Shown here in pieces: positions 1-64,000 of a stretch of DNA of 64,000 nt; positions within the stretch are counted from its first letter, which is position 1, and the number at the start of each line of letters is the position of its first letter. This DNA is from Coriaria nepalensis (taxonomy: Eukaryota > Streptophyta > Magnoliopsida > Cucurbitales > Coriariaceae), in NCBI GenBank assembly GCA_027186245.1, contig CP114482.1, positions 33,437,209-33,501,208 on the forward strand, in the 5' to 3' direction. Below the pieces are notes generated by a model, which saw only the letters and a program-made list of their open reading frames with translations, was not told the DNA's origin and did not search any database. The translations under genes were made by a program, and so were the position numbers.

Positions 1-3000
1 AAAATACTACATGTTGATGAACATGAGCGATGTTCTTAGGAAGAAACATGAAAATCTAGAGACTGCATATGAGATATTAGTGTCTCTCTAGGCCTTGTTT
101 GGGTAACAATCCCAGCAAAATTGTCATGAGGATACTAGAACCTATGGAACACCAAAATTAAGAAAGGAGTTTATGTCATAGATCATGTTTTGAACATGAT
201 TAACATGATGTATGAGGCGGAAATACATGGGGTTACTATTGATAAGCACCCTCAAGTTAGCATCATACTTGAGTCGCTCTCACCGGCTTTTGCTGCATTC
301 ACTACCAACTATATTATGAACAAGTTACAGTACAATATACTCAGCTATTGAATGAACTGCAGACCTTTAAGACCCTTAATAAGGCGAGGTCCAAAGAGTG
401 TGAAGTAAATGTTGTTGAAAAAAAGCCATCTTCCTCTTACGTTAGGAACAATAAGAGAAAGAACATCAATGGAAAAGACAAGAAGGGAAAGAAAGCCAAA
501 AAGTCACCTAAAGGCAAGGAGAACAAGAAGAAAGACAACTCCAAGAAAAAGAAACTCAAGGGAAAGTGTTTCCATTGTGGAGTTGATGGCCATCAGAAGA
601 GAAACTGTAACAAGTATCTCTTCAAGTTAAAGGAGAAAAAGAAAGGTACATATGATTTACTTGTTTTAGAAGCTTGTTTAGTAGAAGATGATTTTTCATC
701 TAGGATATTAGATTCGAAAGCAACTAATCATGTTTGTTCTTTTTCACATATGCTTGGTTCTTCGAGAAAGCTTGTTGTTGGGGAGGTGACGATGAGAGTT
801 GGCAGTAGTATGCTCATTTCAGCTAAAGCAGTGGGAGTAGTCCATTTAGTTTTAGTAATAATTATCTTGTTGTGAACAATGTTTATTTTATTCCTAGATT
901 TTGTAGAAATTTGATTGCTTTATCTATGTTGCATGAACATAATTTTGATATTTCTTTTAGTAATAATGAGATTATTATATCAAAGAAAGGCTTCAATATT
1001 TATCTTGCAAAACATACTAATGGACTCTATCTACTTACACCAAATGAAAGATCATTAAATATTTCATAATTACTTAAAGTAGCAAATCCTAAATGTAAAA
1101 ACAACAAAAAGTTTTTCAAAGTCATGATACGTATCTTTGGCATCTTCGGTTAGGACATATCAATCTTGATAGGATAAATAAGTTAGTAAAGGATTGTCCT
1201 TTAAGAGAGCTAATTGTTGGCACTCTTCATGTTTGTGAATCCTATCTAGAAGAAAATATGACTAAAAGACTTTTCTCTACAAAGGGCCAAAGAGCCAAAG
1301 AACCTCTTGAGTTAGTACATAGTGATGTTAGTGGTCCTATAAATGTACAAGCAAGATGTGGTTATGAATATTTCATCACCTTCATTGATGACTATTCTAG
1401 AGACGAATATATATACCTAATGCAAAGGAAATCTGAAATTTTTGGAAAGTTCAAAGAATTCTGAGCAGAAGCTGAAAAGTAATTAGATAGATCACTTAAA
1501 ACGATTTGATTTGATTGAGGAGGTGAATAGCTTGATTTTGAATTCAAGGACTATTTGTTGAAGCATGGAGTTCTATCCCAACTCACAGCACCTGGAACAC
1601 CACAACAAAATGGTGTTGCAGAAAGGAGAAACTAAACCTTATTGGATATGGTTAGGTCGATGTTAAGCTACTCATCAATACCACTCACATTTTGGGGATA
1701 TGCACTTTAAACCGCGACATTAATTTTGAATGTAGTTCCATCTAAGTATGTATAAAGGACACCTTTAGAGTTTTGGAATGGCACTAAACGTAGTTTACGT
1801 CATTTTTGCATATAGGGGTGTCTAGTACATGTGCTGAAATCCAAGACCAGGAAGTTGGACTCGCGATCTGAAGTTTTCATATTCATTGGCTATCCTCCCG
1901 GCATAAGAGGAGGTTATTTTTATAGTCATAGTGAGAAAAAGGTGTTTGTATCGACAAATGCAACATTTCTCGAACATGACTATATGCCAAACTATAAACC
2001 TCATAGTAAGGTAGTACTAGAGGAATTGAATTCAGATTAGATTAGACCATCTCAATCACCATCTGATGAAACAAAAATATCATGAGACTAGTGATCCTAG
2101 TCAGAACACCTAAGTAGCTCGTCGTAGTGGGAGGATTGTGAGACAACCCATTCACTATGAGCACAAGGCACAAGTTCTAGTGTCAGACATTAACCAAGAT
2201 GATCTATTGACCTTTAAGGAAGCAATGGATGATACTGACAAGGATGAATGGCAAGATGTAATGAATCAATAAATGGAATTCATGTATTCCAATTCTATCT
2301 GGGAACTTATGGATCCACCTGAAGATTTCAGGCCTATTAGATGTAAATGGATCTACAAGAAGAAAGGAGGCGTAAATGGGAAAGTGGAAACTTTCAAGAA
2401 ATGACTTGTAGCAAAGGGTTATACCCAAAGGGAATGATTCGATTATTAAGAGACTTTCTCTCCTGTTGCCATGCTAAAGTCAATACACATTCTTGTATCT
2501 ATAGCCGCTAGTTTAGACTATGAGATATGGAAAATGGATGTCAAGACATCTTTTCTGAATGGTTATCTTGAAGAGAGCATTTCTATGATGCAACCAGAAG
2601 CTAATGTGCAAAAAGGCTAAGAGCAAAAGGTTTGTAAGCTGCTTAGAACCATTTATGGATTGAAGCAAGCCTCTAGGTTATGGAACCTACAGTTTGATGA
2701 GACTATTAAGCCATATGGGTTCGAGCAAAATGTTGATGAACCATATATATCTATAAACACATCAAAGATAAGAAAGTGGCTTCTTAGTTGTTTATGTTGA
2801 TGATATTTTACTCATTGGGAATGATGTAGAAATATTATCTAACATAAAGAAATAGTTAGCCGAGCAATTTCAAATGAAAGATTTGGGAGAAGCAAGTTAT
2901 GTTCTAGGAATCCAAATCCTAAATGATAGGAAGAACAAGCTTTTATGTAAACTGGATATTTTGATTCACTCATCACGGTTTGTTTGGATAATCAAGCTAA

Positions 3001-3100
3001 AGACTTTTGTTTTGGAGATTCATTGGAATAAGTGGCTGGGAAGATAATTTACAGATATAGAATCCAAACATTCTTCATAGAAGATTGTATATTGGTTCCC
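1..3100 (+). mobile_element. Degenerate Ty1/copia retrotransposon internal region (gag-PR-INT-RT), left end outside window
   Basis: The plus strand carries copia domains in the order gag, protease, integrase, reverse transcriptase. Gag remnants run from about 170 to 700. A zinc knuckle of the CX2CX4HX4C type (CFHCGVDGHQKRNC) lies at about 567-610 behind a lysine-rich stretch. The protease site near 709 reads DSKATNHVC instead of DSGATNHVC, so its active-site Gly is lost. A GAG-pre-integrase block (WHLRLGH type) lies near 1137, integrase motifs including TPQQNGVAERRN near 1600, and RT blocks from about 2200, including YVDDILLIG near 2795. Many in-frame stops and frame changes interrupt every domain, and the RNase H region is largely missing. 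The element is dead. Domain order identifies the superfamily; the lineage was not determined. Confidence 0.93.
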
Positions 3101-3105
3101 TTAAG

Positions 3106-4381
3106 TGTTAATTCTAGAACTAAATGATTTTGAGTTCAAATTTATAATCAAGTTATAAATTGACCGTTCACTAGTGAATTAATAGTACTTAAGGATAAAG
3201 AGATAATTAGAGTAGCAAAACATTAATTTTGATCAATTTTAATTATGAATCAATTTTTGGAAAATTAAGTGCATGAAATGATTATATCAATAGACTACTA
3301 AAGATTACTCAGTAAATATATTATATAATTGTAAGAGTGCAATCCCATATTTTTAATGTACTAATATTGAGATTAATAAATTAGATTTATTATATTAAAG
3401 AGTTTGATCAATAATCTAATTTATTAGAGTTTTGAATTATAGGTCCATAGTCCCTAGGTCATCCCTAGAAAATATTGTATATGATAAAAATGACAAAGGT
3501 TGAAAAAGACTTATTTCCAAAAAAATAGTTTTATGGGGTAAATTCATAATTATGAGATAATTGATGTTAATTAATTAAATAAAATATGTTTTTATATGTG
3601 AAATTCGGAATTAATAAATTAAATATTAATATATTTATTTTGAATTGAATATGGTATGTATTATTAAATAAATATGAAATTTGATTTAATATTAAAATTA
3701 AGAAAAGTCAAATTTAGATTAGTTTAAAAAATCAATTTAAAATTTAAATAAGATTTGAAATAGATGATATTCTATTTTAAATAAGATTTAAATAAGTTTG
3801 ACTAAATCAAATATATCATCAAAAAATGATATTATTTAAAATAAATATGATTTTATTTTAAATTAGATTTAATCTTATCAAATATATCATCAAAAAGATA
3901 ATATGATTTAAAAAAATATTAAAACTCTATTTTAAATAGGATTTGAAAAGATTTAATCATATCATAGATATTATTTGATGATTATTTTTAAATTATTAAT
4001 TCAATTAATTTAGAGAGTTTAAATTAATCAAAACTCTTAATATAGTTCTATAAATACATCTCATCCTAATTAAATAAGAGACCTATTTTTTTTCAAGAGG
4101 TTTTTTCCGGTAGAGATTTTTCTGAGAGAAAAATAGAAAGAAAACCTTGTCATCTCTATGTTCCCACACACGTCCTATTGTGTTGAGAATCGACTTGGAA
4201 GATCGTGGTGTGAGTCTTGATGATCGATTTGTGTAAGGAAAAGGTATGATCTCTTCATATGGATATGGATTAATTTATATGTATAGAAAGGATTACAAAA
4301 ACGTTTTTAGAAAATTTTAATTATACACTGAGACCGATTGTTCGCATCTGCTGCGAGGTTGTTAACTGCGGATTTCCAACA
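3106..4381 (+). repeat. Probable 3' LTR of the copia element
   Basis: This AT-rich stretch directly follows the decayed copia RT. It can be bounded by TGTTAATTC at the left and TTTCCAACA at the right, the TG..CA ends expected of an LTR. A TATA-like TATAAATACATC near 4040 and a more GC-balanced leader-like stretch (4080-4380) resemble an LTR promoter and R/U5 region. The 5' partner is outside the window, so the boundaries are inferred from termini and position only. Confidence 0.55.
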
Positions 4382-5490
4382 TTAACTTCATTATTCACTA
4401 CCCTATAACCTTGGAATTGTCCTAAGGTAACTACTTAAGGAAAAACAAAAAACAAAACAAAACAAAATGAAATGAAAAATGAAATGGTTGAGCTATATTA
4501 TTCAAAAGTAGTGTGTTCCAAGACAAGTAAGGGTATCGAATGTTCTTGTTATAAAAAATTAAATAAAAAATCAATTAGTTCAATGATGTCATATAAGTAG
4601 TTTGTGGGTCAACCATGTCATTGTAAAATTCCAAGTAATTGTTTAGTAAGATCTCAAAGTTCCTGATAATCCTAATACTTCTTTCATATCCTTTACCTAG
4701 GCCTTACGTTACAACCTAGTAAGGATCTAATAGATCTTTTGGAAAGTCCAGCTTAGAAGTTAAGATAAGTAATGTGTTCTTCCTACGTTCTTAATACTTA
4801 ATTTTTTTTCATGAGATCCATATCCGGAAATAGCATTCTTTTCTTTAAAAATTCATATATGATGTATTTTCCTCCTATACAATAATTATATTCTCATATT
4901 GTTGATGATAGTGAAAAATTAGGTTCCGTTAAAAGAAAAACAAGAGTGAAATTTGTGAGACTTAGAGTTGAGGTAAATTCTATCTATGCCAGTGAGGTAT
5001 AGTTACTTTTAAGTTAAGATACTTTGAGCAAGGTTGTTCATACTAGATGTGATCCATTTCTTTGATTGATATTAATTTAGTCTAGAACTAGTGATTATGG
5101 TATACAATGGTTTTCTTTTTTTTTTTGGAATTCAAAGAGTTATATCTTGTTTGATAGAGGGTATGCGTTTATGGGTGTCGTTCTAGTAAGCCATTTGGAT
5201 ATAAAGTGTCTCCACTTAAAGCTCGTCGGCACATGCTATAAGTGCAACCGTGATTCCCTACATAAATGGCCTGGATAGAATTGTTATTTTGTTTTTAAAT
5301 TTCATTCATTTATTTTATATGATTTTATCATACTCTTACCCTTGAATTTATACTAGTTTATCCCCTAGTTTTATCTATTTTATTATATTTTAATGTAGGA
5401 GGGAATAAATTCATGGATTATTTTGGAGAAAAAAAGATGAAAAGAAATCAAAACTGAAGTTATGGTGCAAAGTGTTCGTAATAAAGAGAA
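4382..5490. other. Intergenic, no gene recognised
   Basis: AT-rich spacer between the copia LTR and the CACTA-like terminus. It holds an A/C-rich simple stretch near 4440-4470 and a poly-T run near 5116. No coding pattern with recognisable domains was seen. Confidence 0.6.
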
Positions 5491-6859
5491 GGTACACTAC
5501 AAGAAAATGTAGCAGTGGTGATATTTTATATGCGTCACAAATAATGCCTATGTCATATTTACTTATAAACGTCACAAATGGATTATTCGTGCATGCTATA
5601 ACTACATGGCATCAAAAATTGTGTAGAAATTTTTGCGAGAAGGGTTCCCACTACTTTAATGGACTGCACGTGATGGTCATGTGAGGGAGATTAACTATAA
5701 GTGATGATTATTGGCATCAATTTTTAAAAAAGAATGTTAGATGAAAATATTTTTTACGCGCGGTTGCTTGGTACGACCATATGCTCGGGTGGCATACATG
5801 TCTAAACGGTGCACTTCACTCCATTTTTCTTCAATATTTAGAGAGAACACGATAGTTTACAATCCTCCTTTGATTTTCCCTTATCGCTTAACCCCCAAAT
5901 TTAATTTCCAGCCTTAATTCTTGGTCCTTTCGGCCCAAATCTCTTCATTCCTCTAAAGTCTGCCTTAATGTTTTCATCCTTATTTCAAATGCGGAGAAGC
6001 CTTACTTTTGAATACTCCTCAGGCCGCAATGAAAGATTGAAAATATTGTTTGGTCCAGTTCTAAAAGAATTGAAAGGTATAGTTGTCTCTTCACTTTATT
6101 TCTATGATAAATTTCTCTTATCCATACAAAGAATGAGTGATAGGGAGTGAAGAACAATAATAGTATAATGATGAAATTTTCTAGATTTTTTGGATCATGT
6201 CTATATTTGTGTTCTTGATTGCATGTTTATATATGTGTTCATTAATTTGCTTTGTTACTGTTTGATTACTCTACTGTGTGCATGGGTTGAGACATTAGCA
6301 CATCATTGATTGGCTAAGCTTAGGTTGTTTAATTTGACCAATAATGAATTTGACAAGTACGTTATTTTTAACCAAGATAAATTGAAGATTACATCAATAA
6401 TTGGGATCCAATAATAAAACAGTGGTTCATGTGTTTAATATATATATTTTTTTTTCTTTGTATGTAGTAGTTGATACCTATTTTTAGATGAACATAGAAT
6501 GGAGCCTTTAATATTAGATGGTTCATGTGTTTAGAAACCTAAAAGATATAGATAGGTCATTTCAATTGTATAGCCTTTAAACTGAATGGATTAGGTGTTT
6601 ACAATAATGCTTGATTTTACATGTATAAGTACTATATGGAAGTTACTGTTTCGTACTATCTATGTTAAGATGTCATTAATTTGTATTGTATAAACGATGG
6701 GAAAATTTTCTTTCTGCATTGGATATTAACTTCAAGAAAGAATGACTAGGTATAAATGAACACGGGGGATGAAGAAGGAAATTTACTCACTGAGCAAGAG
6801 GTATATGACAAGGCATTGTGATTAATTATGGAGTCATCAAATTCATATCGAACGTATTA

Positions 6860-7072
6860 TGTTAGCGATGGAGGAAGGCAAGGATGAAGGCCATCCTGAT
6901 TTATAAATGTGAGCCTAATAAAGAACTAGAGTTTCGAGCTACAACGGAAGGATATCGCACAATATTATTGAAGGAAAATTTGGCATTGGATGCCTTTAAA
7001 CTCAAGAGAGAAGCGTGCTACTGTCTAAATCAGGACCCATACTCCGCCTTTGATGATGAAGACTTAGATTGA
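6860..7072 (+). pseudogene. Short unrecognised coding-like fragment inside CACTA-like element
   Basis: An open frame of about 60 codons from the ATG at 6884 ends in an acidic tail (residues 53-62, rich in D/E). It lies in the left part of the CACTA-like element. I recognise no domain. It may be an exon of a TnpA-type accessory gene or chance; its size does not decide between them. Confidence 0.25.
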
Positions 7073-7861
7073 AATGATTGTCTTTACTTACTTTTTTGTG
7101 AATTATCAGATGGTTGGGTATTTTGATGGATGAATGGATTGTCTAATTTGATTTGGATGTGAAGGTTGTGTATTGCGAAGGTAGGTTGTTCTAATGAACA
7201 AATATTTTATCTTGTTATTTTGTGACGAATAGAATTGTAAAGATTGTGTATTCTGTTAATTTTCTAATATTTTTATGTTCAAATACATGTGTTTCGATGC
7301 AAATTGATGAAGCTTTTTATTTTCATTTTATTATCAAAAAATATAAAACGTAAAGTGACTACAACACCCTTAAGCATCCATTTTAAACAAAATGCAAAAA
7401 TATCAAGTTTTCCCCTTACCCCTTCATATTTCCTCATTCTTCAACAACCTATATCAATTGAGATCATCTCCATTCACTATTTTTTTTTTGAACTAAGATT
7501 CACCCACCTTTCTCAAATCTATATCATCTTCAATCACCATTTTCAAACTCGAACTTCGATCATCCCCACTCACCAATATGAAACTGAAACACAAAAATCT
7601 ATTAATATATCTTGTGAGATGGATAATAGTGATGCATAATTCAAGAAACGGTTTGAAAATTGTGAAGCAAACATGCACAAATATGAAGAAGTCGGTACGT
7701 ACGAAAGCATGGCATCTATTCAAGTAGAAAAAAGGTATCATTAAGGTTTTTTAAGATATACTCTTTTTCTGTTTCCTTGCATAATGTTAGAAACTAATAA
7801 TTTAAAATAAATTACATTCTTGAATTGGAATTTTGTGTAGCACCGATATGATATTCGGTAA

Positions 7862-8080
7862 AAGAACTCATGATTGATAAAGGAGACAGTCGTACTATTC
7901 GGTCAAATCTTCCTTATCGAACTCAATTAGTCATTGGTTCTTGCATAATACCAAGCCGGCCTATTCGATTAATCTTTTTATCGGAATTTATCAGTCATGG
8001 GTTCTTGCATAATACATGTCGGCATGCTCGATCAAGACTTTATAGAATTACTAGTCAAGCAAATAACTCTCACCAATAAG
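7862..8080 (+). repeat. Imperfect direct repeat with GGTTCTTGCATAATA motif
   Basis: Two imperfect copies of a block occur here, each with a TATTCG(A/G)T-type segment, a TCGGAATTTATCAGTCATGG-like segment and GGTTCTTGCATAATAC. The blocks are roughly 65 bp apart, within the CACTA-like element. No function is assigned. Confidence 0.45.
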
Positions 8081-8180
8081 TAATCAGTATAAGTTTCTTC
8101 GTCGATTTTATTTATGTGTTCATCTATTAAGTTTCGTAATTCAGTGGTAAGACACAAGAAGGAACTGGAATAGTAGATAG

Positions 8181-8636
8181 TTGGATGTGTTCAATAAGAC
8201 ATACTTTGCTCACTTGTTGAAAGTAGATATAGGCATGAAATTATCTATTCAGATAGTTGTAGCTCTCATTCTTTGTCTCATTAAATGTAAGAAGAAATAT
8301 GAGGCATGGTTTTCCATTAGCGGCCTTCCTACCCACTTCTCCAAGCAAGAGTTTGCTGCTATGAATGACGTGCATTGTCACGACTTTCCAACCATTCCCG
8401 ATCACATCAAGAATAATACAGAACTATCAGACATATATTTTGATGGGAGTACTGGAATTTCAAGTTGAGCTCTTGCTGAGAAGTTTAATAGTCTTAGAAA
8501 GATAAGTAAGAGAAGCGACGAAGATCCTGAATATGATGTAAGTTGGTTGGAAGAAGACAAGGTGAAGCTCGCTTTGCTGTATTTGTTGGAGGCTGGCCTA
8601 TTTTGTGTTATGAAAAGGACCAACATTGACCCAATG
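8181..8636 (+). pseudogene. DUF1985-like (Ulp1-associated transposon gene) remnant
   Basis: The translated region starts FNKTYFAHLLKV, contains the GLPTHFSKQEFAA block and continues to VKLALLYLLEAGLF. This resembles the DUF1985 domain that precedes Ulp1-type cysteine protease domains in plant transposon-borne genes. A TGA at about 8467 interrupts the frame, and coding similarity resumes directly after it (ALAEKFNSLRKIS), so this is a relic. It sits inside the CACTA-like element with no protease domain recognised nearby. The family call rests on motif memory only. Confidence 0.5.
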
Positions 8637-8639
8637 CAT

Positions 8640-11470
8640 CTAATACAAATTTTCTTTTACATTTTATAACTTATGTAATTAAATATTTATTTATAAAAAA
8701 TTACTTATTTTAATTACATTGGCATAAATTATCATGTTCTAAATTCAAGACGCTATATATTAAGAATTTGTTTGTATATTAATTACTTGGTTTGAGCGTC
8801 TCACTAACTTTTTTTATACTTTGGGCTAAATTATCATGTCCTAAATGGTTTGAAGACCCATATGAAGATGTTATTTGGAGTCAAATGCTAGTTTAAACAA
8901 TAACTAGATCGGCAGTAATCGCTGTAATCAGTGATTTCAAATTGATAGGCGTTAAGACTAGTTGTAATCCTTAGGGTAAATACAATGAAAAGTGTAACCG
9001 TAACTATTAAACCCTAAGTGTTAAACATTAACCACCATGACACAATGGGTTTAATAGAAAGGTTGTTAAACTTTAGGGTTTAAAATGAAAGACATAACCC
9101 TAACTATTCAAGACCTTATCAAGAATTTATTCATATACGTACTGATTACTTGGTTTGACTATCTCATAACTTAATGTTGACTTTTGGGAACTTTAATCTT
9201 TTCAATTTGACCGGGACAATATTTTGTTAGATTAATTTGGATAGATTGATTGCTTGGAAAATGAAGATGTTATGTTGGAGTCAAATAATAGTTTGATCAA
9301 TAAGTAAGTCGGTAGTAATCGGTGGAGTAGGTGATTTCATATTCATATTCTTTGACATTTGTATTCGTCATCATTTCTTATCGATGTCAAATATTACATT
9401 CTGAACATTGGTCGTACTATGTTGCCGAAATCATGGTCTTGTAGGTCAAAAGATTATTTCAACCTGGACATCAGACTAATTAGTTATTTTCAATTGTTAT
9501 GGATTGATTGATGAATGTAGTCATTTTTAATTTTGATTAGTAGTCGGCTCAAAAATAAATGATCAAGTAGGTTGACGACTGATTATATCTATTTAGTTAT
9601 TTATGTTTGACCAATGAATTTAGTCTTCTCTAGTTGTTCATTTTGGCATGTATTTTGATAACTCATGATTACATTTAGAAGATGAAACGTTAATCTATTT
9701 CCTAAAATTCACTTTTATAGAGAACACAACAAACAAGTGGGTATTTAGGCTACCAAAAAAAAATGCAAACCCATGGGTAAACAAAAAATAAAGGCTTGCA
9801 CTTAATATTTTAGCCAAAAAATCAAAATATTCTCTAATCTTACTTCTTTCGAGCGAATACAGTAAATTTTCTCCATTCTTCTTCCGTTGTGCTAGGTATT
9901 CACCAAAATAAAAAATTCTTGTTTTAAGTCATCCAAATTGTATCAACTGAACTCACAAATCCCCTGTAGAAATGATAAAACTGTTTCCTCAAAATTTAAG
10001 TGGACCAAAATGTATCCAATGAAATCGAAAATCTCATCCATAGATTACCCCCAATTTGGAACTAAATTTTAGCATTTTCCATTTAGAATTAAAATTAGCA
10101 TTTGAAGACAGTTTCTGCGATGTATCCACAATCAGTTGATTTTCTTTTCATTTTTTTAACCATTTGTGCATTGAATTTTGTAAGATGATCCCTTTCCATT
10201 TATGTTCATTGTTTTCCCCTCCCTTCTTCATGTTTTGTAATCCGATGTAATTTTTTAGAACAAATAATTGGTGTTGTTCATTGGTCAAATCTTTTGGGTA
10301 CATTGAAATAAGCATATAGGTTTGTTAAACTTTGTTGTTGTTATATTTCAGTTTCAATCCTCTGTTCTGAAGATGCAAATATCTTACTTAGTGTTTTGCT
10401 AATGAAAAGAACATGTAATAGTCATGTATGATGCTTGATGTTCAAACTTCCAATAGTTTAAGCGGTCATTAGTAGAGTGGGTCTTTGATGCATGCAGCAG
10501 TTAAAGAATCACAAGTTCTATTTAATGTGCCAATAAGGCCTCGAAAGCTGTGGGAAAGTTCTATCAAGACTTCTTGTTTTGATGGAACACATGCCTAACA
10601 TTATGTGATGGTTGACATTCAATTATTTAATGACAACACTAATTCCTCACATATAATCTTAATAACAAGTCTAATGATTTGAATGATCTGTTGTCAATGA
10701 AAAGTCTAGTTGCTCATGTCTAAAGTTAATAAAAAGTATGATTGCTCATGTCTAAACTTAATGAATGACAAGTCTAATGATTTACTTATCGTAACAAAGC
10801 CTTGCATGTTCCTTCCATTGTCCTTTCATTGTTTACCTTAGTAGTTGATGCCTTTGATATTGAATATAGGTACTAAAATTATGGTTTAGAAACCACGCTT
10901 TTTCGAACTAGATGAATTTGAATCACTTAAATTTTGATTCATGGAACACATGTTTTACACTATGTGATGGTTGACATTAAAATGTTTGATGATAACTTTG
11001 ATTGTTCATAGATTCAAATGTTTAATGACTACTTTGATTGCTCGTGTCTAATGTTAATGACAAGTCTAATTTCTCATGTATTATTTTATTCATGCATCTC
11101 TAAAGTCAATTATATATCAGCACATCATTGTTATTAACATACAGTAAAAATGTCTTGCATTGTCCTTTCAAAGTTTAACTTCGCATTGTCCTTTCAAAGT
11201 TTAACTTCGAAGTCTTACTTTGAGACTGCATCTAGGGATTGAAAATATATTTTCTAAAAAACATACTATGTTTTTATGAAACACTATGTATGATTCTCGT
11301 TCAAATTTATGTGATGGTTGAAATTGATATTGTCATAGTACATTCAAACTATATGTTATGTGATGCAACAAATTTGGTTTTTAAATGAACATTTATTTTT
11401 TTATAAGCAAAATGAATGACAAGAGTTGGATTTAAGAATGTAATCTAGATTCAAGTAAATATAAATTAAG
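8640..11470. other. Non-coding interior of CACTA-like element
   Basis: AT-rich sequence without a convincing reading frame. It holds diverged repeats of phrases such as GCTCATGTCTAA and GACAAGTCTAATG (10600-11100), telomere-like AAACCCTAA/TTTAGGGTTT motifs (9005-9085), and an exact 26-bp tandem duplication at 11157-11208. Confidence 0.5.
11157..11208. repeat. Two exact tandem copies of a 26-bp unit
   Basis: The unit GCATTGTCCTTTCAAAGTTT plus AACTTC occurs at 11157 and again at 11183 with no mismatch, which indicates a recent local duplication. Confidence 0.9.
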
Positions 11471-11499
11471 AGTTGGCTCTTTTGTTTATGTCATCAAAG

Positions 11500-12180
11500 G
11501 TGATGGATAATATCGGTGAAACTTGGAGTCCTGATCACAAGTGTTTGAATAGAAACAGTCTAATTCTTCATGAATTCCAAAAGTACATGTTTTGGTATGG
11601 CTTTCAAATTGGGTACACATATTGGATGGATGATGATGATTTGATGGGACTTTAAGATGGCCATTCCATGGCTCACTCAATGGATTTGAATGGGGATTGT
11701 GAAAATTACACGTCAATCAAGGATACTTGCTTTGTCCAGATTATACAAGATGCTGATAAGGAAATATATCCCGGGTATACAAAAAATTCAAAAGCTGGGT
11801 GTGTGATGCATATGCTCTATATCAAGTCATTGTGCAAATTCAAACCCTATTACATTGCAAGCCTTTTGGGAAGATCTACCAAAAAATGAAAATTTTGCTA
11901 TTTCATTTCCATATATCACCAATTTTCTTTTTCATCCGTTAACCACAGAAAAGGGTGGTGATCTATTTCTTGTGACCTATACATTTGTGCATGAAATGTT
12001 TTATGATTCAGCCAACCTAAATATTCCACCTAATCGACCATATTGGGGGGAGGGGGTAAGACATGGATCCGAATTGGGATGAACCTCTATAATATGACGA
12101 TTGTGACAAGGAAGACGATCTTGAAGATGATGTCGAGGCTGGAGAAGACGGAGATGGTGATGAAGATTACCAACTTTGAC
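11500..12180 (+). pseudogene. CACTA transposase (tnp2)-like N-terminal remnant
   Basis: Broken frames show phrases resembling the N-terminal part of CACTA tnp2 proteins: a YGFQIGYTYWMDDDD block, then DADKEIYPGYTKNSK and MHMLYIKSLC, like the usual 'LYPGC.KYSKLS...L.LYHLK' block. A later stretch (about 12060-12178) encodes a strongly acidic tail. Stops and frame changes break the sequence. The position within the CACTA-like element supports the call; the motif similarity is weak. Confidence 0.4.
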
Positions 12181-12298
12181 CAATTTTATGAGCTTCTTTC
12201 TTAAGTCACTTACCATGTTTAAAATATTTTTATTCTTTAAACTCTAAATTATCCAACACTTATTTATGCTACTTATTTTTGCCAGAGATTCACTATAT

Positions 12299-12322
12299 AC
12301 ATATATATATATATATATATAT
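12299..12322. repeat. (AT)n microsatellite
   Basis: Uninterrupted AT dinucleotide run. Similar runs lie at about 13199-13218 and 15276-15295. Confidence 0.95.
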
Positions 12323-13330
12323 GCAATTAGTTGATTACTTTAAACTTATTGCAAGGATTGGTTCTCAATTGGCTTCTAATTAAATTTAGGTACTTTCCAT
12401 ATAATTATTTTCTCATTTGGTTAATATATGTGCCTATAATTTCAAATTTAGGCATCAAATATAATGTTTTAAAGCTTCACATGTAATATAATAGTATCCA
12501 ATTGTTTTACTATAATTCATGAGTAGTGCTTGGGTAAGTAGATTATATTGAAAAATTCATAACTTACTAGTTTATGTAATGGGTTGGGTGTTATGATTGA
12601 AAATTAGTCAATTGGATACTTTATATTACATGTTTTGTAGGTTATTTGTCAACCCAGTTTTGGGTTGTGATATAACATATATAAACTTCACAAATATATT
12701 AGCTATAACACTTAAAAGTGTCACTTTTAATATGCTCATACATAAGTATTAAAAAATACGATACATATAAATGTCACAATTCCCTTTAGAGCGACAACAA
12801 TAAGTGCCAAATTTATATCAAAAGTGACAAACTAATATGTCACAACATGTCGACAGAATACATGTGACCAATCACAAATGTACATGTAGACTAATAATAG
12901 ATGAGAACTTAGTCGAACAATATATCGACAAATGAAGAAATATGAGCAAGCAACATGGATGCATAATAGTTCAACATGTGGACTAATAACAAGTCAACAC
13001 ATGGACAAATATGTAATAGACATGTGGGCAAATCATAACTGAACATGTGGGCCAATTAAAATTTGAAAAATTGAGAGATGATAATTTGACACGTGGCATT
13101 AGGTTGTTGTTTGACGACCGCATCATTGACTCCACGTGAATGCTTTATGAACGTATTAAATTATATTATATATTTTATATGCTAGCGCCATATCGATGAT
13201 ATATATATATATATATATTACGGTTAGAGTAAAAGTAATGTATATAACAATTAGCGACATGGCTAAGACAATATTGTTATTCGTCACTTTTGTTGCAAAC
13301 GCGACAAAAAAAGGCCTTTCATGATATTAA

Positions 13331-15900
13331 TCAGCATCGGAAAAAAGAGAGCCCAAATAATGAATGGGCTGATGGTTTTTAGAAGGTTGCTGAATTGTAG
13401 GAAAAAGAAAAGAAAAAAAAAATAGTGATAAAAAGTAAAAGGAAAGAAAAAAAGAGTAAAATAGGAAAGTTAGGGTGGCATGCAGAGAGAAGTTAACAAA
13501 TAGAGCTAAATCGTCAAGTGCTGGAAAAATTGGGAATTTGGGAGAAGAAAGAGGCAGACATGTGCAAGGGGAGTGGCAAGAGACCTGCGCAAGAAAGTGG
13601 GCCAACGGAAGGAAGAAAAGTAAAAAGGAAAAGAGAGAAGGAGACAGCACCTCTTTGTAAAGTGTTCTTTATCTTATCCTAGAATTCAAGATGTTTATTT
13701 TTGTAGTTTTTGGTCTTCTTTCAATCTTCATGAATTAAATTAATTTTCTAGGATTAAGATATAGCATCAATTTAGAGCTATATTTTGATTAATTTTTCCT
13801 ATTCTTTATTAAGCATATTTTTATTAAAAAATTATTTTATTTTTATGTTTTTAATTATTTTAGTGTCATAATTTAATAGATTAGATTGAAATCGAAAAAT
13901 AAAATCTAATTACTTTAAATAATAATTTTAAATATTAAATAAATAGTAAATATATTAAATGTGACCTATGAAATTTTAAGGAAATTTTAGAATTTAGTAA
14001 ATTTTTAATATATAAATTTATTATATAGAGATATATTTAATTAATAATTAAGAGTTTTTAACTTAATAATAATTTGAGAAACAAATATTAAAATATTATG
14101 AATTTAATCTTTAACAAAAATTTAAAATTATTAAAACATAAGAATTTATTGACGTGAAATATATATTCTGAAAATAATCTTCATTATTTTATATTGATTA
14201 TTTGAATTGAATTGTCACAAAAAAAACTGTTTGCTACTTATTAGACCTCCATAATCCATTGCACGGTTGCATGTTTCATCACAAATGCTTTTTTTTATTG
14301 ACTACTCGAATGCTATCATAATAGGGCCCTTTCCCTTATAGTCTCCCCCTCCTACTCGCACTCCATTTCCATTCGCTTTCTTCATCGTCCCAAACCCCAC
14401 GGTGGCCACCGGCGGCTACCCACCTCTATTTTCATATTAGACATCAAAATGTAGGGATGATTTTTGGCACTCAATGAAAAAAAAAAAAAAAAAATTGACA
14501 AAACGATCGAGGACCAAAACGAAAATAATTTTACTTATGTAAAGTTTAACATGCTCTTAGCCTGAGAGGAAACATTCCTATAGGTTATAGTATCAAGGCA
14601 TGGAGCTTATAGTCAAAATACGATCTTTTTCTGGTGCTTTCATTGTCACTGAAAGTCATTTATAGTCAACATTCATTCACACATTAATTTTCCAATTCCG
14701 TTCCTTTTTTTTTTTTCTTTTGTTCGAGGTGGTTTGTTGCTTAGTATTTTCATGTTATTACACATTCGCTGACATAGATAATTAATAAATACAGACAGAT
14801 AGTAGGTTTCAGAAAATACTACAGCTCTAGTAGAGTAGGGCACTATCTCTAATAGAAAGCTATAAATAATTAAATAATTATGGCTTTTGAATTCTATATA
14901 CAAGGGGCAGCAGGAACTGGCCCTCTAGCTAATCGAGTCATTCCATCATAATGACCACAGGATCTTGAAGGTAAAGGAAAGAGATCTTGCATGCACGAGG
15001 ACATGTGTTCTGATGAATAAGGGACAGTATTCCATTAAATGGAACATGTTAGATTAGAGAAGAAGATGCCAAATACGACAATACTTCTGTTAATTAGAAT
15101 TGGAGAGTAGCTACAATCCAAGGAGTACCCAATTGTTATGTCAAAGGAGGTCTAGCTGCAGTAGTAACGATGCAAACTAAACTGAAGAGGTCGAGAAATT
15201 AAAGCTTTGGTGATTGATAATTTGATATGAGATATATGGGTCCTATTATTTCTATCAATTATAGATCAATGTCATACATATATATATATATATATTTATT
15301 ATTATTATTTTTTAATCAACTTAGAATCGTAACAGATGAAACACTTGGTTTCATTCTAAATATGCTCTTTATATATATGAAAATTGCTAAAACTAAAGAG
15401 CAATTGTTTAAATGCATATAATGTCATGGCCGCATACACATATACTAATATATATATAGATAAACATATTTTCTCATTGGACAATGAGCAGTGGATTGGT
15501 TGGGTCAAAATGTAGGTGATAGTAGAGTGTGTAGAGTAACTAGGGTTAGAAAGTGAATCAACATCCGTACAATCTGCAAAGAGGAGGAGAGAGAATAGAC
15601 GAAGGAAAAGGGTAAGGGAAGGGAAGAGAGAGACGAAGGAGAGGAGCAGTTCGGATTGAGAATAAGTGTGAAAGGCACGGGACGAGAGGAAGAAAATTAA
15701 TGAGAGAGAGATTGGAAGGAGTGTGATGAGGCTTATGATAACCCTCATGATCGTCACGTCGTTTTTCATTCACAACTCCCCAAGACCCTTCTCCCAGAAT
15801 TCCACGAGAGAAGGAAAATTATTTTATTTATTTATTTTTGCTTTTGTCTTCTCTCCCTCAGCCTAGTCAACTTCATGTCTTCCTCTGTGTTCCTTATTAA
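13331..15900. other. Intergenic region upstream of WOX1
   Basis: No gene is recognised. A purine-rich stretch at 13340-13660 gives long but low-complexity frames. At 14330-14440 is a short GC-richer island. At 15570-15720 is a GA-rich tract whose opposite strand gives a serine/leucine-rich frame. These frames have no domain and no codon structure that I trust. The 3' part probably contains WOX1 promoter DNA. Confidence 0.5.
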
Positions 15901-15914
15901 ACCAACAACACCCA

Positions 15915-15942
15915 TTCTCTCTCTTTCTCCCTCTCTCTCTTA
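15915..15942. repeat. CT-rich (pyrimidine) tract in WOX1 promoter
   Basis: CTCTCTCTTTCTCCCTCTCT-type tract about 215 bp upstream of the likely WOX1 TATA box. It resembles GAGA/CT-rich elements common in plant regulatory DNA. Confidence 0.5.
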
Positions 15943-16133
15943 ATCGAGTGATCAATCCCCATCTTACTAGGTAAAATGTCTGAACTCAGAATACTTCACC
16001 AATTTGAGCCTCATTATAATGGGTTCTTACCATTACATCATATTTTTACTATATAATATAATCTTGGTGTTTCCAAGTTCAAAGTAGGAGGTTAAAATTT
16101 CTATTTCAATTCCATTCTAGTTCTTCTCTCCTT

Positions 16134-16141
16134 TTATATAT
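16134..16141 (+). promoter_or_regulatory. Likely WOX1 TATA box
   Basis: TTATATAT in the context CTCCTTTTATATATCCCC lies 160 bp upstream of the WOX1 ATG. That predicts a leader of roughly 135 nt containing no upstream ATG. Confidence 0.55.
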
Positions 16142-16301
16142 CCCCCCCTTCAAGAGGAAAAGAAGTGTACCAGTGCTCTCTTTGCTTGAGTTTTGAGAGA
16201 GAGAGATCCACTAAATTTTCAATCAAAACAGTGTTTCTGAGTACTTTTGAAAGTCCAATTTGACACAACAGAAAAAAACCCTAATTCTTTCTTGAATTAA
16301 G

Positions 16302-18687
16302 ATGTGGATGATAGGGTGTAATGATGCTGCTGAACTCAACATTGCTGACTCCTTCAATGGCCGTAAGCTTAGGCCTCTCATTCCCCGGCCGAGGCCTTCT
16401 ATTAGCACCACCTCAACTACAAACCAACCTACAAATTTTAGCGGAATTCACGGCAAAGCCGACTTGTTTTCTCAATATCATCATCTAGGTATGCATTTTT
16501 CATCTCTCGATCTCACCATTATTTTTTATTACTTATAGATTTTCAACTCGATAAATAAAATATTTACCGTTAATCGCATCAAACTGGTGACATTCCAACA
16601 GTTGATATGCAACAACTATTTTTGGTCGATTTGCTGGATCGAGTACCTAAGAATTTCTTATGCATGACTTCTATATGTAGTTGTTTCAAGTGGATATACA
16701 TAATATAAATGTTATCGTTATTGATCAATTTGTAGGAGCAAGCACTCATGTAATTGATCAGAGCAAGAGAGATTTCAATAGTAATACAAGTAGTTCTAGT
16801 ACTCCAGTTGTGAGCTCATCAAGGTGGAATCCAACACCCGAGCAGCTAAGGGCTTTAGAGGAATTGTATAGAAGAGGGACTAGAACACCATCTGCTGAGC
16901 AAATTCAAAACATCACGTCACAGCTTCGCAGGTTTGGTAAGATAGAAGGAAAGAATGTTTTCTATTGGTTTCAAAATCACAAGGCAAGAGAACGTCAGAA
17001 ACGACGCCGGCAAATGGAGTCATTGGTTGAACCATCTATGGATATTGAAATCATAGAAAGAAAATATTCAGGTACGTACTTGATAACTACTAATATAATT
17101 AATTAATTGATTAATGAGTAATTTATTTCTCTTCACAAGAAACATACAAAGATGATATTAAATATAACAGTTGTTTTGTACGGTGTGGTTGATTTATCTT
17201 GCTTTTTTTCTTTTTTTTTTTCTAGTCCAATTGTTGTTTGAGGTGTAAAAAGTTACTCTTTTTGTTTTTCCTTTTGTCTACAGGGTCGGGAAGGGCAGGG
17301 TATGAAGCTGAACAGGCCAAGAACTGGGCACCCTCTAGAAACTGCAGTACACTTGCAGAGGTCTATTTCTTTTTCTCTGTCATAATTCGTTGAGAAATTT
17401 ATCATTAAATGGCTAATTTTATCACATATTTATCATTAAATGGCTAATTTTATCACATATATATATACTCATGTAGTGAAATAATTATTACTGATTTTCA
17501 CACTGTCATATATGACGCGAAATATGTGCGTATCTTTAAACTCAAACCTAGGGAAATATATATTGATAATTTGCATATGATTACCCAAAATAATGATGAA
17601 TTTTAGGTTAAAAAAGCATGCGAAGCAAGATAGATATCACTATATTGCAGGCATATGACTAAAAGGATGGGAAGGGAACCAACAAAAAAGTGGTTATGTT
17701 TATTATTGGGAAATGAATAGGGTCTAAAAAAGCTGCAATCCTACCTTTCTGTCGGGGCTGTTTTTATGAAACGAAGCTGCAAATTTTTGGGTCTTGTGCT
17801 TATTCATGTCATTGATTCAGGGTCAGTACTACTACTACGATTTTTTGTGCCCTAAATTTCAAAAAATGAAAAGAAAACGGGCACTCTTAGGGTAAAAACT
17901 AGTATAGTATTAGTACGTATTCTGGTGATAACAGTAGCGCAGTCGGGCCTCTTCTGCCCCATTTCCTTCATTTTGAATTAGCTCAAATTACTAGTAAATT
18001 AGTAAATAAATTACTTGTTTATTGATATATATATATTTACAGGAATCCATTTCAATCCATGAAAGGGCAGCAAGAGCAGCAGTAGTGACAGAAAGTAGAT
18101 CATTAAATGGATGGATCCAATTTGATCATCATCATCATCATCATCGTGGAGACCAGACATTACCATTACAACAAAGAAGGAACTTGTCAGAAGAGAATTC
18201 CACGTGGCAGATGGATAGTACTAGTACTACTACTATTCCTTCTCCTCCTCTTCCCAACCAACTCATAAACACTACCATCAGAACAACATGTACAAGCACT
18301 GTTCCAGCCAGTACTTTAGTGAGAACGATGGATCCAAAACTCATTAAAATACATGAGGATTTGAATAATAATAATATATTTATGAAATCCTACAGATCAG
18401 ATGATCATCATCACCAAAATGTCCTTGCTGACAATTACTTATACAGTATTAGTAGTACTAGTACTGTCAGAAACATTGAAGAAGAAGAAGAAGAAGATCA
18501 TGAAAATGGTGGTTATGATCGTTCTGAAACCCTTCCACTTTTTCCACTTTGCAGCCTCCTCAATAGTAACCATAGAAATGGATCAGCAAAAGATCAGTCT
18601 CGTGAGATATCATCATCAGTTTCAAGCAGTACTCCTCCTCACCAATTCTTTGAATTCCTCCCATTGAAGAATCAGCAGGTAGACTAA
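16302..18687 (+). CDS. WOX1: WUSCHEL-related homeobox transcription factor, WOX1 type (LAM1/STF/MAEWEST class)
   Basis: Four exons are predicted: 16302-16488, 16736-17071, 17284-17360 and 18043-18687. All have GT..AG borders and matching phases, giving 414 aa. The N-terminus [19 protein letters not shown] and the LFSQYHH block are WOX1-class signatures. The WOX homeodomain spans about residues 91-155 ([20 protein letters not shown] to [19 protein letters not shown]). A WUS box, TLPLFPL, starts at residue 363, and a C-terminal repression motif, FFEFLPLKN, starts at residue 402. Exon 3 carries the [13 protein letters not shown] block shared with STENOFOLIA. Exon 4 also holds a six-His run and an acidic run. 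Proteins of this class are nuclear transcriptional repressors promoting lateral leaf-blade and petal outgrowth. I chose the first ATG after the TATA box; no upstream ATG competes. The gene looks intact. Placement in the WOX1 branch is strong; one-to-one orthology is inferred. Confidence 0.95.
17399..17460. repeat. Exact 31-bp tandem duplication in WOX1 intron 3
   Basis: The unit beginning TTATCATTAAATGGCTAATT occurs at 17399 and 17430 without mismatch. It lies in the intron between exons 3 and 4 and is probably a recent slippage duplication. Confidence 0.9.
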
Positions 18688-21090
18688 GTTATCAGAGTAA
18701 TGTTCCTACTTTTAATTATCCATTATTTTTTTCTTTTTTTCTTTTTTTTTCAAGTAATTAATGCCCTACGTCAAAAACTCCGATAAATGTGACAAGGCAA
18801 GGTATTATTAATTTACATGATCTTTGAACATTACTAGTATAATGTAAGGGTAAACTAGCTCTCCGATTAACCTTCTTTATTAATTTAAATGTCACGGTCA
18901 TGATCAGATGATTTTTTTTTTTTAAGGAGAGAAAATACATAAATATGTAAAGAAAAAAAAACACAATCTAATGATCTATGAAGTGTCAAGTGTTACTACT
19001 GTTTTGTACGAAAATTGTGAGTGCATGTTTTCAAATATAAATTCACAAGTTGATGTTACATATTTCACCGATTTGGGGGAAAAATTGTAGGACCTGGGTA
19101 TGAAAGAAGATTGCCTTAAAATGCATTTGGACCATGTTGGTTTCAATATTCAATAAATGACTAAACATGTGAGAGAATGTTTACAGAGGCTAATGTTGAC
19201 AGATATGGTCCTAAGTCACGTAATTGTTTTCTGTATATGTGTCAGTTAATTAGGTAGAGAGTATGAGATGGAGAGAGAGCTATGGGATATTTTGGATGAA
19301 GTGATTCTACTAATGTTGATATGAGATTTTCACTTTTAAACAAGGTGGTAACGGAGATGTTTAGGATGTCAAATTAAGACTTGATTTTGAAGTGACTAAG
19401 AATATGGGCAAGAGAGATATTTTGTTCTTTTCTTGAGACTTGTGTTGGTTCAATATCCCCATGCATATGCATTTACTTACACTTACTCAGAGAAGAAGCA
19501 TTGCGTCACAAGGAAGGTTCGCCTAGATAACTGTTATTTACTTAAACGGATGTATATTGCAATATTTAGTACAATAAAATTATGCTGGAGGGTTTTTACT
19601 TTAGGTTAAAATTGATTAATCTTAAAAGTATTTATATTCGATTAGTTAAATCATATATTAACTATAATTTTCTTAAGAATAAATATAAAAAATATATTTT
19701 AAAAAAAATCAATTTAATCCCATTAGTATTCTTAACTTCAATTTTAAAGTTAATACACTAGTGATTATTGAGATTAAAAAAAAAATCACAATATCAAATT
19801 AAATCTTATTTTAATATTATTTCAAATTGTATCATCTCTTTCACTTTTATTTTTATTTATTTTTTATATAAATAATAATTATTAATATGATAAAACTTTA
19901 TTGTAAATATAAAATTATGTCACGCGTGACATAAACTAAAAATAATAAAAAATTTAGATATTGAAGATAAAAAAAAATATGAGAAAAAAAATAAGAGGTG
20001 TAATTAAAAAGTTTATTTAGAGGGTATTGGGATTTTTGAAAAAAAAAAAATGAGTGTGAAGGGTTTTGAACGTTGGATCTATCACTAGCAAAAGGTCTTT
20101 AAGACTTGTGATAAATATTAGATTTTCTTTGTTGTTTTTATGGTCTCTCACTAGCACATTTTTTAGGCCAAACCTAGAAGACCACTCGGCTTAGTTTGGG
20201 CGGACCACTAGGCTTTAGTTTGGACTTGAGTGGTTTAGTTGAGATGAGAAAAAAAAAAGAAAAAGTCGTATTTTTCATGATTTTAATAAGAAGGAAAGTC
20301 TTATTTTAAAAAACTTGACTAGGTTAAATTTTTTAAAAAGAACTCAAGTAAATTCCCCAAGTTAATATAAGTATTTAAAATTACTTATTTTTATAAATAA
20401 ATAAATAAATATGTATATATATTAATTATCTCACATTTTCGGCTTTCCTTTTTTTCAACTTAGTCTTAAACTTTTTCGGCTCTCTTTAATTGTTATTATC
20501 TTATCATAATTTTATTATATAAAAAATATGATTAGAGTATAATTTCATTATATAAAAAATATGATTAGATTATAATCTTATATAAATAAAGTTGAATTTG
20601 AAAATTGAAGATAGACACATGAAATATGGAATAAAAAATTAGAGAGAAAAAAAAAAAAAAAACCCCATTTATATAAATAAGCAAGCCCTATATTTTTTTT
20701 TTTCTTTTTCTCATCTTACTCTAAACTTTTACCTCTTTTATATACATTTTGATTTTGCATCTCTTTCACATTTCAAATTTATATCATTGATACGATCTTC
20801 ATACTTTCAATATTATTATTTTACAATATGGTGAAAAGTTAAAGTTTTAATTATGTTAGAATATTCATATTCAAAATGAAGATTAGAGAATAAAAGTGAG
20901 AATTACAAAACTTTGAAATGTTCTTAATTTCAAAATAAATATTAAATTTATTAGTCTGATTCCAGTTAATAAGAATATGAAACTACTACTTAATTTAACA
21001 ATGAAATGAGTTTACTTGACGTTCTCTATACGTTTTTTTTTTATATCTTTTATAGGGATATCATATTCATGCTTCCATCAAAAATCAGTT
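18688..21090. other. Intergenic region downstream of WOX1
   Basis: WOX1 3' flank followed by very AT-rich DNA with many homopolymer A and T runs. It contains a 33-bp imperfect tandem duplication near 20514-20570 (ATTATATAAAAAATATGATT unit). No gene was recognised. Confidence 0.6.
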
Positions 21091-21099
21091 TACTAAGCA

Positions 21100-21345
21100 T
21101 TTTAGGACATATTGAATGACAATTGCATCTATGTTATGAGAAACGTTGGTATAGTTGCAAACAAAAAAACTTATAAGATTGTCAACCACGAGTACATGAT
21201 AAAATTTTATACTAAGATAATTGTGAAAGCTGACTCGCTCGTTCCAAAGCATAAGTTTGATTTTGTGCCTAATGAGAAAATGGGCAACCTCACGGAGAGA
21301 AATGAAAATTTAGCACGTAATATATATATATATATATAGTTTCTA
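21100..21345 (+). pseudogene. RPA70/DUF223-like OB-fold fragment (Helitron- or RPA-derived)
   Basis: The frame from 21112 reads CIYVMRNVGIVANKKTYKIV, then NHEYMIKF and PKHKFDFVP. This matches the pattern of plant RPA70 N-terminal/DUF223 OB-fold proteins (RNF.V..N...Y+..NH.Y.I.F ... F.FVP), which often derive from Helitron elements or their host copies. Only one domain piece remains, ending near an (AT)n run, and no adjacent helicase was recognised. Pseudogene status is inferred from truncation. Confidence 0.45.
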
Positions 21346-24170
21346 TTCATAATAAGTTGCATATAGTTATTTAGATGTTCTGTAATTCGTGTCTACTTAT
21401 GATTATAGCAAATTATAATAAGAAAATATTTAGAACAAAATTCTCAAAAATAAATGAGAAATACATAGTGAGATAAGTTAACTAAATAAAATAGCTTATA
21501 GGAAGTTAAACTTTTATTAGGTTAAGTTAAATTCTTAATTGGATAGGCAAATAATTGATCCAGTGTTCGTGAAGTATACAATCCTTCAAGGAAAGCACAT
21601 AATCTAGGTAAGTACAAACCTCACCTACAATATGAAAACTATTTTTGAAACTTTATGAGTTATTTGTAATGATTAGATGATTGTTCATGTTATTAATTAA
21701 TTTGTATTTATGAAATAATTAACTGTTATGAGTGTTATAAGTGTTATAATTGCTGGATATAAAAAATTCTTGAACAACATATGTACTCATGAGCATCATG
21801 CAAAATATACCTTATATTTCATGTTAATGAATTAAGAAGTATATGAAGATAGAAAAAAAATGAGATTGAATAGTTTAGTATTGTACTGAACTTAGAAGGA
21901 AGGGTCAATCTATATGAAGGGGAGATCATGATAAATTATGTTAATGCATGGAAAGACATGCAGAGACCATGGTTAAGTTCGGTTCGGGTCGCTCCACCAT
22001 CTTTCCACTGGTAGATTACTTAAATGGTACATACACAGAGCCTATTAAAAGAAAAAGTAAGAAAGTATAAGAAAGAGTAATAAAAACATGTAATAACTTT
22101 TATGAAGAGTGTAGGTTTTAAGATTATTATATATTACATGGTTCATACAGTATATGCAATTGTAATTGTCTTTTGAGTTATGTTTGTACTTGCTGAGCAA
22201 AAGCTCACGTCTTATGTTCCATGTTGTAGGTACTAAGGGTAAGCAACTAATCATGTTATCCCGACAAACTTGCCAAGAGAGTGTAATGATTGTGAACGAG
22301 GTAGTAGTACTAGAACTATAACTATGCCATAAACTTCCGCTTTACTATTGTAAACAGTAATAATTATAAATATTTTGGTGCATTGTGAAGACTTGACAAA
22401 TATTTTGGAAACCTTCTTATAAATGTTTTGAGATCTCATAGTTGAAATGTGCATGTTTAATAGTAGCGCTTTAAAAAATATATTTTTTATGATAGATATT
22501 ACTACTACTCAAGAAACTCTTTTAATGAAGAAAGTTTTAAAAGGTTTTATTGAAACTAAGTCCTTCGTGGGAAAAAAATGTTCCAATTTTACGAGAAAAA
22601 ATATAGTAATGTAATGATCCGAATAGTGCGGGTCGCTACAACTAAACTAAGTTATATCTTAACTTTAATATGTGTGATCGATTAAGTTTTATATCATGCT
22701 AGTAGGAGGATCTCATAAGACTTTATGGTTTTATGTAATTCATAATTAGATTTGTTTAATTTTAAAACACTTTTTAAACTAAACAGTTAATTTAATTATC
22801 TTATAATTAATTAACTTAAGCCTCCATAACAAGATTGACTTTTAATAACGTGTTATGGCTACTCTAGAGATGATAAGTAAGTATCTTCCAAAAAAACCTA
22901 TTGTGACTACTAACTGTACAATAACTATCATTCTATCTAGCCAATGTCTTGATTAATCTGAGAGCATGGTGTAACTATTACACCCTAACAGACAAATTAT
23001 ATGAACTATTATATCTTTAATAAACTAAGATATAGATTGATTAAAACTCTTTTTATACTATATTATCTTGTAAGGATTTCATTGTTTAATAAATATACAA
23101 CTCATAAGACTTATTTTCCTTTAATAACATAGTGATGGATTCCATCTTGATCACTCACAACCTTTATATATAACATTTTATATTTAATGGTTCACCCTAT
23201 TTCACCATTGACTAGGGTTTATATGAATGATATCAAAGTATAAAACCTGGCACATAAGATACCACGATGATCTCAGGTTTAAGGACCATATGTAAAACAG
23301 TTACTAGATACTTCTCATTAACAGTTAGTATTATTATCATTGAAAATTATCTAAGTGTCACATTTGGTACTCTTAGTCTCTACTAAGATTTTATAAGATT
23401 TGATTATTAAGTTTAACTCTTTAAAACTTAATCCATTTATTTAATTAATTTTATTAAATAAATCACATAAACATATAGGACAATCCTAATAAATCATGTA
23501 TTAACTTATGAGATGCATGACTTAAAATAAAATTGTGTGGGTGATGTATGGCATGTAATCGACTAATGTATGAATATGTTATCAATCAACATAAATTAAT
23601 AAATATAATAGACCATGTAATTTTGGGTATTTCTAAAATTTATAACCTTTCAAAAAATACAAATAAATTAAAAAAACAAAAAATTACATAAGGGCTTCAA
23701 GTATTACATCCTTCTCTAAGCTTGACTCATCTTGAATTTGAGTTCAACCAGTAATTTTCTAAAACAAACTCAATCCCTAAATCTCTATAAAAATAATTTT
23801 TCTAACCCCAGTTTTATATTTAATTTAATTATTTCTAATTGGGCCTAAACTCTTTTTGAGCCTATCGGACTTATTTGGGTCAAACCCAAGAAGTTTTTTG
23901 GTTTTTCAAAAAAATTCCAAAATTAAATTCATGGGCCTAAAATACATTATTTTTGGGTCACAAAATAATGGGTCAAACTCGCTTACTAGCCATGTCACGG
24001 GTTGAACCTGTAACCCGACCTGTTTTAGCATTATGGGACAGTCGCTAGTCCGTCAGCAGCCTTATGTCATGGGACAGTCCTATGGCTAGGCTACCGTAGG
24101 ACCATCTTGCGGCTGCTGCTTGAAGCGTCACTGCGGGACAGTCCTGCGGTTGCTACATGCAGCGGTGACA
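21346..24170. other. Intergenic, AT-rich, probable transposon filler
   Basis: No reading frame with recognisable domains. The AT-rich sequence at 22700-23640 resembles LTR or non-coding retroelement DNA in composition, but I could not find paired ends. Near 23990-24170 a GC-richer block repeats phrases like GGGACAGTC(C)TGCGG. Confidence 0.45.
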
Positions 24171-24212
24171 ACCCTGGTTGCTGTTCGTCGCCGCCCGTGA
24201 ACTTCCCACATG

Positions 24213-24380
24213 TTCTCTTTTTCCTCCTTGTCTCATAGAATTTTACAACAAAAAAAATTATAAAAGGATGTTTACGAGTAATAAAAGACTATTTTTATTC
24301 TCTTTTTCCTCCCTATCGCGTAGAATTTTACAAGAAAAAAAAAATTATAAAAGGGTGTTCATGAGTAATAAAAAATTCTG
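24213..24380. repeat. Two ~85-bp tandem repeat copies
   Basis: The unit starting TTCTCTTTTTCCTCC and ending ..GAGTAATAAAA.. begins at 24213 and again at 24298 with several mismatches and small indels in the A-run. Confidence 0.85.
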
Positions 24381-25622
24381 ATATTGGCTCTTATTTTTCG
24401 ATGTTTGGTAAATTAGAATTAGACCTTAAATATATTTTTTATATCCTCTTAACATGATTACTTACTTAAGGTTTAAATTTCCACTAGCTTTATTGGAAAC
24501 CCCTAATTTTTTGTGATTATATCAAATATTTGTGTAATAGATTGTTCTAGTTAGAAATTTAATCCATATTTAATATTCAAAATTTATATGTTTTATACAT
24601 TTAAATATTAAAAAAATACTATGATAATAGAATTTTATCGGACCACGAGTACTATGACTATGCATTATTGGCAAGAAGATATAGTATTGAATATGCATGA
24701 GAATATTGTCCGTAGACTACATTTTATAGAAGCCGATAGGGATGAACGATTTAGACCTGATTGTCGGGCAAATGATCTGACCCGTCCCTATTACCGTCAG
24801 GTCAGTTTAATTGTTGCATCAGACTGAAAATCCGACTTTTTTATTTGGTTTTTTTTTTTAAATAATAATAATTTTAGCGTGCAGCATCTTCAATTTATGA
24901 TAAAAATCTTAAAAGGCTCATTTGTTGTTTTCTCCTTGTAAATTTTACAGCTTTTACTACTAAAAAAAAATAGCTGTCTAATAATACTTCTGAACAATCA
25001 GTATTCCAAAACTTGCGTAATTGAAAGTTGAAAACTTCACAAACATGGCTCGCCCTATTAATTAAGAACCACTTTTCAGCCTAATGTTTTGGTCTTAAAC
25101 ATGTAATGACTTTGAATAGCCTAACGGTAATGAGGTTGAAAAGCTTTGATAAGCATTAGACATGGCGTCTTCCTTTCAAAATCTGCTGACATAGACCGTG
25201 GCAATTTCACTCCTTCTAGTCAAATCTAACAGTAATGAGGTAGAAAAATAATTATATAAATATATATATAAAAAAGATAAGGTAATGAAAATAGGTCAAC
25301 AACAGACCTAAACCGAAGGATAGATGTGTAGGGAGGGATGGTTGGCATCAGTCGGATGGTCCGACCGATGCTCAACCCTTCCTTTCCAGCCAGGATGCAA
25401 ATACTGATGTATAGAAGAAAAGAAGAAAATATTGAAGTCCCTGCATTCTTATTAAAAGTAGATCAAACGGTAATAGGAAGGCTCTTCCAAGTACAACGAT
25501 CGTCGAAATTTATCAAACCAGACATAGATTACTAGAAGTACTACTACATCCAATACTACTGAAATTATAGATAAAGGAATATGATTTCTTCTCCAAAATC
25601 ATAGTGTTTATGTTTTATTGTT
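24381..25622. other. Intergenic, 3' side of PEAMT
   Basis: No gene recognised. Short frames (for example at 24621-24827 and 25338-25535) have no domain. The PEAMT 3' UTR should occupy part of 25300-25622, because that gene is on the minus strand. Confidence 0.5.
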
Positions 25623-28600
25623 CTACTTTTTAATCCCGATGAACAGGCCCCATCTCTGCTCACCAGATGCACTCCTGATCAGTTTTGCTTTCCATCCACC
25701 TACTATTTCATCGTAGTCCTCCTGCAAAAACAAATTCAATAACCCAATTGAATGAGAAAAATAAGACACAAAAGGTCCGTCAATTCACGTGTAAAAAAAA
25801 TGGTCACTCACTTCAGAGAAGTCCTGGATGAATTCATCCTTCTCCTTCTCAACTGTATTCAATTCACGGTGGAGAACTTGTATGAACTAAAAAGACAAAA
25901 AGGAAACAATTCAATGCGTAATGGATATGAGCTCATAGGAATTAACATAGCTTGTTTTTATTTTATAGTTATAATGCGAGGAAAAAATAAAATTAAAAGT
26001 GAAAATATGAATGAAGACCTGGTCAGTCCGATCCTCAGCAAGGACATCACTGAATCCAGCATCTGTAAGCATCTGACCATATGCTTTGACATCGTGGAGA
26101 TCATATCCTCTCTGCTTGATGTAATCTGCAAATTCAGGCGATGGAGTTCCAGAACTTTTGCAATAATCACTAATAAGGACCTTGCCTCCTGGTTTTAACC
26201 ATTTGTAGAAGGATCTGAACAGTGCAGGTTTATCCTGTAATCATTCACAAAGTTCAGATGAATATTATATAGAATCAAAATAATATTCTGTGTTTTCTTT
26301 TTTGATGCTTTATTTGAATATTATTATCCAAGTTTGGTCCAGATAAAGTGGCCATTAAATTAAATCAAAATCGAATCACAATTTGAAGTAGTAGCAACTC
26401 CATCTCATTGACCTGAGAAATGCCAAGGATCATTCATTGCTAGAGACTCATAAAGCACATTTTTATCCATTTTCTTTAAGATGTAGAAGAAACTTGAGGA
26501 TTATACTTACCTGAATATGCAAAATTGTGTCTCGGCTGTAAATAACATCAAAAGCATTCTCTGGATATGTTTTTGTGGTACAGTCAGCAACTTCAAATTC
26601 GACAGAGCATTTGAGTCCAATTGCACGCTCAAGAGCAAAAGATATCATATTTATGGAGAGATCAATCCCAACAACCTCAGCGTCAAAGTTCTCTGCCATA
26701 TAAAAGTCACCTCCCCCGATTCCACAACCTACATCCAATACCTTCTGTTCAGGCTGAAGTCCCAACTTTGCTACAAATTCTTTAGTTGTTTCTGTTTTAA
26801 AGGGAAACCACTCCATTAGAATATTTACAAGAGTAACAAGAATTTAATTATCTATTTTACACAATGCTAAATCTGGTAAAATCCCTGGCTCACATGTCCC
26901 TTAATCAAGAGATACTCTTATTTGACACTCAGAAATGTAACATGGTCCTGGGATTAAAAGGCCTATCAGATATATTGCAACAAAAATGTGAGGAGATGCT
27001 CTGAAGAGCCAAATTAGCTTAAAAAGATAGTTAATTTTGAAGAAAACATCCCTATACAAATTTCATAGGTACTAAAAGCCACAAAATTTACTGAAACTGA
27101 TTTTGAAAGCATTCAAAGGTACTCCCCTCGTGATCTCTACACAAAAAAATAGTGTGACAGAACAGTTTTTTTCCTTTTTTTTTTAGAGAAACTCCTCCAG
27201 ATTTATTAACCAGAAAAATAATTACAACCTAATATGAGGAACACCTCTTCTCTATCATTCGCTAAGCAAATCCTGACAGACAGTGCAAGAGAGTTCTCAT
27301 CAAAAAAGAAATTAGAAACATAAAAATGCAAGTTACCTAGTGTGATACAATAGTTTCTTGACAAAATTTATCCACCATTAGATAGCTCAGGCAAGGATTT
27401 TGAGGTTTGAAAACTTTTCCATATCAGTTAATTTATCAGGAAAAAAAAAGGATAGAAAGAAGAAGAGAAAGGAATACACAGTTCAACCATACCAATCCCT
27501 CCAGTGCTCACAAACCCTTGTCCAAAAACACGCTCATAACGCAAGATTCCACTACACTTGTATTGGACATTATCTAAGAACCTTTGGAACCCCTTATCAT
27601 CTTGTGAGCTAACTTTTTTCCAGGTCCAGCAAATCTGCAGTTTGACATACGAAATTGCACATCATGACAGTAAGTGATATCAACAGACGAGAAGCACGAG
27701 ATCACGTGGGCTCAACACATGTACCTGGTTTTGATTTTTTTTGTTTCGAACATAAGCTCCAATACATTTGCAGCCCACAAGAGCTAACTCATAGGAATTC
27801 CCAGAACCATCATTTATATGGCATTCCTTAAAAACCTGCAGACAATATAAAGGTAGATTCAGATATTCGTTGAACAAGGCTTTTGGAATGATCTGCTAAT
27901 GAAATATATCCAGTGTTTTGCAAATTGAAATTAGTACAGAGAAAAATGCATACAAAAACAAAATAGTAACTGCTACGAAGGAAACTTGACCCCCTAAAAG
28001 CATGAAAGAAAAGGAGTTATATGTGCGAAGTAGGTATTTGTCTAAGAGTACTAGGTGAGTTATAATGCATGGAACTTTAGCTATATGAATCTTAGTGAGA
28101 CTTTTTGTTTTGCCATTTTCCTAATTTGTTGTGTATTGGTAAGAAAACCACAGACAAATGGGTATTAGTCATTCTTTGTGTCAGAAGACAATCACCAACC
28201 AACAAGGAATAAGATTATGCGGTTAAAGCTCATTTTAACTTTTCAGGAATATCCAGTTTATCACCTCTCTGCTTCTTACGCATTACCACAGCAGCTTGAA
28301 TTATAATATCAGACATGATAATTGAAGCAGAAATTAGAATCATGTCCAATGCAAATATTATGCTGATTTATTCAGTGGATTAACGCAGTAAGCATAAATC
28401 ATCAGTAGCAAGAACTATATTACTATATAATTCAAAAATGACTGAAATGAGGGGAAAAAAAAAACATAGCAAAGCAAACCTTTGTATAGTATCTTGGTTC
28501 CCGATAGTGGGTTGGGTTGCATTTCCGCTTGGAGTCTCCAGATTGGTGGAAACAAGACTCTCTAAAGAAAATGGACCCACCAACCTTCAACCATTTGACC

Positions 28601-30734
28601 ATCCTTTCCACCAAATCCTCCACCTATGTTGTAAGAAACAAGAGATTAGCATTTAAAATATATAACTGGACAGCAAGTAAAGAGATTAGCATTCAAAATA
28701 TATAACTGGGACAGCAAGAAATCTGGCTGACGAGAAAATCCAAGGCTGGTAACTTTAGACAAATTTAAAAGATTGAAGCACATGTATCATTCCTAATCAT
28801 AAATCCAAAAAAGACAAAAATATTTATGAGACACCAAAAAAGCACAAGGCACAACCTGAAAATTTAATGCTGGAGTCCCATAACATATTTTTAAAGATAG
28901 ATGAAAGGCCAATAAAACAGATATTGAATATCAAGATCTTGGATACACATGCCTTTGGCTCTTCACTCCCTTAGTCTATGATATTAAACAGATAGCGTGC
29001 ACATTATTAATTTTCATTTCAATAATTTATTTCTTCACAGAAACTTAGGGATGTCACTTGAACACCAAGAAACACTGAGAAGAGGATTCAGGGAATAGAA
29101 AAAGGGAAAAGAAGAGAAAAAATAAACAAACACGAAGAGAGAAGAAAGTAATAACAAGAGTATCATCAAGATCCAAGATCCAAGATCCAGGTCTCAAAAT
29201 TTCTTTTTAATTTCCTTTTATTTTTCTTTGGTTATGAGTTGGAAATGTGGCCAAGGAGTTGTAAAATTCATTGTTTGGTAACTTAAATCAAGATGCTCAA
29301 CCATTAAAACATGTAACCAATTAATAAATGAAATGAAAGAAGCTTCAAGGAGTTGCTTATATAACACCACTACTACGAAACTTACCAGACGAAATTACAA
29401 ATACAAGCAAGTTTCAGCACTAACTAGCTACCTTGATTGCAAAAAGTGGTATGAAATGGTAAATCCAAGGGAATAGGCCTGCAGAGATGTTCATTACCTC
29501 CTTATCTGATAGATACATAAGCAACCAGTTGGAGAATATTAAGTCGACTGAGTCATCAGGAATTTTCAGTTCTGGAGAAGTCACATCAACGCACATAAAC
29601 TTTACATTCTTATGGTGCCCATTGATACTTTCATTCTGCAAATTGGTTTAAAACGGATAAGATGCAAAATATGTACCCCAAGAAAAAGGTAAACTAGCGC
29701 ATCCAATTTTAATATTAATCTGGATCAATGAGTTTGTTACACTACCTTCTTTATCACACTGTCAATAAAGTCCAATGAAAGAACTTGGCCAGCCATCTTA
29801 GCTAATTCACCAGTAAATCTACCAATACCTGCTCCAAGTTCCAAAACTGATTTTCCTTCATATGGTGGAAGGAGAGAAAGCACCTGTCAGGACAACACAT
29901 TAAAGACTAGTACTTTGAGTTAACTACGTTGAAAAACCTTTAATGAACTTCAAAAGAAATAAATTCTAAGCTTCTCTGATCAAACTTGCAAACTTAGGAA
30001 GAAACAAGCAATCTTTGGCCTCAAAGATGGGATCTAATATATAAAAAACATGATGAAAGATCCAGCTATATTAAAAGGCATTCTAGCTCTTTACAAATTA
30101 CGGGAAGAAAACTACGGTTGGGAATGGCAAATAAAATTCAGATGCCAAAACTCAATTAGAATCAGACAAAAATTGCAATTCATATACTTCGCAAGTGAAA
30201 AAATATTCAATTAAAAAAAAAAATTAAACTCTATGGGAGTGAGCAGTGTAACCATAACAGAGAGCATGATAAGCAAATCATAGTTCTATACAACTTTTTT
30301 AAATAAACGCTACGAATCACTTCACTACAACAATATATCAAACGCATATCAAATTCCTAATGCACATTCATATTATTCAAATTAGAAAAAGAAAGAAAAT
30401 TATACGAGCAAGAGAGAGAGATATATATATATATATACCTCAGGTCGCTCTTCTTTGTCAAGATCAGAGGCTTTGGAATCGAGCATCATAGCCTCCAAGG
30501 TCAAATCGGCTGAGTGCTCCATCCAGTAGTTCTTCTGCAGGTCACGCTCTTCCCCTAACAAAAACGAAATCACCAGATCCAATCAAAAACTCACATTGTG
30601 GAAACCAGATTGAAGCTAAAATGCAACACGGTATTGAAAAAGAAACGCATAAACAAAAATTCAATACAATCGACCAAAAAGAACAACATATCAAAAAAAA
30701 AAAAAAATGAATTACCACTAGCAGCAGCGGCCAT
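25623..30734 (-). CDS. NMT1: Phosphoethanolamine N-methyltransferase (PEAMT)
   Basis: Eleven coding exons on the minus strand: 30716-30734, 30439-30554, 29746-29883, 29498-29635, 28480-28623, 27725-27835, 27493-27634, 26511-26791, 26019-26234, 25812-25886 and 25623-25721. All have GT..AG borders and consistent phases, giving 492 aa, the usual plant length (~490). The enzyme has two tandem SAM-methyltransferase domains. The first carries [11 protein letters not shown] (residues 58-68), the second [12 protein letters not shown] (286-297) with SRDTILHIQ at its exon end. It converts phosphoethanolamine stepwise to phosphocholine, the committed route to choline and phosphatidylcholine, in the cytosol. 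The start MAAAASG lies in a tiny 19-nt first coding exon. The C-terminus [13 protein letters not shown] is typical. A conserved-type uORF in the leader predicts translational control. No lesion was seen. Confidence 0.97.
28641..28721. repeat. 40-bp tandem duplication in PEAMT intron
   Basis: The unit starting AGAGATTAGCATTTAAAATA begins at 28641 and again at 28681 with two or three differences, just upstream (minus-strand sense) of the exon at 28480-28623. Confidence 0.85.
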
Positions 30735-30870
30735 TGTTGAACAAGATCGGAAATGCGAGTGCGAGAGAGATAGCGAAACAGACAAAGAGAGAGCGAGAGT
30801 AGAGAGACGGTATATCTAGAGAGAGAGGAGAGAAGTAAAAGGCAAAAGAATGAAGAAGGGGCAATTAGCG

Positions 30871-30948
30871 CTAAGAACCCTCAACGGCAAGACGGGATCT
30901 AGAAAAGGTCCTGGATCTGCGGTTTGTTGCTCTTCCCTTCTGCTGCAT
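30871..30948 (-). CDS. Upstream ORF (25 aa) in PEAMT leader
   Basis: On the minus strand an ATG at 30948 opens a 25-codon frame ending with TAG at 30871-30873, 136 nt before the PEAMT start. The peptide is basic and Arg/Ser-rich and ends RSRLAVEGS. Plant PEAMT mRNAs are known to carry a conserved uORF (uORF30 of Arabidopsis XIPOTL1/NMT1, also 25 aa) that lowers main-ORF translation when phosphocholine is abundant. The size, location and basic C-terminal character here fit that family. It is the only upstream ATG between the predicted transcription start and the main ATG. Peptide-level control is inferred from the family. Confidence 0.85.
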   Translation of the reverse strand: MQQKGRATNRRSRTFSRSRLAVEGS

Positions 30949-31024
30949 TCCACGTTTTCTCCCTCTCTCCGCTCTGCCAAACGGTTTCTCTTCTACGAGG
31001 GATTTAGGTGCGGTTTAGTGTCAC

Positions 31025-31032
31025 TATTTATA
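31025..31032 (-). promoter_or_regulatory. PEAMT TATA box
   Basis: TATAAATA on the minus strand lies about 77 nt upstream of the uORF ATG and about 290 nt upstream of the main ATG. It predicts transcription start near 30995-31000 and places the uORF inside the leader. Confidence 0.65.
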
Positions 31033-31039
31033 GATACAC

Positions 31040-32400
31040 GACGAAGATGGTCTGCCCCGTTCTGGTCCTCTCTTGCTCATTTTCTTTCCGCTGCATTCAT
31101 TGCACGTGGGTGAAAGAAAAGGTCGGTTCAATCAATAATTTTTAATTGAATTTCTACCTTAAAAATTATTTTTGCTATTTATTATTTTTTTTCCTAGACT
31201 ACACTCAAATTTGAACTTAATATGTCGTGTATCTAAAAAGGCATTCAAATGATGAAAATAAATAAATAAATACCGCGAAGGTCGATGAAGAAAGATCTGG
31301 GGAATCTGGTTTAAAACGTCACAGGATCAATTTTTCTTTGCCGAATCATAAAAACGTGTCCAAACTATCGCCGTTCCTTTTTGTCGGACTTTTGCTTTAT
31401 TGAATCTAAAATAAGCCCCTACGATTTGTAATGGAATCTTTTTGTGGGCCACTCTGTTTTATTCTTGTCCTTATATTTCTTCTACAGATCTATAGGAGGA
31501 TGGCATAGGAAAGTTAACATACTGTGAGAGACTATACTAGTCCTACCTTCCCTCCACTTTATAGATTTGGGTCGAAGGTTAAAAATTTTCTGTATTTTAT
31601 TTGGATTATTAATTTTTTTAATATTTTAATAAAAAAGTTTTATATTTTAAAATAAAAATATTACTTTAAATTTTTATAAAATATGTAAATAATTACTTAT
31701 TGTTAATTAATTATATTTTTAATTAACGGTTTGCTTGTGTGGTATATTGATTCGGTTAGTTATGTTATCAAAAAATTTTAGAACATTTTAAGCACAAGCT
31801 TTTATTTAGTATATGTTTTCCCCTTTTTTTTTTTTTTTGGATATTTAGTTATTTGATTTTAGGTTAAAATCTTTTTTTATCGAATAACCTCATTTCTTTT
31901 TCTTGGTTAAATAATTTTATTTTTTATTTAGTAAATAAAATAAAATTACTTTTATACTCTCTTCTCTTCCCCTTCCAATTCCCTACCTTCCTTTTTATTC
32001 TAGAAAAACACCATTTAAAAATAAAAATGGATGTCGTTGCTCCTTTTGCTCAATCCTTCGTTGGAGAAGAATGATATGTACTTTGAAATGTATTCTTTTT
32101 TTCTATCTATTTTTTTATTTTTTCTTTATTAGGTATATATTTGGTCTTTAAATTTTGGTTATTTGATCTCAAAACATGTTGGCTCATCTTCTTCTATTCG
32201 ATGGATTTTATGACAAAAATCTGCATCGGACCAAAAATAATTTTGGTCCCATTATCACTAGTCTGAAATCTTTGTTCTAAAATTATATCAAGTTTAATTG
32301 GTCTGAAATCGTTAAATTTTTTTTATTAAAATTATAATTGATCTCAAAATATTTATTTTTCAGAAATGTCGTTATCTGTATTCATATATGTATGTTTCGA
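31040..32400. other. Intergenic, PEAMT upstream region
   Basis: PEAMT promoter-proximal DNA gives way to AT-rich sequence with T-runs (31610-31960). No gene is seen. Confidence 0.6.
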
Positions 32401-32449
32401 TGGGGAATAGAAGGATGATGATAACACCTTAAAATCATCGAAATCTTAG

Positions 32450-34080
32450 GTTCCAAAAAGCTCACAAGGATAGAAGAGTGTTGTGGTTGAAACAAGTATG
32501 AGTTTTATGAGCTGTTAGAGGTTGTGTATAATATTATTCATATTGATCCTAATGAATTTGGTATGACAATAGTGTGCAAGCCATTATTCTCATCGATCAC
32601 TCGTCCAATATTCTATAAAAAATGACACAGATGTGAAGCCATTTTTAGTTCATACCTGTTCGGCTTCAAATCCATCTCCATTGCATGTGATTTTGATTTC
32701 AAAAGGGAGAAGCGGTATTCATGTTCTAAAGCAACATCAAGTACCCGATGTTGGTAATGATCAAAAGGAAAATTATACGAGTTATGATGATAGTGACGAT
32801 GGATATATAAATGACGATCTGAATATGGAGGGAAATGTTATTGATCCTGAGATTAAGGTTCAAGTTGAGGATAACGAAGAGAATGAGGATGAGACGGAGG
32901 ATGCGGAGGAGGATAGGGTGGGAAGAATAGAGGAAGAATGTGGTAATTGTTTATTCTATGATGACTACTTTGATGGTGTAGTACTTACCTCTAATATACC
33001 TGATTTTTTATCTGCTCGAGAGGATTCATATTCGATACATGTGTTACCACAACTGAAAAAATGAAATTGAAGACGAGAGCGATGATGAGTATATGAAAAT
33101 TCTTATTCTTGCTACTCAGCCTAAGGGGTTGAGTATTGATTTGTTTGGCATTGGAAGCAATTTACTTTTGATTACTTTTTCTCAATCAAGTGGAGATGAG
33201 TGTTATCGCACTTCGCTCTTTAAATCGAAGAAGAAGCTAAAGATGAGTCTACATATGCATGTTATCCAATTGAATTTTTAATTGAAAGTGAAGAAATCAA
33301 ATAAAACTACATATGTTGTCGGTTGTGTAAATTCAAATTACAATGGATGTTTCGTGCTATAAAAAAGAAAGAATATTCATTTTTCTAAATTTGAACTTAC
33401 AAGAATTAACATAAATGTAACTTTGCCTATTTGAATGACAAACATCGGCAAGCAACTACATTGGTTAAATCTGGAACATATTTGATGAATAGTATTATAT
33501 TAATTAGTGGGAGCAACAAAGGTCCTAACCCGAAAATGATTAAAGATTTAACCCGTAATGATTTCAAGGTAAATATTAATTACTAGAAGGCATGGAACGC
33601 TAGAACTATTATATGTGATCTAATTTGGGGTATGGCCGATGCAAGGTTCCCATATTACTTGATGAAAGTGGTAAATCTTGACATTATAAATGTACTTCTT
33701 ATGGATAGAAAAGAATGTTTCATTATTATTTTATGGCTTTTATGGCATCCATTATGAGGTTTAAGTTAGTACGAAAGGTTATTTATATCGATGCAAATAC
33801 AAGGGCACCCTTCGAACTATAATTGCATAGGATGGTAACCATCAACTATATCTGATAGTATAGGTTATAGTCGACTCGAAGAATAAGGTATCCTGGACTT
33901 GGTTCTTGACTAGGTTTCTAGAAAAGATACATGATGCCCTCAATTAATTTTCGCTTAAGATCGATCACATAGTATCAAAAATATTTTCCTGCATATACAA
34001 TTTTCATGGAAAACCAAGGTCTAGGAAGAAAGGGACATCCTAGCAATGGTGATTAGTTTATTAACTGATCCAACCGAACA
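32450..34080 (+). pseudogene. MULE (MuDR-like) transposase remnant
   Basis: A frame from 32633 to 33064 encodes an acidic N-terminal region (E/D-rich around residues 60-100). It is followed across stops and frameshifts by phrases of a Mutator-like transposase: a C..NYNGCFRA(I) DNA-binding-like block near 33330, NDKHRQAT near 33435, a KAWNAR.I...WG block near 33590, then CKYKG, DGNHQL and VDSKN..SWTWFLTR near 33800-33920, the part of the MULE/DDE domain that usually reads 'GT..KGKYKG ... DGN.Q..P.AF..V..E....W.WFL'. No continuous frame survives. The order of blocks supports the family; the copy is dead. Confidence 0.72.
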
Positions 34081-34329
34081 TGACTGACCTATTTGTTTCA
34101 AGCCTTTGATCATCCCAGTTTACATAGAGAGTAAATGGACTCATATTTCGGTTATCTCAAGTTTATCTACATCTGGGAGAGGTTGAAGTACACATGTTTA
34201 CTCTGATTATCTTGTCTCTTATGTTGTCTTGTAGACTAGCAAATACTAGGGACAGTTCATGTGAAGTGTTATCTTCGGTGATTCGAATTTTTTCAGTGTG
34301 GTTTTATATATCTTGTCTTCGACTGTGTT

Positions 34330-35000
34330 GTCACTGTAAGAATTAAGACTGTCCACTAATGCGATATTGTATCTTGTTAGTTCCATCTCTAACAAAACTC
34401 ATGTATCATGTCTGAGGCAAATGATATTTTAAATGTTCAAAGTATTCCCATAAAGTTTAACAAACCATATTCACTCTTAACATATTCTTTTATTTTTCAT
34501 TTTTTATCATTACTATGCTACCGACCAAAAAATTGTCTAGAAATGATTGATAAAATGAGAAGGATGACATATTATTAGTATTTGGCCCCAAAAAAAAAGT
34601 TTATTAATTAAAAGTTAAGTTATTAATATTCTAATTTGTAAGTAAAATTGTCGTTAAATGTGATCAATAACATGTGTAATGTGCAGATTAGTAACAACAG
34701 GCTATTGGTGGTTAAAAACATATGAGAAGCGATGATATCCAATTTGTACCTAGACGACGGGGTTGATCTAAACTAATAACGGTCGATTAAATATCATCTT
34801 CAAATCCTTAAATAGAACAAGTATACATTATGCCCTGTAAATTTTGTACTTCTTAGATCGAGAGTGCCGACAACAAGCAATTTCCTTTCCAAATTAAACT
34901 CTTATTGTTAAAACTTGAGGAGAACCGACGATAGACAAATGCTAGTTAGAAGAAAGGATAGACTACGAGCGTGTGAAAACCGATTAAAGTTAGCATTCTT
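34330..35000. repeat. Long diverged repeat A, copy 1
   Basis: Shares an ordered series of phrases with 40440-41030: GCGATATTGTA(T/C)(C/T)TT, AAAGTATTCCCAT, CGA.CAAAAAATT.TC, AGAAATGATTGATAA, GTGATCAA..ACATGT, GCTATTG.T.GTTAAAAAC and CTTCTTAGATCGAGA. Part recurs again at 41100-41340. Similarity is imperfect, with many substitutions and indels. Confidence 0.7.
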
Positions 35001-36789
35001 GTGTAAGTGTATTGTAATTATCAAGCTTGTAATCCTTAATGGAAGTTCTAAAAAAATTCTTACTTAACTTTGGCCAAATAAACAAAATATATGCATCTAT
35101 GTTTTACCAAGAAGATTTAAAAATCGACACTGTACTGAAGCATACAGAACAATTACCTACAAAAAGTGACCAATAGCCAACTATCAAATCGATGATAAAG
35201 AAACCTAATACCGAATGTTTATTGACCTAATGTCAATTGAGATGAAGGATACGTCGGTATAAACCAACCAATAACTAAAAGAGTACATAACTAGCAACCG
35301 ATCAGTGACTATTTAAGAATCGATAACCGAACATTGGACCAATTATGTATGAGGAATAACCAAACAAATCCAGCCATGTGCGATGATGAAACGATGATAA
35401 GGGTGTATTCTTATTATAAAAACTATAGAGGCTTTATCCTAGTTTTAAAGTATGTGGGATAAATCTTAGTTTACCTATTATTTTTCCAATGAAGTCTGGC
35501 GAAAAGTAAGGCTTCAACTTTTTCCATCGATTCGGATGATGTAAGTTGACTTATATGTCAATGTATTTTCCAGATATTAAAACTCGGGCCTCGTCTCTTA
35601 TATCCCTAACATGACACACATTGATCCTCCTAACCTTTCGATAGTCTATAAATGGGAGGAAACTTTAACAGTGCATTGTCATTCGTAATCAAACTAGCTT
35701 CATATTCATCTACTATATTGCGGAATCCATATATCCTCGTACTACTCTCATGAGAAGTGTATCTTATATGATGATTGGAGCCAAAGAAATATATTTTCAT
35801 CCACTCGATTCCTCGAAGGGTGGCTCATATTTGGCATAGATTTTGTGAAATTATTATAGACAAGAAATTCATGGACTTATTAGATCCATAGGTAATTCAT
35901 ATCTACCCTGGCATCTATCACTGCCACTTGATGATACCAGATTTCCAATATCTCGTACTTTCTTAGATTATGGTTTCTGTCTTATCCTTCTCATTAGATA
36001 TTTCTCCTCCTCTATCTTGTCTCCCTTCACTTTCTTTTATTTTCCTTTCTTGGAGACCGGGTTCTAGATCCTCTATTTCAATATCTTCTGCCAGACAACC
36101 ATATTAAGTATAACTATATACAATCTCCTCAATGCCCCATGATTTGAATTTTCTAGTTTTTAAACATTAAGAAAAGGTTTCAACTTTTTTGTTCAATTGG
36201 TTTCTCTACATCGTCGAAATTAGGGGTCTAATATTCATCAGTCCTACAATCATAACAATGTATAATCAAAACATTTGCCTTGTATTCATCATTTTTGTAT
36301 CCATCTTTTTATTATAATCATCATTCTTGTGTCCATCTATCTTTCGGTTTGTAATCATTAGTCGTGTAGCCCTCATTGAAAGCTGTAATAAAACAAATTT
36401 TATAATGAAACCATCATTCTCGTTTCAAAGTAACAAATTACCAATAATGTTTGAAGATCATTTATATTAATCTATTACAAACACGATATATCGATACCAA
36501 CCCATTGGTCATAATTGATAAATGTTGATGATATATATGGTCATAAACCGACCACTATTATGAACCGACTATGGTTCCAACATAAATTGTATATCTAATG
36601 ATTAAAGTATAACGAATTATGTATAAGGATCAATATTAATGGTCATCAACTTCTGTTCAAGTTATGCTATTACCGGTCAAAACATTTCAATAACTAACGG
36701 GCAAGAGCCTTCGATTACTGACCCTAAAGGTCATGCCAACTATATAATAAAGTATTTTCATATTTCAATAATGTAAGCATGTACTACAA

Positions 36790-37080
36790 TGACACTTTCG
36801 GCCATGCATGCATGTCGGGGTTCGTGATCAAATTAATTACTGTAATTCAATAAACCCTATCATAAACTACCATTGGATGTCATGACCACCCATTAATTTC
36901 AATGGAAATTAGAGCCGATAAAGAATCAATAAAGTATAGAATAAGAATAATACAGTTTCACAGAAAAGACGACATAATGTGTTTGATATATATAGGCTAA
37001 TGATTTTTAAAAGTAGATGAGAACATATGTTATACTATTGCTATTTGGAAGAAAGGATCGCCCCGAACCCGCCCAAAATT
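36790..37080. repeat. Long diverged repeat B, copy 1
   Basis: Shares phrases in order with 40010-40290: GCATGCA...GGGGTTC(G/A)TGATC, ATTGGA(T/G)GTC(A/G)TGACCA, GAT(T/A)AA..A.C.A.AAAGTAT, ATGATTTTT.AAA and ATTGCTATTT(G/A)GAAGAAAGGATCG. It runs straight into the tandem array at 37081. Confidence 0.7.
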
Positions 37081-37840
37081 GATGAAAGTTCACATTCAAT
37101 TCCTTCAACCGACCAGTCAGTTATACTCGTTAATTTTTTATTTTGGTCAAATGTTGTGACAAGTTAGAGTGACGTCCCTTTGTAGTAGTGAATACTAAAT
37201 ACACGCAATGCTCTTGAATCTTAACTATTGTTAACAGTGAATTCAATAGGATATTACAATCTTAAAATCCAACCGATGAAAGTTCACATTCAATTCTTTG
37301 AAACGACTAGTGAGTTACACCCGTAAATTTTTTATTTTGGTCAAATGTCGTGATGAGTAAGAGTGACGTCCCTTTGCGGTAGTGAGTAATGAATACATGC
37401 AATGTTTTGAATGTTAACTCTTGTTAACAATGAATTCAACAGGATATTATAATCCTAAAAGCTAACTAATCAAAGTTCGCATTCAATTTTTAACAGGATA
37501 TTATTAATTTTTTATTTTTGTCAGATGTTATGTTGAGTGAGAGTGACGTCCCTTTGCAGTAGTGAGTAATGAATACATGCAATGCTCTTGAATCTTGACC
37601 CTTGCAAATAGTGAATTCAATAGGATGTTACAATCTTAAAAGCCAACCGATGAAAGTTCGCATTCAATTTTTTCAACTAATCAGTAGTTATACCCGATAA
37701 TTTTTACTTTTTTCAATTGTCGTGACGAGTGATAGTGATGTCACTTTGTGGTAGTGAGTATTGAATACATGCGATGCTTTTGAATCTTGACTCTTGCCAA
37801 CAAGGAATTCAACATGATATTACAGTCTTAAAAGCCGTGC
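37081..37840. repeat. Four tandem copies of a ~190-bp unit
   Basis: Units begin at 37081, 37275, 37468 and 37649 (spacings 194, 193 and 181 bp). Each starts GATGAAAGTTC(A/G)CATTCAATT or close to it, contains ATTTTTTATTTTGGTCAAATG, a GTGACGTCCCTTTG(C/T).GTAGTGA core and TCTTGACTCTTGCCAACA-like sequence, and ends near ATATTACAATCTTAAAAGCC. The copies are diverged and no frame is conserved among them. Confidence 0.9.
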
Positions 37841-40000
37841 GAACTACGTTCATTTCCAACTTTGATAATTGCTACTGACGAGCATTGACCATGCGTGAAT
37901 GCATGAATTCTGTATTCACGGTGTGGGGGCACCTAACGTTTGTAGAGGAATTAGACCAGGATCTTCTCCTTAAAACTCCAATTAAATTGCACACATCTAA
38001 TACGTTTCAGTACATTACGGTAGACAATGTTTCAAAAAATCGAGTGGAGCCATTAATTGTCCATGATGAACCATTATCAAAAGAAGTCCGGAAAGAATAT
38101 GCATTATTTTTGTTCACAATAGTTAGCATCAAAAGGAAACTGCTATGCATGTTGGAGTTGTAATTGTAAGTGTAGTAAAGAAGAATAACATAGAATTGTG
38201 TGATCTATCTATGGTCTGGTGGAATTATCGGACATCATATGAAGAGGTGGTCGTTTGACTTTTCTTATACACTATAGTGAGATTGGCTCTCTCTATGCTT
38301 CTTAACACGAATGGTCAAACCCCTAGAGCCAAAAAATTGAGACTAAGGATATACAATCCCACGAGATCTTTGGCTTGTGAGTAATAATTCCACGAAACCA
38401 ATGAGCAGACAATGCTTACTGTTGAAACGTAGTGGCGGTGAAAGTTGAAACGTGCACATTGGATATCCACTAGATTTTGGCCATCTCCAACGGACACGAC
38501 TAAAGCTACCATGTTAAAAAAGGAGATCGAAATGAAGAAGGTGGTAGGAGTAAAAATGAAGGGGTGTGTGGAACAAGTGTCATAGTCAGATAGGCAATGC
38601 ATCGTGGGTTATATGTCTGCTTAAATTGGTAGATTTTAGGTAGTTGACATGACGACACAATCGTATTGAATTGGCATGGTGGGAGTCGAGCAAGAATATT
38701 ATGTGGCATTACCAAATGATTGTTACTAGCGGGTATTGGTCCCTTTTTGTTTTGTCTAGAGTGAATTAAGGCTTTTAACAACATCTGAGACTAACATTTG
38801 TAGCGAAGTCGATTATTTTCATAGGTTATTAAGGGTATTGTATTATCTCAAAATAGATGTCATAGACTTAAACTATTCGTGCTGCATCGAGCTTAATAGA
38901 GGTGATGAAAGGACGATTATGATGTTGGGCAATCTTGACAGGTGTCGGGCTCTTGGCAATTAAGTGTGGAATAGTATGACTGTCAACACTACGTGAAGAC
39001 AGGACCGATAAATGAGTCTATGACATCTAATTTAGATTTCTTTTTTCTTTTTTCTTTTAATGTAAGGGTTCTCAACAATGATAGACTTGGGTGCAGAGTA
39101 TCGATTCTACCTGAAGACACGACCGACAAATGATAACAGGTGTCGACCATGAAAGAAAATAGGATTTATATTAATTAATAAAAAGAGAAATAAATTCAAA
39201 ACATGGACTAAACTTTAGGCATGTATAAGTCAAGAAATGTGCTATAGCCAGTAAAAAGAAATGAGAAGTAAAGATTTTTAAGCAGTAAATACCTATTATT
39301 GTAGGCCCAGAAGTTGGTTGGACCAGAAGGCTATGCAAGAAGACCTCACAGATCGTCATGCATGGGATTACTCGTTATCATGTTAGTAACCTAATGAATA
39401 AGGTAAGTCCCTATAAGATTCGATCGGCCACTGAGTAGATAGATTCAAGAGAGATTAGCTCAGATATGTCGCGTGGTCAGAAGGTAGTGGATATCGCGCG
39501 CAAATGTAGAGAGCCGGAGTTTGACCTCAGATTTGGTGTCATTGACCGTAGGTATTGCTATACTCGATCAAAGTCATTGTAAGTTATCTTGTTGCTTAGT
39601 TAATAACTTTATTGTGCAGTCAATCGAAATTGCTATAAAGAACTAAGTTTAAATTAATGGACAAATAATATCGGTACAAATACTAATATTCCCCGATCTC
39701 ATAATGATTTACATTGATCACTATAAAATATATTTAGTTCTTTTTTTAGAAATTGGACTTTTGGATTTCTTCTTAATTTCGGCTAATCAATAATAAAAAT
39801 ATTTATTTTAACCCTCTATTTAGGATAGATTATTAGATGAGATACTTCCATCTAGTCGATCTAAAAATAAAGACCATTCCATCTCTGAAAGGGATAGTTC
39901 ATGTTTATTTTGACCTTTCCATAAACACCCATTCAATACTGTAACGTTGTCACTCTTCTTTATTTATTTATTTTTATTTGTGGTTCAAAATACACTCACT
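37841..40000. other. Unassigned transposon-rich DNA
   Basis: Holds short frames (for example the ATG at 37888) with no recognised domain. I see no transposase or gag-pol block. Part of the repetitive interior between the MULE transposase and Ulp1-like remnants. Confidence 0.45.
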
Positions 40001-40009
40001 TCTGATGCT

Positions 40010-41340
40010 AATTTCAGCCATGCATGCACATTGGGGTTCATGATCCAAATATATAATAATCGTTATTCAATCGCCCCTCTGTATACTTTAATTGGAGGTC
40101 GTGACCATCCTATTTATAACATGATATTCAAGCCGATAAATAACCGACAAAGTATGAAATAAGAACTGTGCCATAAAAAGAAAAATACTATATAACATGT
40201 ATGATATATATCGACTAATGATTTTTCAAAGAAAATGAGAATAGATGATACATGATTGCTATTTAGAAGAAAGGATCGACGGTCAAAAAACCAATTATAG
40301 TTCAGAATCAATTCCTTTAATCGACTGGTCAGTAATATGTTGGCTTGATCCGTGTTAATACTGCAAAAATTTAGATGCTCTTAAGTTGTTCTGCAATAGG
40401 AGTTTTCCATTTCAGTAAACATGATATAATATGTAAGTTGATTATCCTCGAATGCGATATTGTACTTTATTAGTTCAATGTATTATAATCTTGTCTCCTA
40501 ACACAACTCTTGTATCTCGTCCAGATGAAATGTCATTTTTAAAGTTCGAAGTATTCCCATGTAAGTTTAAGAAACAATATGGGCGATTAAGGTATGTTTG
40601 TACTTTATAGTTCTATTGCTTATGCTACTGGGTACCGAACAAAAAATTATCGAGAAATGATTGATAAGACATGGAGGGTGACCTGTTAATATACTTCGTA
40701 AGTTAAATGGGTCTTTAATGTGATCAAAGACATGTCTAACAAGTGGACTAGTAACAATATGCTATTGATAGTTAAAAACGGAGGAGAACTAAATTGTATT
40801 GAGACGTGTGAGTCAATATGAACCGGTTAGGACCGAGTGGCCTGTTTCGTTCTAATTCTTAGAATGACCATGTATATGGTATGCTATTACTTTTTTTTAT
40901 TTCTTAGATCGAGACAAGTGCGGTTTACTCACCTTTCTAAATTCAACAATGAGTTTTAAAACCACCTACGAACCAACGATAGATGATGGATATTTATGAG
41001 AAAGAATCGAACATGAGGTAATATTATCTCTCTTAAGTTTATAGTAACGAACCACCTACACGTTTAATGTATTTTTTTAATTTTTATTCTTGCCAGTGCT
41101 AATGCTACCCCCCACACTTAACATGAGTCGATAATGCTACCACTTGCATGCTTAACATTTCGAGAAAGGATCGATAAAATGCATATGGTGGTTGTTTATT
41201 GTGATCAATCATAGGGCTAATGAATGGGCAAGAAACAACCGATTATTGATCGTTAAAAACAGTTGAGAACAGATTTGTACTAAGATGAGGGGCTCAATAT
41301 GAACCAATGCGCACACCATGTTCAGGCGGTCCCTACTATG
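40010..41340. repeat. Long diverged repeats B (40010-40340), A (40440-41030) and partial A (41100-41340)
   Basis: These match, in blocks, 36790-37080 (B) and 34330-35000 (A). The order here is B then A. The partial third A copy at 41100-41340 retains CGAGAAAGGATCGATAAAAT and a GTTAAAAAC(A)GTTGAGAAC-type phrase. Confidence 0.65.
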
Positions 41341-42790
41341 TATTAAAATGACCTCCAAAATGTCATTGGTTGGTCCTTAAGAATTGTTAACTGCACAGAT
41401 CAACATCAGATCATGATCTATACCAGTAGTGGAATTTTTTAATGCCTGTACTCATTTACCCATACCCTGGAAAAAGAGGACATTGGTAAATTTGCATTAC
41501 GAAAGTTGCTCATTCATCGGATGCTCTTAGTACTCATTGAGCCATACCTTACATGAAATTTTGCAGGCGAAGGCAGAAGAGCTTGTAATGCATACCAACG
41601 ATTACCCATACAACTCTAGGAACATATTATATTTTGATAGAAACCCTTAAATGGCTACTGTTATTCTTCCCATATATCATTTATTTAGTATCTGGGTTGT
41701 GGGAATCTGACACAGATTGCAAGGAGTCGGACAGTCAAATTAGATCAACGGGCAATCAATTCAACCGAACAATCCAGCCCAACTGTGTTATGCAATAATG
41801 ACTGCTACCTCTGCCTTTCTATGATACCTGAGAATCCTGGTAGAAGATTTTTTGGATGCCTAAAGTACAATGTAAGAAATCTGGCGGATTTCTTGACATA
41901 ATACTAATGTCCCGGGGAATAGAGTGGAGGTATCCAACCTGCTACACCCCACAAAAATCTTGTTGTGCTGAGAAATCTTGTTGTGCTGAGAAATCTCTTG
42001 ATATTTAAGAATATTCTTACTCAGTAGTCATAGTTTAAATGGTTACTTAATATTATTCCTAAAAAGGAGGTCAGGCGTTTGAGCCTTACAAAATCTTTCT
42101 AGGGCTTGATTTGTTTTTTAACAAAAAAAGTTTATGTTTTGGGTCTCAAGGCATTTGGCCAATCGACCAAATATGCCGCTGTCCGAAAGTCTGCTTCATC
42201 CATTATAGCTTGATAAGTTGAGCGATCAATGCATCAGTAGAACTTTGGGTCAAACTACCTTCGTAAAGAATGTGGGCAAGTCCAATGTTGGACGGTTAAG
42301 CAGTACAATCAACCATATTGGCCGATCGACCGTCTTGACCCTCCTGGCAGGTCGTATTGCCACCTAAATCGGTTGATTGGTCATCGAAATAGGGTAGTTA
42401 CATCTCTACCGAATGGCTTTCCAACTCAAGCCTCTCTCACACAGGGCTAAGAGGTTGTTGAGTAGGAGATAATTCAAGCTGATCACCCTCTTGGCATTTG
42501 CCGAGGCTATGATTATGCAATTAACGTGTAGACATCATAGCAATAAGTCCTACTGGGAGTGCCAATTTATTGACACTCGTGGAGAAAAAATGGTTGTATA
42601 CCACGCGGTGATATTATGAATATAAGCTGTGAGGTATACCGTGCGGTTACTCGAAGTTATGAAATTCAAAATTGCAAAGGCATAAATGCACGAGATCTTT
42701 ACTAATTGGAAAACCCTGCATATGCAACTCTTCAAAATGATGTAAGTTGTGAAATTGTTAAAAAATTATTTGAATTATATCATATTAATT
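41341..42790. other. Unassigned intergenic/transposon DNA
   Basis: No gene recognised. Contains an 18-21 bp tandem duplication of AAATCTTGTTGTGCTGAG near 41956-42000. Confidence 0.45.
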
Positions 42791-42799
42791 GTCTTTGCC

Positions 42800-43265
42800 T
42801 AATTGTTAAAATGGTTTGTTCCAACACGTGGATGCGTACATGCATTTACTGAGGATGAGGCAAGCAAAATTCAATGACGTGCTCAACCAGGACTCTTCCT
42901 TCGTTGATTATGTTTTCATAGAATACATGACATTTTATTGGGATTGTGCATTTAAGAAACTAACTAAGGTGGCACGAGAAAAAGAAGAATTTGGGTTCAA
43001 CACTCTCTTCTATAAGTATGTGGTCGGATAGAAGCTTGTCGGAGGATGTAGATGGACATTGGAGGGCGTTGGTTGTTGACATACTAGAGAGGATGATAAG
43101 TGCTTTGCACAACTTGTCATCAAACATTAGTTGGGGTAAATTCAAGACAACGGTCAAACTGATGTGCATGATGCTCTCGTATTTGCTCAGGATTGTCTAG
43201 TCGGAGTTCACCATTGAGCCATTCAAAGTGGATGTGATGAAAAGCTTGCCTGAAAATAGTACATC
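42800..43265 (+). pseudogene. Ulp1-type (C48) cysteine protease-like remnant
   Basis: The first frame (ATG at 42816) encodes VDAYMHLLRMRQAKFND and FKKLTKVAREKEEF, the region that precedes the catalytic core in plant transposon Ulp1-like proteins. After a frame change at about 43025 it continues VDGHWRALVVDILERMI and MLSYLLRIV. GHW resembles the catalytic-His 'HW' motif and VVDI the following strand. Frameshifts and truncation make it non-functional. Such domains occur in MULE-borne genes, which fits the MULE transposase remnant to the left. Confidence 0.55.
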
Positions 43266-43269
43266 TCGT

Positions 43270-44034
43270 TAATGATAATAATATACTACTATTCCGCTCC
43301 CAGATAACTATTAAGAAACATAATATAAACATAGTAGAAGGAATATTTAAATTTTATTTTGGATCATTTCATCTCTGCTTGAGATACTTTGGAAGACAAG
43401 TGCTCCTCCTATTACCGGAGAGATTGGAAGAGGTAGTCGATGGTTGCCATTAATGGTGGCAGCCATTGAAGACCTTCAAGCTCTTAAGTTTGGCTAGAAG
43501 TAGTTGTGACCTATAGCTTGAACATTAATTGGCAGCCAGGATGGAATCTTCTACCCTTGAGCTCACATTGGCATGTTTACATGGGAGGGAAACCCAACAG
43601 GTTTATGGGTTTGTTCTGAGAATTTGTTTTTGGGTTTTGGTTTATTGGGTTTTTTTTTCATGAAGAAAACTAATCTGATTGGTTTAAAGACCAAATTATT
43701 ATGCTCAAGATTTAAAGACCAATTTTTTTTTTTAAATAAAAATTAAATAATAAATACAACAAAATTATTATTGAAAAACTAAACTTCAAAAAAAAATCTG
43801 AAATAATTTTTCAAGAAGATAAAAAATACTCACAAATAAATAAGAAAAAGTACTTAATAAGAATCCAAGTGACAGACTTACTCATACACTGTAAGATAAG
43901 TGGTTATTAATGTCAATGGCGGTCATGTTTGTTCATATTTTTCAATAGGTGAAAGAATTGAAGGTGAGGTTGCAAATTTTTCTCTCCGTCTCACTCAAAA
44001 TCCCATTCTAAACCTCGTGTCAGCAATTTCAACA
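43270..44034. other. Spacer upstream of the TK/PPR locus
   Basis: The left half is transposon-like, the right half AT-rich with A-runs (43730-43830). The last ~100 bp should hold the promoter and leader of the chimeric gene. I did not find a convincing TATA box. Confidence 0.45.
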
Positions 44035-44351
44035 ATGAAGTCCCTTAAATCCCCTTCCTTTTCCACCTTATCTCCCTACCTACTCAAAAGAACCTCTCAT
44101 CCCTTCTTTTTCTTTACCTTCAAATCTACTCTCTGCAATCATCAATGGATCAAAGCCCTAAACTTTTCCACCCTAAAACCACCCATAAATTCGCTTTCCG
44201 AAATTCCAATTTGTTCAATCCATATTCGAACCATGCAAATAGGAGCATCTCTAATCCCACCTTCCGGTGAGATTCATGTGATAGATGGACCTATGTTTGC
44301 TGGAAAAATTACGACCCTTCGCCGGATTCAGTCTGAGAGCTGTAATGGCAG
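44035..44351 (+). pseudogene. TK1: Thymidine kinase (TK1) first exon with transit-like N-terminus
   Basis: From the ATG at 44035 (context AACAATGAAG) a basic, Ser/Phe-rich N-terminus leads into [14 protein letters not shown], the P-loop region of TK1-type thymidine kinases (normally GPMFAGKTTTLLRRIQ). Here the Thr after the P-loop Lys is Ile (AGKITTL) and one Leu of TTLLRR is missing. The exon ends NGR at a GT donor (44352). Plant TK1b enzymes are organelle-directed, so the N-terminus is plausibly a real transit peptide. The kinase part cannot work alone. The exon can splice in phase either to the PPR exon (44736) or to the decayed TK exon 2 (47418). Confidence 0.8.
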
Positions 44352-46875
44352 GTTGGTACTTTTTCCCACTTCTGCTTTAGTTTCTTAGCTTCATACTTGG
44401 GCTTGGAATGTTGATGTGTTTATTCAATTCTAGGTGCTACTGAATGAATGCTTAGCGTCATATTGAAATCGTATCTTCTTCTTCTTCTTCTTATTTTTAT
44501 TTTTTTTTCAAAAATTTCAGTGTCTAACATGGACATGATATATGCTTTTGTGTAAACTTGAAGCGTTGTTTATCATATTTGTTCGTACTTGTTGCATTAT
44601 ATTTCAAGAATGTGAGGCATATATTAGATATGGATACACGTGCATTTTGAGAAAACTGGCTTTTCTTCTCCCATTAGGTTTGTCAAGTAGTCGAAGTATA
44701 TAGTAATTGTTGCTTTTCAAACCTATATTATACAGGGCTGTTGCAGTAAGAGAGTCAAACAAGTACACAAGATATGATAGTGATACAGTCTTGAGTGATA
44801 ATGGGTCGGAGTCCGAGACCGAATGGGGATGTTTGCTTAAACCTTTCGACCTCAAAAAGCTTAGAAAGTCATTCACTCAAATCAGCCCTTTTCAGTTATG
44901 TAAATTGCTACAACTACCCATTGATGTACCCACTTCAATGGATATATTTGAGTGGGCAGGTGCACAGAAGGGCTATTGCCATTCATTTGATGTATACTAT
45001 GTAATAATTAATAAGCTAGGAGCAGCTAGGGAGTTTAAGGTTATTGATAATTTATTGATGCAGATGAAACAAGATGGGATTGGTTTTAAGGAATCCATTT
45101 TCATATTAACAATGAAACACTATGGGAGAGCAGACCTGCCGGGACAGGCAACACGATTGCTATTAGATATGCGTAATGTATTTTCATGTGAACCCACCTT
45201 TAGATCTTATAATGTTGTTTTGGACATACTGGTTTCTGGTAATTGCCCTAAAGTTGCACCAAATATTTTTTATGAAATGTTGAATAAGGGCATATCTCCT
45301 ACTGTTTACACATTTGGCGTGGTAATGAAAGCTCTTTGTATGATCAATGAAGTGGATTCTGCATGCTCGCTTCTTAGGGACATGACTAAACATGGGTGTG
45401 TTCCCAATTCAGTGGTTTACCAGACACTGATACATGCACTTTCGAAGAACAATAGAGTTAATGAAGCGATGAAATTGTTGGAGGAAATGTTTCTGATGGG
45501 TTGCGAACCAGATGTTCAAACCTTCAATGATGCAATCCATGGCCTTTGCAAGGTTAATCGTATTAATGATGCGGCAAAATTGGTTGATCGAATGCTTCTC
45601 CGTGGTTTTACCCCTGATAGTGTAACGTATGGTGTCTTAATGCATGGATTGTGCAAATATGGACAAGTTGATGAAGCAAGGGCGTTACTGAACAAGGTGG
45701 CCTGCCCAAGTTCCGTGCTCTTCAATACGATAATCAATGGATACGTGATGAGTGGACTGTTTGATGAAGCTAAGGCTGTTGTTGAACATGGGATGTTAGA
45801 TTATGGGCTTGAGCCTGATGTTTTTACATACAACATTTTGATTCATGGCATATGTAAGAAGGGGTTTCTTGGTTCAGCTATAGAGATGGTAAATGAGATG
45901 ACAATGAAGGGTTGTAGGCCCAATGTAATTACTTACACGATTTTGATTGATAGGCTCTGCAAGAAGGGGCGACTTTTTGAAGCAAATCGTATTTTAGAGG
46001 ATATGTTAGCCCAAGGACTGAGCTTGAATACCGTGGGATACAATTGCCTAATATGTGCTTTATGCAAGAATGAAAAGGTTTCTGAAGCTTTAGTAATGTT
46101 TGGTGAAATGGGTACCAAAGGATGCAAGCCTGACATTATTACATTTAATACACTAATAAATGGCCTTTGCAAGGTTGAGAAAATGGAAGAGGCCTTTGGA
46201 TTATATCATGATATGTTATTGCAAGGGGTTATTTCCAATACTGTTACTTACAACACCCTCATCCATGCTTTACTTAGAAGAGGCTCGATCCAAGAAGCGC
46301 TTATGCTTGTAAATGATATGTTGTTTAGAGGATGCACTCTCGACAAAATTACTTACAATAGCCTAATCAGAGGATTATGTAGAGCTGGGGCTATTGATAA
46401 GGGACTGGGGTTATATGAGGAGATGATGAGAAATGGACTTAATCCCGATCCTATATCATGCAATATTCTACTCAATGGTCTCTGTAAATCGGGCAAAGTA
46501 CACAATGCATTTGAAGTGCTTAAATATATGATTTATAGGGGTTTTACACCTGATATTGTTACTTACAACTGCTTGATGAATGGTTTGTGCAAGATAGGAC
46601 ACATTGGGGAGGCTTTGAATCTATTTAAAAGATTACAAGACGAAGGTATATGCCCTGATGCTGTAACCTATAACACGTTAATCAGTTGGCATTGCAAAGA
46701 GGACCTGATGAATGATGCATGTTTACTTTTATATAGAGCTGTGGAGAATGGGATAAGACCTACTGATGTGACTTGGCATGTTCTAGTTAGCACTTTGTTA
46801 AAAGAAAATAACAAGGAGAGTCCAACTTTCTCCTACAATCAGGATGGATTTGCTTCCTTCTTTGAAGTAACTTGA
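44035..46875 (+). CDS. MTL1: P-class PPR protein, MTL1/At5g64320-like, apparently started by a thymidine-kinase-derived first exon
   Basis: The PPR frame runs to the TGA at 46873-46875 and holds about 17 P-type repeats of 35 residues, with one short repeat of 31 (LNKVACPSS region). Sequence blocks such as [19 protein letters not shown] and [12 protein letters not shown] match the plant family of At5g64320 (MTL1, needed for mitochondrial nad7 translation and splicing). No ATG precedes 44938 in this frame, which is too late. A splice acceptor at 44735 joins in phase with a donor at 44351/44352 ending a TK1-like first exon (ATG 44035). Exons 44035-44351 and 44736-46875 would give 818 aa. Residues 1 to about 85 are Ser/Lys/Phe-rich and transit-peptide-like. 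About 95-127 are TK-like, and MTL1 similarity starts near 130. The fusion model is inferred; the PPR identity is firm. Confidence 0.8.
44736..44803 (+). other. Duplicate of TK exon 2 start, fused in frame to the PPR ORF
   Basis: Bases 44726-44804 align without gaps to 47408-47486, including TATTATACAG at the acceptor and CACAAGATAT inside, at roughly 70% identity by eye. The reading frame is the same: [12 protein letters not shown] here against VAIIKSNKDTRY in the TK copy downstream. The similarity stops where the MTL1-like ESETEW sequence begins. Confidence 0.75.
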
Positions 46876-47417
46876 AATAATGGTACAATTAAAGGTAATC
46901 TGTTGAAATGTTGTGTAATGTACACTATGTTTGGGCTTCTGTCTGTGATTACACTTAAGTTATTACCATATGCTCTTTTAAATACCTAAAAAAAAAAAAA
47001 TTATTCATTGAAGTCTGAGAAGTGGCATCTACTTTTGTAATACAAAACCTAGTATTTTGCCAAAGTTGAATGCTTAAGATTCTTTTTTTTTTTCTTTCAA
47101 GAATTTAAGTCGATATATTATTTTACATTCAAAATGATGAAAGTCTAGAACCCAAAACTCACTGCCCTATTTGTGCAATTTATTATTTTGCTTGCCCTTT
47201 TATGAGCTATTGTTGGAAGGATGATATATTGTTTTGCGCTATTGGTTATATCTATAAAATTATTATTATGAAGCATCTATTAAAAGTGACATGTGAGCAT
47301 TTTGGGGACAACTGATACTCATTCTGCAGTAAAATTAGCTAACTGCTCTTATTAACTCATTTACTGCCTTAGCAAGTTTTGTTAAATATTTATTGTTTGT
47401 TAAACAGTATTATACAG
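46876..47417. other. PPR 3' flank / former TK intron
   Basis: AT-rich non-coding sequence with A- and T-runs. It should hold the 3' UTR of the PPR gene and ends at the TK exon 2 acceptor (TATTATACAG). Confidence 0.6.
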
Positions 47418-48400
47418 AAGCGTTGCAATCATAAAGTCAAACAAGGACACAAGATATGGATTGGATTCAATTGTGACCCATGATGGTTTGTAGTTGCCTT
47501 GCTGGGCATTAACTACGTTGTCATCTTTTAAACAGAAAGTCGGGCCTGATGCATATGAACAGGTATCTGTATGTTTGTCTCTTTGTAATGTCAATTCAAA
47601 ACCCCAGTTTGAGTCTATCTATGACCCTGTTTGGATCAACAAATTTCAAGTTTTCTTAAACTCATTCAAATTGCAACACAGTCTAAAGAAAGTACATTTT
47701 TTCAAAGCTCAAGTTTACATAATGCCAATACTAAATTCAAAACTCAACTTTCCAACCAATTAGTATTACATGTTTACTTTTAAACTTGTATTTTAGTTAC
47801 TTACATGAGACGTAGTGGCAGCTAGATGTATTCCAATATTGATGAAGCACAATTCTTTGAAGACCTTTATGACTTCGGTCGTGAAGCTGCTGATAATGAT
47901 GGAAAAACAATTATTGTTACTGGACTGGATGGTGACTACTTAAGGTAAATTTACTTTACTGTAGTACCCCTTTTGAGGTTACTGTAGTACACCCCCTGTT
48001 GAGGCTATGCCCATTATGCCAATTGCTTCCTTTTTTAAGAAATTCTTAGACAAAGCTAGTCCATGTGCAAAATCCTATAAAGTAGTTATGATTAGTCTAG
48101 TCCTCATGGACGGAGATAATTAAAATCTAAATTGAATTTGTTGGAAGTTTTATGATCCTTGAACAGGAGCTTTGGTTATGTACTAGATATAATTCCCCTT
48201 GCTGATTCTGTAACCAAATTAACAGCTAGATATGAGGTCAGTGGGAAATGAGCTTTCTTTACACTAAGAAAGATGGAATTGATCGGGGGTGCTGATGTGT
48301 ACATGCCTGTATGTTGCCATCACTATGTCAGCGGACAATGAGTCATGGAGGCAGCCAGAATCGTGGTGCAATCAAAGAATGTCCAATGTGCCTCTTTTCA
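47418..48400 (+). pseudogene. TK1: Thymidine kinase (TK1) exons 2 to end, decayed
   Basis: Remnant exons lie at 47418-47562, 47822-47944 and 48167 to about 48400, each still bounded by AG/GT sites. Exon 2 encodes VAIIKSNKDTRYGLDSIVTHDG, then a TAG, then LPCWALTTLSSF. Exon 3 has a frameshift before [12 protein letters not shown] and keeps [11 protein letters not shown]. The last exon keeps [20 protein letters not shown], then reads VSGK*AFFTLRK with the zinc-site Cys replaced by Ser, a stop and a missing segment, followed by ELIGGADVYMPVCCHHYVSG and a stop in place of the normal continuation. TK1 phosphorylates thymidine; this copy cannot. The PPR exon separates it from its first exon. Confidence 0.88.
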
Positions 48401-48769
48401 TAGCTTAGTAAAAATGTTGTAATAGAGAAATTCTAGTAGTCAGTAAAATAGTGCTGTATGTGTTTGAGTAAAGTCGAGAAGATGTAGGAATTTGGAGGGA
48501 ATTTAGGGTTATTTACTTATTTTCTTGGAGGAAAAAGCTAGCCGCTCTCAGCATGCTACCGTTCTGATAATCTTGGGGCTGCTGCCCGGTGTCGTATCTC
48601 ACTGGCAATCTGCCGCAGGGTTGTTTGCGATTCTTTCTCCATCCTGCTGAAGATTTTCTTTCTTTCTCTCCGTGGCCAAGTGTAAATCAGAATACCTGTT
48701 CGTCTGATAGAGAGGCTTCTTAGGTTTGATAAAGAGTTTTAGCAGGGGATATACTTCTAATGTGATTAA
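48400..48769. other. TK pseudogene 3' flank
   Basis: No gene. Likely old TK 3' UTR, then unassigned sequence up to the LINE. Confidence 0.5.
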
Positions 48770-50178
48770 TTCTCAAGAGGGTTTCAGTGCGGTGACCAGT
48801 AGGAAGAAAAAGTCTGGACAAGCTAGAGTTGTGGGTGATGCTTAGAATTCGGGAGTCATGACTAGGCATCAATCCAAGATTATTTAATATGACAGGCTCT
48901 CTTATTTTCTGGAACTGTAGGGGTATTAGTAATCCAGGAACCCTTGCAAGGTTAAAGAAGATAGAGAGATAGTCTCAAGTTTCTCTATTTGGTTTGATTG
49001 ATCCTTGGGTTGATGAAGCCAATATTAGGAATGTTAACATATGTGTGCAGCTTCAAAAAGATCTTTCTAATCAAGACGTAGGTGGGAAAATCTGGGTTTT
49101 TTGGAAAGTTTTTTTGGACGTGGAGGTGGTTTCTGTTCATAAGCAATTTGTGGCCATTTCTGTCGGATGGTTGAATATCAAGATTCTTATGGTTACAGTG
49201 TCTGCAAGTTGTTTTTCCTCTGAGCAAAGACTGTTATGGGCGGCTCTTCTTGATCTCATGAGTTCTAGTACTCTTCCGGTAGTCATGCAAGATTTCAAGG
49301 AATGAATCCAAATGGCGGGACTTATTGATCCACCTTTGTTGGGTTTGATTTACACTCATAACTATTGGGCGGACCTTGCTCGTTTTTATTCTCGTCTTGA
49401 TAGAATTTTGGTGTCTCCTGATTTATGTGATTACTACAATGGGAAAGTGGTGCACCTGGAAAGGGCTCATTCCGATCACTGTCCTGTTATTTTTTAACCT
49501 TCTTCGCTTACTTATAATGGTCCTCATCTTTATAAGTTTCAGGGAATGTGGATCTCTCATCCTTCTTTCTTGGATTCTGTTCATGGTGCTTGGAGTTCCG
49601 CTCATGCAAACTTGTTTGTTAGGTTGTTCAATAACCTATACATGGTTAGGCAAACTTTACAGGTTCGGAACAATGACATTTGGTAACATTTTCTCGGCGG
49701 TTCAACCTTGGAGAGATAAGGTGGAATCCTTGGATTGTTTGCTTAAGGAGTGTTGGTCTTCTGAGATTTATGAAGACCTTCAGCTTGCCCGCTCGGCTTT
49801 TAAATAGTCTTTTAAATGAGGAGATTTATTGGAAACAAAAATCTCGGGAACATTGGCTTGTAAAGGGTGATAGTAATACGAAGTTTTTTCATGCTTCTAT
49901 ACAATCTAAAAATAGGCAATTGAACCTTTTTGAGATTCAAGAGGATCATAGGAATAGCTTGGCGGATCCGTATGCTTTTCACTTGGCAGCTATTAATTAT
50001 TATAGGTATCTTTATTCTTCTAAATTGGTTCAGTGAGAAGACATTTTCCAGGTTATTACTTCACTTGTCTCAAAGGATGATAACGCCAAGTTGTTGGCCC
50101 TTTCTCGATGGAGGAGATCAAAGAAGTTGTGTGGGCTATCCCTTAGATAGATTCATCGGAGGATATGAAAAATATACT
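48770..50178 (+). mobile_element. Non-LTR retrotransposon (plant LINE/L1) fragment: ORF1 end, endonuclease, start of RT
   Basis: A short ORF1 tail (AVTSRKKKSGQARVV near 48790) precedes ORF2 at about 48889: SLIFWNCRGI opens an APE-type endonuclease, and the block SRLDRILVSPDLCDYY...AHSDHCPVIF (to about 49496) is its typical end. The N-terminal RT linker follows: W.KQKSREHWLVKGDSNTKFFHA near 49830, and a broken EEIK..VW.IPLD block near 50115. Stops and frameshifts are frequent. The copy ends abruptly at about 50178, where an LTR begins, so RT and the 3' end are missing. Inactive. Confidence 0.88.
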
Positions 50179-50832
50179 GTTTTTGTTTTATGAGCAAAAT
50201 CATAATTTAATTTATAATTTGATTATAAGGGTAAAATAGTAATATTGATTTATTAAATTTAAGTATCTCTCCTAGCATTATTTAATGTGATATCAATTTA
50301 ATTAAAATTAATAAATTATATAAAAAAATTTATTTAATAATAAAAGGTTTTTAAAGTTCATATTTAATAATTAGACATTAAAAATTTAATGACCGGCTAT
50401 ATAGATGAATTGTGACTTATTATTTATTTAATTAAATTAAGAATCTTTTGATCTAAAACCTAATGGGCATTATATATACCCCATTAGTGTTTTCCAAAAA
50501 TAACAAGCTTGCTCCTCCTTTCTTTGCTAAAACCCTGGTGAGAGAAACAATAGTGTTTTCTCATCTATTTTCTTGAGTTTTTTGATTAATGAGTTGAATT
50601 TTAAAATATAAAATAAACTGAATAAAACAAATCACGTGATAAAGATTATAAGACGAACATATGGGTGTCTACACCTCCAACAACTTGGATTTCAAAGGAA
50701 ATAAAATTTGTTCATTCAGCTCGCTTAACTTATCAACATTGGTAATCTTTTCTACTCTTGAATTTTATTTTGATAAGATTCAAAAAATTTTACTTTACCA
50801 TATGTGATGCTTCGTATGCATAAATTCTAGCA
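50179..50832 (+). repeat. Copia-type LTR inserted in the LINE
   Basis: A 654-bp stretch from TGTTTTTG to CTAGCA begins exactly where LINE similarity is lost and ends one base before a tRNA-iMet primer binding site. Inside are a TATA-like TTATATATACCCC near 50470 and a leader-like region with TTTGCTAAAACCCTGG. It is a 5' LTR (not solo), since PBS and internal sequence follow. A 3' LTR was not found. Confidence 0.7.
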
Positions 50833-50833
50833 G

Positions 50834-50845
50834 TGGTATCAAAGC
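50834..50845 (+). other. Primer binding site (tRNA-iMet)
   Basis: TGGTATCAAAGC differs by one base from TGGTATCAGAGC, the usual plant LTR-retrotransposon PBS complementary to initiator methionine tRNA. Confidence 0.8.
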
Positions 50846-50995
50846 GTATACTCTTGAAGAGTATAAAATTTTAATCTACTCTTCTGGAAAATGCATGAAA
50901 ATATTTGTTTTCGAATGAGAAATTATAAATTATGAGAAAAATGAGCAAACAACCTTTTAACAATTGATATAAATTATGAATGAGAAATTATACAA

Positions 50996-51063
50996 GCAAC
51001 AAGCAACAAGCGACAAGCGACAAGCGACAAGCAACAAGCAACAAGCGACAAGCAACAAGCAAC
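50996..51063. repeat. 7-bp minisatellite (ACAAGC[A/G])n
   Basis: About nine units of CAAGCAA/CAAGCGA in a row, in the short internal region behind the copia-type LTR. Confidence 0.92.
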
Positions 51064-52290
51064 GACTCAAGACTTTATATATCACTTAAATAAAAAGAGT
51101 AATATAATAATTAAGTATTTATACATTTGGGTCTTGTTGGGAATATCTTCAACTATAGTTATCGAGTTTATCAAAAATCCAAGAGTCTCCAAAAGCTTAC
51201 AACAAAATATTTGTTAGTACAACAGAGAAAATATGATTGATGTAAAGTAAATAAAAACCAAGTTAAGATGAGAGTTTCCCTCTACTTAATATATATAATC
51301 GGGTGTATGCTACTGCATGCTAATACGCCGAGGTTGTCTTCGAGATCACGTCCTTGTACGTGAGATTTCCTGAATACTCTATATATTATACGGTCATAAT
51401 TCGGTATGGGCAGCATGTTATGAAAACTTCGATAAGATAATACACTATACATAAGAATGACAACGGGTAAATCGGGATTTCCCAGCACACGAATCGATCA
51501 AGCACAGCTTGTTCATCCTAGTTTAGTGAATTTGAACTTGCCCAATTCAAAATATATATGTATATAAATTCGAAAAACATAAATATTAGGGATACAACAA
51601 AGAAATACCGATTGAAAGAAATAAAAGGGTCGATTCTTCAACTTGGAACATTCATATAAGTTTTTAATGTAATATAAATTCTGATACAAATAAATAGATG
51701 TAAATAACGAGCACTGAAATTTAACTATGAAATGTTCGTGTTATGTGAGCCGGGAGTGAGTGGAACGAAATTCAAGAGTAATTAATCATAGAACATTTCT
51801 CTCGCAATAGGAATTTTAATTACCTTCCATTACTTCTTCACTACCTGGGGCATCCCAAGTCATATTTTGCTGATGTCTAGATAGCTGCTAAGAGTTCCCG
51901 CTACATTAGATGTTGAGGTTATCGATCAACATTCTAATAGAGAGCAGACATCAGATGTTGAGGTTATCGATCAACATTCTAATAGAGAGCAGTTGACATA
52001 CCAGGTAAGTATCAACTTTGAAAATTTAACCTCATTTTAAAGCTTAATCTTTCGGCTTATACTTTATATTTTCTTTGTTGGACTTAGTCTAAGTTTAGTC
52101 TAATTTGCTTTTTATCTTATAACTTTTTAAAAATAAAATTAGGTCAAACTCATCTCATAGTCGGTCACTCTAATCAGTATAACTTACAGATATTTAATCA
52201 ATATTTTGATTAATTTTGTGTACAAAAATCTAATTAATTTGGTGTACAAAAGTGTCCTCAAGATTTAGGATAACAAAATTAGAATGTAAA
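51064..52290. other. Unassigned region, transposon debris likely
   Basis: No gene is recognised. At 51909-51998 is a 45-bp in-frame tandem duplication (see separate entry) followed by a splice-donor-like CAGGTAAGTATC, which hints at an old exon. Confidence 0.45.
51909..51998 (+). repeat. 45-bp tandem duplication, coding-like
   Basis: The unit starting GATGTTGAGGTTATCGATCA occurs at 51909 and 51954 with near identity. The period is 15 codons, and one plus-strand frame reads DVEVIDQHSNREQ in both copies. The second copy runs into CAGGTAAGT, a good splice donor. It may be the end of an exon of an unrecognised (perhaps transposon) gene. Confidence 0.7.
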
Positions 52291-52299
52291 TAATTCACT

Positions 52300-53540
52300 A
52301 CTCACCACAATAGCATCAAACAAGTGTTTCTTCTTGTTCTCAATTCCCCAACATCTCCACCCTTTCTCTGTCATTGGTGCGTGACACTCCACATGGTACT
52401 TCATGAGCCGAGTCATAAGCTACCCATATGACTTTGTTTCACTTTCCAATTCATTTTTCAAGGCGATACTTCCAGAGATTATGGTAATAGGAATCCTACC
52501 GCTCAGGTACAAACCTCGCACTCTATACAAATGTCTCTGAGTAGCTAGATCACCACAGTTTGGTGAATTTAAATCATATAATGATTGGAAAAATAAAATA
52601 AAATAAAAAATAATCAATTAAATTGGTCCTTAGAGTCATGATATGCAATGCGCTAAAATTGATTACAAATGAATTAACACGATCACTTGTTAACTTGCTT
52701 GTCAAAATTTTCGTCACTGGAGTATCATCCCAATGTGATCTTTTTTCATTGTCATCTCTCACATCATCATTCTCCTTCGTTTCCAAATCATTGGGTATAT
52801 CATCTTCAATACATTCTTCATGATTGTAGGGAACTTTGTCAGATGTCGATTCTTCTTTAGTGTTTTTTGGCCTCGATGAACCATTAACATCTTGTTGATC
52901 AATAACTTCACCAAAATCTACTTCATCTTTAGCTGCAACAACTTTATCCTTAAGTTCAGTTTCAACTTCAGCTCCTGCCTGCCTCTTCCCTTTTTTCATA
53001 AGAGGTGAGACGCCTATTAATGTCCTTGTTGATTTAGAAGTTTGGATGACTGCTGTCCCATTTCCTTTGTCCTTTACTCCCTCTACCGCTCTCTACTTTT
53101 CCATTTCCTTTGTCTTTTGTCCTTTACTCCCTCTGCTACACTTTTCTGGGGCCCTTTAACTATCTCTTTTGTCACCGGCCTTTTTCTCTTCTTCAAAGGT
53201 GAGGACGTAACTTCTATGCCGCTAAGTAGTGCCCTACGGGATATAATACCTAAAAATTAATGATTGGATGTTATAAAAATCATAAATAATGTATAAATAT
53301 TCATAAACTACAAAATTATAGTTGTGCTTAAGTTAACTCTTACTTAAATAAATTCTAAATTAAGTGAAGATTTGATAACCTGAAATGATTTGTGGATCGA
53401 CCTCTTTAGACATGGTGATCTGTATTTCATCTGCACTAACTATGATGTCAACTCTAAGAGGTTCATTTTCTTTCCCGCCTCTAGATGGCAAGCCTCCCTT
53501 GCTACCCCTACCCATACCCCTTCCTTGCGGAGCCATTTGT
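52300..53540 (-). pseudogene. Unrecognised minus-strand coding-like pieces
   Basis: On the minus strand an ATG at 53538 opens MAPQGRGMGRGSKGGLPSRGG and continues to a possible donor after QIIS near 53381. A second piece (about 53250-53050) is Lys/Arg-rich (PLKKRKRPVTKEI). A third frame from the ATG at 52999 is acidic and charged (about 100 codons). A fourth piece lies near 52560-52300. These may be exons of a decayed transposon-derived gene (plant 'Ptta/En/Spm' type genes often begin with Gly/Arg-rich stretches), but I recognise no diagnostic domain. Stops break the junctions. Confidence 0.3.
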
Positions 53541-55430
53541 TTCTTCTATCAATTAACAGCTCCTGCTATACAAATATAGAAATAGAAAAGTGTCAATGAA
53601 GTTGAAGACTATTATCGAACAACACAGAAGCTTCAGATGCAACAAATTTAACATTAATTTTAGATAGAAGCTTCGATAATTATAACCATTTTATAGAAGA
53701 CCATTTAAGCTTTGAACAAATTCAACTAATTTAATAATATCCGTACAAATGGAGATTTCTCAATTACCTACCATAATATTTAGACATGCAACTTTAACAC
53801 CATACACAGTTCAAATAGAAGAAAAATTAAGACAAATATACTTTTCAACTCCTTTCATTTTCGAGCTCCATACCTCAATTCTTGTTGTTCGATTGGACTA
53901 AGAAAGTAGAATCGAAGTGATGAAGGAATTGGCGAATCATTTTTACATAGGAATGAAGAAATTAAGGAAATTGAAGAAATTAAAAGTTTTTCTTTTCAGA
54001 TAATAAAGAAATCAAATAAATTAAGGATTTTACGTTGTTTCAAATGGAAGGTCATTAAAGAACTAGGGCTTGAAGAAATTGGGGATGAAATTAGGGAGAA
54101 TCTATGTTAAGATTCATAATGAAATCAATCATTTGATGAAGTGCATCATTTAGGGGCTTAGATTTTTCTTAAGGATGGAATGAAGTGTGCAATTTTGTCC
54201 GGATCAAATGCAAATATGGCATTATATCTAACAATATAGTCATGTATAAATAAAATATATCCACGTGAAAGTAAGAAATTAAAAGTGACAATAATACGAG
54301 TCTCTTATAATGAATGAAGTTACATGACCAACATGTGGTACTTAAAATTGTTGTGGGAAAGCTTCCATACAAATAATGGAGGTGCATCATTTTGTCAAGG
54401 TCAAATGCCAATCGTTACATATGATAATATAGCCATACGTATAAATTACAAGTCATATAAATAAAATATACACATATGGAAGTAAGAATTTAAAAGTGAC
54501 ATTAATACAAGTTACTTATGCTGGATGTAATCATGTGACCATCACGTGCTACTTAAAATTATTGTGGAAAGGCTTCGTGCTAAGAAAAAATAGGCTGTAT
54601 TTTTTGGTACTCAAAACTGATGGAAATAATGATAGAAACGGTAATGCTCATAAGCTAAAATAACGGCTCAAACAATGGAAACGTTTATAAATCGTCACAA
54701 CTGCTAATATTATGTGTAGTATGTCCATTCAAGATAGGGTTGGGCTGGATCGGTTCGGGTCGTGGGTTTACCGGCCAATTTGCTAAGGCCTAAAATAAAT
54801 CATGTCAACCTCTGCCACAAACCAATATCTATGTACAGTATATATACTTTACAAGCTAGGGAAGGATTTATATATTAGACTAACTAAATCTGTCTTAGAG
54901 TTGGGTAGAAAAGCATGTAAACAAATATTTAACTGTTCACAAATTAGACCAATATAAATTACAGATAGGCCAGTATGAAGTGGTTGCCGTGCATGCATCC
55001 AAATTACAACATTAAACGATTACAAAGGGACAACGAAATGTGCTGTTTAATGGACAAAGTTAGCCGGCCGCTGTGTGCTCCCCATTCAATTTTCTATCTT
55101 ATATATAAATGAATACTCTAGTCTATTGTTCCAGTGTAACCCTAGATGACAAAGAGATACTGGCGAAAAATAGGACATGGAAACGGGTTTATAATTTCTT
55201 AATATATTATGGGATTCCATATATGAGGGAGCACATGCAAACATGCAAATCGAGATAATAATTAGTCTCAAAATACCATTTGCTTAGTGGGACGTCAATG
55301 ATATAACAGCAGCCAGAATTAGCACCCAAAACGAGTTCCACTTTATTAGGAAAAAGAGATATTCCTTCTTACCTTGGCTAGTACGTACTCACCTAACACC
55401 TCATATATATTTGACTCATTCACGAGGAAA
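53541..55430. other. Intergenic, upstream of laccase
   Basis: No gene. Two diverged direct copies of a ~230-bp block are visible (about 54170-54370 and 54385-54575), sharing AAGTAAGAA(A/T)TTAAAAGTGACA, GTTACATGACCA/ATCATGTGACCATCA and ACTTAAAATT(G/A)TTGTGG. The right end holds laccase promoter DNA. Confidence 0.55.
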
Positions 55431-55440
55431 TTTTAACTCT

Positions 55441-55455
55441 TATATATATATATAC
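55441..55455 (+). promoter_or_regulatory. Likely laccase TATA region
   Basis: TATATATATATATA about 110-120 bp upstream of the laccase ATG. It is a simple TA run, so exact TATA usage is uncertain. Confidence 0.45.
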
Positions 55456-55562
55456 AATGGGTTCTATGCTGAGGCAATTTCAGGTCTAAAACAAGAGAGT
55501 TCTAGATAATATAGCTCGTTGGTCCTCCTCTAGCTGAGATCTTGTTTCAAGGAGAAACGTGT

Positions 55563-56692
55563 ATGATCATGTTATCGTCAAAGAATCTCCTGCTAACACT
55601 GTTATTACTCATCATTGCTGCCATTCTACCACCATTCAGTTCAGCAGCAACGACAAAGTTTCAATTCAATGTGAGAGCTTATAATATAAGCTTATATATT
55701 CTTGACACGATGTTTTCTCTAATTAAATGTGTGTGTATATATATATATTGATTATCAGGTTGAGTGGAAGAAGGTAACTCGTGTATGCCATACAAAGCCA
55801 CTTCTAACGGTGAATGGACAGTATCCAGGCCCAACAATTGCAGTGCACGAAGGTGATGATGTAGAAATAAAGGTCACTAATCGCATTGCTAAGAACACTA
55901 CAATTCATTGGTGAGTACTATTTACTCTATATTTTTTGTAACAGCGTTATAAAGTTTCTTACCTTGTGAGTAACAATAACTTCTCATACACAAATTAATA
56001 GTATTACATCATCAAAGTATAGAAGATTACCAAAAAAGGGCTTCTCTTTATCGGTAATGAAGGTGTCTTATTTTGGCACTAAATCGATACTTACAAGGCA
56101 ATTGCACTTTCAAATGCTACTGTATTTGTACGTTCATGCATGGTTTATTGAATTTCCAAGTGCCTCGATTTCATGATCCTTTATATTTTCAAACTGCTCT
56201 GTTCTTATCTTTAGGTTTAAGTTTACCATTTCTCAATCTAAGACTTTATGAGTAAAAAAAATAGAAGAGCAAGATAGATAGATGAAAGATTTGGAGAGAG
56301 AGGGAAAGAGAGATCGGAAGAATGATGGAGAAAGCGGTCGTGAAAGTGGTATGGAGATTACCGCTACTGGCGGCAGTGTGAATGGTTGCGGCCGGTGGTG
56401 GGTGGGAGGTTGATGAATGTGATGGATATTAGTTAGGATTTGAGATTGTTAATAATGAAAAATAAATCATCGAAAATAAAAATTAATTAAAATGTGTACG
56501 TGAAGTTATGAAAGTATATTTTGCTCAAGAAAAAAACGAGTTATAAAAGTATTTTTAGATTTTAAGGATATTCATATGAGTGATGTTCATGATATGGCAA
56601 TGTCCAACTTTATTACCCGTAAAATTTTAAAGGTGATTTTTCAAATTATATATATAAATATTTACCCTAATAATCACAATAAATATTTTGAA

Positions 56693-56732
<40 letters not shown>

Positions 56733-56855
56733 TAAATTTAGTTAATTGGAAATCAATTGATTGAGTCGGTTGACAGAACAACTTAGTAATTTAATTTTTA
56801 ACCTATATTTTAATGTAAATTTAGAGTAATGGTTTTCCTCCATATAATTTACCAA

Positions 56856-56887
<32 letters not shown>

Positions 56888-59800
56888 AGAAAAATATTTC
56901 CAAATCTAGAACATTTCATCCAATATATTTATTAAATTAAACATTAACAATAATTTCGTAAATTTATATATTTAATTTTTAATGATTCAATTTTATAAAT
57001 GAAAATTGGAATAAATATCCAAAACTTAGCATAAATTATAATTTATACTAAAAATATTTATTAATACTCATGTACGTGTTACATGTCTATTAAATAATTA
57101 TTAAAAATCTAAATTTGACTCAACTAAAATTTTTTATTTATATTTTTACCTCATTTAATTCAAAATTAATTTTTTAACTAACTTTTTTTATTTACTTTTA
57201 TTTCTTCCTAATTTCCACCATATCGACCGCTACCATCCTCCTCCTCTGCTACTAAAACCACCAGCACTATTATCACCAACCTCTCTACTGATATAAAATT
57301 ATTAAAATTATAATTATTTTCTCTCTTTTTTTCTCTAACTCTTATTATAATTTATTCTAAGTTTTAGGGATTTATCCTAATTTCCCTTTTATATATAGAA
57401 TTTAAACTTTGGTGCAAGTTAAGCCGTTGGAGAGTGACCTGATTACAAAATGAAATGTTGGAGACAAACTAGAATAAACAAACAGTGTACTACAAGTATA
57501 CTATTCAATAAAACATCAAATTGATAAGTGGAAGGGATACAAGTTAAAATGTTACATTCAAATTTACCCTCTCGAACAAAGAGATCAAAACTCTGTCACT
57601 AGCTAGTGGGCTGCTGCTTTTAGTGTTATATATGTTTGCAAATCCTTTCTTCAACTAAGTATATTAATTATATATATATATATATATATATGTACATATA
57701 ACATGCATGTTCTTTATGCGTCCATTCATTGTTATTTACTAATTTTAATATGCAAAATCCTCGTTATCCTTGTATCTAGTGTTGGTACCATTCATACGTT
57801 AAAATCACGTGGGTTAGCTTGTCAATTTTAACGATTGACAACTACACAATTGCAACCAGGGGGAAAGAAAGAATGCCAAATAATATTCCATAGGTCAGTA
57901 GTGGGAAATTTAAGTATGACATATTGAATCAAATATCGAAGGAAGTAACAATTGGCAAACAAGTTCTAAGAAATTACCATATATGATAATATAAAATAAT
58001 TATCATATTTATTAGACTTGGCAGTCATTGTTTATCTACCGCAATGAATTATTTATTAATAATAATTAATAAATAAATAAATAAAATAACATTAAAAATA
58101 GTTTTTTTTTACTTTCATTGATATTATTTTATCTATATTTTCTTACTCACTCTTATTTTTCTTAATTTTTCAGACCATCAAAAAAAGGGAAATAAATGAA
58201 TTTGGGGGATCATTATATGTATAGAGTAAGTAAAATATGATATATATGTATATATATATATATATATAGAAGTTCTTGTTCATAATAATTTTGTAATATT
58301 GAAGTAGGTAACCTCCAACTCTTAGACGTCAAGACGAATTCCAATAACACCCTTCATCCCTTTCTAAAGTCAATCCTTCCAAATGGGCAATTGATCCTAG
58401 TTTTCTTATAGATCCTAGTTTTCTTATAGATCAAAGTAGATAAATTGTTAACCCATTTAGATTAGCTTTAAATAGTTGTTATCATTATTTGTAATTTGTG
58501 TCCATATATGATTCTCTGTTAAAATGATAGTATGGTGATATAATTGAAACAGGCATGGAGTAAGACAACTAAGAACCGGATGGGCAGATGGCCCTTCTTA
58601 TATTACACAGTGCCCCATTCAATCGGGACAATCTTACACTTACAAATTCACAGTAACAGATCAGAGAGGAACTCTTTGGTGGCATGCACATCAGTCTTGG
58701 CAGCGTGCTTCTGTGTATGGTGCTTTCTTCATCTATCCTCGCTTGCCCTATCCATTCTCACCTCCCGTGAATATTCAAGCTGAAATTCCTATTATTTTTG
58801 GTACATACCTTATCATTTCCTAATTATCATCCACTGTAGTTTAGAACTTTCTCAAAACCAGTTGACAGTAAGCGGAGTTACTCATCTTTTATATATATTA
58901 GATTTTTAAAACTTTCTTTTCAGATATGACATATATTTTCTCAACAAATACTAATCAGGTAATATGATTGGTGAGGCTTAATTTGTTGAGCACATGATGC
59001 AGGTGAATGGTGGAATAAAGATGCAGTGGAGGTGGAAAATGAGATGATGAAGTATGGAGGAGGGCCTCAAGTTTCTGATGCTTATACCCTAAATGGTTTA
59101 CCGGGACCTCTCTATCCTTGCTCCAACAAAGGTACGTACGTACCTTGCATTTATTCTTATTGATCTTCTGACTCACAATTGTACCAACTGATCTATTCTG
59201 TTGATCGAAGCAACTCGTGATAGAATTTAATGGATATTTCTGATTGATAATAGCATACTCATTTTGGATCTTATCTGTTATACCAAGGAGTTTTAATGAG
59301 AGAACATGTATGGTGATGTTGATATGATTAATGATCTATTTGTTCATAAAAATTGTGCAGATACTTTCATTCAAACAGTTGAAGCTGGGAAAGCATACAT
59401 GCTTAGAGTCATCAATGCAGCACTCAACAACGAGCTCTTCTTTGCTATAGCTAATCACACATTAATAGTAGTTGAGATTGATGCAGCTTACACAAAACCC
59501 TTCCAAACTACTGCCATCATGATAGCTCCCGGACAAACCACTACTCTTCTACTCACCGCTAACCAAGTAATTCCCATCTCTTCCTCGGGCACATTCGTTA
59601 TCTCAGCCAGACCATACCTTACTACCGTTTTTCCCTTCAATAATTCCACCCTAGTAGGCTTCTTACAATACAAAACTACAAGAAGAATGGGTAAAATTAA
59701 GCCCCCAACTCTTCCCAACAACCTTGTCTTCCACAACCTTCCCGAAATGAAAGACACGGTTTTCGCCACAAAATTTTCAGACAATCTGCGGAGCCTTGCC

Positions 59801-60481
59801 TCCTCTCAGTACCCATGCAAGGTTCCAAAAACAATCGATAAGCGAGTTATTACAACCATAAGCCTTAACCTTCAAGAATGTCCCGAAAATGCAACTTGCA
59901 AGGGTTATCTTGATAAGAGGTTCTTTGCCTCCATGAATAACCAATCTTTTGTTAGACCTTCTATGTCAATATTGGAATCTCTTTACAAGAAAGTCACAAG
60001 CAGTACTGGTTTTACAATGGATTTCCCAGAACAACCTCCAAACAATTTTGATTATACTAGTGTGGATCCGTTAACCGAAAACATGAATACGGAATTCGGA
60101 ACAAAACTTTTGGCAGTGCCTTATGGCACAAACTTGGAAATTGTCTTTCAAGATACAAGTTTTCTTAATGTGGAGAACCATCCGATTCATGTTCATGGCC
60201 ATAACTTCTTCATTGTGGGTAGTGGGTTTGGAAACTTTGATGTAACCAAAAGTCCGAGAAACTATAACCTTGTTGATCCTCCCGAGAGGAATACGGTTGC
60301 AGTTCCGACAGGTGGATGGGCGGCAATCAGAATTCGAGCTGACAATCCAGGAGTATGGTTCATTCACTGTCATCTTGAAGAGCATACTTCTTGGGGTCTT
60401 GCTATGGGGTTTGTTGTTAAAAATGGTTATGGAAAATCTAACTCTTTGCTTCCTCCCCCTCGTGATCTTCCCACCTGCTAA
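55563..60481 (+). CDS. Laccase (p-diphenol:dioxygen oxidoreductase), secreted multicopper oxidase
   Basis: Five exons: 55563-55670, 55759-55910, 58553-58800, 59003-59131 and 59361-60481. All have GT..AG borders and matching phases, giving 585 aa (plant laccases are ~560-590). A hydrophobic signal peptide occupies about residues 1-28. All four copper-binding regions are present: HWHGVRQ (from H86), WWHAHQSW (H131/H133), [10 protein letters not shown] (from H486) and [14 protein letters not shown] (H548-C549-H550, H554), with Leu559 at the usual axial T1 position. The enzyme oxidises phenolics, such as monolignols or flavonoids, in the cell wall using O2. The second intron is large (2.6 kb) and rich in TA microsatellites. 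The C-terminal 373 codons are one exon. It looks functional; the C-terminal [11 protein letters not shown] resembles the LAC7/8/9 or LAC14/15 side, and the subgroup is not settled. Confidence 0.95.
55911..58552. other. Laccase intron 2 with multiple (TA)n microsatellites
   Basis: A 2.6-kb intron containing TA runs at about 56698-56727, 56861-56887, 57671-57692 and 58249-58268, and an 18-bp exact tandem duplication (GATCCTAGTTTTCTTATA) at 58393-58428. A GC-richer purine block at 56280-56450 and a C-rich block at 57215-57285 look like ends of an inserted, decayed repeat. No coding sequence was recognised. Confidence 0.7.
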
Positions 60482-61205
60482 GTCTTTAATATTATAGTGT
60501 AATATATATGTTTCATATATTTCTATATATAATAATACTCAGGGTTGTATGCTCGTGAATTTCATATATCGAGTTAGAACTTAATGACATCATAATTGCG
60601 TGATAGTAGTTAATTTATAATAAAACTAATTATATTTGTAGACATATTGTCTATAGAAACTCTTATAAATTCGTAACTATGCATGCATAACCCGTAATTA
60701 AATAAATTTTCTATTCGGTTGACTATGGAATTTTTAAATTTACGTAAATGTTGTCGTTTAGAGGTAAGGTAAGACTTTCAAGTAATTGTTCTCCTAGAAT
60801 GTTGGTTCACATTTTATAAGCATTCACGTTTAAATAGCTATCAAATTAGTCAAATTTAGCTAATCAATCTATAGATATAATTCTAGATCCGGTTCTTTAT
60901 TATATATCAATGAAGAGGAAAGATAAAAATTAAAATAATATTAAAATAACTAAGAAAAAAAAGAAAATAACTAAAAAAAGAAGTAAAGAGATTAAAAAAT
61001 AATAATAATAATAAAGAGGAGACAAAAAGTTAAAATAATATTAAAATAAAATATAACTTTGTTATAGTGATTCATTAAATTTGAATAAGCATTGTAGCAA
61101 ATTTAAATTTAAAATTAAATTTGGCTAATCATATATATGGTATTTTATCCAAATATTATTTACATTCTTCAACAATATTGATAATATTGAAATTTAGCTG
61201 CACTG
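60482..61205. other. Laccase 3' flank, AT-rich
   Basis: 3' UTR region followed by AT-rich DNA with AAT/ATA repeats (60990-61020). No gene. Confidence 0.6.
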
Positions 61206-62565
61206 TGGAAATTAGTTAGGACAAATTTTGGCTAATTTCTTAGCTGATCACCCTTCTAAACTTTTGCCCAACAATTGCAATAACATGTTTGAAGTACTTC
61301 GTGTTGAACAACTTTTTTGGGAGTTGTACTTTGATGGATGTAGTACCGAGCACATGTAGGAGCCGAGATCTCTATTAAGTTACCGGAAGGTATACATAAT
61401 ATATGGTCCTTTCAACTCAACTTTTCTTTCACAAATAATCAAGCCGAGTATGAAACCCTAATTATAGACTTGAAAATTTTGTAAGAGCATGGAGTCTTGC
61501 ATCTAGCAATTGTTGGTGATTCTCAATTAGTGGTCAGACAAATATTATGAGTTTATAAGTGCACTAACCCCGGAGTAACCGGGTATTTTACCATTACAAT
61601 CCAACTCTTAGAACAATTTGAAGAATGAGCTTTAAACAATGTTTCTCGATCTTTTAAAGCATAGGCTAATGGCATAGCGCAATTGGCATCCGACTTAAGT
61701 ATATTGGACGAGATTTCAAGAATAGTGACTGTCTATAAGTGGAATAATCTAATTTTTACCTCTACACAGGTCGGATTCTCGATCTTTAACATGGAAAATC
61801 TTGAAGCAAGTGATTAACGGTTTCCTCTCATCAAGTATCTTCAGAATCGAAATGGAATTTACCTAGTCAAACTGCGCAAGCTCTTAAATACACTTTGATA
61901 GAGAATGAAGGCATACAATCGTGAAGGAGGTTTATGACGGAATCCATGGATTCGACCAAGCCGAATGAAAAATGCATTCGCTAATTAGGCATCGCAGCTT
62001 TTACTGGCTGACTTTCCTAAGAGATTGCATCAGATACTGAAAATAATATAAGAGTTGTCAAAGATGCAGACCGATTCAGAGGCAACCAATGTGGACTGGT
62101 ACGTCTACAACACCATACTCTTTAGTATATGGTCATTACGTTGTATCCCCTATGAAAATCCAATAAACGTCTCTAAGGATTGCATTGCAAAATGGTCTAA
62201 CTCCTTCGAATAATCTGAATCAATTCATATTGAGTTAAGTTAGAGGATTTGAAATGATAAAGATTGGATACATTGAATGTTTTGACAGATCACAAAATAA
62301 AGTCATCAGGGCCTACAACAAAAAGGTAAAAGCTAAATCATTTGTAGTCAGGCACTTAGTCTTGAAGGTATTACCTCTAATCAGAAAAATAGGTGTTTTG
62401 AAAGCTTATGGTAAATGGGCTCCCAATTAGGAAGGATTTTTTCGAGTGCGACAAGAATTTTGTAACAATGCTTACTTGTTAGAAAGCCTAGAGAGCATAG
62501 TGCAATATATGCCGATTAATGGTTTTTATCTAAACCATTACGTCCCAGCTATGTATTAGAATGCA
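61206..62565 (+). mobile_element. Ty3/gypsy polyprotein remnant (RNase H and integrase)
   Basis: Plus-strand fragments in broken frames show RNase H (VEQLFWELYFDG near 61300, then NNQAEYE and VGDSQLVVRQI-like phrases to about 61550), an integrase zinc-finger/core region that is badly decayed (61850-62200), and the integrase C-terminal tail (RAYNKKVKAKSFVV, LVLKVLPL, KWAPN and NAYLLESL, 62310-62545). This order is typical of gypsy elements. Stops and frameshifts are frequent; LTRs were not identified. Confidence 0.8.
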
Positions 62566-62799
62566 TAAACGAAGAAAGAGGTTTCGACTACATATTTGTT
62601 TGCTTGGTCATTATCAGAAATAAATAAGGTGCAAAAAGCAATAAAGAGTCGAAAAGATCAACTAGAGAATCGATCACTAAGCAGAACAAAAAAAAAGTCT
62701 TAAGAGGATCGCCTCTTGATTGATCTAAATGTCAACAAGTCATGATGAAGTGTACTAAAGAAATAAAGTAAATGAAGCTGTAGAAGTGGATGATATATT

Positions 62800-63665
62800 A
62801 GTCCATATGAAAAGAGAATGTCTACACAAGACCCCAGGCAACCTCTATTCTCTCCAGCTCCTTCTCTCCCTCATCTATAATAGCAGTCCACATTGGAATC
62901 TGATCAGTCAGCCTAGTGAAAGTGTGGGAGAGCTCAACCCCTGTCCTCGTCACAGTTTGGTATTTATCCTCTATGACATGAAATCTGCTATGAAGCTCTC
63001 AGACTCTATGCATTGACATATCCAGCTCAACATGACACTCGGTCTATGCAGCCCACTTAAGTTGAATTACCTCTATCTCGGTAATGGCAGTGTCAAAAGA
63101 CGCTCGTTGTCCTAGGTCAGAAGCCTCTAAGAAAATGCCCTACTCCTATCTTGAGCAATATGAGTAACTTCATCCCAAAGAGCCCTCAACTAGTTGTATC
63201 GGTAAGATGTAGGGCCTTCCTAAGCAAGAAGATGATTGATATCAGCAAAGCCATCATGATGAATAGTACCTCTATTGGCCTCGGCAAGAAGAAGTCTCAC
63301 AAATGCTTTAATGTGAGCGTGGATGACCAATACATCAAGATAATAAGATGGCATCGACTGAGTAGTCGGATGGCTAACATATCCGGCAAGGGCCGCTATT
63401 ATAATATCCTTTGGATCAACTTCAATAGTATAATGGAATTCAATCGGTTATAAGGAAAGTTGAAACAAAAATATAAACCGAGAGATTAAAATTCAAATCG
63501 ATCATTCAGAGTTAGCATTAAACTAGCGTGCTAGATAGTCAGTATACTCAACATCAGATGCGAGAGGGCCACTATCAACAATCATGGCATCTGCTCCATC
63601 GGACACACGAATATCCCTAGGTAGTGAAGAGGAATTATGGGTCCGAACAACTAGTTTCTGCCATT
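62800..63665 (-). pseudogene. Unrecognised decayed coding-like sequence, minus strand
   Basis: Reading the minus strand from about 63660, a good frame gives QKLVVRTHNSSSLPRDIRVS, DGADAMIVDSGPLASDVEYT and a stop. A second stretch (about 63430-63200) reads VDPKDIIIAALAGYVSHPTT and ends near LLAEANRGTIHHDGFADINH. After stops and a frame change a third stretch (about 63110-62830) is charged and possibly coiled-coil (VIEDKYQTVTRTGVELSHTF). Codon-like structure over ~800 bp in one orientation suggests an old gene, perhaps carried by a gypsy-type element. No domain was recognised. Confidence 0.4.
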
Positions 63666-64000
63666 TGCTCCTATATCCATAAGTGCCTGCTTCCTATCAA
63701 GAAAAGGGATGTAACTGCAGTAGAGGAGTATGCATAAAAATAAGATAAGAAAAGTTTTATACCCGAGTACTAAACAAAGTGGTCTGGGCGTCCAAGAGTT
63801 CTCACGCCATTTATCATCCTTTAATGGATATTTTCTTGCTTTTTCGTTGAAATCTTTACATTTCATGGATTATCCAATGTAGTTTTCTCTGTAAGCTTTT
63901 TTCTTTTGTGATTCTTAAGCATTCTTGATGTTTATTTTTGCCAATCACAAAGGCTTTCATTCATTATTTTCGTCGTTCAATAGAGTTAATATACAAGATT
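63666..64000. other. Right window end, no gene recognised
   Basis: One minus-strand frame of about 70 codons (63866-63651) overlaps the start of the decayed minus-strand sequence and may be its upstream part, but it has no recognised domain. Confidence 0.4.

Follow-up and report, generated by a model that had tools for sequence, protein, structure and literature searches.

The 64,000-nucleotide stretch of Coriaria nepalensis DNA analysed here (the window; C2:33437209-33501208 in the 316-Mb assembly of 20 contigs) carries on its forward strand a locus in which thymidine kinase (TK) and PPR sequences are interleaved. Elsewhere in the window, comparison with Pfam identified a Gag pre-integrase piece with a sub-threshold zinc knuckle (273-1461), a homeodomain exon (16681-17103) and a multicopper oxidase exon (59300-60478). 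The TK/PPR locus opens with an exon of TK1b type (44035..44351, 317 nt), which begins with an ATG at 44035, remains open for 105 codons plus 2 nt and ends at a donor site (CAG|GTTGGT, final exonic base 44351). It encodes a start codon, a putative organelle leader of ~77 residues and a degraded P-loop stub. It is followed by a phase-2 GT...AG intron (44352..44735), the 5' part of which is collinear with intron 1 of a TK1b gene on contig C9, and by a PPR exon (44736..46875, stop included). The locus continues beyond the PPR stop codon to ~48395 with TK exons 2-4, and its counterpart half lies on C9.

The TK1-like character of the first exon, recognized in the initial annotation along with its ATG, was borne out by tblastn searches against the window, in which the similarity to TK1b extends along the whole exon, beginning at the first Met and including the P-loop (48% identity to residues 1-101 of Arachis P0014 and 44% to residues 1-108 of Glycine P0015). 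Taken alone, the exon scores 13.6 bits against the Pfam TK profile, below the cut-off of 20.6, and a search against the sequences of solved structures in the PDB returned 0 matches. As also proposed initially, the PPR frame contains no ATG upstream of its conserved block: the ORF opens at 44707, and its earliest ATG, at 44938, falls within that block. The only other ATG in this frame between 44352 and 44938, at 44542, is cut off from 44707 by a stop codon. Joining exon 1 to 44736-46875, through the acceptor AG whose last base is 44735, yields a single open frame of 818 codons, in agreement with the phase match noted earlier. This match by itself is weak proof, because 49 of the 9 x 30 donor-acceptor pairs tried give an open frame into the PPR sequence, and phases agree by chance in 1 of 3 cases. 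The junction nevertheless appears to be more than coincidental, because the intron 44352-44735 has TK sequence on both sides, and we propose, on the basis of this anatomy, that the TK1b-derived exon is the first exon of the PPR gene. An additional donor is present within exon 1 (44254-44275; CCG|GTGAGA after 44266); used with some of the acceptors, it could join the leader to the PPR sequence without the kinase stub.

The PPR part contains 15 PPR_2 stretches (Pfam) and shares 71% identity with Prunus P0001 over 692 aligned residues. Several of its homologues are named At5g64320, and its sequence assigns it to the MTL1 (At5g64320) type of P-class PPR proteins. Arabidopsis MTL1 is listed in one report as a splicing factor for intron 2 of mitochondrial nad7 (PMC8034646). 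In a search of the whole assembly, in which 63 of 1128 candidates were scored, the window provided the one full MTL1 match, and the next best match listed was 33% identical. Native MTL1 leaders are present in other plants. In the window, the position directly before the conserved block is occupied not by a native short leader but by codons of TK exon 2. No counterpart of native leaders was found in the 40-52 kb region of the window: for each of the 15 MTL1 leader regions searched, the best match starts at 44737-44812, and further matches in the same region are weak (best E 0.011).

The opening ~41 nt of the PPR exon (44736-44776, 14 residues) are not MTL1 sequence; they repeat, in diverged form, the start of TK exon 2 (RSVAIIKSNKDTRY), and the intron end that precedes them is a copy of the intron end preceding the real TK exon 2. 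A block of ~180 bp, comprising the acceptor of intron 1 and the beginning of exon 2, thus occurs in two copies, one on each side of MTL1. The upstream copy spans 44597..44776 on the forward strand, with 44597-44668 aligning to the C9 intron 1 and 44697-44776 to 47383-47458; the downstream copy, which contains the acceptor of TK exon 2, spans 47252..47458 on the same strand, its ends being approximate and derived from a three-way alignment with C9. The first 71 nt past the PPR-exon acceptor align to the downstream TK exon 2 with a score of 49 (shuffled maximum 27, 0/300 as high), and the last 45 intron bases match the downstream copy better than nearly all shuffled sequences (1, 0 and 1 of 300 as high under three scorings). 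For the remaining intron compared with 46880-47380, none of 300 shuffles scored as high under strict scoring, and 23/300 and 26/300 did so under looser scorings. The segment 44597-44668 matches C9 intron 1 (L018 5952-6024; score 47, null maximum 28, 0/500 shuffles) and has a score of only 25 against the C2 downstream copy (9/500 shuffles). The segment 44352-44593 has no match in either C9 intron 1 or the C2 downstream copy (478/500 and 81/500 shuffles as high), and the block was therefore delimited to about 44597-44776. The two C2 copies have the same 10-mer at their acceptors. A date for the exon-2 duplication based on the coding part (Ks 0.78) was dropped, because the stretch used overruns the fusion point and the remaining ~13 codons common to the two copies carry no synonymous difference.

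Downstream of MTL1, TK exons 2-4 are recognizable on the forward strand as a pseudogene with GT-AG boundaries but with four lesions in 166 codons, one frameshift and three stops. Exon 2 (47418..47562) contains a TAG at 47491; exon 3 (47822..47944) has a 1-nt insertion near its start (123 nt versus 122 in C9); and exon 4 (48167..48395, end approximate) has TGA codons at 48249 and 48339, a 5-codon deletion and has lost two conserved Cys residues. Relative to the near-invariant columns of 102 TK rows, the window deviates at 0/25 positions in exon 2, at 4/29 in exon 3 (two of which are the frameshift itself), at 5/36 in exon 4 and at 2/18 in the kinase part of exon 1. Exon 1 has 0 lesions in 105 codons where 2.5 would be expected (P=0.08), so that its open state is, alone, weak evidence. 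The window thus lacks a TK1b gene in the sense of a leader exon with an intact TK domain: exon 1 is open, its P-loop is altered and exons 2-4 are broken. In a protein tree of 103 rows (the window and 102 of the 120 rows listed among 843 found), the window TK is placed beside four Cucurbitaceae rows with support of 98/97. Directly behind TK exon 4, the region 48900-50200 resembles by eye a LINE-type endonuclease; a Pfam comparison of two of its frames gave no match.

The putative leader of 77 residues (8 basic, 1 acidic, 25% Ser+Thr) resembles those of TK proteins in length, charge and Ser+Thr content: the medians of the 94 of 102 TK leaders that were measured are 79.5 residues, 9 basic and 1 acidic residues and 27% Ser+Thr. 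Its amphipathic moment of 0.31 is close to the TK median (0.32) but lower than the values of three native MTL1 leaders (0.44-0.58). The median identity of the window leader to other TK leaders is 0.29, and that of those leaders among themselves is 0.31. A protein begun at 44938 would have no leader-like sequence at its N-terminus. Exon 1 could supply both the ATG and the leader, and splicing to 44736 would produce MTL1 with a TK leader, the predicted product comprising the leader, a dead P-loop stub of ~30 residues, ~14 codons of exon 2 and the PPR array. The N-terminus of maize TK1 is described as directing import into both organelles (PMC7463494). The window gene thus most likely encodes an MTL1-type PPR protein that would enter mitochondria on a TK1b-derived leader, and perhaps plastids too. 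The kinase stub would stay between leader and PPR array unless removed by processing.

TK exons were detected at three places in the genome (12 matches), namely, the window on C2 and loci on C9 and C10; the leader is not covered by the C10 matches. At the C9 locus (L018), TK1b is intact, its four exons encoding a 277-residue protein that has a leader. Intron 1 of this gene (5343-6114, 772 bp) contains a decayed MTL1 piece of 282 bp, an 86% match to window positions 44819-45102 (MTL1 residues ~28-122), which is frameshifted by two 1-bp gaps and differs from the window at 11, 12 and 16 sites in codon positions 1, 2 and 3, respectively (94 sites each). The order of elements, exon 1, 5' intron part, MTL1, 3' intron part and exon 2, is common to C2 and C9. 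Reciprocal loss is directly visible: on C2, MTL1 is open and TK dead, whereas on C9, TK is open and MTL1 a relic. The window segment 44594-44818, including the duplicated block and the fusion point, is absent at C9, so that the fusion itself is not directly seen there. Beyond TK and MTL1, a blastn comparison of the window with 110 kb of C9 yielded three blocks (22972-23198, 61553-61901 and 62100-62699), the latter two transposon-like by eye; none of the three was counted as a common gene.

TK1b and MTL1 are neighbours in gene models of Prunus, Populus, Salix and Linum. MTL1 follows TK within single models in Prunus dulcis, Populus tomentosa and Linum trigynum; in Salix suchowensis, the two have consecutive locus tags; and Linum perenne models have MTL1 placed after TK exon 1, ahead of exons 2-4. 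Merged TK-MTL1 models may be annotation artefacts, although the gene order is visible nonetheless. A TK-like sequence is joined to MTL1 in 7/33 distinct proteins (P0001, P0002, P0004, P0007, P0010, P0025 and P0027, the last two assigned by eye). In the comparison of MTL1 and TK1b loci suggested along with the initial annotation, the exon-2-derived junction of the window occurs in none of the 25/33 proteins for which the stretch before the conserved block was displayed, full-length MTL1 proteins being scarce in the lists compared, with none of them labelled as coming from a cucurbit. P0025 and P0027 of Linum perenne may offer a parallel to the window: MTL1, there with a leader of native appearance, is preceded in the same frame by a stretch that resembles TK exon 1 and has an altered P-loop.

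A different PPR sequence, presumably similar to At4g16470, is found between TK exon 1 and TK exon 2 in models from Arachis (P0014), Prunus (P0001), Linum trigynum (P0004) and Pistacia (P0120), and a Citrus TK (P0065) is annotated as a PPR protein. The best match of this E-type-like PPR in the present genome is located on C5 (L022, C5:12838519-12839760), away from TK, there being no TK matches on C5. Its 449-codon frame has no Met before the conserved part, and a Met-bearing stretch upstream lies behind a stop. TK1b intron 1 may be a repeated host of PPR genes. A broader proposal is that, in rosids, exon 1 of TK1b has repeatedly served as a donor of leaders and intron 1 took in at least two PPR genes, MTL1 (the window and Linum perenne models) and the unrelated E-type-like PPR (Arachis, Prunus, Pistacia and Linum trigynum models), with kinase and PPR protein sharing the leader by alternative splicing; we regard this as rather doubtful at present. 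If it were true, organelle DNA-precursor supply and organelle RNA processing would come under one promoter.

Given that the paralogous C9 locus holds an MTL1 relic between TK exons 1 and 2, MTL1 was in this position before the locus duplication, for which the C2/C9 comparison gives Ks values of about 0.3-0.4 (0.28 for exon 1 and 0.37 for exons 2-4). The Ka/Ks ratio of TK exons 2-4 between C2 and C9 is 0.19 (0.10-0.35). Neutral evolution of the window TK from the duplication onwards would be expected to give a ratio of roughly 0.55, which was reached by 2/2000 bootstraps. The low ratio therefore indicates that selection acted on the window TK during much of the period in which MTL1 separated exons 1 and 2 of this gene; splicing of exon 1 must accordingly have passed over MTL1 in that period. 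The ratio for exon 1 (0.60; 0.32-1.21) decides nothing. In the intron columns of the block, the C2 downstream copy and C9 share 30 sites, compared to 18 for the C2 upstream copy and C9 and 17 for the two C2 copies, and the grouping of the C2 downstream copy with C9 was recovered in 1859/2000 bootstraps; with the exon columns added, the figure is 1995/2000 but is biased by selection on TK. These patterns suggest that the block was duplicated earlier than the locus, although the identical acceptor 10-mers and the lack of synonymous differences between the C2 copies could mean that this happened late.

The locus is probably one half of a split 'gene marriage', in which a TK-MTL1 locus sharing one leader was duplicated and opposite halves were lost from the copies. 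The ancestral locus would have had the order TK exon 1 - MTL1 - TK exons 2-4, with a 5'-truncated MTL1, as still seen in the sequence, lodged inside TK1b between exon 1 and a complete exon 2. Judging from the anatomy, the upstream acceptor would have allowed in-frame splicing of TK exon 1 to MTL1, and the downstream acceptor splicing of exon 1 past MTL1 to TK exons 2-4. Through alternative splicing, two proteins would thus have shared a single start codon and a single organelle leader. From the selection on TK exons 2-4, we infer that both spliced products arose from one unit in the ancestor. After duplication of the locus, the window copy would have kept MTL1 and the C9 copy TK. What is observed conforms to this scheme in that the guest coding exon stands in frame with the host leader exon through valid splice sites and the copies became specialised by opposite losses after duplication.

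The fusion could alternatively be younger than the locus duplication: in the ancestral locus, MTL1 would have lain within TK intron 1 and possessed a start and a leader of its own, and it is only the window copy that would later have lost these and gained the duplicated acceptor block. The Linum perenne models, with a native-looking leader kept in an MTL1 at the same position, would fit such a history, as would the lack of the fusion block at C9 and the identity of the acceptor 10-mers. However, the intron columns place the upstream copy outside the pair formed by the C2 downstream copy and C9, and we consider a later fusion improbable. It is still harder to envisage that another first exon or promoter drives MTL1 and that the in-frame TK exon is a bystander: the many donor-acceptor pairs that yield an open frame allow for this, but the intron end and exon-2 start of TK itself sit at the junction, and the region searched provided no native leader match. 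Least credible of all is that the MTL1 frame is itself non-functional. The native leader has been lost, but the PPR exon has 0 lesions in 713 codons, whereas about 17 would be expected at the rate of the neighbouring TK pseudogene, and there is no other full MTL1 match in the assembly.

As for the mechanism, the capture of the TK leader by a PPR gene, the core of the initial annotation, is the best reading of the genomic evidence, the PPR gene having no start or leader of its own, but the exon shuffling invoked to explain it does not hold. Shuffling of an exon from a distant, unrelated locus was rejected because the acceptor is a copy of the TK intron-1 acceptor, the fusion point falls within TK exon 2 and the PPR exon is directly followed by TK exons 2-4. 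Given an A-run at 46988-47000, downstream of the PPR stop codon, retroposition of an MTL1 mRNA with a target-site duplication was considered; however, the A-run is separated from the downstream block copy, which has its start at ~47252, and in other rosids TK and MTL1 adjoin each other. Local insertion or unequal tandem duplication appears at least as likely. Under the preferred reading of a shared leader followed by division, insertion, sharing, duplication and reciprocal loss would be readable from one genome, with both halves of the split preserved. For annotation, the locus is a caution that an apparent TK-PPR 'fusion' model may represent a gene that genuinely shares an exon, and that a kinase exon, though dead, may remain in service as a leader.

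Leader sharing is known for organelle genes that moved to the nucleus and needed an address label. In the present case, the gene concerned is a nuclear one, for a PPR protein, and it appears to have swapped the leader that it has in other plants for that of a neighbour. Among the open-licence PMC papers listed, none joins TK and PPR as judged by title or start of the abstract. The closest unsplit analogue is sdh2-rps14 of grasses, described as having rps14 in an sdh2 intron, with the first exon serving as leader and both products made by alternative splicing (PMC1543663). As proposed for the window, guest and host both encode mitochondrial proteins and the guest sits in an intron of the host, the first exon of which is the leader. 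However, rps14 is derived from the mitochondrial genome and had to obtain a leader, while MTL1 is nuclear, with a leader of its own in other plants, and the remaining exons of the host are dead at the window locus. The SKI7/HBS1 pair of fungi similarly goes back to a single ancestral alternatively spliced gene for two proteins but, as far as that account indicates, involves no organelle leader (PMC3597508). In SODcp-RPL32 of Malpighiales, the leader is reported to be common to both products by alternative splicing, and the poplar copies to have divided the functions (PMC8429499, citing Cusack and Wolfe 2007), a succession of leader sharing, duplication and division of two functions between copies that resembles the one proposed here. 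The two cases differ in that RPL32 is plastid-derived and forms the last exon, whereas the guest in the window is a PPR gene behind exon 1, and in that each TK/MTL1 copy retains a visible relic of the half that it lost.
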